From Auricularia sp. M13 (Eukaryota > Basidiomycota > Agaricomycetes > Auriculariales > Auriculariaceae), in the NCBI GenBank assembly GCA_037042915.1, contig CM073203.1, positions 1,488,001-1,552,000 of the forward strand: a DNA stretch of 64,000 nt, written 5' to 3'. The first letter of the stretch is position 1. Every line of letters starts with the position of its first letter. A program made the position numbers and the translations under genes. The notes under the pieces are model-generated. The model saw only the letters and a program-made list of their open reading frames with translations. It searched no databases and was not told the DNA's origin. Positions 1 to 64,000 of the stretch are shown here, piece after piece.

Positions 1-2418
1 GAAGATCGAAATTCAAAGTCGCGATCGAAACGGTGTGGGAGTCTGCACGCACGACCGGTGCAGTCAGAGTCTCACTCCTAAAAAGTCATACTGTATCAAC
101 TATCATATGCAATGATTGCAATCCATTGCAAAATTGCTGACTGAGTAAGAACGGCAATTGAGAAGCAGAGGTCAGGATCGACGCGTGGATTCCGGGCCAC
201 GATTAGCATCACTTACTTACTAAACAAACTCCCGCGGCCCGGCAGCTTCGAATGAGGCCCCTAACAGTCATTTGAGTAATAAAGAGTTGGAAGTAGTTAC
301 GACGCACCGTCCCCGTGCAGCGAGAAGCCCTCAGATTACAGATTAGACTGATGATCATCCCATGAGTTGGTTATAGTTACACTTATGCTTTGGCATGTCA
401 GAGGTACAGTAAGTATAGGAGCTCTTGCCAAAGCGCGATCGCGACTTGGAAGAATTCGAAGGACGTCCCCGCCGAATCTGGAATCTGGATGCCGAAGACG
501 CAAGAGGAGACTTGGACTTAGGCACACTCGCTCAACAAAGTACGTCACGACCCACGATCATCATCAACTTCTGTCAAGCACTACCAGGCACACGCGCTGC
601 CGGATACGTATATGGAGGTTCCCACCGAATCTCATCGCGCATCGGGCATCTCGTACTTTACCGCATTCATGCATTCCATCATCCATTCCCCAAGTACAGT
701 AACAGTAAGAACCGGTACTGTACTCAATCTGCATCTCGCGATCGGGCCCGACGCGCGCTGAGGGGCCAGGCACGGCGTGATGATGCAATCCAGCAGCCTG
801 AGCGTTCGTCGTTGCAGTGGCTGGCGAGGTCCTCGGGCACTGCAGGTCAGATGAACGATGGCCAGGCGGTCAGGCGCCTCGAGTCGCGGACGAGCTGACG
901 TCGATGACTGGAACTCAGAGCTCATCTGGCCAGGCGACGACGACGACGGATAGGGGCTGCGCAGAATTAGATCCGCGAAGCAAGGGGGATTTGCACGGCA
1001 CTCAACTGCGCGACCGGAACTGACAGGAAGGACAGGGTTTTCGAACGCTTGCTTATCTCAGTCTCAGTCTGGTTGGTTGGTTGCCGGCTCTGATTTATGC
1101 ATACGCATATGCATACTGTAATTGTTGCTGCTTTGGGTATGGTACAGTATGGTGGGTGTGGGTATGTTGGATGAGATGAGATAGACCGGGGATGCGCTCA
1201 ATCCGACGCGAGAGATGTACTTATTACAGTGTAGTCGATCTATTTCCGGTCATTATCATTGTGTATGTAATGGATACTGTACTTACCTCCGTTTGTTCGC
1301 TCGCGGTTGATGATGACGACGGTAGGTAATTTAATCAATAATGAGAGTCTGGAGCGATGCACGCTCACAGGTGTTTCTTTAGTCGCCGGCGAAAGCTGTC
1401 AATGGGGAGCTGCCAGAAGCGGGCTGCGCTCTAACTGCGCAACAGGTATAATAAGTAGCCGTATGTATGTAATGAAAGATCATATCTTACACCTGCTGCG
1501 CCCACGCCGATGTCTATTTTCTGCGCAACAAACGCAACAGAAATCCGCTGGAGAACGAGAAGTTAACAAGCAACTTGCAGTAGTTTCAGCAGGGCAATCC
1601 GGAGCCGAGTCCTAATAACAGCAAAGGAAACGTCGTCGCTGGCCGTCAGCTCCCGTAGGTAGAGTATTCCCGGTGCAGCGACGCGGATTATGTATGCATT
1701 ACTTATCGAGCGGACGATGCGGTGGGAAGCTGGGACAGTATGAGTCAGGACTGGATTTGAATGAAATCTCCGGGCGTCGGGCCCGCGAAGCATCAGATTC
1801 AGAAATGTGGGGTACTTGCATCCGTCAGGCCGCGGGATCACTGGTGACTGGAGACGGGTTGCGGGTTGCGCGTCGCGGGCGGCTGCGCAGAGGTCACGGT
1901 CTCATCATGGGAAAGGATGCGACGACTCGAGCGGTGCGGCGATTTGGAGGTGTTCGATCGCGCGAGGCTGCTGTTTGTCCGTGCGCGGCAATTGGTGAGG
2001 GCGTGTAAAGTAACTAACTTGTACATAATGCGCGCGGTGGCGGTGCCGCAGGAATTCACCCCGGGAATCTGCCGAGAGCGGGCGGGTGGGTGTCTGGGGT
2101 CCCGCTTGCGCAACGTGCGACTGGCTGGCGAGTGACACTCTGACCAGAGCGACTGAGGCCGGCCGCGGCTGGGCGGTGTGCCGCTGGACACTTGAATGAC
2201 TGGATGCGACTGGACTGGACGTAGACTCAGCTCGTTATTATTGGCGAGGCACGGGCGGGCGGCTGGAAGTATAACGATTTACGTGATTTATGATTTAGTG
2301 CGATTGTTGCCCGTTTCGAGTTGGCGCGGCGATAAGGGTGCGTTCGGCGCGTCTCTGCTCAGCTGTCGGAGTTTGGGCCAATTGGGCGGGCGCCTTTGTG
2401 TTTGCAGCATAAAGCCGG
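1..2418. other. Gene-poor 5' flank, no gene supported
   Basis: No reading frame here looks like a protein domain, and no pair of frames can be joined by good splice sites into one. The open frames between about 340 and 2000 are arginine- and serine-rich shadows of GC-rich DNA. The stretch contains several copies of the heptamer TACTGTA/TACAGTA (near 90, 405, 695, 715, 1115, 1140 and 1275). It most probably serves as the long upstream region of the WOPR regulator gene that follows. Confidence 0.5.
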
Positions 2419-2425
2419 TATAAAT
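2419..2425 (+). promoter_or_regulatory. TATA box of the WOPR gene
   Basis: TATAAAT lies 85 bases upstream of the proposed ATG at 2510. The same 70-90 base TATA-to-ATG spacing is seen for the DUF6534 and SDR genes further along. It argues that transcription starts near 2450 and that ATGs upstream of about 2450, such as 2422, are not used. Confidence 0.55.
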
Positions 2426-2509
2426 GGAGCACGCCATGCCTCTCTGCAAGCCGCCTGCTCAGGCTGCCCCGCTGCCCCGACGCTGCCGACGACGACGACG
2501 ACGACGACG

Positions 2510-3650
2510 ATGAGTGGCCGCTCGATGAGATGCACCAGCTCGGGCATCAAGGTCGCGTGCGTCCACCGCCTCCGCTGCCGCCGCCGCGGACTCAGGGCTG
2601 ACCGGCGCCTGCCTGTACAGCACGCCCGACGAGGCCAAGCTGCTCGTGCACGCCGTCGTGCTCGGCCTGCTGCCCAAGATCCAGTGGAGGCTCAGCGCCG
2701 AGGAGCGGCGCGACATCCGGCCCGGCGACGTCTTCGTCTGGCAGGACCACGCCGCGAACGCCGACTCCGGCGGAGCCTCCCTCGAGCGCTGGACGGACGG
2801 TACGCTCAGCCAGTCCAGCCCGTTGCCGCTGCTGACGACGCGCAGGTCGACACTGGGGCCCCAGCCGGATGCGCGATGTACGCGGCATACAGCAGCCTGC
2901 TTGTAGCCACTGACCCCCCTTTGCTCTTGCAGGAATTTCTTTTTTATTACGAGCGCGAGAACGAGAACGACGACCTGGGCTACACCCGGGACCCGGGCAC
3001 GTCGCGCATGATCAGGTACGCACGCTGCGCCCTGGCTTGGCTCTCGCTGTCGCTGACCGCAACCCAGCGTCGACCCGTCGCGGTACATGCAGCGCGACCA
3101 GATGCCCACGGGCCCGCGCGCGCCGGCGCTCCCGCTCAACGCGAACGGCGCGCTCAACCCGAACCGGCTCATCAAGCAGGCCTACTCCGTCGTCGTCCTC
3201 ACCGGCGGCCAGCCGTCCAAATGGCACATGAGTAAGTCCCGTCCCTTTGTCATCAGCCTGACCTGACCACCACCAGCCACGTACTTCACAAAGGCGAGCC
3301 TCGCCAAGCTGCGCTCGGTGCGCGAGCACCCGCAGCTGCGCGCGCTCAGCGTGCCCGAGGGCCAGTACATCTTCTTCAAGTCGTACAAGGCCCAGCTCGC
3401 CTCGCGCACGCTGCCGCACCAACAGCCGCAGCAGCCCGCAACGCCCGCGCTGCCGGGGCTCGCGTCGGTCATCACGACGCCGCTGCACACCGCGCGCTCG
3501 CCGCCGCCCGGGCCCGTGTCGCGCTACGCGACGCCCGGCCTGCCGTCGCCGACGGACCTGCTGCCCAAGGGCTACCCGCGCCGTCTCCCCGAGGACCAAC
3601 GCGCCATCCAGGCTTTCCAGCGGTACTCCCCGCCGCGTGTCGAGCCCTGA
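2510..3650 (+). CDS. WOPR-domain (Gti1/Pac2 family) transcription factor
   Basis: This is a fungal DNA-binding regulator; known members (Wor1, Gti1, Pac2, Ryp1) control morphological and developmental switches in the nucleus. Model exons are 2510-2513, 2596-2799, 2846-2877, 2933-3015, 3068-3231 and 3277-3650, giving 286 aa with every join in phase. The first WOPR half holds WRLSAEERRDI, VFVWQDH and the hallmark WTDG-RHWGPSRMRDEFLFYYE, the last split over two introns. The second half holds LIKQAYSV, KWHMTTYFT and the closing VPEGQYIFFKSYKAQ. The C-terminal 80 residues are rich in Pro, Ser and Arg, as is usual. The first exon, ATG plus one base with a weak GTGGCC donor, is the doubtful part: there is no in-frame ATG in the next exon, and this join is the only one found that fits the TATA box. 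It stands alone between two long gene-poor stretches. Confidence 0.88.
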
Positions 3651-6600
3651 TGGCGCGTTGTCCGCCTCCCCCCGATCTGGCCTACCCTACTTGTGTATTT
3701 TTTTGCTTTGCTTTGCCTTGCATGACTTATCTGCCCCGTTGCCTCAGCTACATTCCCCGTACACGCCCTCACCTTGCCTTGCCTCTTGCTTTCCTTGTAT
3801 GTACATTGTACACCAGCAGTAAGTAGTCGCCCGCCCGCGATCCTCCTCATTGTACTCTAGCCCGCTAATAGTGTCGAGTGAAGAATTGAATTGACCGTTA
3901 GTGCACAGCAGCAGCGCGCGGACCCTAGGAATCGGCTGGAGGCATCAGACATGCATGGGCTTGCCGGAAAGGGGATGTTTGCGCCTTTGTCAATGCGTGT
4001 TTCCTTCCCTCGGGCATCTGCGAGGACAGACAGACAGCAAGCGGCCCGTCCGTCGGGACCACTAGCAACTCCCCTTCGCGCATTCTCAGGCTGGGCAAAC
4101 ATCCTCCGCGTCCCTTCCCTTCCCTAACTTACTGACGCCCGGCCGAACTTTTAGGGTTCGCCAAACAGAACCCGGGGGCTGCGCCCGTTTTGGCTGCTTA
4201 TGGACCTGGGACCGCAGCCGGCGTCGGGTGCTGGACGAGTGGCAGCTGATGATGACTACCTAGGACTGGAAGATGATCGCCAGCCAGCCAGCGGGCGGGC
4301 CTGCTGGAGTGTACTTATGGTATGATGCAGGATGATACATATGTACACACCGTCCTGCGCCCAGTCATCTTCGGAGAAATACGTGCGATCGTCTCTCGTA
4401 GACCTTCTAACTTAACCTCAGCCCTCAGGGGAAAACAGGGCGAGAGTCGCGACCGCGGGATCTACCGCAGTGACGCGATGGGGTCGGGATTATCTAAGTC
4501 TTCATCTCCAATCAATCCAATTCGGCGCCTGGGCGATCATCAATGATTCACACAATGTGATTGAAAAACTCTAGATCTTACTGTAAGCAACGGGTACGTA
4601 CGTACGTGCTCATCTCGTTCGAGTTGTTTGTCTCCGCATCTTCCCCAGCCTGAGAATGTTACAGTCTGAGTAGGTTAGGTCAGGTAAGATTGTGGACGCC
4701 TGATCGCAGAGACGCGTTTCGGACGACTCCGGACAGCTATGTGTGGTGTGAGGTAGCAACTTGGCCACGGGAGCGTCACAGTCAAATTTACGCGAGTGCG
4801 ACATCGGGCGTGCGTGGAACGGCTCAGGTGACGGGTCCGCGTACCGGCGAGAAGTCTCTGGCACACCGCACGCGGGGCTGTCGGCGCTGTCTTCTTTGAC
4901 GGACGGGTGACGGGTGACGGGTGACGGGAATGCGTCAGTACACGTGCGGTACATACAGTACATGCCACTGACAGCGTTTTGTATTGAACTGACTGGCTGC
5001 TACTCCTATGTCACCTCACGTGCGCACTGCGTTCAACCGTAGTAACATAAATACATAGCAGATTGCGTTGGGGTGTTACTGTTAGTGCAAAGGTGCCACC
5101 AGTCGCAGGGTCCAGTAACAACGAGTGACAGGATGAGCATGAGCATGAGCACTGGCCGTCCTATTCAATTGAATGGATCTGCACACACCGTGGGAACGCG
5201 AGCGCGAGCGCGACGGGGGTGAAATAAGGCGGAACCCGGACGTGTCCTCTTTGCAGCCAAGCTATGCCAGAAGAGGGACTCGGACTTTCCGCGCTGCTAG
5301 GCATAGGCGCTGCAGGTGCAAATGCAAAGGGGGGAGGCGGGGTGACTTCCGGCTGCTGGGAGTGGCAAGAGAGATGGTTCCCTTGTACACAGCATGGTAT
5401 CGGCCGTACACTGGCAGTTATGCAGCCGTCTACAGTCTGGTGAGAGCCAGTGCTTCTGCAGACAGACAGATGCGATCACGCTGGCCGCTGCAGGAGAGGG
5501 CAGCGAGCACGACATAGTTGTTAGTAGGCGAGTTTGAGCGATCTGCGGCCGCGTATTTCTGAAAGGAGACTGTGCGTGATCAGCTGCAGATGCTGCAGCG
5601 CCTGCAGGGGGCGCACTGGGCTCGGTCGGGAGAGATTAATTGTGCCCCGGAGAAGCCCGCCGTACGTCAAGCGCAGGCGCCTGGGGGTGCGGGATTGGGC
5701 ACTGGGCCGCAACGGTCACCCCCAGCGCTCTCGCAGCCTGGGGATTGCTGGGCCGGCTCCGGGAGAGGAGTCTGTCTGACTGCTGACAACCGCATGTAGT
5801 CAATTCCGTAGGTACCCTCGAGCATTCAACAACGCATCGCATCGCATCGCTCAGCGTCTGAGCACTGAGCACGGGAGCGCGCACGCACGACGCACGTCTG
5901 GTCTCGCCATGGCTACCCTTCTTACCCGATAGGCAGGCGCAAACCGCGCCATTCTGTCGGCCAGCTCGATGGCGCTGCACGTCGATCGCGTCCCGCCATC
6001 GAGCGCACCATCCCGGCTCTCTGCCAGTCCGGTCGCGCGACCATAGGACCACCTAGCGCGCCCATGGATCCGCAGACCCCCCGCTGGCAGGCCGTCGTAA
6101 ATCCCTGTAGAAAAGGCGCCGTAAGTCCCAGCGCGGGCGCGGCGTTCCCCAATGCATGCACGATTCCCATGCAAATGTACTAATATTTACGCCATGGAGT
6201 AAGACTTTAAGCGACCAGAAACACTAATATTAAAATGGGACAGGCAGGAGAGACGCTGGGCACGGTGCATTGTGCACTGTGGCCGCATTGGGACGAGGGA
6301 TCGACATTTTGAGTCCCCATTCGAGGCCGGCGAGCATGCCATGCCTGGTGGCACAGCTTCAATTTGCACGGCAGGGGGCCCTGCGCGGCTATTACGCTGC
6401 GCGTTGCGTGGGGCCCGTTGAGTTATGCTTTTGGCGTCTGCTCGCAGGGGCTTCGACGCAGAAATCAAAAGGCACGGTACTACAGCCACACCGTACGATG
6501 TCGCCTAGTAAGACTGAGCGCCTCTGGGTAGCAACTGTCGGAGTGAGGCCTTTACATGTGCGACGGCCGACGGCGATGGGTGCCTATCCCCCGCAGTCTA

Positions 6601-8773
6601 TCGCCATTCGTGATCCCTGGCCTGGGGCGCCGGCGTCAGACACTGAGACAGCCTGAGACTGACAGACAGGTCGGCGATTTCTCCTTACAGCGTCGGCATA
6701 AGTACTGTACCGTATACACTTGAGGATCGGGGTGCGCCAGTGTACGCATCAAGATTCAATGACCGTCACCGTAGCAAGCGCTCTCACGCGGACTGAATGC
6801 GCGGCCAGATGGGGCATATCGCCGGCGCCCGGCGATAGAAAAACGAGGGCCTCCTCGGGATCGGTCCCGCGGCGCGCTTCGAACTGTTCGAATCTGCTTC
6901 AACCAGGAGCCTGACCCCCACAGTGAATTCGGAATGCAGGAGCCTAGAATCTGAGGAGCCACGGTCCACGGGAAGCGAACAGATCCTCATCGAATCGAAT
7001 CTCATCCTGGATCCTCCCAGAGCCACCAGTGCCAGAGAGCGATGCGTGATCGGTGACTGGCTGCTGGCTGGACGGCTCCACCATCGAGATTCCAGATTCC
7101 AGATTCAATACTGTTCAGGCTCGGGAGGAACGTGCCAGAGAATGCAATGCGAATGGGCACCGCTGGAGTCGGATCCGCGGGCCCTGCACGCCGGACAGCA
7201 TGCCAGCGCGGCGAATTGCAGTCAATTCAAGCCCGATCGTCGCTCAGGCTGCTGCAGAATCCGAGTCCATCCAGTGTATAGGTCCCGCGCGGCCTCGGGA
7301 GAGTAAAGCTGCGAAGTGTGAGGGAGAAGCAGGGGCTGTTACTGTTTGGCCCATACACATACCTAATACATTAGACACCTCACGCGGGCTCCTCGTCATC
7401 GGCCAGGTGGGACATACAATACATCCAATACACTTCCGTGGCCAGCACCGTAGGGATTCCGGCCTGCGCTTCCTGTGTGGTCATACCGGGCAGAGACACA
7501 CACACCAATGAAGCAACGACGCTCGCCCGGCCTAGCCTGAGCTGGACCCACCCAGCTCGTGCCCGGGAGGACGGCTGCCTGGCAGTGAGTCCCACGTCGG
7601 GATCCCTGACAGAAATTCAGGGTGCATGAGCATCGATAAGCCGCAGTCACGCGCGCGCGCACGTTTCCCCCGCCCGTTCCGCCCTCGCTCGCTCGTCAGC
7701 TATTCCTGGGTGGCCGAGCGCTATTTTTGACAAGGCAAGATGAGCAATAATCGATAATCGAAGATAGTGTGTCTATAAATGAGGCGTGAGTACTGAGCAC
7801 GAGCGCGGGCGCCAATAATAATAATGTGAATACACTCGAGTCCTCCGAAGTATCAGCAATCGCACTGCAATTTCCGCAAGGTTGTTTCGAAATCGATGTC
7901 GATGCCCCGGGCGTGTTTAAGATTGAATTGGCCGCGGCACTGGAACGCGGATGGTCATGAGTAGGTATCTGGGGTCTGCCTTCCCTCGGCGGCCATGGCC
8001 AACAGCGATCGTTTCCCAGAACGCAGAGTTCCGAGTCAGGCTGCTAGTGCAAACACGCACTGGCACGATTCTCTGGCGTATTAGACCTTTGCACGAGGAC
8101 GTGAGTCACTGCGAGAAGACGGGACGACACGCATGCACAAGCACCGAGAGCCTAGAGGCATACAGTATGTATTGCATCTTAGGCATCCCATTCTATGTTA
8201 CGCTGCTACACTGGCAGAGTATGACTGGCCCGCGATCGCACTGATCCGCATGCAGGTCGCACGTTCCACGGAAGGAGCCACCTCAAGCAAGCACGGTGAG
8301 CAAAGCAAAAGCCTCACACGAGGCCTGAGGCTGAGCCAGGCTTCCACTGTTCAGTGCTGACGTGCAAGCGTCCGAGGTTGGTCGGGTCGGGCGCGGGGAT
8401 GCCCAGGTTTGCCTCGTGGAGTTGGGCGAGTATCCCGCGGCGTCTACTGTGTAGCATCCCCGAAGCGCGCGGGATCAACGGAGAGGTACTGAGCACTGAG
8501 CACGGATGACGTGAAAAAGCGCTGGGGAACTCGGGACGCGAGGGCGGAATGCTAACGGCCATTGTAACAATGACCATGCCACCGCGGAGCGCGCAAAAGG
8601 TCCGCGAAGCAGTCTGTCAAGATGTACAGCTGAGCCCGGTTCCGAGGGTGTCGTGCGTGGCGCGTGGCTTGTGACGTTGCAGCAGAAGAAAAGCAAAGGC
8701 GAAAACAGTTGTATACTGTTACAGAAACACAGCGAGGGCAGGCAGGCGGGCTTTCGTGTCACGTAGCAGGGGA
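3651..8773. other. 5.1 kb gene-poor interval
   Basis: No gene can be supported on either strand. Frames are short, overlap each other and show no motif or splice structure. Items seen are a G-quadruplex motif at 4905-4928, three copies of a CTGAGCAC-type motif (near 5855, 7790 and 8490), several TACTGTA heptamers and short CG-alternating runs (near 7655). It may hold regulatory DNA, a noncoding transcript or old transposon debris that I cannot recognise. Confidence 0.45.
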
Positions 8774-9438
8774 CTATGCCGTGGGCGTCGGGTTGGTCTC
8801 GGCAGCAGGCGCGGTCGAGGTGGGCGTGGGCTGGGCGGCGCCGATTTTGGCGAGCCACTTGTCGACGGCCTTGGAGTGCATGGAGAAGTTGACGACCGAG
8901 TCGTGGACCTCGTTGACGATGCCGTCCTTGTCGATGCAGAACGTGACGCGGCCTGGCATGCGCAGTCACAGTCAAAACCAACTGAGTCATCTTTTGCTCG
9001 CCGTCTCGCTCACCGTCTGTGAGGCCGAAGAAGCCCTTGGGGACGTGGTAGGCCTTGCGGGCGTCGCCGTTGGCGTCGGAGAGGATGGGATAGCCCAGCT
9101 TGTGCTCGTCGACGAACTTCTTCTGCTTGGCCACGGGGTCGCCGCTGATGCCGACGACCTGGACGCCGCTGCGCTTGAAGTGGTCGTTGGCGGTGATGGC
9201 GTCGCGGAACTCGCACGCCTCGCGCGTGCAGCCGTACGTGCCTGCCAGAGCGCGTGGTCAGCGTGGGCGTCCCCGGGCGCTGGGCTGGCAGTGGCAGGGA
9301 CGCGTTACCGGAAGCGGGATAGAAGAACACGACGAGCGGGACGCCCTTGGTGCCCGGCTCGATCGCGTAGTCGTTGCCTTCGGCGTCCTTGAGCGTCACG
9401 GCCGGCGCCTTGGAATTCAGCAGCGGGTGCGGGGCCAT
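8774..9438 (-). CDS. PrxQ/BCP-type thioredoxin peroxidase
   Basis: It reduces hydrogen peroxide and alkyl hydroperoxides using thioredoxin. Exons on the minus strand are 9438-9309, 9241-9014 and 8952-8774, giving 178 aa with both joins in phase. The peroxidatic Cys48 and resolving Cys53 sit in TYGCTREACEFRD, five residues apart as in atypical two-cysteine PrxQ enzymes. GISGD and the C-terminal RVTFCIDKDGIV complete the AhpC/TSA fold. The tail ends in a low-complexity Thr/Pro/Ala stretch of about 20 residues. The closest known fungal type is Dot5, which is nuclear, but no clear targeting signal is visible here. Length is usual for the family. The first ATG of the frame is used. Confidence 0.93.
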
Positions 9439-12400
9439 CGTGGAGGTCGTTGCTGGCTGGCGGCTGATTCTCTGTCCGGCCTCTTTCGCCCGGCTCGGCC
9501 CGCACGCCAGCCGGAGCTGTCTCCGCGGATATCTGCGCGCCCTAGCAAAAACTCAATGGACGGCCAAACTGGGCATTTCTGGCGATATTTCCGGACTGTG
9601 CAGCGCGCGCATCTGCGTCTCAGCGTGCTCGTCGTGCTTCTCATACGCGCGTCGGTGCGCAGCATCACGGCCAACAGCTGTCGCATGGTCTCCAGCGCCT
9701 CCAGCAATACAGAGGAACTTGACAGCCTGACCGGCATCTTCTCCTGCGCACGAGTGGCCCAACGACTGCGTCTTCGGCAAGGCAATACATTACTTAGCCC
9801 TCAGCATCCATGTCTATCCGGAGCAAGCATACAATATGGATGTGCGCGCGCCTCCACCCATCGCGAATACCGGCTCAGGGGACCTGGGACGTCGCGGGGA
9901 TGTGCAGCCGGCCATCGATAACGTCTCCTCCCCATGCATAATGCGCCTGGCACTGGCATCCTGGATCCGGACAGCCTGCAAGAAGTGAATTCTCTGCCCC
10001 GGAATGTGGAATTCGAACGTCGACCCATGGCGCGTTCAATTGACATCCCGCGGTGGACGCCCGTGCCGCGACGCTCAAGTTTCTGCCGCTCCACTGAGTG
10101 GGATCGCCCCTCAGGCTCGCAGCGTCTGTTCTGTTCTGTTCTGTTCGTCTCCGTCCTTGTCGATGTGCTGCTTATTGCCCCCATGCGGCCCGTGGACGGT
10201 GGAGCGACTGGCATGTTGGGTGTTGGGTGTTGGGTGTTGGGCCCACATGCACTAACTGTGATCCCATACAGTAGCCAGTCTGCCAGGGACACTCTCAGGA
10301 CCGCATGCGGTATGCCATGGGGCTCTCCCCACAATAGACGTATGGGGCAGCCGGGGCGAGAAGAGGCCAGGTCGTCCCGAGTGAGCTGTCCAGCGTGTAC
10401 ATGTCGCGTGCGTTCTTGTTCTGCCTGGACTAGCGCCGCTGGGACCCCGGACGCGACTCGGAGTGAATTCATTCGGATTCCCTGCCTGGTGCCAGTCCCA
10501 TGTCGTGCTCGCGCTGTCAGTCATAGTCACATGCTGATGCTTGCCCTAGACATGGAGTCGGCGGTAACAATCCATGCTTCCCCCCGTCGCCTGCTGTACT
10601 TTATCTCTGCGCTAGGCCGTGTTTGGGCCCGCTCAATGCGCGACTCCATCTGACACGGCGCCTTCCATCTTGGTCGTTCTGCTTCGAACGCATATCATAG
10701 GTACCCCAGGCCTCAGCTTCGAGCTTCGCGTGATGATCTGAACGCTGGACTCTGGACTCTTGGCTCTGGAGCAGCGCTCAGAGTCACAAGGCAAAGACAT
10801 CAGCATGCCTTGATCGACAGATGCATTTTCACTGGGAAGACAAGAAACTTCATTCATCTCCACCGTCCGGGCTGCAGGGCGTACCTCCTGTACATAATGA
10901 TGCCGCGAAGGTGGACGCATCTAGCGCAGATGGCGGGCGCCCATCTCCTCGAGGACCTGCCACCGACTCAGCCACTGACATCAGCGCGACCAGACTGAGA
11001 TTCTCACTGCGTTTCGCCTGGAACGTCCCTAGCCCGTCCTCTCCCCCTGTCCCTTCCACCTACGTCATCGCCCGCCCCGTTTTGTGTTGCCTGCGCCTCG
11101 GGCTGCATCTCTTCTCAATCTCCTCCCGGCCATCGCCCAGCGCCAATGCATTATTCGCGCGCATTGCCAACCTGAAATTCCCATGAGCTGGATAGATACC
11201 CGGGACGCACCCTCGAATCTCAGATCGACTTGCTTGGACTCGGAGTCGACGCTTGCTGCTGCAATTGGGGCAGAGTGCCTGGCGACCCTGACAGCCCAAT
11301 TGCAAAGTTTCCAACCCTCGCGATCGCGTCGTTGCTTGTTCTTTCATTTCCACGCACAATTCAGATTGCGAAGCACGTGACTGCTCTCCTCTCCTCCGCG
11401 CGCCTATTCTTCCCACCCCAGGCTTTGAGTAGTAGTACCCTTCTCGACGCCAGAGCCGCTTCCGAGCACGCCACTGCGACTGAGTACTAGAAGCACATTC
11501 CAATTCGTTGAGCGCTGATTTCCTGAGTCCCTTTCAACAGTCAACTTGGGAACGCGGCGGCCTTCTGGATCGACGAACCCCGACCAACCTGAGATCGCAT
11601 GGAATAGTCCTGGACTGTTGTGGCTTTTCTCAATGGGTGGCCCACGTCGGCGGCGCGCGTAAATCGCCTGTTTTGCAATTGCATTGTGTTGGGCGAGGCG
11701 AGTGTTGACTGGAATATGAATAGGTTTGGACACGATGGCCTCCGACGTCCGACGAGGGGCACTACGTGCGCTGCGTACGTACGTGTTTACTCAGGCTGTA
11801 ACTACGCAATTAGTAGGAACGGCTGCATAGCAACCTACCGGCGGCGCGCACTGCGAGGTCCGACATCCACCTGCTGAATGAGCGCGTGGACACTGGAACT
11901 CGGCCTTAGAGCTAGGTACTCCCATGCTCGACTATTCAAATTCAGGGCCGGATGCTGCCCCGCGTCAACGTTGAACGAGTAGACTTCGCGCGAGTCTTCC
12001 CAGACTGCACACTGGCAGTAGTCGCCGCTGCCACACAAGTTACCAGCGGCCAGACTGCCTATTCTGCACAGTCGTTCCGTACTGTCAGACGCGGCGAAGC
12101 CGATCCTCGGAAAGGGGACCAATTCAGTGAATCATACCGTGACAGTGTGGCCAATTCCCAGAGCAGTACTCTCAGAGGTCTGTAAGGCCTGTATGCCTGT
12201 CGATGTCTGATAGAGATAGGAAATATATGACGACCTTACCGTTGAGAGCATTGAGTTACCCTCGTACCATTCAGAGGTTTCGGGCGTGGTGGGGGGGGAA
12301 GGGATGAGAAGCCAGTGTAGACTAAGAGACATTGATGGCTGCCGTACATGAAGCATCGATCCGAGCGCACGCAAAATATGCAACGGTGCACCTCTATTCA

Positions 12401-13002
12401 CGCACCCTGCGTTAAAATTCCAAGCGAATGATGCTTCGTATATGACTGGCCTTATAAAAGAGCGGATGGTTGCACCCAGGCGAAGTGTCATAGAATGACC
12501 AGACTTTGCGGAACGATGTTCAGTAGAGCTCCTCGCTTGCTTAAAAAATCCCTCCGATAATACCAACTGGTGAATTGAACTTCGTTGCTGTTGCTGCGGA
12601 TTCTATCCAGGTATTGCGTCGATTGCCGTGTTCACTGTGCGAGGCATCCGGAACGACCGTACGGGTTTGCCCAGAGGGCACGATGTTGTCATGTCCGAGG
12701 TGCGGCTGTCCACCGTCCAACAGTGTTCGGGCAAGCTGACGGTTGAGCGCGGGCAACTAGCAGCACTTCAGATGAATTGACACCTGATAGCGCCCAACAC
12801 GGAAAGGGAAATAAAAATTGATTTTGGCGGCAGGATAGGGTGCGGAGGGGTGGGTAGATTATACGATGGACGGCGCACAGCAGCCTCTCTCTTCTATCAT
12901 AGCTCTAACTGAACGATGAGTACCGGCGACGGACGAAGGGAAACGATGTGAAAGACTGACCGACCAGTCCTTTGCTCTATCCACGCTCAGTTGGGGCACA
13001 GC
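9439..13002. other. 3.6 kb gene-poor interval
   Basis: No coding gene is supported. It separates the 5' end of the peroxiredoxin gene from the 3' end of the COX6 gene. It holds a TTCTG pentamer run (10127-10146), a four-copy G-quadruplex repeat (10218-10241) and scattered TACAGTA motifs. Open frames are shadows without recognisable domains. Confidence 0.45.
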
Positions 13003-13538
13003 TCATGCCTTGCCGTACATCTCCTCCACCGTTTCGACGCCTGCCGTTAATTGAGATCAATTTAAAATATTAAATCAGGAGAACAGCACTCTGAACGCAC
13101 CCAGCTCCTCCTTGATGCCCTTGAGCTCGGTAAGGTAGGCCTGGTACTGCTGCTTGTTCTCGACCTTCTCGCGGAGGCCGTCGAAGATGCGGACGGCGGT
13201 GGCGTAGTCGTCGACCCTGCGGCTGGCGCGGAGGGCGGCCTCGATGATGCCCGGCGCGGGGACGAGGTCGTGGGCGAAGCAGTTGTTGAGCCCGCGCTGC
13301 AGCTCGAACAGGTCCTCGACGCCGTTGAAGAACGCGACGTAGCGCGCCGTGAAGTCCTCGAACGACTCTTGCGCGTGCGCGTGCGCAGACATGAGCCGCC
13401 GGCCGGCTGCAGGGGCTGGCGGTGCGCGGTATGAGCCAGATATTTCGGTGAGCACTGGGATTATAATTCACCGAGCGTGCGCGCGGCGGGCCGCGAGGCG
13501 TGGCGCAGGGCGCTGGTCAGCAGGGGGCGCAGCGACAT
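13003..13538 (-). CDS. COX6: Cytochrome c oxidase subunit VI (COX6 / COX Va family)
   Basis: A nuclear-encoded subunit of mitochondrial respiratory complex IV, on the matrix side. Exons are 13538-13472, 13406-13101 and 13040-13003, giving 136 aa with both joins in phase. Residues 1-30 form a mitochondrial presequence rich in Arg, Ala and Leu without acid residues, ending near GRRLMSAH. The mature part carries the family signature: FTARYVAFFNGVEDLFELQ, RGLNNCFAHDLVP, a helix with the RRVDDYATAVRIF motif, and VENKQQYQAYLTELKGIK. The last short exon supplies the usual terminus, EELGVETVEEMYGKA; reading through the donor would instead give a wrong tail and an early stop. Length fits the family. 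Confidence 0.95.
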
Positions 13539-14342
13539 GGGCGACGACGAGGAGGTTGCGAAGTTTTGATTCCGGCACGCTTCATCCCGCGCTCCGTGAT
13601 AGGTCGAGACTCTGGCCCCGCCAATAATCCAGACGCGAGCGTCCGCTGGATGTCCTCGCCGTTCATATGAATGCTTGACTATGAACAGGATTGAACAATA
13701 GGATATTCGACGAGGGACTCAACAGGCAGAATGGAGACGGAACGTTGATATTTATTGAATTCCCGCACATTGAGCGTATGCCTGGGATACTCTGAAATCG
13801 TTCATGAGAGTTTATCCATGATTATTCATGTCTCAAGGGCGTCCCGTGCCAACAAGTCAACTTCGGGCAAGGTTTTTCACGCCGTGCACTGTCAGTAGTC
13901 ACCGCTGCCAAGGTGAAGGTGATTCTACAAACCCTCGAGTCACATTGTGTCAATAGACCTGCTACATGCATTGGATCGACAGACAAGGGCATTTTCCTCC
14001 TTCGTGGAAGAGCAATGAAAAACGGGGACCTTCCCCCTCAAAATCTCAGGCGCACAACTTCCATTCTCATGCGCAACATCATGTGAATTCAGCCCCCCTC
14101 CGAGTCGCCCTCCCCTCAGATCAGAACGCAGCTTACTGCAAGCCGTGCAGCACGGATTACACCTGACCACCTCCGCTCCATTCCCTCGCTCAGGAGGCGG
14201 CGATCTAGACAGTGCGCCGTGCGCCGCCAGAGTGGCGATCGACCCCTCGACAACGCCGCCGCTCCGTCTCTCTCGTTATTAATCCCCCACACCCATCTTT
14301 CCCGGCGACCACGACCTGAGACTCTCAGCGAGGACCGAAGCA
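13539..14342. other. Intergenic region between divergent genes
   Basis: The COX6 gene and the gene at 14343 are transcribed away from each other, so this 0.8 kb must contain both promoters. No gene or strong TATA element is evident. Confidence 0.4.
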
Positions 14343-15201
14343 ATGTTCGTCCACCCGCTGCTGCCGCTGCATGTCCCCAGCCGCCCGCTGCCGCGGCGCG
14401 TGGAGTCGCTCGCTGGGCCGGTGCGTGCGGTCCTCACTTTCCAACCTACATCTCACCTCCACCTCATTGGGTTAACGTGCCCGCCTCACTGCATTGCAGA
14501 CGCTGCCAGGCCACTACGTCTGCACGCCGGCGGCAGCGCAAGAGTCCTTCGCCTCATCCACCAACGACGCCGACGGCTACTTCGCCCTAGCGCGCTTCCC
14601 CACGCCCTCCAGCTTCCCCGACACGCCCGGCTCCTGCTACTCGCAAAACTCGCAAGAAGACGACGAGGACGCGGACGCGGACAGGCTGCCGCCGGCGCCC
14701 GTGCGCCCGCTCAGCTTCCCGCCCGCGCGCGCCATCCCCGCGCGCAAGCCCAAGAGCCGCGCGCTCGCGGACGTCCGGCGGCTCGAGGCTGCTGCGGAGC
14801 GCTGGACGGTGGCGCAGGTGGAGGGCGCGCGTCGGCACTCGTACCCGGAGGCGCGTGCGCATTGGCACCCGCACCCGCACTCGCACTCGCACGTGCAGGG
14901 TTCAGCAACCGACGCGGGCTCGCCGGAGGGCAACGCAAGTGGCAGCACGTCGTCCATCTACGACTCGCCCGAGCACTACGACCACGACGACCGCGACCCG
15001 ATGATTCTCGCGTGGACGTCGCCCGCGCCGGTCGATCTGGCCGCGGCGGTCGTCGAAGAGCATGCGCCGCAGGCGAGTCCAAGCGCCCTGGCGCATCTGC
15101 ATAACAGCGCAGACTCGGCCCGCGGTCAGCATTTCAACGTCGCGCTGCTTGCGAGCTGGGGTATCTTGCCGTCCATGTGCAAGGGCGTGTCGCTGCTGTA
15201 G
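14343..15201 (+). CDS. Uncharacterised His/Pro/Asp-rich protein
   Basis: I do not recognise this protein. Two exons, 14343-14420 and 14500-15201, join in phase to give 259 aa. The second exon stays open for 700 bases with strong third-position GC. The N-terminal 26 residues are Pro/Leu/Arg-rich and might be a mitochondrial or other targeting sequence. The middle has an acidic patch (EDDEDADADR near residue 80), a basic helix (KPKSRALADVRRLEAAAERW), a run of alternating His (HWHPHPHSHSHVQ) and an acidic Asp/His patch. The C-terminus is better ordered: GQHFNVALLASWGILPSMCKGV. It looks mostly disordered with a short conserved end. It converges on SRP72 with 175 bases between stops. Confidence 0.7.
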
Positions 15202-15376
15202 AGTCCCGCTAGATGCTTAGATGCGTTGCCACTGTATTAGCCTTGTAACAGTACCCTTGGAATGTGATCTCGCTCGTTGTAACCCGGTATCGTGAAAGTA
15301 TCCATAGCAGTAGATTGCAGCAGAAGACTGAAACAACCTGAATGAAAGAGCAGTAAATCATATGCGCCGCAAAACT

Positions 15377-16405
15377 CTACCGCTTCTTCTTCTTCCCGCC
15401 ACCACCCTGCTGCTGGGCGGGCTGCTCGGGCGCGCTGGAGCCCTGGGTCGTCCCGGCGGCGCCAACGACCTTCTTGCCCCTGCGGTTGCGCGCGACGGGT
15501 ACGTTCGTGCGCTCGCTCTTCTTGAGCCAGCGCTCGGGGTCGGGCGGCGGCGTGACGCCCGGCACGACGCCCTTGGGCACGCGCCCGGGGCGCGGGCCCG
15601 TGCGCTTGGGCTTCGTCGGCGCCTGCGCCTCGACGGCAGCGACGGCGTGCACGGCGGCGGTCGACGGCGCGGCGGGCGGCGCGGCGGCCTCGAGCGCGGC
15701 GGGCGAGGGGTGCAGCGCGGCCTGGAAGCCGGTGGTGAGGAAGTCGAGGTGGGCCTGCGCCGCGGCGAGGTTGGTGAGCAGGTCGCTCTGCTCCTCGCTC
15801 TGCGGCGCGCACGAGTCCAGCAGGTGCGTGTACGTCGCCACCGCCTTGCCGTAGTCGCCGCCGCGGTATTGCTGCATGCGCGTCAGCACTGGCGATAGAT
15901 TGACCCAATTGCACGTACCAGTTGGGCCTCGAGGTGCTCGACGCCACGCGACACGTCCTCGTCGACCTTGGGATCGTTCTTGAGGTTGTCAAGGACGGCG
16001 GCAGCTTCGGTCTCGCGGTGCAAACGGTAGAGCGCATAGGCCTTCTCGAACGCGTCGGGAGCGGCGAGCTCGAGCGCGGCGGCGTATTGCTCCGTCTGCA
16101 GCAGCAGGAATAGCTTCGTCTGAACGACGTCCGCGTCTCCGGGCGCCAGCAGCAATACTGTTGAAATACACAAATTGAGTAAATAAAAGTAACAGAAGAA
16201 TGTAACAAATCGAGTACACACTCTTGTTGCACGTCTTGACCGCGTTCTTGTAATGCCCGCCCTCGATTTGCGCCGTCAGCGACACGAACAGCCGCTTCAG
16301 CCGCTCCTCCGTGCTCCGCGGCGTCTTGGGCTTGATCGTGCTGGGCTTGCCTTTGCCCGAGGGCTTGGGCTTGGACTTGGACTTGGACGGCGCGGCCGTC
16401 GACAT
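15377..16405 (-). CDS. SRP72: Signal recognition particle subunit SRP72, compact form
   Basis: SRP72 binds SRP68 and the SRP RNA and helps target nascent secretory proteins to the ER. Exons are 16405-16222, 16157-15919 and 15871-15377, all in phase, giving 305 aa. Seen in order: a basic Lys/Ser/Pro N-terminus, TPR-like helices (GHYKNAVKTCNK, DAFEKAYALYRLHRETEAAAV, EAQLQYRGGDYGKAVATYTHLL), an Ala/Pro linker, and the RNA-binding motif PDPERWLKKSER followed by a basic tail ending GGGGKKKKR. The second intron is only 47 nt with an ideal CTGAC branch site; joining there aligns EAQLQYRGGDYGK residue for residue with other SRP72 proteins. The family is usually about 600 residues. Here the middle TPR block is absent, with no sign of a frameshift or lost exon inside the gene. 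Confidence 0.88.
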
Positions 16406-17248
16406 GATGGTGCTGAGCGTAAACGCGTCCGACGACACGGAAGCTTCTCAGTCCGGACGATAACCTCCGCTATGTCCGCAGCAACACCTCATGTTGAGAA
16501 ATCACGAAGGTTTTCTCGAGTTAATAGTCATTGTGATTCCATGCCTTTCAATTTTAATCTGCGTGTAAGAATGCTGGGGCCGCGAGACCGCGTTGTGATT
16601 CTGCGCCGTTTATTCCAGGCTCCTTGTGCATTCAGTTGCCTTGAATGCCGCTTAGTTTGGTGTCTCCGCGGTGTCCACGGCGATCGGAGACGCGAAGCTC
16701 GCGAGTGATCAGGTGAGTGGATTTGAATTTGGCGCTGTCAGAGTGAACCACCGGCGGGAAGCGTTTCACCCATCGGCATTGACTCAGTCAGAGCTGCTTC
16801 CCAGAGGCCATGCACAATGCACAAGACAGTTCAGGGTGCAGTGCTGCATTCTGCATCATCTTTCATCAAACGCCGCCTGCCGAATCAGATCGTACTACTT
16901 ACTGATCTGCTTCTTCGTTCAACGTCGACTCGTGGCTACAGCGTCAATTCTCGTGCGCTGGATCTCCTCGGACACGTGAAGCCGCATACAGACTGATTAG
17001 CGGTGCCTTATGCTTCTCAATCATCCGCCCTTCATGTTCATCTGCGGCCTCAGTGTCGCGCAAACTCTGCACTCTGCACAAGACCAGGCGCAAGCGAGGG
17101 CCCAGTCTCGCGTGGAATCCCGGAGAAGTCGCGGACACCGCCTTGGCCCTTGGGGAACAGCACCCGTGCGCTTCTCGACGGAATATTATGAAGTGCAGCT
17201 GACACTGAATCTGATATCGATCTGACCTCGGGAGCTCTCGCGCGGGAG
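16406..17248. other. Intergenic region upstream of SRP72
   Basis: Nothing coding is supported. It must contain the SRP72 promoter at its left end and leads into the TATA box at 17249 on the other strand. Confidence 0.4.
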
Positions 17249-17255
17249 TATAAAA
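17249..17255 (+). promoter_or_regulatory. TATA box ahead of a small ORF
   Basis: TATAAAA in a GC-rich setting, 78 bases before the ATG at 17327. This spacing matches those at the WOPR, DUF6534 and SDR genes of this window, so a real transcript probably starts near 17280. Confidence 0.5.
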
Positions 17256-17326
17256 GCCCGCGCTGAGACCGGACTCGTTGCCTTCAGATTCCCGCCTTCC
17301 CTCGCCGCGACGTCCTCTACTCCCAC

Positions 17327-17404
17327 ATGGCCCACCAATGCGGCCGTCGTTGCCGTACTCTCCTCCGGGAGGAGTGCGACGACGACGAGCCCGCTGAGGC
17401 ATAG
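17327..17404 (+). CDS. Possible small Cys/Arg/Asp-rich peptide gene, perhaps decayed
   Basis: The first ATG after the TATA box opens 25 codons with three Cys, an Arg-rich middle and an acidic end, closed by TAG. The same frame then stays open for 19 more codons (17405-17464) with similar composition and two more Cys before TGA. So it may be a short gene, a longer gene with a nonsense mutation, or the first exon of a spliced gene (a GTGCGC donor follows at 17426). I recognise no family and the product is uncertain. Confidence 0.3.
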   Translation: MAHQCGRRCRTLLREECDDDEPAEA

Positions 17405-17765
17405 TGGTGGGATGAGCCTGAGGTGCGCGTCGTCCAGCGCTGTCGCTTCATGTGCCGTCGCTGATGATGATCACGTCTGCGTATGGTCCATTGCAATCAC
17501 CTCCACGCTCATATGTCCTTGTGCTCTTCGACCAGGATCGCCGCAGGTACGTCCATCCCCTCATCACCATCGCCGTGGCTAACCATAGTTATCTTCCCAT
17601 CGCCTTCATCCTCCGTCGCCCATGATCTCGGACATCCTCAACGCCTTACTCTGAACCCAATCTTGAACAAAACACGTCGCCGATGCGCGTCGATTTTGGG
17701 ATTACAACAGGTTAGCCACATCTTCACCATCATCAGCTGACCCTCCTCATCTGGCTGAAGTGCAT

Positions 17766-17930
17766 TGGCATCAGGCTCGGATGTCCTCGCAGAAGGGGCT
17801 CCCGAGCCACTGGACGCGATTGTGAATCTGCAGCCCTCTGGCATGCACTCAGCGGGAAGTGCAGTGGCATCAGACTTGGAAGTCCTCGCAGAAGGGGCTC
17901 CCGAGCCACCGGACGCGATCGTGACTCCAA
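17766..17930. repeat. Two direct copies of a segment, 99 bp apart
   Basis: A block of about 60 bases around CTCGCAGAAGGGGCTCCCGA occurs at about 17769-17832 and again at about 17868-17931, with only a few substitutions. The 99 bp offset is a multiple of three, so the same frame on either strand carries a 33-codon repeat. No promoter or splice sites tie the frame to a gene, so I list it as a repeat. Confidence 0.7.
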
Positions 17931-18014
17931 CTAGCATTCACTTTATCCACCATTCACCCAGTCAACAGAACTCCACGCCCCGCGCAAGCCGGAAACCCAC
18001 CGTGCCCGGGAACC

Positions 18015-18165
18015 GCGTCGTCAGCACAATCCATGACTTTCGGAGCGTGTACGGCGCCGGCCTGGGCACGCATGGAATCTGAATCGTCGTGCCCAGGGAT
18101 CCGCCCCGCGTCGTAATCCATGATTTTCGGAAAGCGGCCGGGGTAGGCTTGGGTGCGCGTGAAGG
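18015..18165. repeat. Degenerate direct repeat
   Basis: A block containing AATCCATGACTTTCGG (18029-18044) recurs as AATCCATGATTTTCGG (18116-18131). Both are followed by a related GC-rich stretch containing GGCCTGGGCACGC or GGCTTGGGTGCGC. The offset is about 87 bp. It lies beside the repeat at 17766, so this small region seems built from old local duplications. Confidence 0.55.
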
Positions 18166-19017
18166 ATCGAGGCAGCGGCGGGGGGACGCCTACATGATGC
18201 ATAATTGCACATGTAACTCAACGCTGCGCCTCATCTATGTACGTCTGCTCGCTGTGTCGAAGGGTTGGTAGCTGAGATAAACGCAGACTAGAGGCCGAGG
18301 ACGGGGGACCCGGGTTCGTCGCGCCCGACGCAGCAGCCTATGCACGAACCACACCAAACGGGAAATGCGCTACGCACCGTCCGCGGCTCGCCCGCCGCCT
18401 CTCGCTTGCCCCCGCACAGTACGTCTGCACTCCGCACCACCCTGCTTTCCGCGATGTGCTGACTGGCAGCTTCAGAAGCCAAGGACGTGAGCGCCAGGAG
18501 GCAGTCTGGTCGGGGGCGCACCGACCGCGCAGACGCCCTGGTCCTCCGCTTTGCGGCCGACTGCGAGGGGCAAGTGACCGACCGCTGGCGCAGCAACTTG
18601 CATTGAATACGGCGATGATTCGGACAGGCCGGCCAGCCATGACGGTCGATGGCTGGCCGGCGCCAGTCTTGCGACGTGTGGGGCAAGATTGGCTGGTGTG
18701 AGGGGCTGCGGCGGGCACACCAGCCGGCGCGAGGGGACTTTCTTGCGCGTGAGTTCCTCGCTATTTCATGTCGCAGACAAGTGCTTCAAACATTCCACAG
18801 AAGCCGCGGCGGGATGGACATGGGTGCTCCGAGGGTGCGTATGGAAGACGTATGTAGAATGGTCCAGGATGTACACTAGAAAGAGTCCGAGAGAAAATGC
18901 ATGATGGCGCGCTCATGGTGTTCCGTAACGTTTGTGCCAGTGATTGAGAATTTCACCGTGAAGCCTCGCTCACGTCGCGAGAGGACTCCCATCAGAGCAA
19001 AGTGGAGGCCGCGTGAG

Positions 19018-20148
19018 TTAAGCATGATGACCGTCGCTGTCGCTCTCCGAGTCGCCATCAGACAGAGTGACGGGGTCATACCAGCTGGACGGGCTTCCAT
19101 CGCTCGGACGCGCATGGAACTGCAGCCGCGAAAGGTCAGGAAAGTGCACTTCGTATAGTTCCGAGCAGCCGGCGGAGTATACCGCCCGTGCGATAGCCAC
19201 GCGTGTTCGTGTCGGTATCCGAGACGCGGATGCGATGCTGCCATACGACAAGTGGAGCATGAATAGGCGAGGTAGATGCGCGACCGCTTGAGCTATGGCC
19301 GTAGTAGTGAGCTCTGGAACACACCCAACTGGAAGAGCTAATTTCACAAATTTGGCATGTGGGAAGTGTGTCCCTATGGCGCGCGCGAGAGCGGCGTCAG
19401 GCAGGCGGGTGACATGGATGCTGAGTGATTCGACGAGTGCGGGAGAGAGGGTCCCAGATGGATCGTCTTCGAGTGATGTTGAAATCAAAGAAATCTTCCT
19501 CGCATCGGGTTCGGATACAGAGAGCGCGGGACGCCGACCCGTGGTTGCCTCGACCGACAACGAAAAGCAGGCACAGTCGGGTCGAAGCATACTCTGTGTC
19601 CATTCGCCGATGGCACTTGCGTATAAACCGAGCTCTGCGGCGCTGGCGGTGATGGAAAACACACGGAGCGTAACTGCATGCGCCTTTATCACAGGCTTAA
19701 GATCGGGATAAACGCTGCATGCCAGCGGGAGATGCAACGTGTGCAGACGGAACGGAGAGTCTTCCCGGGCGAGAAGACGGAGCAACTGCGCGTCTGAGGC
19801 CTCGAAAGTGTCTAGCGTCCGGATGCGTAAATCCACCAGATTGTGGAGACGGATGATAACTTCGTGGACTACAGTGGTAACGGCTGTCGGCGGGGCATCC
19901 AGGTAATCGACGAGCAGCGTTTTGACGAGAGCAGCCTTGCTCGGAGATCCCGATAGGAGGTGTAAACAGGCCAATTGAGCGCCGCAATCCAAGGCCTGGA
20001 TATGCAGTCCGATGCTGCAGTAGAGGACGGGCTCGCATTCTGCCGCCCACAAACGATCCGCAAGCAGGAGATGAATCAGCGTCGGTCTATCGCAGCAGAG
20101 CGCAATGTGGCGCCGAAGCTCTGGAGGGAGGTAGCCACTACCTGTCAT
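19018..20148 (-). CDS. F-box-like protein, 376 aa
   Basis: Probably a substrate receptor for an SCF ubiquitin ligase. This large family is expanded in mushrooms and individual targets are unknown. Single exon, ATG at 20148, no intron needed. The N-terminus has a short F-box-like motif, LPPELRRHIALCCDRPTLIHLLL, then the usual fungal continuation with a Trp-containing segment and LYCSIGLHI. The remainder consists of leucine-rich repeat-like alpha/beta units (HNLVDLRIRTLDTF, RLHTLHLPL, RLFMLHLSYG). It ends in an acidic Ser/Asp/Glu tail. It is divergent from the next F-box gene, with 316 bases between the ATGs. The F-box is weak, so the family call rests on overall pattern. Confidence 0.75.
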   Translation of the reverse strand: MTGSGYLPPELRRHIALCCDRPTLIHLLLADRLWAAECEPVLYCSIGLHIQALDCGAQLACLHLLSGSPSKAALVKTLLVDYLDAPPTAVTTVVHEVIIRLHNLVDLRIRTLDTFEASDAQLLRLLAREDSPFRLHTLHLPLACSVYPDLKPVIKAHAVTLRVFSITASAAELGLYASAIGEWTQSMLRPDCACFSLSVEATTGRRPALSVSEPDARKISLISTSLEDDPSGTLSPALVESLSIHVTRLPDAALARAIGTHFPHAKFVKLALPVGCVPELTTTAIAQAVAHLPRLFMLHLSYGSIASASRIPTRTRVAIARAVYSAGCSELYEVHFPDLSRLQFHARPSDGSPSSWYDPVTLSDGDSESDSDGHHA

Positions 20149-20464
20149 CTGGGTGGTCCTCGTTCAGCTCCAGAATAATGCAGGCTGTTGGGGATTGACA
20201 CGCAAAAAGGGAATTAGTCAAGACTTGCCAAAGACAAGGGCTTGCGACGAGGACAAGTTTCTAACCCGAATGAGGTGCGAGCGCTGTCTGCTCTAGATGG
20301 GTTCTTCAAGCGCGCGGCGAGGCAACTGCGCAAATTGAAAAAAGGCCGTTGCCTCGATTTGAAAGTCCGTTCAGCTTTGCTTTGGACCACTACCGGCCTG
20401 GACCCATGCTACAGTTGACCAACGAGTCACAACCAGTGTCCGTCCTCCATACACAGCTGGAAAA
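20149..20464. promoter_or_regulatory. Shared promoter region of a divergent F-box gene pair
   Basis: This 316 bp between two opposite ATGs must contain both promoters. No obvious TATA box stands out on either strand. Confidence 0.45.
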
Positions 20465-22264
20465 ATGGACGCATCGCGTGCAGCAGACTTTGCGGACAGC
20501 GACAGACCACGTGTACGTATCGGGCACTCCTATACCGGATCGGAGAACGCGGCTAACGATTCGCAAAGCTCAATAGGTGCCCTTAGTAGTAGGATTACTG
20601 CAATGACTGCAGAAGTTCTCAGACTCGCTGTTAGGAGGCACGATGTCAACGCAAAGAATTCGTTTGCTATGCTCCCGTCAACTCTGCTCCGCCGCATCTT
20701 GGACGAGTCTCCAGGAATCATTTCCGACGTTCTCGTAGTCTCGCAATCCTGCAGCCGCGTGCGCTCTGTAATTCTCGAATCTCCAGAGTTCTGGAACCGA
20801 TGGATCTGCCTGACGGAGGGCCAGCTTGGCTTGGAACGACTCGCGATTCAACGTTCAAATCCGACTCCCTTGGAGATGCGCGTTGATGTTGCTGGCCCTT
20901 CTGAGCCGCCAGGGTGGACCAATGGTTGCTGCCAGATCGTGGCGGAGAATTTGGTCCGGCTATCGCGACTGACCCTTGTGACGGAGTTGGACACCAGTCC
21001 TCCAGCAGTCGTGGACATATGGGGACGGGTCACCTGGTCGCATAGCTGGGGGCAATCACGATTGGAAGCATCTCAGTGGGGTACGATCTGTCATGCCTTG
21101 CAGTACGCAGCCCCGCTTCTCCGCGAATTCTTTCTCTATCGGATCGCCTACAACCCCCCTCGACCTCTCGTGCTGCCTCCAAAGTTATTTGATGATGAAG
21201 CACCGCTCCTGCGCTCCTGCGTACTGAATAGTGTCATTCTTCCGGAACGGTTGTATCCGGCCTTCACAAATCTTGTTACATTGCATTACCACGCATGGCA
21301 CGGTTCACCCGCCCTGCAACTGGAAGTCACAAAACGCATGCTGGACGACCTTACCTCGCTGGAGATGCTCTGCTTGTCGGGCCATCAGCTCGTGTCTGAA
21401 AGCGGCATTGAGGATACCCTTTCCACCCGAGCTGACACGAAGAGAGCCCGGATAACAATTCGTGTCCTACGTGTGCGCCCTGGTTCACTGAACTTCGGGC
21501 GCCTCTACAATTTCTTCCGCGCGTGCGGCGCACAGAAGTTCGAGTGCAAGCATACAGGAACGGCCGACATTTTCGCCGATGCCGACAGCATCATGCAGGC
21601 ATGCACTCCCGTGAAGTCGATGCGTGTGCTAGCCTCTCATGTTGAACTTCGTGATAGCATGACCACTCTACACGTGCAAACGCTATCCTGGCGGGGTCCG
21701 CTTTTTCTTCTCAATAACCCCCATGCGTATGCACAACTGGTACACTTGACACTGGACGAGTGGTACTGGCCGGAGGATGGTGCGCTACCCGTAGCGCCAT
21801 GTTTGTCGTCGCTTTGCATCGTGCTCGGTTCATGTGCGGACTACCGCTCGCATTCGGGCCCCTCAATGCCGTTCGGCTTTGGCACATGCTCAATATTCAA
21901 CGCTGAGCACCCATGGGTCTGTCCTGCGTTGCGCTCCGTGCAGCTCGCTTACCGGCCTCCGGAGAAGGGCCGTAGGTGCCACGAGTATTATGATTGGATT
22001 GAGCCTGAACGTACGGCATGCTGCTGCACTGGGATACTCACTGTCTCGTACCGCGATGCTTATCGCTTTATCGCGACGTGCCTACGCTTCGAAGGCTGCC
22101 GTCTCACACAGTTCAAAATGTCCGGCGTGGAGCCAGTGGATCCAGATGCCCGGGACTTGCTTTATACTGTCGCAGAGGACGTCCAGATATCGTCTACAGT
22201 CGACAGGACCGCCGTCGCTGAAGCACAATGGCACTCGTGTGATGATGCATTGTTTCCTATATAG
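20465..22264 (+). CDS. F-box protein, 599 aa
   Basis: A likely SCF ubiquitin ligase substrate receptor. Single exon from ATG 20465 to TAG 22262. The F-box spans roughly residues 68-112: MLPSTLLRRILDE, VLVVSQSCSRVRSVI, ESPEFWNRWI. This is the standard agaricomycete form in which the F-box ends with a residue pair before the tryptophan. The remaining 480 residues have irregular leucine-rich repeats (LTSLEMLCLSGHQ, YAQLVHLTLDEW, APCLSSLCIVLG). Codon use and length are normal for the family. It pairs head to head with the smaller F-box gene at 19018-20148. The two share little visible similarity, so they are not recent duplicates. Confidence 0.88.
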   Translation: MDASRAADFADSDRPRVRIGHSYTGSENAANDSQSSIGALSSRITAMTAEVLRLAVRRHDVNAKNSFAMLPSTLLRRILDESPGIISDVLVVSQSCSRVRSVILESPEFWNRWICLTEGQLGLERLAIQRSNPTPLEMRVDVAGPSEPPGWTNGCCQIVAENLVRLSRLTLVTELDTSPPAVVDIWGRVTWSHSWGQSRLEASQWGTICHALQYAAPLLREFFLYRIAYNPPRPLVLPPKLFDDEAPLLRSCVLNSVILPERLYPAFTNLVTLHYHAWHGSPALQLEVTKRMLDDLTSLEMLCLSGHQLVSESGIEDTLSTRADTKRARITIRVLRVRPGSLNFGRLYNFFRACGAQKFECKHTGTADIFADADSIMQACTPVKSMRVLASHVELRDSMTTLHVQTLSWRGPLFLLNNPHAYAQLVHLTLDEWYWPEDGALPVAPCLSSLCIVLGSCADYRSHSGPSMPFGFGTCSIFNAEHPWVCPALRSVQLAYRPPEKGRRCHEYYDWIEPERTACCCTGILTVSYRDAYRFIATCLRFEGCRLTQFKMSGVEPVDPDARDLLYTVAEDVQISSTVDRTAVAEAQWHSCDDALFPI

Positions 22265-24143
22265 ATGGACGCGGCCGTTATATAGCACAACGGACATGTA
22301 ACGGTGCTTGTATGCTCGTGTCTGACGGTTGGATCTGACATCGATTGGCACAGTAGTACGTAGACTTGACACTCAAGTCACGGGTGTGTTTCTTATTTCC
22401 TCGTATGTCCGATATGCCTTCCCCCGCTCTCTATATGCCTTTATATGTCTCAAAAAGTGTGTACGCCCTATCGGGCTCTCTCGAGGTCAATCGACCCCGA
22501 TCCGGTCGTCTGGCAGCTCATAGTCCAGATCTGGGAAGCAAAGCCCCGACCGATTCACCTTTGGCATGATCGGCCGGATCGGGCCAGACAGCCCGATCTA
22601 CTCAGATTTGGCTCGGTCAACGTCGACCTGGCTGGAGGCCAACGTATAAGAAAATACTCTCATCACTTGCCCGCTCTCAGGCTCTTAATCTTTACTATCT
22701 ACTATTTTGTATCACAACCTGTTACTAATACGAACTATTACTATTCTATCACTTTATTATCTGGAATACTACAGTCGTGGAATTTGTACTAGAGCGTATT
22801 GGAACCCGTAGCCTAGTTATTTCATCCACTGCGCTGTGTGGAGTCGCGCGCAATAGACAACTGAGCTAATGTGGAGACTGCCCAGAGTGGAGCTTCCGGA
22901 ATCATATCCTGCTCCACACCACCTCGGAGCAGCTGCCAACTCGTCGGCGTCCAACTGCATCGAGCCACAGCCAGCGCCGCCTATTGAACACTGGTACTGG
23001 AGGCTCGCAGCTGATTGGACTAGAGTCTTCCGCGACGATGCGGCGAGCTCAGCACTAGCAGGCGTACCGTCGAAGGCTGACAGCTATAAACGCACAGATG
23101 ATGACCACACGGCGGCGCTCTACCAGTGCGCATCCACGGCCGTCATGAACGGCAAGAGGTCTAACATCTTAATCAGGTGTTGCTGGCACTGGATGTGAAT
23201 CCGGGATGGAGATCGTGCACTACTGGACCGTCACCGCGGTAAGTCACGATTGGGAGCCTCGACTGCCGCGGAAAAGTGGCATCCTAGTCGGCGAGTCTAC
23301 AAAGTCGTTGAGAACGCTAGCTGATGCTTATGGCGCTGCGCGCAGTTTCAGGTGTCGACGCGCGTCGGTCAGCGATTCCGATGCGTGATGATTAGTAGGT
23401 GCGGCCTCCCCATCACTCTTCGGAGATCGACATCCTCTTCCTCGACCTCGTAGTGACGTCTCCCGTTGTCGGCGCGCTTGGGGAATCGAAAAGTCAATCC
23501 GTTGTCGACCGCAGGTAGTCAAGAGAGGTATGTGCTGAATGGACTGTATACACTACGCTCGATCACAACGACGGTATCTAGGGCTGTCTATATGGTTGAA
23601 ATACAGAAACATGATCACTTGCTGTTTACTCACCGCAGACATGATCTTGCCCAAACGAGCCAGATCTTGCCAGACCTGACCCTTGCTGGTGCAAGATCTG
23701 GCCAGATCTGGTTATCTGGCTTTGTCTGGCCCGATCGGCCTCTCGCACTTTTTGAGACATACACCTCCCTGTTTGGAGACTGCGTCTTGGCGCCAGGCGC
23801 CTTACAGTCGCCTGCAACAGTATGAACGACTGGTTCATGATCATCAGTGGATCTGACGCGATTTTTCCCTTTCCAATTCGCACCATGTAATTAAGGACGG
23901 AAGAGGTGGAGAGGATGAGCAAAAGCTGACTGGAGATGACTCAAATTTCTTGAGGCCGCGACGACTGTCACTCTTCTGCAGTAGCAACGAGCACTTCAAG
24001 TTCAAATCCAACTTTCCAGCAACTTGCCATGCAAGATGGCTGTATAAGGAGAAGCAGGGCAACTCTATTTCTGGTTGCGATAGAATATACAATTAGTGCA
24101 CGCCGGGGAACCTGCCTCACAATTACTAATGCAAATATCTACC
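22265..24143. other. Intergenic stretch around a putative transposon
   Basis: No gene is supported. Most of it (22446-23759) is the inverted-repeat element listed separately. The frames inside, such as 22869-23198, show no transposase motif. Confidence 0.5.
22446..23759. mobile_element. Putative non-autonomous DNA transposon with TIRs and TA flanks
   Basis: The left end TGTCTCAAAAAGTG (22446-22459) is matched exactly in inverted orientation at 23746-23759. TA dinucleotides flank both ends (22444-22445 and 23760-23761), as expected for a TA target duplication of the Tc1/mariner kind. Beyond the 14 bp core the ends stay similar for about 20 more bases. A second inverted block, GATCGGGCCAGACA at 22577-22590, is matched at 23723-23736 and extends with mismatches over about 35 bp. 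Sub-terminal CCAGATCT-type motifs recur at both ends. The interior of 1.3 kb has no transposase-like frame, so the element would depend on another copy. Confidence 0.6.
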
Positions 24144-25970
24144 TCATAGCAGTGATACGAACATGGCGCCTGCAACATACCAAGAGTTCTCCTCGAAGGC
24201 CTCGTTGCCGACGTAAACTTCGCCCCTCGCGATGGCTTCGTCTTGCTCCGATACGAGATAAGTCGCAGCCGAGCCAGGCCTATTCAGCACCATGACGGGC
24301 TCCAAGATGTCCTTTGGTGACACACCGGCGGTGTAAGGCGGACAAAGCGTTATCTTGTGCGGGCTCTCACAATAGCGGTCGACTTCAAACGTCACGTGAT
24401 GAAGGACAACCCTGAGCCGCCCGGTGGCGACGAGGCCGCGGTAGAGCACATCGTCGACGGTCTTGAGGTACTCGGGGCGAATGCTGCGCTTGCGGTACAT
24501 GTGGCTGAGAAGGAAGGCGACCGTGCGGGGGGCTCCTTCGGGCCGGGATAGCAAAGCTAAAAGATGGATGACGAAGCGGTCGACGGCTGCGGTGAATGTC
24601 GTGCGGGGATATCTCCCCGATGTGAATTCCTCTCGCCTCCAGTGCGCAATTTCGCTGCTGGAATGCTCGTCCTGGTTGAAACCTTTCGGCTCGTAGGGCT
24701 GATTATCAGGATCGAGGTAGAATTCAATGCGCTCCTCGTCGGATAGCACGCAACCGGGATGACCGCAGGAAGGGCAGGGGACCTGAGCGGCTTCTTCTTG
24801 TTTGATGTCTTCAGCTGAAACGTCGGCGGCTGGCGCTGAACCGTCGTCGGCGTCGAAAACGTCATCCGAATCGTCCGTCTCCGTCCAGTAACGCGATCTG
24901 CCATTTTTCGCCAAGTCAACAATCGCCACAGTGTGTTCCCTCGGAACCGAAGCGTCCTCGAGATAGATGTCGAACTGGAGGGTGGCTTTAACGCCAGACG
25001 TCACGACATCAACCGCATGCGGCACATCGGTGCAGAACGCGAGAACCTGGCCAGGGCGGATATGGTACCGCGTTTCTTCGCCGAAATCGTTCAGAATGAC
25101 GAGGTCGCCTCCGGAGTAGCCTTCCGTTGAGGGTGAAGAGCTCCTATAATCAGAACGTACGCGCTTGATCGGGCTGGACTCGTCGATATCCACCGCTTCC
25201 CATTCCTCGTCGCCCGGGTGGTGGTCCTGCGCAAAACCGCAGCCTATGAGCAGCGTGCCTACGTGCGAGTCCGCATGCGTCGTGTCCTTGTGCATTTTGA
25301 AGTGCCCGCCCGGGGTGTACATCGCGAGCTTGTAAAGCACGAGCTTGACGTTGCGGGCGCCGGGAAAGAGGTATCTTCCGACGTGGTCTGCGATGTCCCT
25401 GAAGTACGACGCGCCGTTCGGTAGCCAGCGTGTGGTATTCGCCAGCGGAAGCACCAACCCGCATTGCAGTTGCGCAGCACGGACTTCGAAGCCCCTGCGC
25501 ACGGAATCGTCGTACACTGTATCCCCGCCCATCCCGAACGGCGACGCCGTGGCGAGCTTGCGCACCGCATCGAGATTGAGCGAGCCAATTGTCCCCAGCG
25601 CTGAGCCATCTGCGGAAGAGAAAATTTTGATACTCGTGAGCTGGGACTTCTCTAGCCAGCCGACCCAGTTGCACTCGGGGGTGTAGAGCCAGCGGTTACT
25701 CGAGCAGAACTTGGGCCGCGCGAGCTGCCCGAGGATGAGGCTCAGTGGGTGTGCCACAGCCGGAATCGCCCAGCTGGTCTTCTTTACTGCTGCCTCGTAA
25801 GGGCCCGTGTACAAGCGCGGCTTCCCTAACTGCGAGGGATGCAGGTCGCTGTCACGGAGGTCCTTGTCTGAGACCTGCTTCCAGCCAGCGAGTGGGTTGG
25901 CTTCGAAGTCTGGGCTAGGCGTTCGGGGTCGCGCATCGCCGGAGTTCCAGCCGTAGCTATAATCGTACAT
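24144..25970 (-). CDS. 2-oxoglutarate/Fe(II)-dependent dioxygenase (prolyl 4-hydroxylase-like)
   Basis: Probably a hydroxylase or demethylase using 2-oxoglutarate, O2 and Fe(II); substrate unknown. Single exon, 608 aa, ATG at 25970. The double-stranded beta-helix core spans roughly residues 205-340: YTPGGHFKMHKD with metal ligands His227 and Asp229, GTLLIGC, GGDLVILND, then VPHAVDVVTSGVKATLQFDIY with the third metal ligand His318 and Lys328 as the likely 2-oxoglutarate contact. All key residues are present. The long C-terminal half (residues 345-608) contains an acidic Asp-rich linker and a CPSCGHPGC motif that might bind zinc, but I recognise no domain. It is divergent from the Pinin-like gene (383 bases between starts). 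Confidence 0.85.
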   Translation of the reverse strand: MYDYSYGWNSGDARPRTPSPDFEANPLAGWKQVSDKDLRDSDLHPSQLGKPRLYTGPYEAAVKKTSWAIPAVAHPLSLILGQLARPKFCSSNRWLYTPECNWVGWLEKSQLTSIKIFSSADGSALGTIGSLNLDAVRKLATASPFGMGGDTVYDDSVRRGFEVRAAQLQCGLVLPLANTTRWLPNGASYFRDIADHVGRYLFPGARNVKLVLYKLAMYTPGGHFKMHKDTTHADSHVGTLLIGCGFAQDHHPGDEEWEAVDIDESSPIKRVRSDYRSSSPSTEGYSGGDLVILNDFGEETRYHIRPGQVLAFCTDVPHAVDVVTSGVKATLQFDIYLEDASVPREHTVAIVDLAKNGRSRYWTETDDSDDVFDADDGSAPAADVSAEDIKQEEAAQVPCPSCGHPGCVLSDEERIEFYLDPDNQPYEPKGFNQDEHSSSEIAHWRREEFTSGRYPRTTFTAAVDRFVIHLLALLSRPEGAPRTVAFLLSHMYRKRSIRPEYLKTVDDVLYRGLVATGRLRVVLHHVTFEVDRYCESPHKITLCPPYTAGVSPKDILEPVMVLNRPGSAATYLVSEQDEAIARGEVYVGNEAFEENSWYVAGAMFVSLL

Positions 25971-26353
25971 CGTCGGTGGATGGCGAGCGGAGGAAGCGAT
26001 GTGGAAAATTGTGGCGGAGCCAAAATCTGTTGACTCCGTGAAATTGATCGAGTATTGTCGGAGCTTGGGCGTGCGACTAGACAGCTTGCATAGACCGCGA
26101 GAACAGCACCGTGGGAGGTAGTAAATACCAGGAAATGCCGATATCGTGTCTTGCGCACGATGGCGGCCAATTTATCAGAACGAGGTCGTCATTCGCTTCA
26201 ATGAAGAAACTTTCCCCCAGAGCATCGTCGAGCTCTTCAGACCTCTTTTTTTTTTTTTTTTGGCGAATTCGGTCGATGGCCAGGAGGCAAGGATGATTGA
26301 CACTCCGCCATCGCGCCAGCTCACCGGTTTTCTGTCCTTTCCGCGCACCCACC
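25971..26353. promoter_or_regulatory. Shared promoter region, oxygenase and Pinin-like gene
   Basis: 383 bases separate the opposite ATGs at 25970 and 26354. It contains a 16-base T tract at 26246-26261, a typical nucleosome-excluding promoter element in fungi, about 95 bases before the Pinin-like ATG. Confidence 0.5.
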
Positions 26354-27714
26354 ATGGCAGAGTACGCACGCGCCTTGGAGCATGTACTTGTAATTCTGAC
26401 GCCTAGCTTGCCACTGCAGCGCCGAGCTCGAGACACCCGAAGTGCGGATGGACGATGACGACCGCCAGCCCACGCCTGCTGCCGAATCCGAGGCCCGCGC
26501 GCCGTCGCCGCCGCCGCCCGCGGCCGAGGATGAGCCTGCAAAGCGTGCGTCTAGTCGTCTAAGAAGCTATACTCGTAATGCTGACTGATATGAGTAGCGG
26601 CCAAGCCAGCAGTGCGCCCCAAGCTGGATCTGTCCGCGAAACCCGCCGGTAGGCGCGGCGGCGCGCGGTCGATGTTCGGCGTTCTGCTGGGCACGCTGAA
26701 CAAGGCTAAGATCGAGGACAAGGAGCGCTCAGCGTCCGAGGCGGCCAAGAAACGCGCGCTCATCGACCAGCGGCTGCAGCACAAGCTCAGCAAGGAGACC
26801 AGCGCCGTCCGCAAGGCTGAGGAGGCGCGCCGCGGGCGCCATCTTGCTGCTAAGAAGGAGGATGAGCTCGCTCTCAAGGACTCCATAGTGCGTTACTTCA
26901 CCGGCGCGTTTATTCCTGAATTATTAAGCTAACTTGAGCAAAGATTCGCGCGAGGATGCACCGGCTGCCCACGCTTGCCAACTTTTTACTAACCTCAGAC
27001 ACTGTACCGCTCTCCGTGGACACTGACGAAAATATGGATGCGGAAGAGGTGCGCCGTCCTTCCGTCATCTTTTGAAATTTCCATTGACTTTCGTTCGAAC
27101 CAGGACACCACAACACGCAAACCTGCGAGCGCAGCCGCACGCGCCATCCTCGACGGCCCCCCGCGTGGACACCCGCCACCATTATTCTGGCTCCCCGCAA
27201 TCCTGCTCGATAATCAGAAGGCATTCATCGAGAAACGCAAACAGGAGGTGTGTCTGTGTCCTGATTTTCTCTTCCCGTCACTTTCGTGCTAAACAGCGTT
27301 CGATGTACAGGTCGAGAAGCACCTGCGCACAGAGTGGAAGCTCTGGTGCGAGGAGCGCACCAAGGCTACGGACGAGATTCTCGAGCTGCGCGCGAGGGCG
27401 GCCGAGGTGGAAAAGGAGAAGCGCGAAGCGCGGGAGGCGCAGGAGAAGGAGAAGGAGGGTTCGTGCTCACAGCTTACTTCTCAGTTGAAGTACTGAAATA
27501 CTGACTGACTTGTGCAGAGGCAGAGAAGGAGAAGGAGAAGGCAGGGGAGGACGTACGGATGGCGACGGAGGAAGCGAAGACGGCAGAGACGGCGGCGGCG
27601 GAGGGGGCGACGACGACGGCGGAGCCGAAAGAGGAGCCGCGAGTGGAGGAGGACGTCAAGATGGACGACACGGAGCCGCCCGGCAAAGACGGCGACGAGA
27701 AGGTCGAATATTAG
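26354..27714 (+). CDS. Pinin/SDK/MemA domain protein
   Basis: Pinin homologues are nuclear, associated with the exon junction complex and RNA processing. Exons are 26354-26361, 26420-26544, 26598-26887, 26944-27048, 27104-27247, 27311-27458 and 27518-27714, giving 338 aa with all six joins in phase. The conserved region includes RSMFGVLLGTLNKAKIEDKE, EAAKKRALIDQRLQHKL, a charged coiled coil ending in ELALKDSII, then RLPTLANFLLTSD, HPPPLFWLPAILLDNQKAFIEKRKQEV and EKHLRTEWKLW. The C-terminus is a long Glu/Lys-rich helix followed by an acidic tail. The first exon is only 8 bases; it is supported by a canonical GTACGC donor and by restoring MADAELETPEVRMDDDD in front of the known start of the domain. 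Confidence 0.9.
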
Positions 27715-28255
27715 CAGCGCGCGCGTAGCTAGTTGCCTGCAGGTAAATTCTTCCCTCCTTACATTCTCGCCGACTTGTGTGCTGATCGCACGAATTCAAA
27801 GGTTCCGAATGTGGAATGCGGTAAGATGTAGACCTCGCACGTCTCGTTGTTCTGCTGAAGAAACACTCGGAACTCGGACGTGCAAAATGAAAAACTCAAA
27901 TGTGTGCGGCCGGGGTGCTGTATATTATCACCGATTTCTTTTCTGGTGTGTACATAATGGGCTCGACGTCGCGCCTGACTCTTGTGCTACACCCAGAACC
28001 ATCCGTTTTCCTCTGCTGAATGTGACCCCTTTATGAAGAGCGTCACTGCGGTTCAGGATTTTGGGAGCCCGTCGACCGATAAGTGGCTGTTCAGATTCCT
28101 CTCAGCAGCCGTCTCCCGTCAGAGGGACACTGGCATGAATCCCGTCCTCGTTTACCCCCGCACATTGCCGAGGTGGTCGACGAGCACAGAACTGACGCAT
28201 TCTCATCATGCAGCATGGATTCAATTGAGTACAGCGTGCAGCCTGGTTCCGGCGT
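27715..28255. other. Intergenic, between convergent 3' ends
   Basis: The Pinin-like gene and the aldo-keto reductase converge here. It should hold both terminators; nothing else is seen. Confidence 0.4.
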
Positions 28256-29474
28256 TTACAGCGGACGCGTATCAACCAACAGACTCTGAGCCATCGCACC
28301 AGGAATGGCCCTTTGCCCGCTCACGCCCTGCAGAATCTTGCGGACCTCTTTGTCTTCCTGCTCCGTGATCTGCACCTTCAAAGCGCCTACGTTCTCCACA
28401 AGACGGTCGATGTTGGTCGTCCTATGAGGGTTTAGTCCCAAGCCGATCAGGTCAAGAGGTCGAAATAACGCACGCTGGGATGGGGATGATGTCGTCTCCC
28501 TGCGCCATGACCCACGCGAGGGTGAGCTGGCCGATTGTGACGCCCTTGCTCTCAGCAAGACTCCCGAGCTTCTCGACGAGCTCCACGTTCTTCGGGAAGT
28601 TCTCCTCGGAGTAGCGCGGGAAGAGCAGGCGCTGGTCCGCGGGGTCGAGGTCCGCGCGCGAGCGAATCTTGCCGCCGAGCATGCCGCGCCCGAGCGGGCT
28701 GTACGCGACGACGGGGATGCCGAGCTCGCGGCACGCGCTGAGCAGGCCCACTTGTGGATCCTCGATGTCCAGTGAGAAGGGCGAGTACTCGACCTGCACG
28801 GCGGAGATGGGGTGCACGGCGTGCGCGCGGCGCAGCGTCGCCGCGGAGCACTCGCAGATCCCGATGTACCGCGCCTTGCCTGCCTTGACGAGCTCTGCGA
28901 GCGCTGAGACGGAGTGCTCGATGGGCACGTTGGCGTCGAGGCGGTGCAGGTAGAGCAGGTCGACGAAGGGCAGTCCGAGGCGCTCGAGGAGCTTCTCGGT
29001 AGCGGAGCGAATGCTGCGCAAAATAGATCAAACTCCAATCAATCTATAGGTGGCTTTCGTACTATTCGGGGTCCGAACGAGCGCGGGGTACCCCTCCCTC
29101 GCGTGAAATGCCGACCTTGGACGCAAGGAACTTCACAATTCAAGGTGAGCCGATATTTGCAAGACGAGATACGAACGGAGCTCACCACTTTGTCACGGTT
29201 TCCCGTGCGCTCGAAGTAGCTCCTCAGGGTCTCAGAGTTGTTTCCGTACGCGTCGGAGCTGTCCCAGAATGTGCATCCCAGCTCAATCGCCTTGTCGAAG
29301 AGTTGGAACGCCTTCTCATCGGGGAGCGACTGTCCGCGCGCGTATGAGACGGCCTTGTAGAGTGGAGCGTCAGAAGTGCGATACAGAGCAGCATGTGTAT
29401 GAAAGAGCTACCCCAAGACCATAACCAAGAGCAGAGACGGTAGGGCCGTTGCGTCCAAGAGTGATAGTCTTCAT
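28256..29474 (-). CDS. Aldo-keto reductase (AKR13-like)
   Basis: A cytosolic NADPH-dependent carbonyl reductase. Exons are 29474-29412, 29353-29186, 29130-29063, 29013-28474 and 28421-28256, giving 334 aa with all joins in phase, the usual length. The TIM-barrel landmarks are present: LGRNGPTVSALGYGLG, the catalytic Asp and Tyr in GCTFWDSSDAYGNN, FLASKVGI with the catalytic Lys, DLLYLHRLDANVPIEHSV with the catalytic His, GICECSAATLRRA, QVEYSPFSLDIE, VVAYSPLGRGML, and NFPKNVELVEKL. A TATA box on the same strand (29523-29516) lies 42 bases before the ATG. The duplication described below begins 142 bases upstream of this start, so its promoter lies partly at the array edge. Confidence 0.93.
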
Positions 29475-29515
29475 TTCTGTCAGTATAACGCAAGAGCTCA
29501 CTTTGCTTGAGCTCG

Positions 29516-29523
29516 TATATATA
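29516..29523 (-). promoter_or_regulatory. TATA box of the aldo-keto reductase gene
   Basis: An alternating TATATATA on the minus strand, 42 bases upstream of the ATG at 29474. Confidence 0.55.
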
Positions 29524-30177
29524 CCCTACGCATGCCGTGGCGGCTACCCTGACGGCAGGGTGGGGAGGAAAGCAGCCAATAGCAAGCCGGGCTTCGCGTC
29601 ATCCCCCGCATGTCCTCCGCGTTGGCAAGTGCTTTGTAAGCAGAATTTCTCGTAAGCCTCATGACAAAACGCACTAATATTATGTCAGCAGCCACCATCG
29701 GTCGGAGCGGATGTCAAGAATGCGTGTTGCAACTTCACCCACGATCTGGTGAAGACCTTTCAGTTACAGCGTTATTGGTCCACTCATCAGCTGTCGCAGG
29801 GCTGCGGAAGGGATGTGTGTACCTATGCCTTGGACCTTAGAGCCTGGTTCCATGAATCAACTGAGATTCTGCCATGACAGGTGCGCTGGAAGCCCCTGAC
29901 ATGAGCATCGGAACGACTGCCGTACACGCTGCGGCAAACCACTCCCTCACAGTACTTAGCAGCACACACAACGACATCAAGAGACTGTACTTGATTCTTT
30001 GTGTTCTTTGCGGAAAACGTACGTACTCAAGCTCCAATGCATGTACAGTACACATCCTCGATCAGAATACGAACACACACATATTGAATCTTGAGGGACT
30101 ACGACACCGCATCTCAGTAGTGATTCTCGTTTCCGATCGATCAAACAAGAACATACAGTACCGACTCGGAGTACGTT

Positions 30178-30521
30178 TTAGACGACCCCGCAGAAAGGGC
30201 TCGAGCTCATCGCGTTGCTGCCGCCGTCGTCGTTCGTCGCCTGCACGCAGCTGCCCGTGACGATGGCGGGCACGCACGCCGTCACCGGGCCCGCACGCAC
30301 GCGTTGCGGCTGTACGCCGTGAGCTGCTGCCCGCTCCCGCCTGAGCCGGTGATCCTGAACGACTGGAAGCCGCCGAGCGGCGCGCACGAGTTGTCGAACA
30401 CGTTGCGGCTGCCCGCGGGCACGGTGCAGCCCGTGTCGGAGAAGAGGTCGACGATGACCGCGTTTACGCTGCCCGCGGCGACGGCGGCGAGGAGCGCGAG
30501 CAAGGGTGACTTGAGCTGCAT
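30178..30521 (-). pseudogene. Small secreted cysteine protein, copy 1, frameshifted
   Basis: It has the same start, signal peptide and first cysteines as copy 2, but two extra bases near 30292-30302 (an extra GC/CA step in CCGCACGCACGCG) change the frame. Translation stops after 79 codons with three of the six cysteines. Either the copy is inactive or this is an assembly error in a repeat. The same strand has a TATATA box about 50 bases before the ATG. Confidence 0.8.
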
Positions 30522-32912
30522 GGTGGCTTCAACTTGGTTGCGCTGATTTCGGAGGGGTGAGAGGGTTTATATACCCCTTTTCCGCGGGACTTATCATAAT
30601 TATAGCTTCGTCGCCCTGGCTAGTAATGTCGCCCGTGGAGCATGACAGACGCGGAAATACACGTTTCGCACTGCCGACTAACAGGTACGCCATTGTTTAG
30701 CCCCTCAGTTTATATCCCTGGGATCCGGAACCCCTCTTCTCACGTACTTGTAGTGAAATGCGACTGACCGATGGAGGTCTACGAGTCGAGGACCACAAGA
30801 TGATTTTTGTCTATACATCTCAATATCGCTGCGAAAACCGTTTGACGTTCAGCGGAGACTCCACACTGGGGAGCCACCAAGTTAACGCTTTCCAACCTCA
30901 GTGCGCTGGCAAAAACGCCACAACAACGTGCGTAGGCCCCCAAGTATTGACGTGCACAGGCCTTGACATTCAAACGCATGGACCCTTGCGTCATGTTCCT
31001 TGCAGTGATGCGCTCATATTACATTTAAAGGAATTGCGCCTGATGGCAGGAAACCCGCAGAATTCCCTATATATGCAAACATCATGCTATCATATGACAC
31101 GAGTCTCATTCATACTTTACCCATCACCGAACGCACTTCATAGTTCCGAGATTATGTTTCAAGCATAGTTCAGTGCTCGAGAGCGTCGTTCGAAATAGTT
31201 CCATAGGTTAATATGTACCTCTACAGCTACTTTAAAATTTGAACGCATCATCATCATGGCTTCGCAATCGGAAAGTTTGAGTCGGACCAGAGCCACAGCC
31301 TCAGCAGAGTCTGAGGCTCGAGCTGCGCATGTGGTGTTACACCGCGCATTTCGCGAAGGACTGTTATTTCTCAGAAGCATTCGGACGTAATGTACTGTAA
31401 GGGCCGATCTCCCTTGATGCTACACAGCATGCCCGTAGCCCCTGCGTAACCTTAGCCCACTCAGACTCAGGACTGCGCGGCTGCCGGCTGCCGGGTCCAC
31501 CGCAAAATCGTAACAACTCCCTCGGCAAATATGCGCCTGAGGATTCAGGTTCATGAGCACTCTCAGGCTGAACGCGACACGGTCGGTCTCGCAGAGCACA
31601 CAGAAGGCCGAGCATCGAGTGTATAGTTCACACTGACAAGGCTGCAGTGGCAGGTCTGCCAGTCCGAGTCGGTGTGCGACATTCAGTTGATAGATGACCA
31701 CGCGCCGCCGGCGAGAAAAGTCTCCGGAGCGCAGCGCAAGTGACTCGAACATACAGTAGCTCACGCCGACGTTACTGTACGACTCGGACACCTACACGAT
31801 GTGAAATTGGGAGCGCACTAGCAGCATTCAAGGCGTGCAGGCGCGGGGGTATAGCTATAGAGAGGGTAAGTACTGTCGCCTGCCAGTGGACCGTAATCGC
31901 ACGGAGAAGACTGACCGTTCCTCGAAGTCCGGACACACGAGCTGAAGTCGGGATGAAGGCCGACTCGAAGTACGTCGGCACCTCTGCCGACGTCGCAACA
32001 CCGAGCAGAACGTTGGAATTTAGAAAGGCGGTTCCGCAGAGAACTGCAGCGACGTTGACAGAACTCGATGAGCAGACGTTCAAGGTGGTGGGCAGATTGC
32101 AAGCTTGGCAATGGCGAAGGTGGATCCGGAAGTCTGAAGAAAAGAGTCCCGGGAGCGGCTTGTCGACCTTGCGCCAAATCGCGAATGTCCGCACGGCTCC
32201 TCTACTTATACTCGAACGGTCGACTGAGTGAACGAGCGCTAGCGTAGCCTGAGTGTTGCTTAGACTGAGCGAGCGCTCGCGGGACCTGTGTCGGTGGTGC
32301 ATCCCCAATATAGGCTGCAAAGTATAAATAGGCAATACACGCTATGTTCGATTTGTTGTTTCCGGTCAGGCTTCCCTGCCAGTGCAGGTCTGAACTCACC
32401 TGGCGGTTCCGACCGTCCTCCGTCCGCTTGTCACTGCCAAACGACCCTGCGATGAATTACACTGCGACGAACCATGTTGACATTAACAGCTGGCAGGTCC
32501 AGGGCAGCGATCATGACGCAGAGACTAAGTTCTGGCTGCTTGTCGGGAGTTGTAGCCTGATTCCGAGACTCGAAGTGTGGCGTCGGGTGGTCCACCTTGA
32601 CCTTCTGAGAGCTTCGGAGGGCGGGCAGCTCGGAGGACGCTGGGGTTCGTTGTATGGGCGAAGCACAGCGAGGGCCCGCAACGTGTATGAGCGGTATTGG
32701 CGATGTCGAGTCTCCTGGCGCACGTTCAAGAGAGACTGAGAGCAGAGAGACGTGGGTGCAAGACAAAATTAGGCAAGATCAGGAATGCGGGGAGAGCACT
32801 GAGCAGATCACGGATGCAAGCACCGCGTGCTCCGCCCTGGTCAACTGATACTGTACTTATACTTACTTACCCTCAGCCGGCAGTCACCCCTTCCCCTTCC
32901 CCCGCTGGAGCC
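30522..32912. other. Repeat-unit interior without a supported gene (also 33947-36340 and 37377-39773)
   Basis: These 2.4 kb separate the minus-strand secreted protein gene from the plus-strand ceramidase start in each unit. Two frames recur in all copies (136 codons at 30758 and 123 codons on the minus strand at 31420), but their conservation only reflects recent duplication. A TATAAATA box (32323-32330 in unit 1) lies about 590 bases before the ceramidase ATG and may start a transcript with a long leader. Confidence 0.45.
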
Positions 32913-33104
32913 ATGTTCTCCGTTTCTTCGCACCTGCTCGCCGTCGCCGCCGTCCTCGGGGCGGTCAACGCGCAGTACCTGCTCGGCCTGGGCATCGGGG
33001 ACATCACCGGCCCCGTCGTCGAGACGAACATGATGGGCTACGTCCGCGTTGGCAAGTGCTTTGTAAGCAGAATTTCTCGTAAGCCTCATGACAAAACGCA
33101 CTAA
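32913..33104 (+). pseudogene. Truncated ceramidase 5' copy with chimeric tail (unit 1/2 junction)
   Basis: The frame starts exactly like the intact ceramidase: signal peptide MFSVSSHLLAVAAVLGAVNA and the mature start QYLLGLGIGDITGPV, up to residue 43. At the unit junction it reads into unrelated DNA for about 20 codons (VRVGKCFVSRISRKPHDKTH) and stops at 33104. The 63-aa product would be secreted but lacks every catalytic residue. A copy of the ceramidase promoter lies in front, so transcription is possible. Confidence 0.75.
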
Positions 33105-33604
33105 TATTATGTCAGCAGCCACCATCGGTCGGAGCGGATGTCAAGAATGCGTGTTGCAACTTCACCCACGATCTGGTGAAGACCTTTCAGTTACAGCGTT
33201 ATTGGTCCACTCATCAGCTGTCGCAGGGCTGCGGAAGGGATGTGTGTACCTATGCCTTGGACCTTAGAGCCTGGTTCCATGAATCAACTGAGATTCTGCC
33301 ATGACAGGTGCGCTGGAAGCCCCTGACATGAGCATCGGAACGACTGCCGTACACGCTGCGGCAAACCACTCCCTCACAGTACTTAGCAGCACACACAACG
33401 ACATCAAGAGACTGTACTTGATTCTTTGTGTTCTTTGCGGAAAACGTACGTACTCAAGCTCCAATGCATGTACAGTACACATCCTCGATCAGAATACGAA
33501 CACACACATATTGAATCTTGAGGGACTACGACACCGCATCTCAGTAGTGATTCTCGTTTCCGATCGATCAAACAAGAACATACAGTACCGACTCGGAGTA
33601 CGTT

Positions 33605-33946
33605 TTAGACGACCCCGCAGAAAGGGCTCGAGCTCATCGCGTTGCTGCCGCCGTCGTCGTTCGTCGCCTGCACGCAGCTGCCCGTGACGATGGCGGGCAC
33701 GCACGCCGTCACCGGGCCCGCGCACGCGTTGCGGCTGTACGCCGTGAGCTGCTGCCCGCTCCCGCCTGAGCCGGTGATCCTGAACGACTGGAAGCCGCCG
33801 AGCGGCGCGCACGAGTTGTCGAACACGTTGCGGCTGCCCGCGGGCACGGTGCAGCCCGTGTCGGAGAAGAGGTCGACGATGACCGCGTTTACGCTGCCCG
33901 CGGCGACGGCGGCGAGGAGCGCGAGCAAGGGTGACTTGAGCTGCAT
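33605..33946 (-). CDS. Small secreted cysteine-rich protein, copy 2, intact
   Basis: 113 aa, single exon, ATG at 33946. Residues 1-21 are a signal peptide (MQLKSPLLALLAAVAAGSVNA), so the product is exported. The mature part is about 92 residues with six cysteines (GCTVP, NSCAPLG, NACAG, TACVP, GSCVQ, PFCGVV), enough for three disulfides. It is Gly/Ser-rich with SFRITGSGGSGQQ in the middle. It fits the class of basidiomycete small secreted proteins, but I cannot name a family, and it lacks the paired-cysteine pattern of hydrophobins. A TATATA box at 33993-33998 on the same strand gives a very short leader. It is the only one of three copies with an unbroken frame. Confidence 0.8.
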   Translation of the reverse strand: MQLKSPLLALLAAVAAGSVNAVIVDLFSDTGCTVPAGSRNVFDNSCAPLGGFQSFRITGSGGSGQQLTAYSRNACAGPVTACVPAIVTGSCVQATNDDGGSNAMSSSPFCGVV

Positions 33947-33992
33947 GGTGGCTTCAACTTGGTTGCGCTGATTTCGGAGGGGTGAGAGGGTT

Positions 33993-33998
33993 TATATA
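33993..33998 (-). promoter_or_regulatory. TATA box of the secreted protein gene
   Basis: TATATA about 47 bases before the ATG of copy 2. It is conserved at the equivalent place in copies 1 and 3 (near 30570 and 37422). Confidence 0.55.
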
Positions 33999-36340
33999 CC
34001 CCTTTTCCGCGGGACTTATCATAATTATAGCTTCGTCGCCCTGGCTAGTAATGTCGCCCGTGGAGCATGACAGACGCGGAAATACACGTTTCGCACTGCC
34101 GACTAACAGGTACGCCATTGTTTAGCCCCTCAGTTTATATCCCTGGGATCCGGAACCCCTCTTCTCACGTACTTGTAGTGAAATGCGACTGACCGATGGA
34201 GGTCTACGAGTCGAGGACCACAAGATGATTTTTGTCTATACATCTCAATATCGCTGCGAAAACCGTTTGACGTTCAGCGGAGACTCCACACTGGGGAGCC
34301 ACCAAGTTAACGCTTTCCAACCTCAGTGCGCTGGCAAAAACGCCACAACAACGTGCGTAGGCCCCCAAGTATTGACGTGCACAGGCCTTGACATTCAAAC
34401 GCATGGACCCTTGCGTCATGTTCCTTGCAGTGATGCGCTCATATTACATTTAAAGGAATTGCGCCTGATGGCAGGAAACCCGCAGAATTCCCTATATATG
34501 CAAACATCATGCTATCATATGACACGAGTCTCATTCATACTTTACCCATCACCGAACGCACTTCATAGTTCCGAGATTATGTTTCAAGCATAGTTCAGTG
34601 CTCGAGAGCGTCGTTCGAAATAGTTCCATAGGTTAATATGTACCTCTACAGCTACTTTAAAATTTGAACGCATCATCATCATGGCTTCGCAATCGGAAAG
34701 TTTGAGTCGGACCAGAGCCACAGCCTCAGCAGAGTCTGAGGCTCGAGCTGCGCATGTGGTGTTACACCGCGCATTTCGCGAAGGACTGTTATTTCTCAGA
34801 AGCATTCGGACGTAATGTACTGTAAGGGCCGATCTCCCTTGATGCTACACAGCATGCCCGTAGCCCCTGCGTAACCTTAGCCCACTCAGACTCAGGACTG
34901 CGCGGCTGCCGGCTGCCGGGTCCACCGCAAAATCGTAACAACTCCCTCGGCAAATATGCGCCTGAGGATTCAGGTTCATGAGCACTCTCAGGCTGAACGC
35001 GACACGGTCGGTCTCGCAGAGCACACAGAAGGCCGAGCATCGAGTGTATAGTTCACACTGACAAGGCTGCAGTGGCAGGTCTGCCAGTCCGAGTCGGTGT
35101 GCGACATTCAGTTGATAGATGACCACGCGCCGCCGGCGAGAAAAGTCTCCGGAGCGCAGCGCAAGTGACTCGAACATACAGTAGCTCACGCCGACGTTAC
35201 TGTACGACTCGGACACCTACACGATGTGAAATTGGGAGCGCACTAGCAGCATTCAAGGCGTGCAGGCGCCGGGGGTATAGCTATAGAGAGGGTAAGTACT
35301 GTCGCCTGCCAGTGGACCGTAATCGCACGGAGAAGACTGACCGTTCCTCGAAGTCCGGACACACGAGCTGAAGTCGGGATGAAGGCCGACTCGGTACGTC
35401 GGCACCTCTGCCGACGTCGCAACACCGAGCAGAACGTTGGAATTTAGAAAGGCGGTTCCGCAGAGAACTGCAGCGACGTTGACAGAACTCGATGAGCAGA
35501 CGTTCAAGGTGGTGGGCAGATTGCAAGCTTGGCAATGGCGAAGGTGGATCCGGAAGTCTGAAGAAAAGAGTCCCGGGAGCGGCTTGTCGACCTTGCGCCA
35601 AATCGCGAATGTCCGCACGGCTCCTCTACTTATACTCGAACGGTCGACTGAGTGAACGAGCGCTAGCGTAGCCTGAGTGTTGCTTAGACTGAGCGAGCGC
35701 TCGCGGGACCTGTGTCGGTGGTGCATCCCCAATATAGGCTGCAAAGTATAAATAGGCAATACACGCTATGTTCGATTTGTTGTTTCCGGTCAGGCTTCCC
35801 TGCCAGTGCAGGTCTGAACTCACCTGGCGGTTCCGACCGTCCTCCGTCCGCTTGTCACTGCCAAACGACCCTGCGATGAATTACACTGCGACGAACCATG
35901 TTGACATTAACAGCTGGCAGGTCCAGGGCAGCGATCATGACGCAGAGACTAAGTTCTGGCTGCTTGTCGGGAGTTGTAGCCTGATTCCGAGACTCGAAGT
36001 GTGGCGTCGGGTGGTCCACCTTGACCTTCTGAGAGCTTCGGAGGGCGGGCAGCTCGGAGGACGCTGGGGTTCGTTGTATGGGCGAAGCACAGCGAGGGCC
36101 CGCAACGTGTATGAGCGGTATTGGCGATGTCGAGTCTCCTGGCGCACGTTCAAGAGAGACTGAGAGCAGAGAGACGTGGGTGCAAGACAAAATTAGGCAA
36201 GATCAGGAATGCGGGGAGAGCACTGAGCAGATCACGGATGCAAGCAAGCACCGCGTGCTCCGCCCTGGTCAACTGATACTGTACTTATACTTACTTACCC
36301 TCAGCCGGCAGTCACCCCTTCCCCTTCCCCCGCTGGAGCC

Positions 36341-36532
36341 ATGTTCTCCGTTTCTTCGCACCTGCTCGCCGTCGCCGCCGTCCTCGGGGCGGTCAACGCG
36401 CAGTACCTGCTCGGCCTGGGCATCGGGGACATCACCGGCCCCGTCGTCGAGACGAACATGATGGGCTACGTCCGCGTTGGCAAGTGCTTTGTAAGCAGAA
36501 TTTCTCGTAAGCCTCATGACAAAACGCACTAA
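36341..36532 (+). pseudogene. Truncated ceramidase 5' copy with chimeric tail (unit 2/3 junction)
   Basis: The predicted 63 residues are identical to those of the copy at 32913, with the same junction. Two identical chimeric frames show that one duplication event created the junction and a later step copied it. Confidence 0.75.
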
Positions 36533-39500
36533 TATTATGTCAGCAGCCACCATCGGTCGGAGCGGATGTCAAGAATGCGTGTTGCAACTTCACCCACGAT
36601 CTGGTGAAGACCTTTCAGTTACAGCGTTATTGGTCCACTCATCAGCTGTCGCAGGGCTGCGGAAGGGATGTGTGTACCTATGCCTTGGACCTTAGAGCCT
36701 GGTTCCATGAATCAACTGAGATTCTGCCATGACAGGTGCGCTGGAAGCCCCTGACATGAGCATCGGAACGACTGCCGTACACGCTGCGGCAAACCACTCC
36801 CTCACAGTACTTAGCAGCACACACAACGACATCAAGAGACTGTACTTGATTCTTTGTGTTCTTTGCGGAAAACGTACGTACTCAAGCTCCAATGCATGTA
36901 CAGTACACATCCTCGATCAGAATACGAACACACACATATTGAATCTTGAGGGACTACGACACCGCATCTCAGTAGTGATTCTCGTTTCCGATCGATCAAA
37001 CAAGAACATACAGTACCGACTCGGAGTACGTTTTAGACGACCCCGCAGAAAGGGCTCGAGCTCATCGTTGTTGCCTGCCGCCGTCGTCGTTCGTCGCCTG
37101 CACGCAGCTGCCCGTGACGATGGCGGGCACGCACGCCGTCACCGGGCCGCGCACGCGTTGCGGCTGTACGCCGTGAGCTGCTGCCCGCTCCCGCCTGAGC
37201 CGGTGATCCTGAACGACTGGAAGCCGCCCGAGCGGCGCGCACGAGTTGTCGAACACGTTGCGGCTGCCCGCGGGCACGGTGCAGCCCGTGTCGGAGAAGA
37301 GGTCGACGATGACCGCGTTTACGCTGCCCGCGGCGACGGCGGCGAGGAGCGCGAGCAAGGGTGACTTGAGCTGCATGGTGGCTTCAACTTGGTTGCGCTG
37401 ATTTCGGAGGGTGAGAGGGTTTATATACCCCTTTTCCGCGGGACTTATCATAATTATAGCTTCGTCGCCCTGGCTAGTAATGTCGCCCGTGGAGCATGAC
37501 AGACGCGGAAATACACGTTTCGCACCGCCGACTAACAGGTACGCCATTGTTTAGCCCCTCAGTTTATATCCCTGGGATCCGGAACCCCTCTTCTCACGTA
37601 CTTGTAGTGAAATGCGACTGACCGATGGAGGTCTACGAGTCGAGGACCACAAGATGATTTTTGTCTATACATCTCAATATCGCTGCGAAAACCGTTTGAC
37701 GTTCAGCGGAGACTCCACACTGGGGAGCCACCAAGTTAACGCTTTCCAACCTCAGTGCGCTGGCAAAAACGCCACAACAACGTGCGTAGGCCCCCAAGTA
37801 TTGACGTGCACAGGCCTTGACATTCAAACGCATGGACCCTTGCGTCATGTTCCTTGCAGTGATGCGCTCATATTACATTTAAAGGAATTGCGCCTGATGG
37901 CAGGAAACCCGCAGAATTCCCTATATATGCAAACATCATGCTATCATATGACACGAGTCTCATTCATACTTTACCCATCACCGAACGCACTTCATAGTTC
38001 CGAGATTATGTTTCAAGCATAGTTCAGTGCTCGAGAGCGTCGTTCGAAATAGTTCCATAGGTTAATATGTACCTCTACAGCTACTTTAAAATTTGAACGC
38101 ATCATCATCATGGCTTCGCAATCGGAAAGTTTGAGTCGGACCAGAGCCACAGCCTCAGCAGAGTCTGAGGCTCGAGCTGCGCATGTGGTGTTACACCGCG
38201 CATTTCGCGAAGGACTGTTATTTCTCAGAAGCATTCGGACGTAATGTACTGTAAGGGCCGATCTCCCTTGATGCTACACAGCATGCCCGTAGCCCCTGCG
38301 TAACCTTAGCCCACTCAGACTCAGGACTGCGCGGCTGCCGGCTGCCGGGTCCACCGCAAAATCGTAACAACTCCCTCGGCAAATATGCGCCTGAGGATTC
38401 AGGTTCATGAGCACTCTCAGGCTGAACGCGACACGGTCGGTCTCGCAGAGCACACAGAAGGCCGAGCATCGAGTGTATAGTTCACACTGACAAGGCTGCA
38501 GTGGCAGGTCTGCCAGTCCGAGTCGGTGTGCGACATTCAGTTGATAGATGACCACGCGCCGCCGGCGAGAAAAGTCTCCGGAGCGCAGCGCAAGTGACTC
38601 GAACATACAGTAGCTCACGCCGACGTTACTGTACGACTCGGACACCTACACGATGTGAAATTGGGAGCGCACTAGCAGCATTCAAGGCGTGCAGGCGCCG
38701 GGGGTATAGCTATAGAGAGGGTAAGTACTGTCGCCTGCCAGTGGACCGTAATCGCACGGAGAAGACTGACCGTTCCTCGAAGTCCGGACACACGAGCTGA
38801 AGTCGGGATGAAGGCCGACTCGAAGTACGTCGGCACCTCTGCCGACGTCGCAACACCGAGCAGAACGTTGGAATTTAGAAAGGCGGTTCCGCAGAGAACT
38901 GCAGCGACGTTGACAGAACTCGATGAGCAGACGTTCAAGGTGGTGGGCAGATTGCAAGCTTGGCAATGGCGAAGGTGGATCCGGAAGTCTGAAGGAAAAG
39001 AGTCCCGGGAGCGGCTTGTCGACCTTGCGCCAAATCGCGAACGTCCGCACGGCTACTCTACTTATACTCGAACGGTCGACTGACTGAACGAGCGCTAGCG
39101 TAGCCTGAGTGTTGCTTAGAGCGCTCGCGGGACCTGTGTCGGTGGTGCATCCCCAATATAGGCTGCCAAGTATAAATAGGCAATACACGCTATGTTGTTT
39201 CCGGTCAGGCTTCCCTACCAGTGCAGGTCTGCACTCACCTGGCGGTTCCGACCGTCCTCCGTCCGGTTGTCGCTGCCAAACGACCCTGTGATGAATTACA
39301 CTGCGACGGACCATGTTGACATTGCAGTAACAGCTGGCAGGTCCAGGGCAGCGATCATGACGCAGAGACTAAGTTCTGGCTGCTTGTCGGGAGTTGTAGC
39401 CTGATTCCGGGACTCGAAGCTCGAAGTGTGGCGTCGGGTGGTCCATCTTGACCTTCTGAGAGCGGGCTGCTCGGAGGACGAAGGGGTTCGTTGTATGGGC

Positions 39501-39903
39501 GAAGCACAGCGAGGGCCCGCAACGTGTGTGAGCGGTATTGGCGATGTCGAGTCTCCTGGCGCACGTTCAAGAGAGAGTGAGAGCAGAGAGAGCTGGGTGC
39601 AAGACAAAATTAGGCAAGATCAGGAATGCGGGGAGAGCACTGAGCAGATCACGGATGCAAGCCAGCACCGCGTGCTCCGCCCTGGTCAACTGATACTGTA
39701 CTTATATTACGCTCAGCCGGCAGCCGTTGCGTGCACCCCTTACCCTTCCCGTTCCCCTTCCTTCGCTGGAGCCATGTTCTCCGTTTCTTCGCACCTGCTC
39801 GCCGTCGCCGCCGTCCTCGGGGCGGTCAACGCGCAGTACCTGCTCGGCCTGGGCATCGGGGACATCACCGGCCCCGTCGTCGAGACGAACATGATGGGCT
39901 ACG
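36471..39903. repeat. Tandem unit 3 of 3 (3433 bp)
   Basis: Its left 2.5 kb is almost identical to units 1 and 2. Its right part from about 38990 to 39770 carries many substitutions and indels, while the last 130 coding bases are identical again. This unit runs without a break into the complete ceramidase gene. Confidence 0.95.
37033..37376 (-). pseudogene. Small secreted cysteine protein, copy 3, frameshifted
   Basis: ATG at 37376 and the signal peptide are intact. There are then three indels relative to copy 2: one extra C near 37227, one C lost near 37146 and about two extra bases near 37066-37076. The frame changes after the second cysteine. All three lie in GC-rich or repetitive spots, so sequencing or polishing error is possible. 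Confidence 0.8.
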
Positions 39904-42900
39904 CGGCGCTGTCCCAGACCGACACCGGCCTGCACATGCGCCAGCGCGCGCGCGCCTTCATCGTCGCCGACGCGTCCAACCCGGCCGAGCGCGTGCTGTT
40001 CGTCAACCTCGGTCAGTACTCCGCATACGCATACATCGCCCCTGAACGCGGCAGACGACGCTAAACCGTTCGCGCTGTAGACATCGGGATGGGCGACACC
40101 GGCATCCGGCGCGGCATCCTCGCGCGGCTGCAGGCCGCGTACAACGGCACGTACACCGGCACGAACACCGCGCTCTCGAGCACGCACGCGCACTCGGGCG
40201 TCGGCGGCTACGTCGAGAACCTGCTCCCGCAGCTCACCTCGCTCGGCTTCGTCCCCCAGGCGTACAACGCCATCGTCGACGGCACCCTCAAGGCCGTCCA
40301 GCGCGCCCACGACTCCCTGAAACCCGGCAGCCTCGCCGTCGGCAACATCACCGTCCAGGACGCCAACATCAACCGCTCGCCGTTCTCGTACCTCCAGAAC
40401 CCCGCGGAGGAGCGCGCGCGCTATGCCGACGACCAGGATAAGGACCTCAGTCTGCTCAACTTCCTCGGACAGGACGGCAAGAGCCGCGGCTTTTTGAGCT
40501 TTTACCCCGTCCATGGCACCAGTCTGTACGAAGTGCGTGATCGGCCTCTTATGAGGCTTTTTTGCGGGATATTGATCGTCGTTGTAACAGAACAACACGC
40601 TCGTTAGCGGAGACAACAAGGGCATGGCGGCCTATCTGTATGAATGTAAGCTTTAAAGCAGGTCGCGTTACGACCTACTTACTTTTTTCTGCTGCAGCGT
40701 TCGTCGAGCCGGACGCCACGCCGGGCGCGACGACCTTTGTCGCGGGCTTCGCGCAGGCCAACGTGGGCGACACCAGCCCGAACGTGTGCGTCCCCATCCC
40801 CATCCCCCCTTCCTCCACCGCGTCTCCCTTCCTCCTCCCTCGCATCTCACTGACGCTCCCCTCCCGCCTTCTCAGCCTGGGCGCCTTCTGCGAATCCCCC
40901 GGGCAACCGTGGGACGGCCAGCCATGCGACTTCCGTACGTCGACCTGCGGCAACAAGACGCAGGACTGCCACGGGCGCGGGCCGGGCTTCGCGCTGCCCG
41001 ACGCCGACTTCGCGTCCAACGCCATCATCGGCGCGCGCCAGTTCGAGGGCGCCAAGGCGCTCGTCACCGGCGCGGGCGGCAAGACGCTTGCGCCCGTGCG
41101 CGGTGTTGTGCGCAGTGTGCATCAGTATGTTGATATGACCAACTATACGTTCACCTTGGCGAACGGGACGAGCGTGCATACTTGCCCGGCGGCTATGGGT
41201 GCGTTTTCCTGTTTCGGCTGATTTTGATTTTGTGTGTCGGGCAGGCGAGCTGACGCTTGCGTGAGGGTACTCGTTCGCCGGCGGAACTACCGACGGGCCC
41301 GGCGCGTTCGACTTTACGCAGGGAGACAACTCCACGACGCAGTGCGTAGTTTGCGTGGATACACTCCTGCTGAGCGTTTCACTGATTCCTTTTTTCTTTT
41401 TTTCTTTGACGCTTGTTGCTTTTTTCTTTTTCGCTTGCTGCTTTTTTGGTTCGGAAATTTGTTGATGCCTGCCTGCGTTTTTCTGTGCGATTGTTGCTCT
41501 GTCTTGCGCCCTGACGTAACTCTCTTCCGCCCTTACGTACCTCTTTTGGGCACTCACACATCTCTCTTTTGTCCTGACGTACCCCTCTTTTGCCCTCGCG
41601 CACACTCTTTTCGCGCCCTCGCGCCCTCGCTCTTCCGCCCTTACGTACGTCCTCCCTTGTACGCACACACACACACGCATTAGGAACCCGCTCTGGGAGA
41701 TCGTCAAGGGCGCGGTGACGCCGCTCCCCTCCGCCGCGCAGATCGCGTGTCACGCGCCCAAGCCGATCCTCCTCAACACCGTGAGTCCGCCTCTCCCCCC
41801 TCCTTCCCCCGCGCGCCGGCTGCGTGCGGTGTGACACCCGCCGCGCTGCGTACGGCGTGATACCCGCTGCGCTACGTACGGCGTGATACCTGCTACGCTG
41901 CGTGCGGTGTGCTGACCGCCGCTCTGCGTGCTGTGTGCTGCGTGCCGCCCGCCCCCGCCGCGCGTCGCCCGCCCCGCCGCTCTGCCTGCTGACTGACCCG
42001 CGCGCACCGCACAGGGCGAGGCGACGTTCCCGTACAACTGGACGCCGCACGTCGTCGACGTGCAGATCCTGCGCGTCGGCAACTTCGTCATCCTCGTCAT
42101 GCCCGGCGAGTTTACCACTATGGCTGGCCGGAGGATTCGGTGCGTTTCTTTTTTGCTTTTTTTGCTGGGTTTGGGGAGGTAAAGGTGCTGACGTTTGCCT
42201 TGTCTTCTTTGACGCGTCTTTCTCTCCTTCGCCCTATGCGCCGGTTCGCGCTCGCTTGCTCGCTCGTTCTCGATCGCCCTTGCTTCTTCGCTCGCACAGT
42301 GAGGCCATCCGCGCGAAGCTCATCAAGGAGGGCGCGGTGGGCGACGACGCGTACGTCGTCATCGCCGGCCCGGCCAACACGTACGCGCACTACGTCACGA
42401 CGCGCGAGGAGTACGCCGTGCAGCGCTACGAGGGCGCGTCGACACTCTACGGGCCGTGTGCGTGTCATTCTTCCTCCTCTCTCTTAAATCCTGGCTGACG
42501 AGCTGCCGTGTCGTCTTGCTGCTCGCGTCGTTTTGCGTGCGCTCATTGGCACCCGCTTACCCTCGATTGCACTCGCTTTGCTCGCCTTCGCTCGCGCAGT
42601 CACACACGAAGCCTACATGGACATCTACGCCAAGCTGACGCCGTACATCTCCGCGTCGCCGCCGTCGACGCCGCCGCCGAGCGCGCCCGCGCCGGCGGAC
42701 CTGACGAAGAACGCGCTCTCGCTCCAGACGGGCGTCGTGATGGACGGCCCGCCGAGCGGCAAGAAGTTCGGCGACGTGCTGGTCGATGTGGCCGGCAAGA
42801 CGTTCAGCGCGGGCGAGACTGTTAATGTTACGTTCGTTGGGGCGAATCCGAGGGTGCGTCCTTTTTTTTTTTCGTTTCCGTTTGCCCTCTTTCGTTTCCG

Positions 42901-43560
42901 TTTGCCCTCTTTCGTTGCCCGCTTTGCGAGGGCGGGATGTTGAGGTCGGATGTGCTGACGCGCGCGCTGTAGAATAACCTGCACCTGGAAGGCACGTTCC
43001 TGAGCGTCGACCGGCTCGTGAGCGGCACCAACTTCACGACCGTCCGCACCGACGGACACCCGAGCACCAAGTTCCGCTGGCTGCGCACCGGCGGCGGGCT
43101 CAGTGCTACGAGCGAGGTTACTATCACTTGGTGCGTCTGAGTTCTTTGTGCGGGGAAGAACCTTGTCCGCGGAGGGGGAGAACCTCTTCCACGGAGGGGG
43201 AGACCCTCTTCCACGGAAGGGGAGAGCCTCTTCCACGGAGGGGGGAGACCCTCTTCCACGGAGGGGGGAGACCCTCTTCCACGGAGGGGGGAGACCCACT
43301 TCCACTGCAGGGAAGGGGGGGGGGGGGGCTCCCTCCACTGGAAAGGAGCGGGAGACCCTCCCCCCACGTGGGGGGTTACCCTTGTTCGCTTTCGCTCGCT
43401 CGCTCACGCTTCGCTAACGCTCGCACGCGCGCGCAGGACGATCGAGAGCGGCACGCCCGCGGGGCAGTACCGCGTGAGCTACTACGGCGACTCGAAGCCG
43501 CTCATCGGGTCCATCACGCCGTTCACGGGCCACTCGGGCACGTTCACCGTCGCCGCGTGA
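39774..43560 (+). CDS. Neutral/alkaline ceramidase, secreted
   Basis: It hydrolyses ceramide to sphingosine and fatty acid. There are 12 exons: 39774-40011, 40081-40532, 40591-40645, 40698-40785, 40876-41198, 41266-41341, 41684-41780, 42015-42139, 42300-42457, 42600-42853, 42973-43130 and 43437-43560. All joins are in phase, giving 715 aa. A signal peptide covers residues 1-20. The catalytic domain starts at LLGLGIGDITGP. The zinc-binding STHAHSG holds His115 and His117, and the nucleophile is Ser275 in NVGDTSPN. GYSFAGGTTDGPGAFDFTQG, APKPILLNTG, VMPGEFTTMAGRR and IAGPANTYAHYVTTREEY follow. The C-terminal beta domain ends with GHSGTFTVAA. Ten NxS/T sites are plausible for a secreted enzyme. 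Introns 6, 7, 10 and 11 and the 3' flank are made of minisatellites. Its promoter and first 130 coding bases are also present in the two upstream repeat units. Confidence 0.95.
41500..41660. repeat. Imperfect ~21 bp minisatellite in ceramidase intron 6
   Basis: Pyrimidine-rich units of about 21 bp contain CCCTTACGTAC or CCTGACGTAC followed by CTCTTTTG, repeated about six times with mismatches. On the reverse strand this gives a frame with a seven-residue repeat, which should not be read as protein. Confidence 0.65.
41818..41935. repeat. Imperfect ~27 bp minisatellite in ceramidase intron 7
   Basis: About four units contain CTGCGTACGGCGTGATACC or CTGCGTGCGGTGTGA. The intron is 234 bp, several times the usual length here. 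Confidence 0.65.
43150..43328. repeat. ~22 bp G/A-rich minisatellite and G14 run in ceramidase intron 11
   Basis: About seven units of GGGGAGACCCTCTTCCACGG type run from 43150 to 43311, then an uninterrupted run of 14 G at 43315-43328. Both strands have strong purine/pyrimidine bias, prone to triplex or G-quadruplex structure. Confidence 0.8.
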
Positions 43561-43578
43561 GCGAGGGTGCGGGCGGAC

Positions 43579-43705
43579 TTTTTGTTCGTCGCCGTCGAGT
43601 CGAGACTTTGTTCGTCGCCGTCGAGACTTTGTGCGTCGCCGTCGAGACTTTGTTTGTCGCCGTCGAGTCTTTGTTCGTCGCCGTCGCCGTCGAGACTTTG
43701 CGTTG
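43579..43705. repeat. ~21 bp minisatellite just after the ceramidase stop codon
   Basis: About five units of TTTGTTCGTCGCCGTCGAGA occur within 150 bases of the stop at 43560, so they lie in the 3' untranslated region. A short TTAC tetranucleotide run follows (43724-43746). Confidence 0.8.
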
Positions 43706-43746
43706 GAGGCTCTTCTTTGTTTTCTTACTTACTTACTTACTTACTT

Positions 43747-44837
43747 ATACCTCGGCTTAAGCTTTGCTCTGGCCTTTCGTTGGAGGATAAATATTTGCAT
43801 CGTGGACGTGGAAAGATTTTGTGCTAGCTTTTGGACGTGAGGACAAGATGCCATGGCCAGTGTGGGCGCAGTATACCGATGCTATATACTCTATAGCGGA
43901 ATGTGGAGACGACCATAATGCTCGGGAGACATGCAGGGCACAGGTGCATGGAGTATTTCAGTGTATGGATTCTCGATGACGGAGAGTCGCGACCCCATGG
44001 GCAGTTAACTTTCGCATGGCGCACACAAGCTAGGCACTCTGTCCGCCGTTGAGTGTGGGGCAGGCTTCAAGTCGGGGCGCAAAACCCAGGGGAAAACGTG
44101 TACATGTACGACTGACTGACCACATCCAACGCGTCGGGGTGCATGTGCGACTTTAATTGGAGCATCCTGAACTTCAAGGAGTCGCTCGACTTCGTGTGGT
44201 TAGTATGTAGCTGCAGTACTGTAGGACATCAGGATTAGAGTTGTCCTGGACGGAGAGCATGCATGATTCCTCCTGAGCAGACGGTGCGCGTTACATTCCA
44301 TCGGTGTGCTGGATTTCAACAATACAGATGCAGAGAATGCGACAAGAAGTCCTTGAAGACCTGCCACTGAGATAAGAATCCAGATGCTGTAGAGGCACTT
44401 GAAGATTCATGGTACATATAAATCGTCGGTCGCAGCGCGTTTTTCTTTGAACAGTGACAAGCAATCAAGTACGCTCCTGAAAGATGCACAGGCCAGGCAC
44501 AGGAGACGTAGAAAAGCATGAGGGAAGAGAGTAGCTGCTGGGAATTCCAAGCTCAGAGGAAGAAGGAGACAGATTGCCTGCGCACGAGGTCATGGTACTG
44601 TAGGGTCCTGTAGAGGCGTCTGAGAATGGGAAATGTCGGGAAATCAAGGTATCAGATGCAACATAACCTGCGGAATGTATGAGCTGGCTGGGGCAGTTCT
44701 AGCAGGCGCAGGACACAGCGCGCAGCCGGCAAGTGAGACGAGCGGGCCAAAGTCAAGATCAGGACGGGGGCAAGTGCCGAAAGCCGAATCTCCGCCCCTT
44801 TCGACGACACATACCACGTACGCCAGCACTGGCCGCA
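43747..44837. other. Intergenic, ceramidase to GGA
   Basis: Nothing coding is supported. Two TACTGTA heptamers occur (near 44216 and 44592). The right end must hold the GGA gene promoter. Confidence 0.4.
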
Positions 44838-47800
44838 ATGCTGAACGACGGCTGGACGTCGGTGTCGCCCGTTGAGCTGTACGTGCAGCGCGCGTGCGAC
44901 CCGTCGCTGCACGAGCCCAACTACGCCGTGCACCTGGAGCTGGCCGAGTACATCAACTCGAAGAAGGCCAACACGCCGCGCGACGCGGCGCTCGCCATCG
45001 TCCGGCTCGTCAACCACCGCAACCCGCACGTCTCGCTGCTCGCGCTCGGCCTGCTGGACAGCCTGGTCCAGGCGTGCGGGTACCCGTTCCACCTCCAGAT
45101 CAGCACCAAAGAATTCCTCAACGAGCTCGTGCGCCGCTTTCCCGAGCGCCCGCCGCCGTTCCCGGGCCCAGTCATGCAGCGCATCCTCGAGACCATACAT
45201 GGCTGGAAGAACGGCATCTGCGTCGAGAGCCGGTGGAAGGAGGACCTGGGCAATATTCGCGATATGCACAGGCTGCTGACATTCAAGGGTGAGTCTGGTC
45301 CGCGGTATCACAGCGCTCGCAACGCGTTCGCGGTCACAAGCTTCGCACTGGCTCTGTTCTTGGCCGCTGCGATCGTTCTGGGGCTGCCTCGATCGTATTT
45401 TGCAGCACTCCCTGCCCGCAATTCCGGGGGGACACGGGCCATGTCGAGCACGCCCGAACAGACGCTGCCTTGCGAACGCATACGGAGGCTGCATCTTGCG
45501 CCCCGCTGCGGCGTCGCACTCGCAACGAATCTCGCACTACGGGACGCGTTTCCTTCATTTTCCCCGCGCACGCAGGCCTCAGGTTTATGAGCTCTGCACG
45601 GCCAGGCCTGAGTGGTGCTTCACCGCCTGTGTATATGTCTGCCAGAGAGGCCTGCGATCATGCGTGCGCCCGCTGGACGCAGGCGCTTTCAGTCTTCGGG
45701 GCGGCGAGGCGCATCAGTCGTCCTGCTCGGCTCAGTCGACGAAGGCGGCTTGACCGAGCACTGGCGCTCGTCGCACCCCGCCGAACTCTTGGCCCCGGCC
45801 TTGGGGTTCAAGCCGTCCGCACTTTGCTAGGGACATAGGGATGCGCCGCGCACGCCGCGTCCGGAGGCTCTAACTGCCGCGTCTTGCGCGTTGCACGTCC
45901 CTGTTGCCGCAGAGTCTCGCAAGTGCAACTGCTCGCATGCGGACGGAGCCGTGGCGCTTCACCGCCGTGTGTTTGCCTGCTACTAGTAGAGGCGGCTTGA
46001 CCGAGCGCCGGCGCTGGCGCTCGTTCTTCGTGCCCCTTCGCGCGCGTCGTATCCAAGCCCCCGCAGACAGACACGGGGACGCTGAGCATGCTGAGCGGCC
46101 GTGCGTCGTGATCGCGTCCGGTCGGCCTGTCGCGCGTTGCGAGTCCCCGTGTTGCAGGGTCTCGACGCGTACTCGCTACGCACAGGCAGAGCGGACGGAT
46201 ACGTGGTACTTCACCGCCGTGTGTCTTCCTGCGAACGCGTCATCGCGGGCGCGTTCGCAGCAGTCTCGGTCGCACGTGGCGAGGCGGGCCTCAGTTGTCG
46301 GGCGAACGTCTCGGTTGCCGCAGTCGGCGAACGGCGCGGCTTGACCGAGCGCTGGCGCTGGCGCTCGTTCTTCGTGCCCCTTCGCGCGCGCCTGCGGACA
46401 CGGGGACGCTGAGCATGCTGAGCGGCCGCCCGAACAGACGCCGTCCTGCGCCCTGCGGCGGCTGCTTCTTGCGACCTGTTGCTGCGCTGCAACACGCTTT
46501 CAGTCGTCGGGGGCGCGGGACCTGCTGCCGTTACGGGTGCCTCAGTCGGAGCATGCAGCTCAGTCGACGAGGGAACGGGGGCCTGAGTCGACGATCAGCC
46601 GCAGGTCGGCTTGGCCGATTGCGCTTCTTCTCAACCCTCGCGACGACGGCCCGCGCGCGCGACATATACGCGTGCTGCAGGACGGGCCGAGCGCGCGCCC
46701 TTCGTCTGAACGCGACCAACCGCAGCGAGCTCCGCGACAGGCAGGAAGTTTCTCGCAGCAGATCTAGCAGCATTCGCTCCGATATGCTCTTCATTCTTCA
46801 CATCATTCATTCGCAAAGATTCTTGCATGACTTTCGCGACCTGACCTACAATATGCGCTGCGCTGTCACTGCACTCGCAATGTTGTCAGCGCAATATCCC
46901 GTTGCGAGCATCGTTGCGAGCGAGCTGTTATACCCGCTATTCCCAGCTGCTCGTTCAGATACTGATTGGATGTCATAGGATATCGGTTTAGAGACCTGCC
47001 CGCGCAACACGCCGTCCCTGCGTCGTCAGCGCTCAAGTCGCCCGAAGAGCTCGAGGCGGACGACCGCGAGGCCCAGGCCGCAGTGCGTACACCGTCACCG
47101 AGCGCTGCGTGCAACCTTACTGACCCCACACAGAAACTGCAAGAGCTCATCCGGCGCGGCACCCCGCGCGACCTGGCCGCCGCGCAGGAGCTGATGAAGA
47201 TCATGGCGGGCGCGAAACCCGAGGCGAAGCCGGACTACCGCGCGCAGACGCTGACGGAGCTGTCGAAGCTGCAGGGCAAGGTGGTGCTGCTGAACGAGAT
47301 GCTGGACACGGTCGACCCCGCGCGGGGCGAGCGGTTCGCGGCGGGCGACGCGTACCACCAGGTGGCGCTGCTGCTCGCGCAGGCGCGGCCGAAGATCCAG
47401 AAGTGGATCGGGAACGCCGAGACGGCGGACGACCCCGAGAGCCTCGAGACGCTGCTGCAGGTCAACGACCAGATCAATACGGTGCTGACGCGGTACGAGG
47501 CGTTCAAGCGCGGCGATTACTCGGCCGCGGCGGACCCCGTGCCGCCGGAGCTCGCGGGCTCGTCCAGGACGGCGGGCGGGAGGAACGACTTGATTGACCT
47601 GCTGGACGACGAGCCCGCGCAGGCGCCGGTGACTGCGCCCGCTGCTGCGGGGGGCGCGGCGAGCGAGTTGGCGGATTTGTTCAGCAGTCCGCCGCCGCAA
47701 CCACAGCAACCGCAACAACCGCAGGATGCGCGCGCCAACATCCTCGCCGCGTTCAACTCGCCGCAACCGACGGGCAGCGGGATCGCGCTGCCGGGCGCCA

Positions 47801-48111
47801 TCACGCTGCCCGGCTCGCCGGGGCCGCACCAGCAGCACCAGCAGCAGGCGAATCCGGCATTCGTGCAGGCGCAGAGCGCGATATGGGGCGCGAATGCGGC
47901 GCCGGCGCCCGCGGCTGCGGTGCCGCAGTATGGGCAGGTGCAGATGCCGTGGGGCCAGAGGACGGGGACGCCGGGCGCGTGGGGCGGCATGCCGGGCTCC
48001 TCTGCGCCGCGGACGCCTGCCGCTGGGCCGAGCCAGCCTGCGCCTGCGCCCGCTCCTGCGCCCGCACAGCCGAAGAAGGACCCGTTTGCGGATTTGGAGG
48101 GGCTGTTCTAG
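44838..48111 (+). CDS. GGA-type VHS-GAT clathrin adaptor
   Basis: GGA proteins sort cargo from the trans-Golgi to endosomes with Arf GTPases and clathrin. Exons are 44838-45288, 46979-47082 and 47134-48111, giving 510 aa with joins in phase. The VHS domain (residues 10-150) is textbook: ACDPSLHEPNYAVHLELAEYIN, KKANTPRDAALAIVRLVNHRN, DSLVQACGYPFHLQISTKEF, LNELVRRFPERPPPFPG. The GAT domain (about 186-295) starts with KLQELIRRGTPRDLAAAQELMKIMAG. A long hinge rich in Gln, Pro and Ala follows, with acidic DLIDLLDDE and a terminal DPFADLEGLF, which resemble clathrin and AP-binding boxes. A C-terminal GAE ear domain is not seen. The second intron (51 nt) is in frame without a stop, but removing it restores the conserved EAQAAKLQEL join. 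The first intron is 1690 nt, far beyond the local norm. Confidence 0.92.
45289..46978. repeat. 1.69 kb intron built of diverged direct repeats
   Basis: Blocks recur in the same order and orientation. TTCACCGCC(G/T)GTGT occurs near 45621, 45958 and 46210. GGCTTGACCGAGC(A/G)C occurs near 45747, 45991 and 46338. GTTCTTCGTGCCCCTTCGCG occurs near 46022 and 46368. ACACGGGGACGCTGAGCATG occurs near 46073 and 46397. Spacing is about 250-340 bp, so roughly three units are present. No coding frame or inverted termini were found. Confidence 0.7.
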
Positions 48112-49184
48112 GAATGCGGAGAGAGCGGCCGTTCCGTCTATCTCGCTTCAACTTCCAGGTCCTGCTCTCGGCTTTTCGTTGTACTTGGTCCAGGGCACGC
48201 TCATGCTACGCTGTACGTTTTTGTGTTTCACTGCGAATTTGAAAAGATTGGAAGACTTGCAGTATACTTATTATATCGGCCCATACTGTGGTTATTTGCA
48301 GTGTCGAGTCCAGGCCAGGCACTGTGCACACAGATACTTGGTACTTAATTGAGGAAGAGTGCACTGGCATTCGACCGGGATATGGGCCAATTCGCAGCTC
48401 ATGTCCATCGCAAATGTAACAACGGAACGAGTGCGGGCGCCGCGGAGGATGTACTTGTACAGTATCATCGAAGCGATTGCGTTTACGGCTGCTTGCTGTT
48501 TATTAGGTGTCCATCTCAGAATTCTGACCATGTCCAGATGAGTTTGGGCGGCCCAGCAGTGGTCCTGCTAGCGTCGGAGGCGCCAGCGCCCGGGTTTGCA
48601 GAAGCGTTCATGCGACTGCAGACAGAGTTCTGGGCGTGATCACTGATGGTGATTGGAGCCGGTCCGGTCTCCGGTGGCAGAGAAGAACTTTCAACGTCAC
48701 CGTGTCCAGCTGTCCAATTTCAGTCCTGTCAGGGACACGAAGCCTGCTGAAAGCGAACTTTGAAAGTCAAAACTGAAAGAGCATTGGCAGGGCTGCGATT
48801 CATTCGAACTTTGTCGTCGGCGGCGTGGACGACGGCCCGTAGTCTGTGACGTGATTTCATTTGCCATTCAATGGTCGCGGCGGAGCGCGCTGTGGCGGGG
48901 CGCTGCGTCGCTTGTTCGATTTTTTTTCTTTCTCTCGTGTTTGCGGTTTTGTCAGCGCTCGCCGCCGCCGCCCGCCTTGACTCCCACGGTTCCCCCGTCC
49001 TCTCCTGCATGCACCAGATCCAGAGCTGGATCGTGCCCTGCATCTCCATGGCAATGGTGGCAAGAGACGAGGCCGGCTGAGCCTGCACGCAGCGCGATCA
49101 GTGACGTGAATCCTGAAACACTTCGCGGCAGCAGTCACACTGACAGCGAGACGCCATCAGCTCGAGGCCGCACGGTTAAACGTT
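48112..49184. other. Intergenic, GGA to DUF6534 gene
   Basis: No gene is supported. One TACAGTA heptamer occurs near 48460. Confidence 0.4.
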
Positions 49185-49190
49185 TATATA
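49185..49190 (+). promoter_or_regulatory. TATA box of the DUF6534 gene
   Basis: TATATA 80 bases upstream of ATG 49270, the same spacing as at the WOPR and SDR genes. Confidence 0.5.
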
Positions 49191-49269
49191 CAGGCGCAAA
49201 CCCGGCCGCTGTCGTCTTTTCCCCCTCCACGGTCCCCGTCCGCGTCGTCTTTGCCCTCTCCCCATCGCC

Positions 49270-51210
49270 ATGGCAGCCAACTTGAGTCCCGCGCTGCCGC
49301 TCATGCCCGTCACGCTGCCTGAGGGCCTCACCTACGCCCGCACCGTCGGCGCCATCGTATGTCCCCCTCGCTCTTTTTGGACGAGCTTGCTCATGCGCGC
49401 GCAGACGATTAGCACATGGGCATCAGTGCGTTCCTCCTCCCTCCTCCCCGCTTGCAGCGTTCTCATGCGCGCGCAGTTCTACACGATGGGCATAGTCCTA
49501 GCGTCTGGTACGTCTCCTCAGGCTCCCGGCGGTCGATCGCCGTTCGCCGTTGTTGATCGGCCACTGCAGCCTACGTCTACTTCCTGTACTTCACGGGCGA
49601 CCGGCTCGGGCTCAAGCTCCTCGGCGCCGCCGTGACGTTCATTCCGCTGTTGGATACCGTCGCGAACGCCGTCTGGGCGTACGAGTGGATTGTGCGGCTG
49701 TGGGGGAGCGTGCCGGGCGCGGGGGACATTCCACCGTGCGTCCACCTTGCGCGTCTTCCTCCGAGTGCGAATAGCTGACTCTCACTTTTCTGTTCGCGCT
49801 TGCCACCATCTTCCTGTTCCATTATATCGCACCCGCCCCGCTCCCATCGTCATTGCGCCGAACCGCTGCGCCCCAACAGAGGATTCTACATCAACGCATT
49901 CTGCGGGGCCATCGCGTGCGCGCTCACCCAGACGTACTACGCCTGGCGCATGTGGGGCCTCGGCGCCGGCCGGCCGCTCGTCGCCACCGTCCTCGGCTGC
50001 TCCATCATCCAGCTCGGTGCGTGCGCTCCTCACCTCTCAGTTTGAATGCTCACCTTGCTCGCTCTCCTGTACAGGATTCGTTGTGTACGTCATGGTCTTC
50101 TGGGGGAGCCACCGCGCATTCGCCCAAGTCAAAGACATCTTGTGTGTCCATCTCCTGTTCCCCTCTCGCATTTTCCTCGTGTTGCTGACTTCGCCGAATA
50201 GGCCAATTGCATACGGCGGAATAGCCGCGAGCCTGTAAGTTTGCTGATTTGGTCGTACGCCAATCTATCCAGGGTCGCGGCGCGCTGACACCGCGGCGTC
50301 ATGGTTAGGATTGGCGACGCGCTCATCGCCGCATTCCTCCTTGTCCGCGGGCGCGCGTCCAGCGAGAAGAAGTCCAGCAGGTGCGTCTCACATCTGGCAT
50401 CGCAGACCCGTCTTTCTCACATGTCCCATTAGAAAATTCAACGGCTTCGTCTCGCGCATCGTCCAGACGAACGTCCTCTCCTTCCTTAGGTGTGCTCCTC
50501 AATCTCACTTCGCGGACCGCGCGCGCTGGATGCTGACGCGTGGGTGCGGTGCAGCCAACTCCTTACCCTCATTCTGCTCAGCGTCGATGTGGGGATGTAT
50601 TCCCGTACGTCCGCTTCGGGCACAGATGGTTGGTTATGGCTCGCTAACGTCGGATGGCATGATGTTCGTAGTGTTCAACAACGTCGTCATATCAAAAGTG
50701 TGTGCTCGTCACTCAAATCTGCTATCGTATTAACCTCTCTGCGCAGGTCTACGCGTTCACCGTGCTCGCCTCGCGTAAGCCTCTCATCCCATCCCATCTC
50801 CTCTCCGTTATGCCGCCCATTCCCACTTTCGTCCGGTACAGTACTAACGCGCGCCTCGCCTCGCTTTGCCCCCTCCCACACATAACAGTAAACGCGCGCG
50901 GCTCCGCCTCGGGCATCTTCTCGCTTTCGCAATCGACGTCCAAAGGCGGCGCCGAGACCTCGCACGGCGCGCGCAGCGGCGCGCCGACGAACGCCGCGTT
51001 CCACAACATGCTCGCGTCGCGGCTCACCTCCGCGGCGGGGGGCGCGCGCGCGCCGCCGCCCATGGTCCGCATCACGTAAGTATTGCAAGGACGTCAGAGT
51101 GCCGGCAGTGTTGTGTTCATGCTTTTTGCGGTGTGTGATGCAGCCAGACGGTCGACATCCACGAGGAGGACTGGGACCCCACCGACACGAAGCGCTCGCT
51201 CGCCGTCTAG
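49270..51210 (+). CDS. DUF6534 seven-helix membrane protein
   Basis: An agaricomycete-specific membrane protein family of unknown function, often described as receptor-like. There are 13 exons: 49270-49356, 49477-49507, 49570-49735, 49880-50016, 50075-50141, 50202-50234, 50309-50380, 50433-50489, 50555-50604, 50672-50697, 50747-50774, 50889-51075 and 51144-51210. All joins are in phase, giving 335 aa. Hydrophobic segments: VGAIFYTMGIVLASAYVYF, LLGAAVTFIPLLDTVANAVWA, FYINAFCGAIACALTQTYYAW, LVATVLGCSIIQLGFVVYVMV, IAYGGIAASLIGDALIAAFLL, NVLSFLSQLLTLILLSVDVG and FNNVVISKVYAFTVLAS. These fit seven helices with an outside N-terminus. The DUF6534 core is the last part, from the RxSSEKKSSRK loop to VLASLNARG. 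The C-terminal 80 residues are Ser/Ala-rich and cytosolic. The second exon is the least certain. Confidence 0.85.
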
Positions 51211-52309
51211 AAGGCGCATTTTTTCCCGAGTCGTTTCGTTGATTGACGCCCTTTACGATGCGAGACGTTTTGCATACGGTAGAGCGACGGCGGTAATTGT
51301 GCTTTCGGTGACGATGGCGATGTCGATGCTGCGTTTCCTAGACAAACTTGCTTGCACTTGAAGACAAAACGATTCCCCGCACCCTCACCCACTTTTTGGA
51401 TGTCGATACCGTGTTGCTGGCTATTTATACCCCCTCCCCTTGCGCTTTTGTGGAATGAGCAAGACATGCTAAGATATATACGCAGGACAGATGAGAGATA
51501 TCCAGCATGATGTTCGCTGGAGTCACGTCGACGTGCTGATCAAAAGCACGGGCATCCTCGCCACGCCGTGCACGAGGGCATCACGTAGCAGTTAGCCACG
51601 AAGCATCCTGGACCCTTTACTCTACATAGTATCTCGCTAATTCTCTCCAAGCTACACAATGCTCCGGAGCCACGGGTAGTGAAATTCGCCAGCAGCATTC
51701 ACCGGATGCGACCCCAGATTCATCGAGGATTACAACTGGAGGAAGCGTCCGCGCAACGCGTGGTCAACCTGTGGACAATCTAAGATAGCGAACGTTCTGT
51801 TTACCAACGATTCAGAGCCCGCGCTGTGATGCGGTGGCAACGGCCTCAAAGCGCATTCCCTGCATCCAGGAAGTGCATGGGCCAGAGATTGCTACAGCCT
51901 GATTCCGAATTCTGAGTTCGGCTGCGGCAGACGCGTAAGCTCGCAGACTAAAGCAGCTCACTTGGCCGTTGACGACTGCACTGACGCGTCGTCCCGGCGT
52001 CCCGGCAGACGCATGCTCGTGCCATCTGCTGTAGGCTTTACTTTCCAGCGACTTGCCCCCCCCCCCCCCACCCCCCCCGCAGGAGCTGCTAGCGTCGACC
52101 GCGGTCCGCAGCACTCTCATCGACTGAGAAACAGAATGCATCTGAATATTCGGGGAGACAAAGACCGCAGAAAATTCATTATACTTAGCTCAATCCAGGT
52201 GCCCGCTCCTCCCATTGCAAGTCGGATGCTAATTCAAGGCGGTTCCAGGGTCGGCGCCTGAGATGCCTCAGACCAATCTGCACATCGTAACAGCGGCGAG
52301 GGGGGTCCG
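51211..52309. other. Intergenic stretch holding a dehydrogenase relic
   Basis: Apart from the pseudogene at 51500-51875, it contains a C14-A-C8 homopolymer tract at 52056-52078. No intact gene is supported. Confidence 0.5.
51500..51875 (+). pseudogene. Decayed short-chain dehydrogenase, tandem relative of the gene at 52388
   Basis: Translated pieces follow the downstream SDR in order. DVLIKSTGILATP stands for DVLINNAGVLALP. QLATKHPGPF stands for QFATNHVGHF. APEPRVVKFASSIHRM stands for APEPRVVNVTSSGHRL. EDYNWRKRPRNAWSTCGQSKIANVLFTN stands for the active-site region, followed by GGNGLKAHSLHPG. The frame contains an in-frame TAG (in the QLATKHPG stretch), a frame change between the two middle blocks, and another stop after LFTNDSEPAL. 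The catalytic Tyr of YxxxK is Cys here. Clearly non-functional and fairly old. Confidence 0.85.
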
Positions 52310-52316
52310 TATATAA
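52310..52316 (+). promoter_or_regulatory. TATA box of the short-chain dehydrogenase gene
   Basis: TATATAAA-like element 72-78 bases before ATG 52388. Confidence 0.55.
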
Positions 52317-52387
52317 AGTGAGACGGATCAGCAAGACCACTCTCAGCCTCTACATACAGCGCTCTCATTCTCTACTTATCGAGCATT

Positions 52388-53475
52388 ATGAACCGTACGT
52401 GGGGATTCGAAACTACTGGCGACGAGGTCGTCACTGCGCTTGCGGATCGAGTCAAGGGCAGGATCTGTGAGTCCCTGCCATGACTGTTCTCATCCACTGT
52501 ACTGGGTGCCTAACGCCATCGAATAGTCCTCGTCACCGGCCCTTCTGCTGGAGGGTTGGGCGCGGCGTCGGCGGTGGCACTCGCGAAGGCTCAGCCTGAG
52601 GCCATCATCCTCGCTGGTCGTGAGCCTCTCAAGTTCAGGTCCGTCGCGGAGGAGATCGCAGCCTCAAGCCCGGACACGAAGGTCGTCGTCGTCGCGATCG
52701 ACCTCTCCTCCCTCGCGTCCGTCCGCGTCGCCGCGGCGGAGATCCTCGCGCACCCCGACATCCCGCGCATTGACGTCCTCATCAACAACGCTGGCGTTCT
52801 GGCGCTTCCGTTCGGTAAGACTGCGGACGGCATCGAGCAGCAATTCGCGACGAACCACGTCGGGCACTTCCTCCTCACCTCGCTGCTCCTCCCTAAGCTG
52901 CTCGCTGCGCCTGAGCCGCGCGTGGTCAACGTCACCAGCAGCGGACACCGGCTCGGCGAGCCTGCGCTTCTCGAGGACTATAATTGGGAGACGCGCCCGT
53001 ACAACTCGTGGCTCGCCTATGGCCAGTCCAAGCTGGCCAACGTCCTCTTCACCAACGAGCTCGCGCGTCGCTACGGTGGCAAGGGCCTGAAGGCAGTCTC
53101 CCTGCACCCCGGCGGTACGTCGCAGCCCTTATGTATGCCCGGAGCTCCGAATATGCTGACCTTTGTCGTTCTGTAGACATTCATACGCCCCTTCTTCGCC
53201 ACATCAACGAGGACAGGAAGGCCGAGCAGCAAGAGCTGTACCCGCGCGTGCTGGCAGACCCGGACTGGGAGACAATCAAGTTCAAGCCTGTCGAGGCTGG
53301 CTGCAGCACCATCCTCGTCGCCGCGCTCGCAGACCTGCCCAACGGCTCGTATCTCGCTAACTGCCAGATTGGCAACCCCAAGGCCACCACGCGCGATGTA
53401 GATGCGGCCAAGAAGCTCTGGGAGCTGTCGGAGCAACTTGTCGGGCAGAAGTTTGGGCAGACCAAGACAGAATGA
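52388..53475 (+). CDS. Short-chain dehydrogenase/reductase (WW-domain oxidoreductase/retinol dehydrogenase-like)
   Basis: An NAD(P)-dependent oxidoreductase with unknown substrate. Exons are 52388-52466, 52527-53114 and 53177-53475, giving 321 aa with joins in phase. The Rossmann fold shows the cofactor loop TGPSAGGLG, AGREP (Arg favouring NADP), DLSSLASVR, the NNAG motif, FATNHVGHFLLT, the catalytic Ser in VTSSGH, and YGQSK with catalytic Tyr and Lys. SLHPGDIHTPLLRH follows across the second splice. Length is typical. A decayed copy lies 0.5 kb upstream on the same strand. A TATA box is 72-78 bases before the ATG. Confidence 0.93.
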
Positions 53476-54041
53476 AGAATGCAAGCTGAGGCTGATGTTC
53501 GCGTGACATGCACAGTTGTAGGACCTTAAATCGATAGCAAAGTTACTCAGACAGATGGTGGGAAGAGACACAATCAAGCCAACATTGCACGCCGCAGCCG
53601 CTGTGAGAACGGGAACGACGCACGCTTGCTGTGTAACGATGCTGCATGCTCAGAGTCGCTGCGGCGCCTCGCTTCAGCTGCTGTCGATAGGCGCGACAGT
53701 GGTATTGATGGAAAGAACGGGAATAGATTTGTGAGCAGCAAGAGAAGGTACAGTATCCCTAAGCGGGACAGCATGGTTCCGAATTTCATCGTGAATGCGC
53801 TGTCGGTCGGAGCAAAGGCCAAGTCTGAACAAACCAGACTCCGACTTCTCCTTGCTTCCGCCCACCCCCCGCCCCCATCCCTGTCGGACGAGCGTATCAT
53901 GTCGACGTTCTGCGCTAACTAGGTCAACCTTGGACGAAATTACTGTATATCCGGTATCCTATCCGCGCCGGCAAAGTTTTCTCCCATTCCCCCCGGGCCT
54001 CAAGTGCTGTAAACCAGCACAACTAGCCGTCGTTGCTAATC
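53476..54041. other. Intergenic, SDR to MYND gene
   Basis: No gene is supported. TACAGTA near 53751 and TACTGTA near 53942. Confidence 0.4.
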
Positions 54042-55490
54042 ATGCAGTCCACAAAATGGATGGTTACATTCACGGGGACAGCAGCTGGCGGCCGCAAAAG
54101 GCGCTTCGAGGTGAACCTGAAAAAGCACATGGCGAATGTCGTAATGCCCGCACTGCAGGATCTTTACCGTCCACAATGCTGCCCGCTTTGCTTCGACCAC
54201 TACGCTGACATCATCACGGATCGGGAGAACGAGTCCTTCTTTGCCGAGATCCTGGTCACTGGGCATGACTTTTTGGACGCCTGCGCCGGTCTGCTTGCCG
54301 TCTCGCGGACCAGCGACGACCTCGAGGAACTTCGCCGTCTTCTGAAAGACAATGTGCGTCGATGCGGGACGCAACAATGGCATCCGTATCTGCCGCAATA
54401 TTCCACCGACCTGCTATACCCCTTCATATCTGGTGTCTACTTTTGCCTCTCTGCTCCATTCTACCGCGGCCCTCGACCGCTCAAACCTGGCGCAACCTTT
54501 GCTAAGTCGCGCAAGGGGATCTGGCCGACATCTCTTGTCGATCTATTACCTCTCGGACCGCAGGCCAGCATTGCCGCTCACGTGGCTTGGTGCGAGACGT
54601 ACATTACGCCTTCTGCGGTTTCGTTCGTGTCCATGGTCCTGGACATTGCTCGTCCGACGATCTGGCCGCTATTACTCGCAGAGCCACAGCGCGGCATGAT
54701 GTTAAAGAGCGTCATAAATCTATTGGTCTTCGGCTGTGACTCGTTGGGCGCTGCCTTGGGAAAGAGAGCGGGCATCCAACGGGAATGGTCGCCCGGCGAA
54801 CGGAACTCGGCGATCATATTGGCAACACAGATGTTCTGTACGATTCGCGGCGGACACGACTCGCGGGACGGGGACGAAGGTCTGTTCTTTGCAGGTTGGG
54901 AGCAGATGATCTTCGACGCCATCAACGGGGTATTCCTTTCCGGCGTTGCACTGAGCGCAAGAAACCGCGAGGTGCTCGCCTACATCGCGCTCCGACTCCA
55001 GGACAATTTATCCGGTCCCGCTTCCTTCCTGCACCCGGCGATTGCGGATGTCCGAGACAATATCTATCACGGTGCCAGTGGCGGCCAACATTCGGACTTT
55101 GAGTCGGGCTGCAGGATGACGCACCAGCTCATCTGCACGCGTAGCCGGCTCCGGGCGTGCGCGGGGCCGGGATGCACCGTGGCGGCGGCGACGATGCAGG
55201 CAGGCGACCCTGTGAAATTGCAGGCATGCGGGCGGTGCAGGTTCACGCGCTATTGCGGGCGGGCGTGCCAGCAGGCCGACTGGAAGGACGATCGCGACCG
55301 CGCGCCGCACAAGGCGCTGTGTCCCATCCTCAACAAGTTGTCTGCAGTCGACAGCGCGTTGGTCACGACACAGGAGTTCGTGCTGGTATTCGAGCGCGCC
55401 CGCCTCACGGAGGAAGAATTTGCGGTCTTGGTCTTGTGGGCGCGCACCAGCTCTCTCATCCCAAAGTCTATGTTTCAACGTTTCCTCTGA
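54042..55490 (+). CDS. MYND-type zinc finger protein
   Basis: 482 aa, single exon from ATG 54042 to TGA 55488; the frame is open 9 bases further up but without an ATG. The C-terminal MYND finger (about residues 371-427) has CAGPGC, then ACGRCRFTRYCGRACQQADW and DRAPHKALC, which supplies the expected Cys and His ligands in order. The N-terminal 360 residues are helical and typical of mushroom MYND proteins of unknown role (ESFFAEILVTGHDFLDAC, DLEELRRLLKDNVRRCG, INLLVFGCDSLG). MYND fingers bind proline-rich peptides, so a protein-protein role is likely; there is no SET domain. Confidence 0.9.
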   Translation: MQSTKWMVTFTGTAAGGRKRRFEVNLKKHMANVVMPALQDLYRPQCCPLCFDHYADIITDRENESFFAEILVTGHDFLDACAGLLAVSRTSDDLEELRRLLKDNVRRCGTQQWHPYLPQYSTDLLYPFISGVYFCLSAPFYRGPRPLKPGATFAKSRKGIWPTSLVDLLPLGPQASIAAHVAWCETYITPSAVSFVSMVLDIARPTIWPLLLAEPQRGMMLKSVINLLVFGCDSLGAALGKRAGIQREWSPGERNSAIILATQMFCTIRGGHDSRDGDEGLFFAGWEQMIFDAINGVFLSGVALSARNREVLAYIALRLQDNLSGPASFLHPAIADVRDNIYHGASGGQHSDFESGCRMTHQLICTRSRLRACAGPGCTVAAATMQAGDPVKLQACGRCRFTRYCGRACQQADWKDDRDRAPHKALCPILNKLSAVDSALVTTQEFVLVFERARLTEEEFAVLVLWARTSSLIPKSMFQRFL

Positions 55491-56118
55491 GAGATATCTT
55501 GTCCTTGGTTTGTTCTGACACCTTGTTATTTTTACAGTATATCCAAGTAGATACACTATCCTTGAATAAGGCACCTCCGACTCGGCCGCCCATGGACTTT
55601 CGTGGCTTGATTATCAGACATTCTGCCAATGCAACAACGCCGTTTCCTGCGCGCTATATTGCTTCATAAATTCCACACTCTGGAACGTGTGTGAGGGAGA
55701 GCCAGTTTAACAGACCTGAGCGGCCTAGGATGTCCTTGTGTCCCAGTGAAGAAGCCTCAAGCTGCGGGACGTCGGCGGCTGTGTTGACCAAGAATGGCTG
55801 CCCCGACGGCGGCTACGAGACCTGCGAACTTACCAGAAGCAGATAGGGGATGTGATGATAAAGTTTCCGATTCCCGTCAGGTTCGCGTTACATACGCGTC
55901 GTGCAAATGACGTCGCGCGTCTTTCCGACACTCGCACCTGTCGGAACAACGGCGTGTCAGGATTGAGGCCGCGAAGCTTTCTCCAGTCAGCAATGAATAG
56001 TAAACGCCACATGAAGGAGACCACTAGGTGCTGCTGAATTCTCATAGAAGAGAGGTTACACTATTCGTACAACGGTCCTAATAAAGGAAAGAGCGTTCAT
56101 GGGTGAGAACATTGATGA
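55491..56118. other. Intergenic, between convergent genes
   Basis: It lies between the 3' ends of the MYND gene and the 97-aa gene. Nothing coding is supported; a TACAGTA occurs near 55536. Confidence 0.4.
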
Positions 56119-56518
56119 TCAGGCCGGAGACTGCAACGGCGTGTTGTACGGTGAGTTGACGGCTGGGTCATGTGAGTAGCTGCGCAGGTGAGAACGAAAA
56201 CAGCGGGAGGGAACGCACAGCGCTTGAGAGCGTGGCTTGTGGCCTCTGCGCCGGCCATGCCATGGGCGCCGGGCTTTGCGTGCTCCTCCGCGGGCGGGAT
56301 GTCGATGGACGAACCGTCAGCGAAGTTGACTCGCGAGCCCTTGGGCGACGTCGGCGACGTGGGGCTCGTCGGGACCACGTTGAGGTTCTGGCCGTTGACT
56401 GGGCCGCCGCGCGGCGGGATGTCGGTCTCGACGATCTGGCTTACGAGTTGGTCTGCGGCGGTGAGACGGGTAGGGTGTATGCGATGAAACGCAACGACTG
56501 ACCTGCTTTCTTCGACAT
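56119..56518 (-). CDS. Small uncharacterised protein, 97 aa
   Basis: Not recognised. Exons are 56518-56503, 56452-56219 and 56162-56119, all in phase. It begins MSKKADQLVSQIVETDIPPR. The middle is GGPVNGQNLNVVP, three tandem TSP steps, SRVNFADGSSIDIPPAEEH, and it ends KRSVNSPYNTPLQSPA. Introns are 50 and 56 nt with consensus GTCAGT and GTGCGT donors. It looks soluble and largely disordered, with a short amphipathic start. The careful splice fit and Pro/Ser-directed motifs suggest a real gene. It is divergent from the gene at 56717 with 198 bases between ATGs. Confidence 0.6.
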
Positions 56519-56716
56519 GGTTGCGGGTCAAGGGCTCTGTCTGGACTGTGCACAGGTCCGGGCGGGCCCACATGACGCCAGCGGCTCCGGCCGATTGCTT
56601 CCGCCGTGTTGAAGCCCCTGGACTCCGACTCAGACTCCGCTCCTGATTTTGTGACCTTGTCACGGCTCTCCCGGACGCCGAGATCCTTGAACGCGTCCCG
56701 TCACTGGCCGAACCCG
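56519..56716. promoter_or_regulatory. Shared promoter region of the 97-aa gene and the F-box/UIM gene
   Basis: A 198 bp gap between two opposite ATGs, the shortest divergent spacing in the window. No TATA box is seen. Confidence 0.4.
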
Positions 56717-58951
56717 ATGAGCGCGTCGCCGGCCGCAACGAGCAGCGCCCTCGCCGTGCGCCAGGGCAAAACCCGCGCCCGGGACCTCGCCTGGCTGCCC
56801 AAAGACGTCCTTAGGTGCGTCGCCGTCGTCGCTGCCGTCGCCCGCCGCCGCTGCTGACCGGCGCACGTGCAGCCTCGTGCTCACGCATGTACTCCTCAAG
56901 ACCGCCCAGGGCCCGGCGACCCAGAGCTCCTGGGACTCGGAGCCAGAGCTGTGGCAACAGCGAGAGGCCTTTGTCACGCTCAAGCTGGCTCAGGCCGCGC
57001 TCAACATCATCAATGTCTGCCCGCCCTGGTACAAAGCGCGTCAGTGATTACATTGTCCCGGATTACTTACTTTTGCTTACTTACTTACTTACTTACTTTG
57101 CTTACTTACTTTGTAGTAAACGACCATCCATTCTGGCGCACCGCCTGCCATGTCATGGACCCCGCCGACCATTATCCGGCCTTGCTCGCCAGCTTGGCCA
57201 TGCCGCAGGGCATGTCGGCCGCCAGCGTCCGCCGTTTCCGCCCGTCGGCCGACACGTATCGCAACCTGACCAATTTCTTCTGCGCCGCCTGTCGCGTCAA
57301 CCGCGCCTTCGACATACGCGGCGGCCCCAACGTCATGGTCAAGCGCTGGATGCCGTCCTCGCACTTTGGCCTCGTCGCCGTCTGCCGCGACCACCGCTTC
57401 GTGCATGTATGTGGTGTCTGCCTGCGCGAGTCCTCGGCCCTGGCCCCTCGCGAGTCGCCGTTCGAGCCCGGCGTCACCGAGAACGACGACGACGACGCGT
57501 TCCCGGGCCTCGCCGCCACCTGCACCAGCTGTCGCCAGGACGCGCTGTGTGCTCAGCTCGACCGCAACGGCTTGCTGTCTGCGCTCGGCGGCCGCAACTT
57601 TGATCGCGCGGAGAGCGACCTGAAAGGCACGCTCGACGCCTACGTCGACCTCGCCGACGGCGACATCGCCACGCTCGTCGTTTTGGCCGCCGAACGCGTC
57701 TGGCTGCGCGACCATACCCGCATGCGCGACATGATGGCCCAAATGGTCGCCGCCACGCGCTTCCAGGACGGCGAGGACGCAGAGATGCTCGCCGAGGAGG
57801 ACGACGACGAAATGGACCTCGACGTCTCCTGGGCGGAGGAGGCCAACGCTCGCGAACTCGCACTGGGCGAGTGGGCCCGGACGCGGATACTCGAAGGCAT
57901 TTGGACCTCGCCGTGCGATGATTACGGCCGCCCAGATTTGCTGGCGTTCCAGCAGAACTGCGCCGTCCATCCAGTGCCAGAGCTCGCCGACGCCGCGAAA
58001 CCCCAGCCCTTCAAGCCGCACGCGCCGATTCCAGCGGCGGGACTCTTACACGGTATCGCTCGCGCGTATTATCTCAACCTGCGCAGTGTCCTTTGGCCGG
58101 CGCTGCTCAACATCGCGAATCGCATGATCGCTGCACACGACAGCATCGAGCGCGCGCAAGAGGAGGCCTGCGCCATCTCGCGCTCGCCAGAGCTCGCCGA
58201 ATGGCTTCTCGCTCGCTGCGCCGAGGAGAAGACCTGGCGCCAGATGGTACCCGGCGCGTCGCCCGCCGCGCAACGGCACGTACACACGCGCTCAGACTCG
58301 TCCAGCACGAGCTCAGGCGAGCACAGCCCGACCAGCCCGGCGAGCACCACGACGATGCGGACGACGCCGGACTCGTGCGGCAGCGAGGCGCTCGGCGCGC
58401 CCGTCGCGCACGCCGTGCCCTGGGTGCCGACGGCGCTGCCGCGTGGCGCGGGCCCGCTGCACGAGACGCGCTTCGTGCTCGAGCGCACGTGGAAAGACGC
58501 GTGCTGCGCGGCGCTGTACGCACCGTGCCGTTGCGCCGCGTGTCTGCGCATCGCGCCCCCACCCGCGCCGCCGGCAACGACCACTGACAACCCGCGGAAG
58601 CGCAGCAGCGAGGAGACCAGCAGCGACGACGGCGGCGGCGGTGGCGGCGGCGGCGGGACGTACAAACGCCAGCGCACGGACAGCCTCGACTCGAATCGCG
58701 CGAGGGCTGCGACGATCGAGCGCGAGCGCGAGGGCGGCGCAGATTGGCCCGTCACGCCGCCGCGCCAAGGCCAGGTTGCCCCGGCGCTGCCGCCCAGATT
58801 GCGCGGCGGGGTGGGGCGCGAGGAGGACGAGGATGTCGAGATGGCCGCGTATTATGGTGAGGATTTGGACGGGGAGGCCGAGGAGGAGGAGTTGGAGGAC
58901 GACGACGACGAGTTTGTGGACGCGCTCAAGATGTCGCTCGAGGGCACTTGA
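56717..58951 (+). CDS. F-box-like protein with C-terminal UIM-like motif
   Basis: Exons are 56717-56814, 56873-57039 and 57117-58951, giving 699 aa with joins in phase. The N-terminus reads LAWLPKDVLSLVLTHVLLKT, an F-box start, followed by an insertion and then INVCPPWYKALNDHPFWRTACH, its end. A Cys-rich segment follows (FFCAACRVN, VCGVCLRESS, CTSCRQDALC), perhaps metal-binding. Next come acidic runs, a Ser/Thr-rich linker, a second Cys cluster (CCAALYAPCRCAACLR), a nine-Gly run and a bipartite basic patch. The last residues, DDDDEFVDALKMSLEG, match the ubiquitin-interacting motif consensus (acidic patch, Ala-x3-Ser). F-box plus UIM would tie it to ubiquitin ligase function. The second intron is full of CTTA repeats. 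Confidence 0.8.
57061..57113 (+). repeat. CTTA tetranucleotide run forming an intron polypyrimidine tract
   Basis: Repeated CTTA/CTTT steps fill the 3' half of the 77 nt intron directly before the TTGTAG acceptor. Similar ACTT runs occur at 43724-43746 and near 210. Confidence 0.7.
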
Positions 58952-61276
58952 GCGCCGCGCGCTTTCGCATCCCCCCCTCTCTGTTCGCCCCTTTTTATTC
59001 ACCCGCTCACGCCTTGTCGCTCCCACATCTACAAAAGCCCACGAACGCTGTCCCCATCCCGCTCGTCTGTTCACTTATGCGTCGCACCCGCGTCTTGCTT
59101 TGTCTGTGCTCTCCTCCTCCCCTCCCTCCGCCCGCAAGTAACGGTAAATTGTGTGGTGTCACTTTTCTTCGCTTGTACTATTAGAATGACCCGTACCGGA
59201 TTGAATCTTGAATGTCGAACGCTGATCTTGTATTCCCCCGCTGCGTCTGCGTTTCTGGTTTGCCTGATATCGTAACTTGGACTGAGAGGAACGGCATGCC
59301 TGATTCTGCCCTCGCTTCTCCGACTGCGCCCAGCGTAAACACTCATCTAAGGACTAGCGCTATCGCGGTTCATTGTGAGGCGACCAACACCAGAGGTTCA
59401 ATCTTTGGCACGACTCGGAGTTTTGTCACGAACGACACTTCAACTAAGTCGTGTACAGGCAGCTGCCTTTCGGACCCGAGAGATGCGTGTGTGTCCAAGC
59501 TTCATTTTCGCACGTCATGAGCTTCCACTCTTTAACATTCCTCGAGCGATCGTTGACAAGGCCTCCGGAAGTTATTGCTATAGGATCCTTGCAAGACTTT
59601 GACAACTACATCAACATCCGTCGCGTCCTCGCGCAGGAAACGGGCAGCGCTAGCGTACACGTGAGCAAGGCCTCAAAAATTGCAATTATTTATCCTGCAA
59701 TGTTCACGTGATCCATCGCGGCTACCATACTGTATTACTCTGGTGGGCGCAGTCTTGTGACATGGATGTCGCGTGATTGCCTTACTTCACTCGTCCATGC
59801 ACAAATGAGAGAATCGGATTTCGAAACAGAAATGAAATGGCAGGGAGCCGCGGATACAGTCTCGCCTATCGCCGCCAGAGTTGCGTTTGAGCCTCCTAGT
59901 CGATGCGTCGTAGTCGAGGTAGCAAGGGGACCCAGAGCACGACAACGGGCCCTTAAATGCTGTGGAACATGCCGCGGACGTAGTTCTGTTACGTATTGCT
60001 GCAACGACATATGCGCTTGCCGGCAGCAGCTAGTCAATGCTGTAGAGCACCGAGCACGACCTCACCACCACCAAGGGGCACCCGGCACACTGTGCAGGGC
60101 GACAGACCGCCAAACTGGAAGAGGAAGCTGTCGAAGAGACAAGTTCGGGCATGTGTTGCAAGACTCCACATCTAGAATGAATTACCGAAGATGGATTCGC
60201 GCAAGAGAACATTCGACAATTCCCACCCATGGCCCTGCCGTCTGCCGGTTGTGAAGTCAGTGGAGCTCGCGCTCAGTGTGACTCATCGGAGTATAACTCA
60301 CAGCGTTGTTACTCGACAGTCACAAGGATTAGCCTGGATCTGTCCTGGATGCTAGCGCTTTCTTAAACCCTGGCACAGGGTTTGATAGAAGTTATAGATG
60401 CACAGCGACTATGTCCTCTTCTGTTACGGAAGTTATCCTAGCGCAAAGGGCCCTCTTTTGTGATGGTAGTAATCAAAGCACAAAGGGCCACAACAATTAT
60501 CCCGGCAGTTGTCGGCACGCGGCTTCGCTAGCGGGTACGGCGGTGCTTGTACTGAGGGAAAACTGTGTCATGAACCTTCTCCTGTAGCAAACGAAGCACA
60601 AGGACCACAAGGTTCGGCTACGACTTCGCATCGGTACGCAAGCAAGGCAGGGCAGAATATAATCTCCTTGAGGAAAAGAAATTGCAACTACCACAAGAGT
60701 TGTCTGGACAGCCACTGGCAAATGCCCGTCGACCCCAATTCGCAAGAAGCAGGAGCAGCTTGCAAGTTGAAAGTCCCGACTTCCGTAGCAAGCTTCAGCC
60801 ACCAGCCACCAATGAGAGAGCACAGGTCAAGAGAGAGAGCGCTGAAAAACCCTGTGCCGCAAATCGTGGACAGCACGCTGCATCCTGAACATGCACAAGG
60901 GCGTTGACCATCCTTCATCTGATACCGCATACTTCAGCCTGCGACGCTTCGTCCAGCAGAAGAAACTTGCACTGGCGGGCGCCTTAGAAGTCATCGGGAC
61001 TTGCAAGTTCGAAGCTTTTTGTCGATGCGAAAAGGCCGGCTGCAGGCAACCAGAGCGCCGTGAACTGGAGTCAGCCAATACGAAAGCAAGGTCCAGGCCG
61101 GCAGTCTCGACGTGGAGGCGATGATGCGATGAGTCCAAGAGCGATTCGCTCGCCGCCCGGAGGCTTTCACCCTTCCACCTTCGCTATCGCCGTCGCCGAC
61201 GGAATCCAACTTTTCACAAGAACCACAACGACAACGGGGCTCCATTTATTCGAGTGCCCTCATTTTGATTCGAACC
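58952..61276. other. 2.3 kb interval without an intact gene
   Basis: No intact gene is supported. A frame at 59757-60254 contains a Cys cluster that faintly resembles a MYND finger (see findings). Short diverged repeats of GCACAAAGGGCC type occur near 60440, 60478 and 60596. Confidence 0.4.
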
Positions 61277-62124
61277 ATGCTCTCGCGGTTTTCGCGCTCG
61301 TTCTTGCTGCTGGGCCTCGCGTTCATGATTCTCTTCTCGCTGGCCATGTTCCACCCGCCGTCGCGCACATACTTCGACCCGCTCACCGGCGCCGTCTTCG
61401 GCGAGGGCGGCGTTGAGCGCGACCTGTCACGGTTTGCGAAGCAGTCCCCGCCGCCGCCCACGACGCGCGAACCCGAGGAGCGCGTGCCCGGCGCGATCAT
61501 GCCCAAGCTTGGCAACGCTACCGCCCGCGCCGAGCTGGGGCGCGCAACATGGAAGCTCATGCATACGATGACCCTGCGCTTCCCTGAGGTGCGTACTGGC
61601 AGCCTTGCTGCAGCGTAGGCCTGTCAGCCAACACCATGCCAGGAACCGACCACTGAAGAGCGCGATGCTCTGAACCAATATTTCTACCTCATGTCCAAGC
61701 TCTACCCTTGCGGCGACTGCGCAGCGCACTTCCAGAAACTGCTGGCAAAGTTCCCTCCACAAGTGCGTTAACACCAAGTCGGCTGAGAAATGTACTGACA
61801 TATTCACCAGACGTCGAATCGAAAAGCAGCGTCGAATTGGTATGTCGAATTCGCTGGCCTGTCTCGTCCTGTGATTCGCTGCTGACGTCCGTCGTGTTCT
61901 TAGGCTCTGCTTCGTCCACAACCAAGTGAACGAGCGCCTCGGCAAGCCGCAATTCGACTGCGCTTACCTGGGCGACACGTACGACTGCGGGTGCGGGCCC
62001 GAGCCCTTGCGTAAAGGCGACAAGAAGCCCGCGGACGACGACGGTGTGTCTATCCCCTGCGCTGCTGGTCTTCGCACGCTCATCATCCAGATTAGACGAG
62101 GAGGGCCCTGTCAAGGGTGGTTAA
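61277..62124 (+). CDS. ERV2: Erv2-type FAD-linked sulfhydryl oxidase of the ER
   Basis: It makes disulfide bonds in the ER lumen and passes them to protein disulfide isomerase. Exons are 61277-61588, 61643-61762, 61811-61839, 61904-62047 and 62091-62124, giving 212 aa with joins in phase. An N-terminal signal anchor (FLLLGLAFMILFSLAMF) places the enzyme in the ER lumen. The ERV/ALR domain starts at ELGRATWKLMHTMTLRFPE. The active-site pair is Cys127 and Cys130 (YPCGDCAAHF), the NWLCFVHNQVNERLGK helix binds FAD, and Cys156/Cys173 are the structural pair. The C-terminal shuttle is Cys182-Gly-Cys184, the CGC form that is typical of Erv2 rather than Erv1. The last splice (donor GTCTAT) is inferred because it restores the expected LDEEGPVKGG ending. 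Confidence 0.92.
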
Positions 62125-62550
62125 TTCCCGTTCCGCGGATTGGAAGCTGCGAAGGATCTACTCATCGCCATGGCTGCCTTGGCCGCTACTGTGTCATTTA
62201 TCTTGCTGTTGTACGCTTAGAACGAACAAGTATCTCACATTATTTATACACTTACTCAACTTGCTCAAGATACAACTATGACTAACTGCGTTGCGTCGCG
62301 CTAGGTCTGACTTGCGCAGGCTCAGAGCTTATGCATCATGCTCTGTCTTCAGTTTGCAAGACCAAATGATTTTGTCGCCAGCGATTCGCACGCCTAGGCC
62401 CTGGACGTTTTATCTCACATAAATTCGGCCCTTTTATCCAACCAAACGACACAGTTAACTCGCGCCTAACTCACCCACCGTCTCACACCTCGCCCACCAC
62501 CTGACTGCCTGTCCAGCGTATCGCTTTCGCCAGCTTGGAATTGCTCAAGC
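62125..62550. other. Intergenic, Erv2 to the 161-aa gene
   Basis: No gene is supported. It should contain the ERV2 terminator and the next promoter. Confidence 0.4.
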
Positions 62551-63195
62551 ATGGTAAAAGAGCACGCGACGTCCTTTCGTACTACACAATCTGCAAAGTC
62601 CTTGAACCTCCGTCGAGTCCCAGCTGCCACATTTTTTACGCCATCCTACAGGTTTCAACGCGATAAACAGCTATCCCGACCATCCCGTCTACGGAGCAAG
62701 AGCTGGCCGAGCTCGAGCGCTGGCGAGACGCGAGCGACAAACTTGAGCTTGAGATTACCGCTGCCAGTGGACTCTACGACCCGTTCAGACAGCCAGCGCT
62801 GCTCAACAAGGTGCTGACTCTGGACGAACCGTACACCGATCAGCACTGTCCCTTCGACCCCAAGGTTGCAGGCGGCGCGCTGGCTGTTCCAAAGGCGCTG
62901 TTAAGCGTGGCCGTCCGCGAGCCTCTACGCGTCACATTGGAACGCGGTGAGCGCGTGCGGCGCGTTCGCGTGCTGCAAATGGGATGGCGGATGGAGCCGT
63001 ACTAGGCGCGCAGACTCCCTCAGCAGTATCAGGTTGGGGGATGAGCTCGCATCCGACCGTGGCGAGGCGCCGGACTCGCCGGAGGTCATTGTCAACATCT
63101 ACCAGGCGTCATACAGCATCGACTATGATAGGATACCTAGACTTGTTTCTCATGCCCTGTGTTACACGTCGGGAGTGTACCTATTAGGGGATTAG
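62551..63195 (+). CDS. Uncharacterised protein, 161 aa
   Basis: Not recognised. The model has exons 62551-62578, 62671-62946 and 63014-63195, joined in phase. It begins MVKEHATSFPIPTIPSTEQEL, continues with a strongly charged helix (ELERWRDASDKLELEITAAS), then LLNKVLTLDEPYTDQHCPFDP and ALLSVAVREPLRVTLERGDS. The third exon supplies LGDELASDRGEAPDSPEVIVNIYQ. Exon 2 is convincing as coding. The first exon and the last 20 residues (HALCYTSGVYLLGD) are less certain and a further intron may be missed. No signal peptide or membrane helix is visible. Confidence 0.5.
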
Positions 63196-63884
63196 TATCG
63201 CTGAAGCCCGAACATGCACCCTGCCACTGCCAGTTCTAAACCACCACTTGCGCTCGAGAGCACAATGCGCACATCCATCTCACTAGACAGCCGTGCAGAA
63301 CCTGTAGGGAGAATTTCTCTCTCTTTCAATATAGTTTCTCCGGCAGGGAGGAGCAGGCTAGGTTGATCTCTGGATGAAACAGATGACGTCCTTGAGGGGC
63401 TGAAAGGAGCAAGCCAACTGCTCCCCCGAAGTTCATACCGTCATAGAGCGGGAAAATCTACTGAGACCATTCAGAGGTTGCGACCGTGGGAATAAATGAC
63501 TGCTCCTACTGATCGCGATTAACCCGACCGGCGTGGAGAGCTCATGTGCTTTGTCAGCCATGTCGCCCTCTGGAAGCTCAAAATCGAGGGGTAGACTCCA
63601 GAAAGGAAGATCATTCCCGTGTGTCTCGGGGAATTTCGGGCTTAGCAAGATTCTTCTCTCATATTTCTGACGATGGGGAAAGGTTTTGAGTAGGAAGGGA
63701 GAAATTCAAGGTCCGCAGCGGATATAGCGGCCTGCCGCGCAACTCGCTAGTCTCGGCTGCGCCCGACTCCGTTCTCACGCGGATCTGAAATTGGACTACG
63801 AGCAAGCTTTGCAGCGCGGGCCTCGAATCTCATATGTAAGCCAACTTCGATCCTTTAGGTTTATAAGCAACAACGCCGTCTTAC
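63196..63884. other. Intergenic, upstream of the last gene
   Basis: Nothing coding is supported; it leads into a TATA box at 63885. Confidence 0.4.
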
Positions 63885-63892
63885 TATATAAG
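63885..63892 (+). promoter_or_regulatory. TATA box of the gene cut by the window end
   Basis: TATATAAG 49 bases before ATG 63934. Confidence 0.5.
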
Positions 63893-63933
63893 CTCCGGGC
63901 TGATACCTCGCTGCACGAACGGACTGCACAGCA

Positions 63934-64000
63934 ATGGCTACCTACAGCACGACCAAGGCGCTCACCATCGTCCGGCGCAAGGACCTGGACGGTCTCGAAA
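63934..64000 (+). CDS. 5' end of a gene cut by the window edge
   Basis: An ATG after a good TATA box opens a frame beginning MATYSTTKALTIVRRKDL, still open at the last base. Too short to identify. Confidence 0.5.
   Translation, partial: MATYSTTKALTIVRRKDLDGLE

Follow-up and report, generated by a model that had tools for sequence, protein, structure and literature searches.

Between an aldo-keto reductase gene and a neutral ceramidase gene of Auricularia sp. M13, the assembly contains three head-to-tail copies of a 3.43-kb interval (29616-39903), each with a small secreted protein gene and a version of the ceramidase promoter. On balance, we consider the array to be a real, young and ordinary tandem duplication that was formed by a blunt join and whose last unit switches between haplotypes. 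We are more confident, though short of certain, that the junction exists in the DNA; a count of exactly three units is less likely than that, and the exact number of units is uncertain. Positions refer to the window, i.e., the whole stretch of 64,000 nucleotides that was analysed (C11:1488001-1552000), and the features are collected in Table 1.

Table 1. Features of the array and its flanks, in window coordinates.
Feature	Position	Strand	Remarks
Aldo-keto reductase gene	28256..29474	-	left flank, unduplicated; ATG 29474, stop inferred at 28256; PF00248
Unit 1	29616..33042	.	3427 bp
Unit 2	33043..36470	.	3428 bp
Unit 3	36471..39903	.	3433 bp; mosaic
Derived junction 1/2	33042..33043	.	blunt; TCCGCGTTGG follows ceramidase codon 43 plus G
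Derived junction 2/3	36470..36471	.	same as junction 1/2
Secreted-protein gene, unit-1 copy	30178..30521	-	2-base insertion, frameshifted
Small secreted protein gene, open copy (unit 2)	33605..33946	-	113 aa, one exon
Secreted-protein gene, unit-3 copy	37033..37376	-	three small indels, frameshifted
Low-copy dispersed-repeat relic	31087..31257	+	171 bases, (CAT)n end; also 34512-34682 and 37941-38111
Ceramidase exon-1 fragment, unit 1	32913..33042	+	43 codons plus 1 base
Ceramidase exon-1 fragment, unit 2	36341..36470	+	43 codons plus 1 base
Chimeric open frame at junction 1/2	32913..33104	+	predicted; second copy starts at 36341
Divergent ceramidase-promoter block of unit 3	38994..39763	.	26 substitutions and 8 indels relative to unit 2; probable second haplotype
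Intact neutral ceramidase gene	39774..43560	+	modelled with 12 exons, 714 aa; PF04734 and PF17048

The three head-to-tail units that an earlier note on this DNA had described, with the lengths listed in Table 1, are present in the sequence. The units share thousands of exact 30-mers at these spacings, far above chance, which excludes a chance repeat. At both inner junctions GGGCTACG is followed directly by TCCGCGTTGG, with 0 bp of microhomology and 0 inserted bases. The earlier note had allowed for at most one shared base and had attributed the first duplication to end joining rather than to recombination between repeats; a join without homology agrees with both statements, and template switching would give the same blunt junction. 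The breakpoints fall where that note had placed them, 142 bp upstream of the reductase ATG and at codon 43-44 of the ceramidase. The 18-base junction string has two exact occurrences in the genome (0 mismatches allowed), compared to 0 for the same string read backward as a control. The window contains 0 Ns; the array is gapless, and a scaffold gap between copies, which is a mark of false duplication, is absent.

Repeat-mediated duplication is ruled out, because homology is absent at the join and the dispersed-repeat relic is located inside the unit and not at its ends. Elsewhere in the genome, C11 carries two 436-base copies of the repeat that are identical to each other, one near 108 kb and one near 2717 kb, and 108-base parts of it are located at C13:23615 and C2:37405. 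Identical blunt junctions and near-identical copies would also be expected from a one-unit extrachromosomal circle that closed at the junction and was then integrated, or was mistakenly assembled into the chromosome; however, nothing calls for such a circle, and unit 3, whose promoter block is different, continues into the intact ceramidase, so that we regard this origin as extremely improbable. Young tandem segmental duplications with homology-free breakpoints are of the end-joining or template-switch type. The array resembles these in its contiguous head-to-tail arrangement, its single common derived junction and its near-identical copies; unlike them, it ends in a unit with another version of the promoter, and its copy number is that of the assembly.

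The outer edges of the array were compared to homologous sequences. The reductase (PF00248, E 3.1e-44 on exon 28452-29021) has a paralog on contig C2 with 93% identity over residues 3-186 of the 189-aa query. The paralog lies within C2:5027001-5035000, and its DNA is 80% identical to that of the window through the reductase (from 28256) and its promoter, across 29616 and up to 29719, i.e., 104 bases into unit 1. Because this alignment is continuous across 29616, the array retains the ancestral sequence at its left edge. At the other end, the ceramidase is 88% identical to an Auricularia subglabra protein over the entire 714-aa model; the alignment covers 100% of the query, and the right edge of the array is therefore ancestral as well. 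With ancestral outer edges, both inner junctions are derived, as in a tandem duplication.

In the ceramidase model, 10 of the 11 introns are GT..AG; the exon after the third intron starts 3 bases past an AG, and one residue is perhaps missing there. The two domains that identify a neutral ceramidase, PF04734 and PF17048, are on separate open frames. As in other fungal neutral/alkaline ceramidases with these domains, there is one full-length gene with both of them; unlike in those, two fragments consisting of the promoter and 43 codons are located upstream. An exon-2 query matches 1 place in the genome, which bears out the claim that the amplification left a single ceramidase gene. Short-period tandem repeats are found at 43152-43305, 41814-41937 and 43599-43686, with periods of 23, 26 and 21 bases; two are in ceramidase introns of the model, and one is just past the stop codon.

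Near identity of the units had been claimed for most of their length; it holds for units 1 and 2 and for most of unit 3, and it fails in the promoter part of the last 0.9 kb of unit 3. Over 3423 aligned bases, 1 substitution separates unit 1 from unit 2; there are also 4 indel events, three of them in alignment positions 1-2527 and one in 2528-3329. Their divergence is 0.03%, with an upper 95% limit of 0.16%. Given the 2.34% heterozygosity reported for M13 in the available part of its genome paper (PMC12113221), a single substitution in 3423 bases dates the duplication, or the last homogenisation, to about 1% of the divergence between haplotypes, and to at most ~7%.

Unit 3 compared to unit 2 falls into three parts. 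Positions 1-2527 contain 5 substitutions in 2518 bases (0.2%) and 5 indels, positions 2528-3329 contain 26 substitutions in 736 bases (3.53%) and 8 indels, and the final 140 bases contain 0 differences. Divergence is thus low between units 1 and 2, and in unit 3 over the first 2.5 kb and the last 140 bases, with the 736-base block as the exception. If the units came from two haplotypes at 2.34% heterozygosity, their first 2527 bases should contain ~59 differences; the observed divergence is far under this number, and the starts of all three units therefore look like one haplotype. The 3.53% divergence of the block, compared to 2.34% genome-wide heterozygosity and to 0.2% in the first 2.5 kb, is in the range of allelic divergence, and the block probably represents another haplotype of the heterozygous strain. 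Four of the five early substitutions of unit 3 are located at a single indel site within the secreted-protein frame; these few substitutions are not fully accounted for by a clean switch of haplotype or by indel error alone.

An older duplication with ~3.5% divergence might instead have been homogenised by gene conversion that spared only the promoter block of the last unit. Homogenisation often leaves the edges of a tandem array untouched, which fits the position of the block; however, at the rate of the block ~4.9 substitutions would be expected in the final 140 bases and 0 are observed (P ~0.007), so that a separate short conversion tract would be needed there, and we give this history only a small chance. 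The final 140 bases hold the ceramidase start, which is functional in unit 3 and useless in units 1 and 2. Decay after the duplication should have hit the useless start, and the lack of differences therefore favors allelic constraint; constraint on two functional alleles explains the unchanged end more simply than decay after duplication. An assembly phase switch and true recombination fit the mosaic equally well, with the phase switch the more likely of the two. The earlier note had the third copy arising most simply by unequal crossing over; with unit 3 a mosaic that a phase switch explains equally, this is not the sole simple history.

The background of the assembly bears directly on these comparisons. 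It consists of 52,096,326 bases in 14 contigs. According to the available part of the genome paper (PMC12113221), assembly GCA_037042915.1 was made with NECAT and corrected with Racon and with Pilon "to remove heterozygosity"; the read type is given as PacBio HiFi in the results text and as Nanopore in a table. The same source gives a k-mer estimate of 49.62 Mb and 6.6% duplicated BUSCOs in the predicted gene set. An assembly of 52.10 Mb compared to the 49.62 Mb estimate, together with the duplicated BUSCOs, indicates that most of it, though not all, is collapsed. The sister strain M12 is called a dikaryon there (PMC12113221), and M13 is presumably one too. The titles of the Auricularia ceramidase literature and the available parts of the genome papers PMC12113221 and PMC9225563 gave no account of the locus.

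Heterozygous assemblies are a setting for false duplications, according to the parts of two studies available to us (PMC9516828, PMC8957140). Copies in a heterotype false duplication have allele-like differences, and those in a homotype false duplication have indel-dominated ones (PMC9516828); phase switches were widespread when a dikaryotic rust was assembled from Nanopore reads (PMC8957140). The array might then be wholly or partly an artefact of assembly: with one real unit (or two on one haplotype), both alleles and a further, error-laden copy of one allele would have been placed in series. The 2.34% heterozygosity, the NECAT assembly with Racon and Pilon correction, and the duplicated BUSCOs are all compatible with this reading, as are the widespread phase switches in the rust. 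The allele-like substitutions between units 2 and 3, concentrated in the promoter block, and the differences between units 1 and 2, almost all indels, match the heterotype and homotype patterns, respectively. Unlike those false duplications, however, the array has a base-exact, gapless junction between non-homologous sequences twice, which misplacement of alleles alone cannot make. A locus with a single unit does not contain GGGCTACG joined to TCCGCGTTGG, and two identical, gapless and exact joins require reads that carried the junction; this favors a real array, and we consider an artefact rather unlikely.

In a genome search with unit 3 as query, the best candidates scored included two matching places, both of them the 171-base relic; we did not retain the possibility that the unit persists elsewhere as a second haplotype, with the limit that the window's own copies were absent from this list and that the search is not proof of absence.

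The neighborhood was surveyed for repeats over 264 kb of C11 (200 kb upstream plus the window), using alignments of at least 200 bases. One further near-identical abutting direct pair was found, with a period of 4391 bases (C11:1371594-1381234) and flanked by 867-base dispersed repeats. The survey also revealed near-identical direct pairs with a spacing of 8.7 kb (1574 bases) and of 6.2 kb (1006 bases), as well as an old direct pair with 73-76% identity and 4.35-kb spacing. The region C11:1288001-1488000 is repeat-rich, and the 867-base repeat occurs in both orientations at at least 7 places. Within the window, no RNA gene matched Rfam at gathering thresholds, and a plasmid collection contained no near match for 29500-33100.

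The secreted-protein gene is present in all three units; its frame is open only in unit 2 in this assembly, so that the claim that the array amplifies a secreted protein stands for the gene and is unproven for the protein. Residual read or consensus errors may account for the frameshifts in units 1 and 3. Four indel events are in the three copies of the 342-base frame, compared to 3 in the three copies of 2185 bases (Fisher P 0.008), an enrichment that was counted post hoc and is alignment-dependent. A sequence 52 bp upstream of the unit-2 ATG is what we take to be a TATA-like box.

The protein has 57-80% identity with 15 aligned relatives. It belongs to a patchy fungal family whose predicted fold appears betagamma-crystallin-like, and small secreted proteins with a betagamma-crystallin or MiAMP1-like fold are the nearest known system for it; a literature search on crystallin-fold small secreted fungal proteins gave no match. 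Twelve named relatives, with 58-80% identity, come from Agaricales and Ascomycota, and the tree of the family intermixes the two phyla. Auriculariales are absent among the 28 named of the 102 matches.

The predicted chimeric frame at the junction encodes 63 aa if unspliced; splicing of a candidate 53-base intron (33063-33115) would extend it to 112 aa. In a search of this genome, the 62-aa tail after the candidate intron matched the three units alone (3 of 3, E up to 1). Homology to the C2 paralog in the stretch of the tail runs on from the reductase promoter and ends at 29719. We considered whether the junction created a new gene and rejected it: the 112-aa frame is probably accidental, since its tail has no relatives in this genome outside the array and the C2 homology merely extends that of the reductase promoter.

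A more far-reaching reading combines several of these elements: a horizontally spread secreted gene with a betagamma-crystallin-like fold would be undergoing tandem amplification in one nucleus, the duplicated ceramidase promoters would drive new secreted chimeras (the ceramidase signal peptide with a foreign tail), and the nuclei of one mycelium would be polymorphic in copy number. Horizontal transfer of the secreted-protein gene is by itself possible; to the combined reading we give an even smaller chance than to gene conversion.

For the favored reading, a young tandem duplication, we infer the order of events, the haplotype origin and the dosage effect as follows. On one nuclear haplotype, a break inside ceramidase exon 1 would have been joined bluntly to a break upstream of the reductase, so that the 3.43-kb interval became repeated head to tail. 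Recombination between the copies would then have raised the copy number. Within the ceramidase promoter, the last unit would change over to the other haplotype, more likely through an assembly phase switch than through true recombination. Provided that its copies are intact, the small secreted protein gene would be present at a higher dosage. The ceramidase itself is expected to be unchanged, because the copy adjoining its coding sequence keeps the whole promoter; the truncated copies could make merely a short secreted peptide that lacks nearly all of the ceramidase domain.

The locus is a good case for caution with assemblies of heterozygous fungi. In such an assembly, one unit may come out as a mosaic of both haplotypes and repeated genes may retain frameshifts, and gene counts and pseudogene calls from arrays therefore need read support. 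If the array is real, it would be a tandem duplication caught soon after it arose, with breakpoints defined to the base and one edge checked by an ancestral control, and it would point to a possible difference in copy number between the two nuclei of one mycelium.
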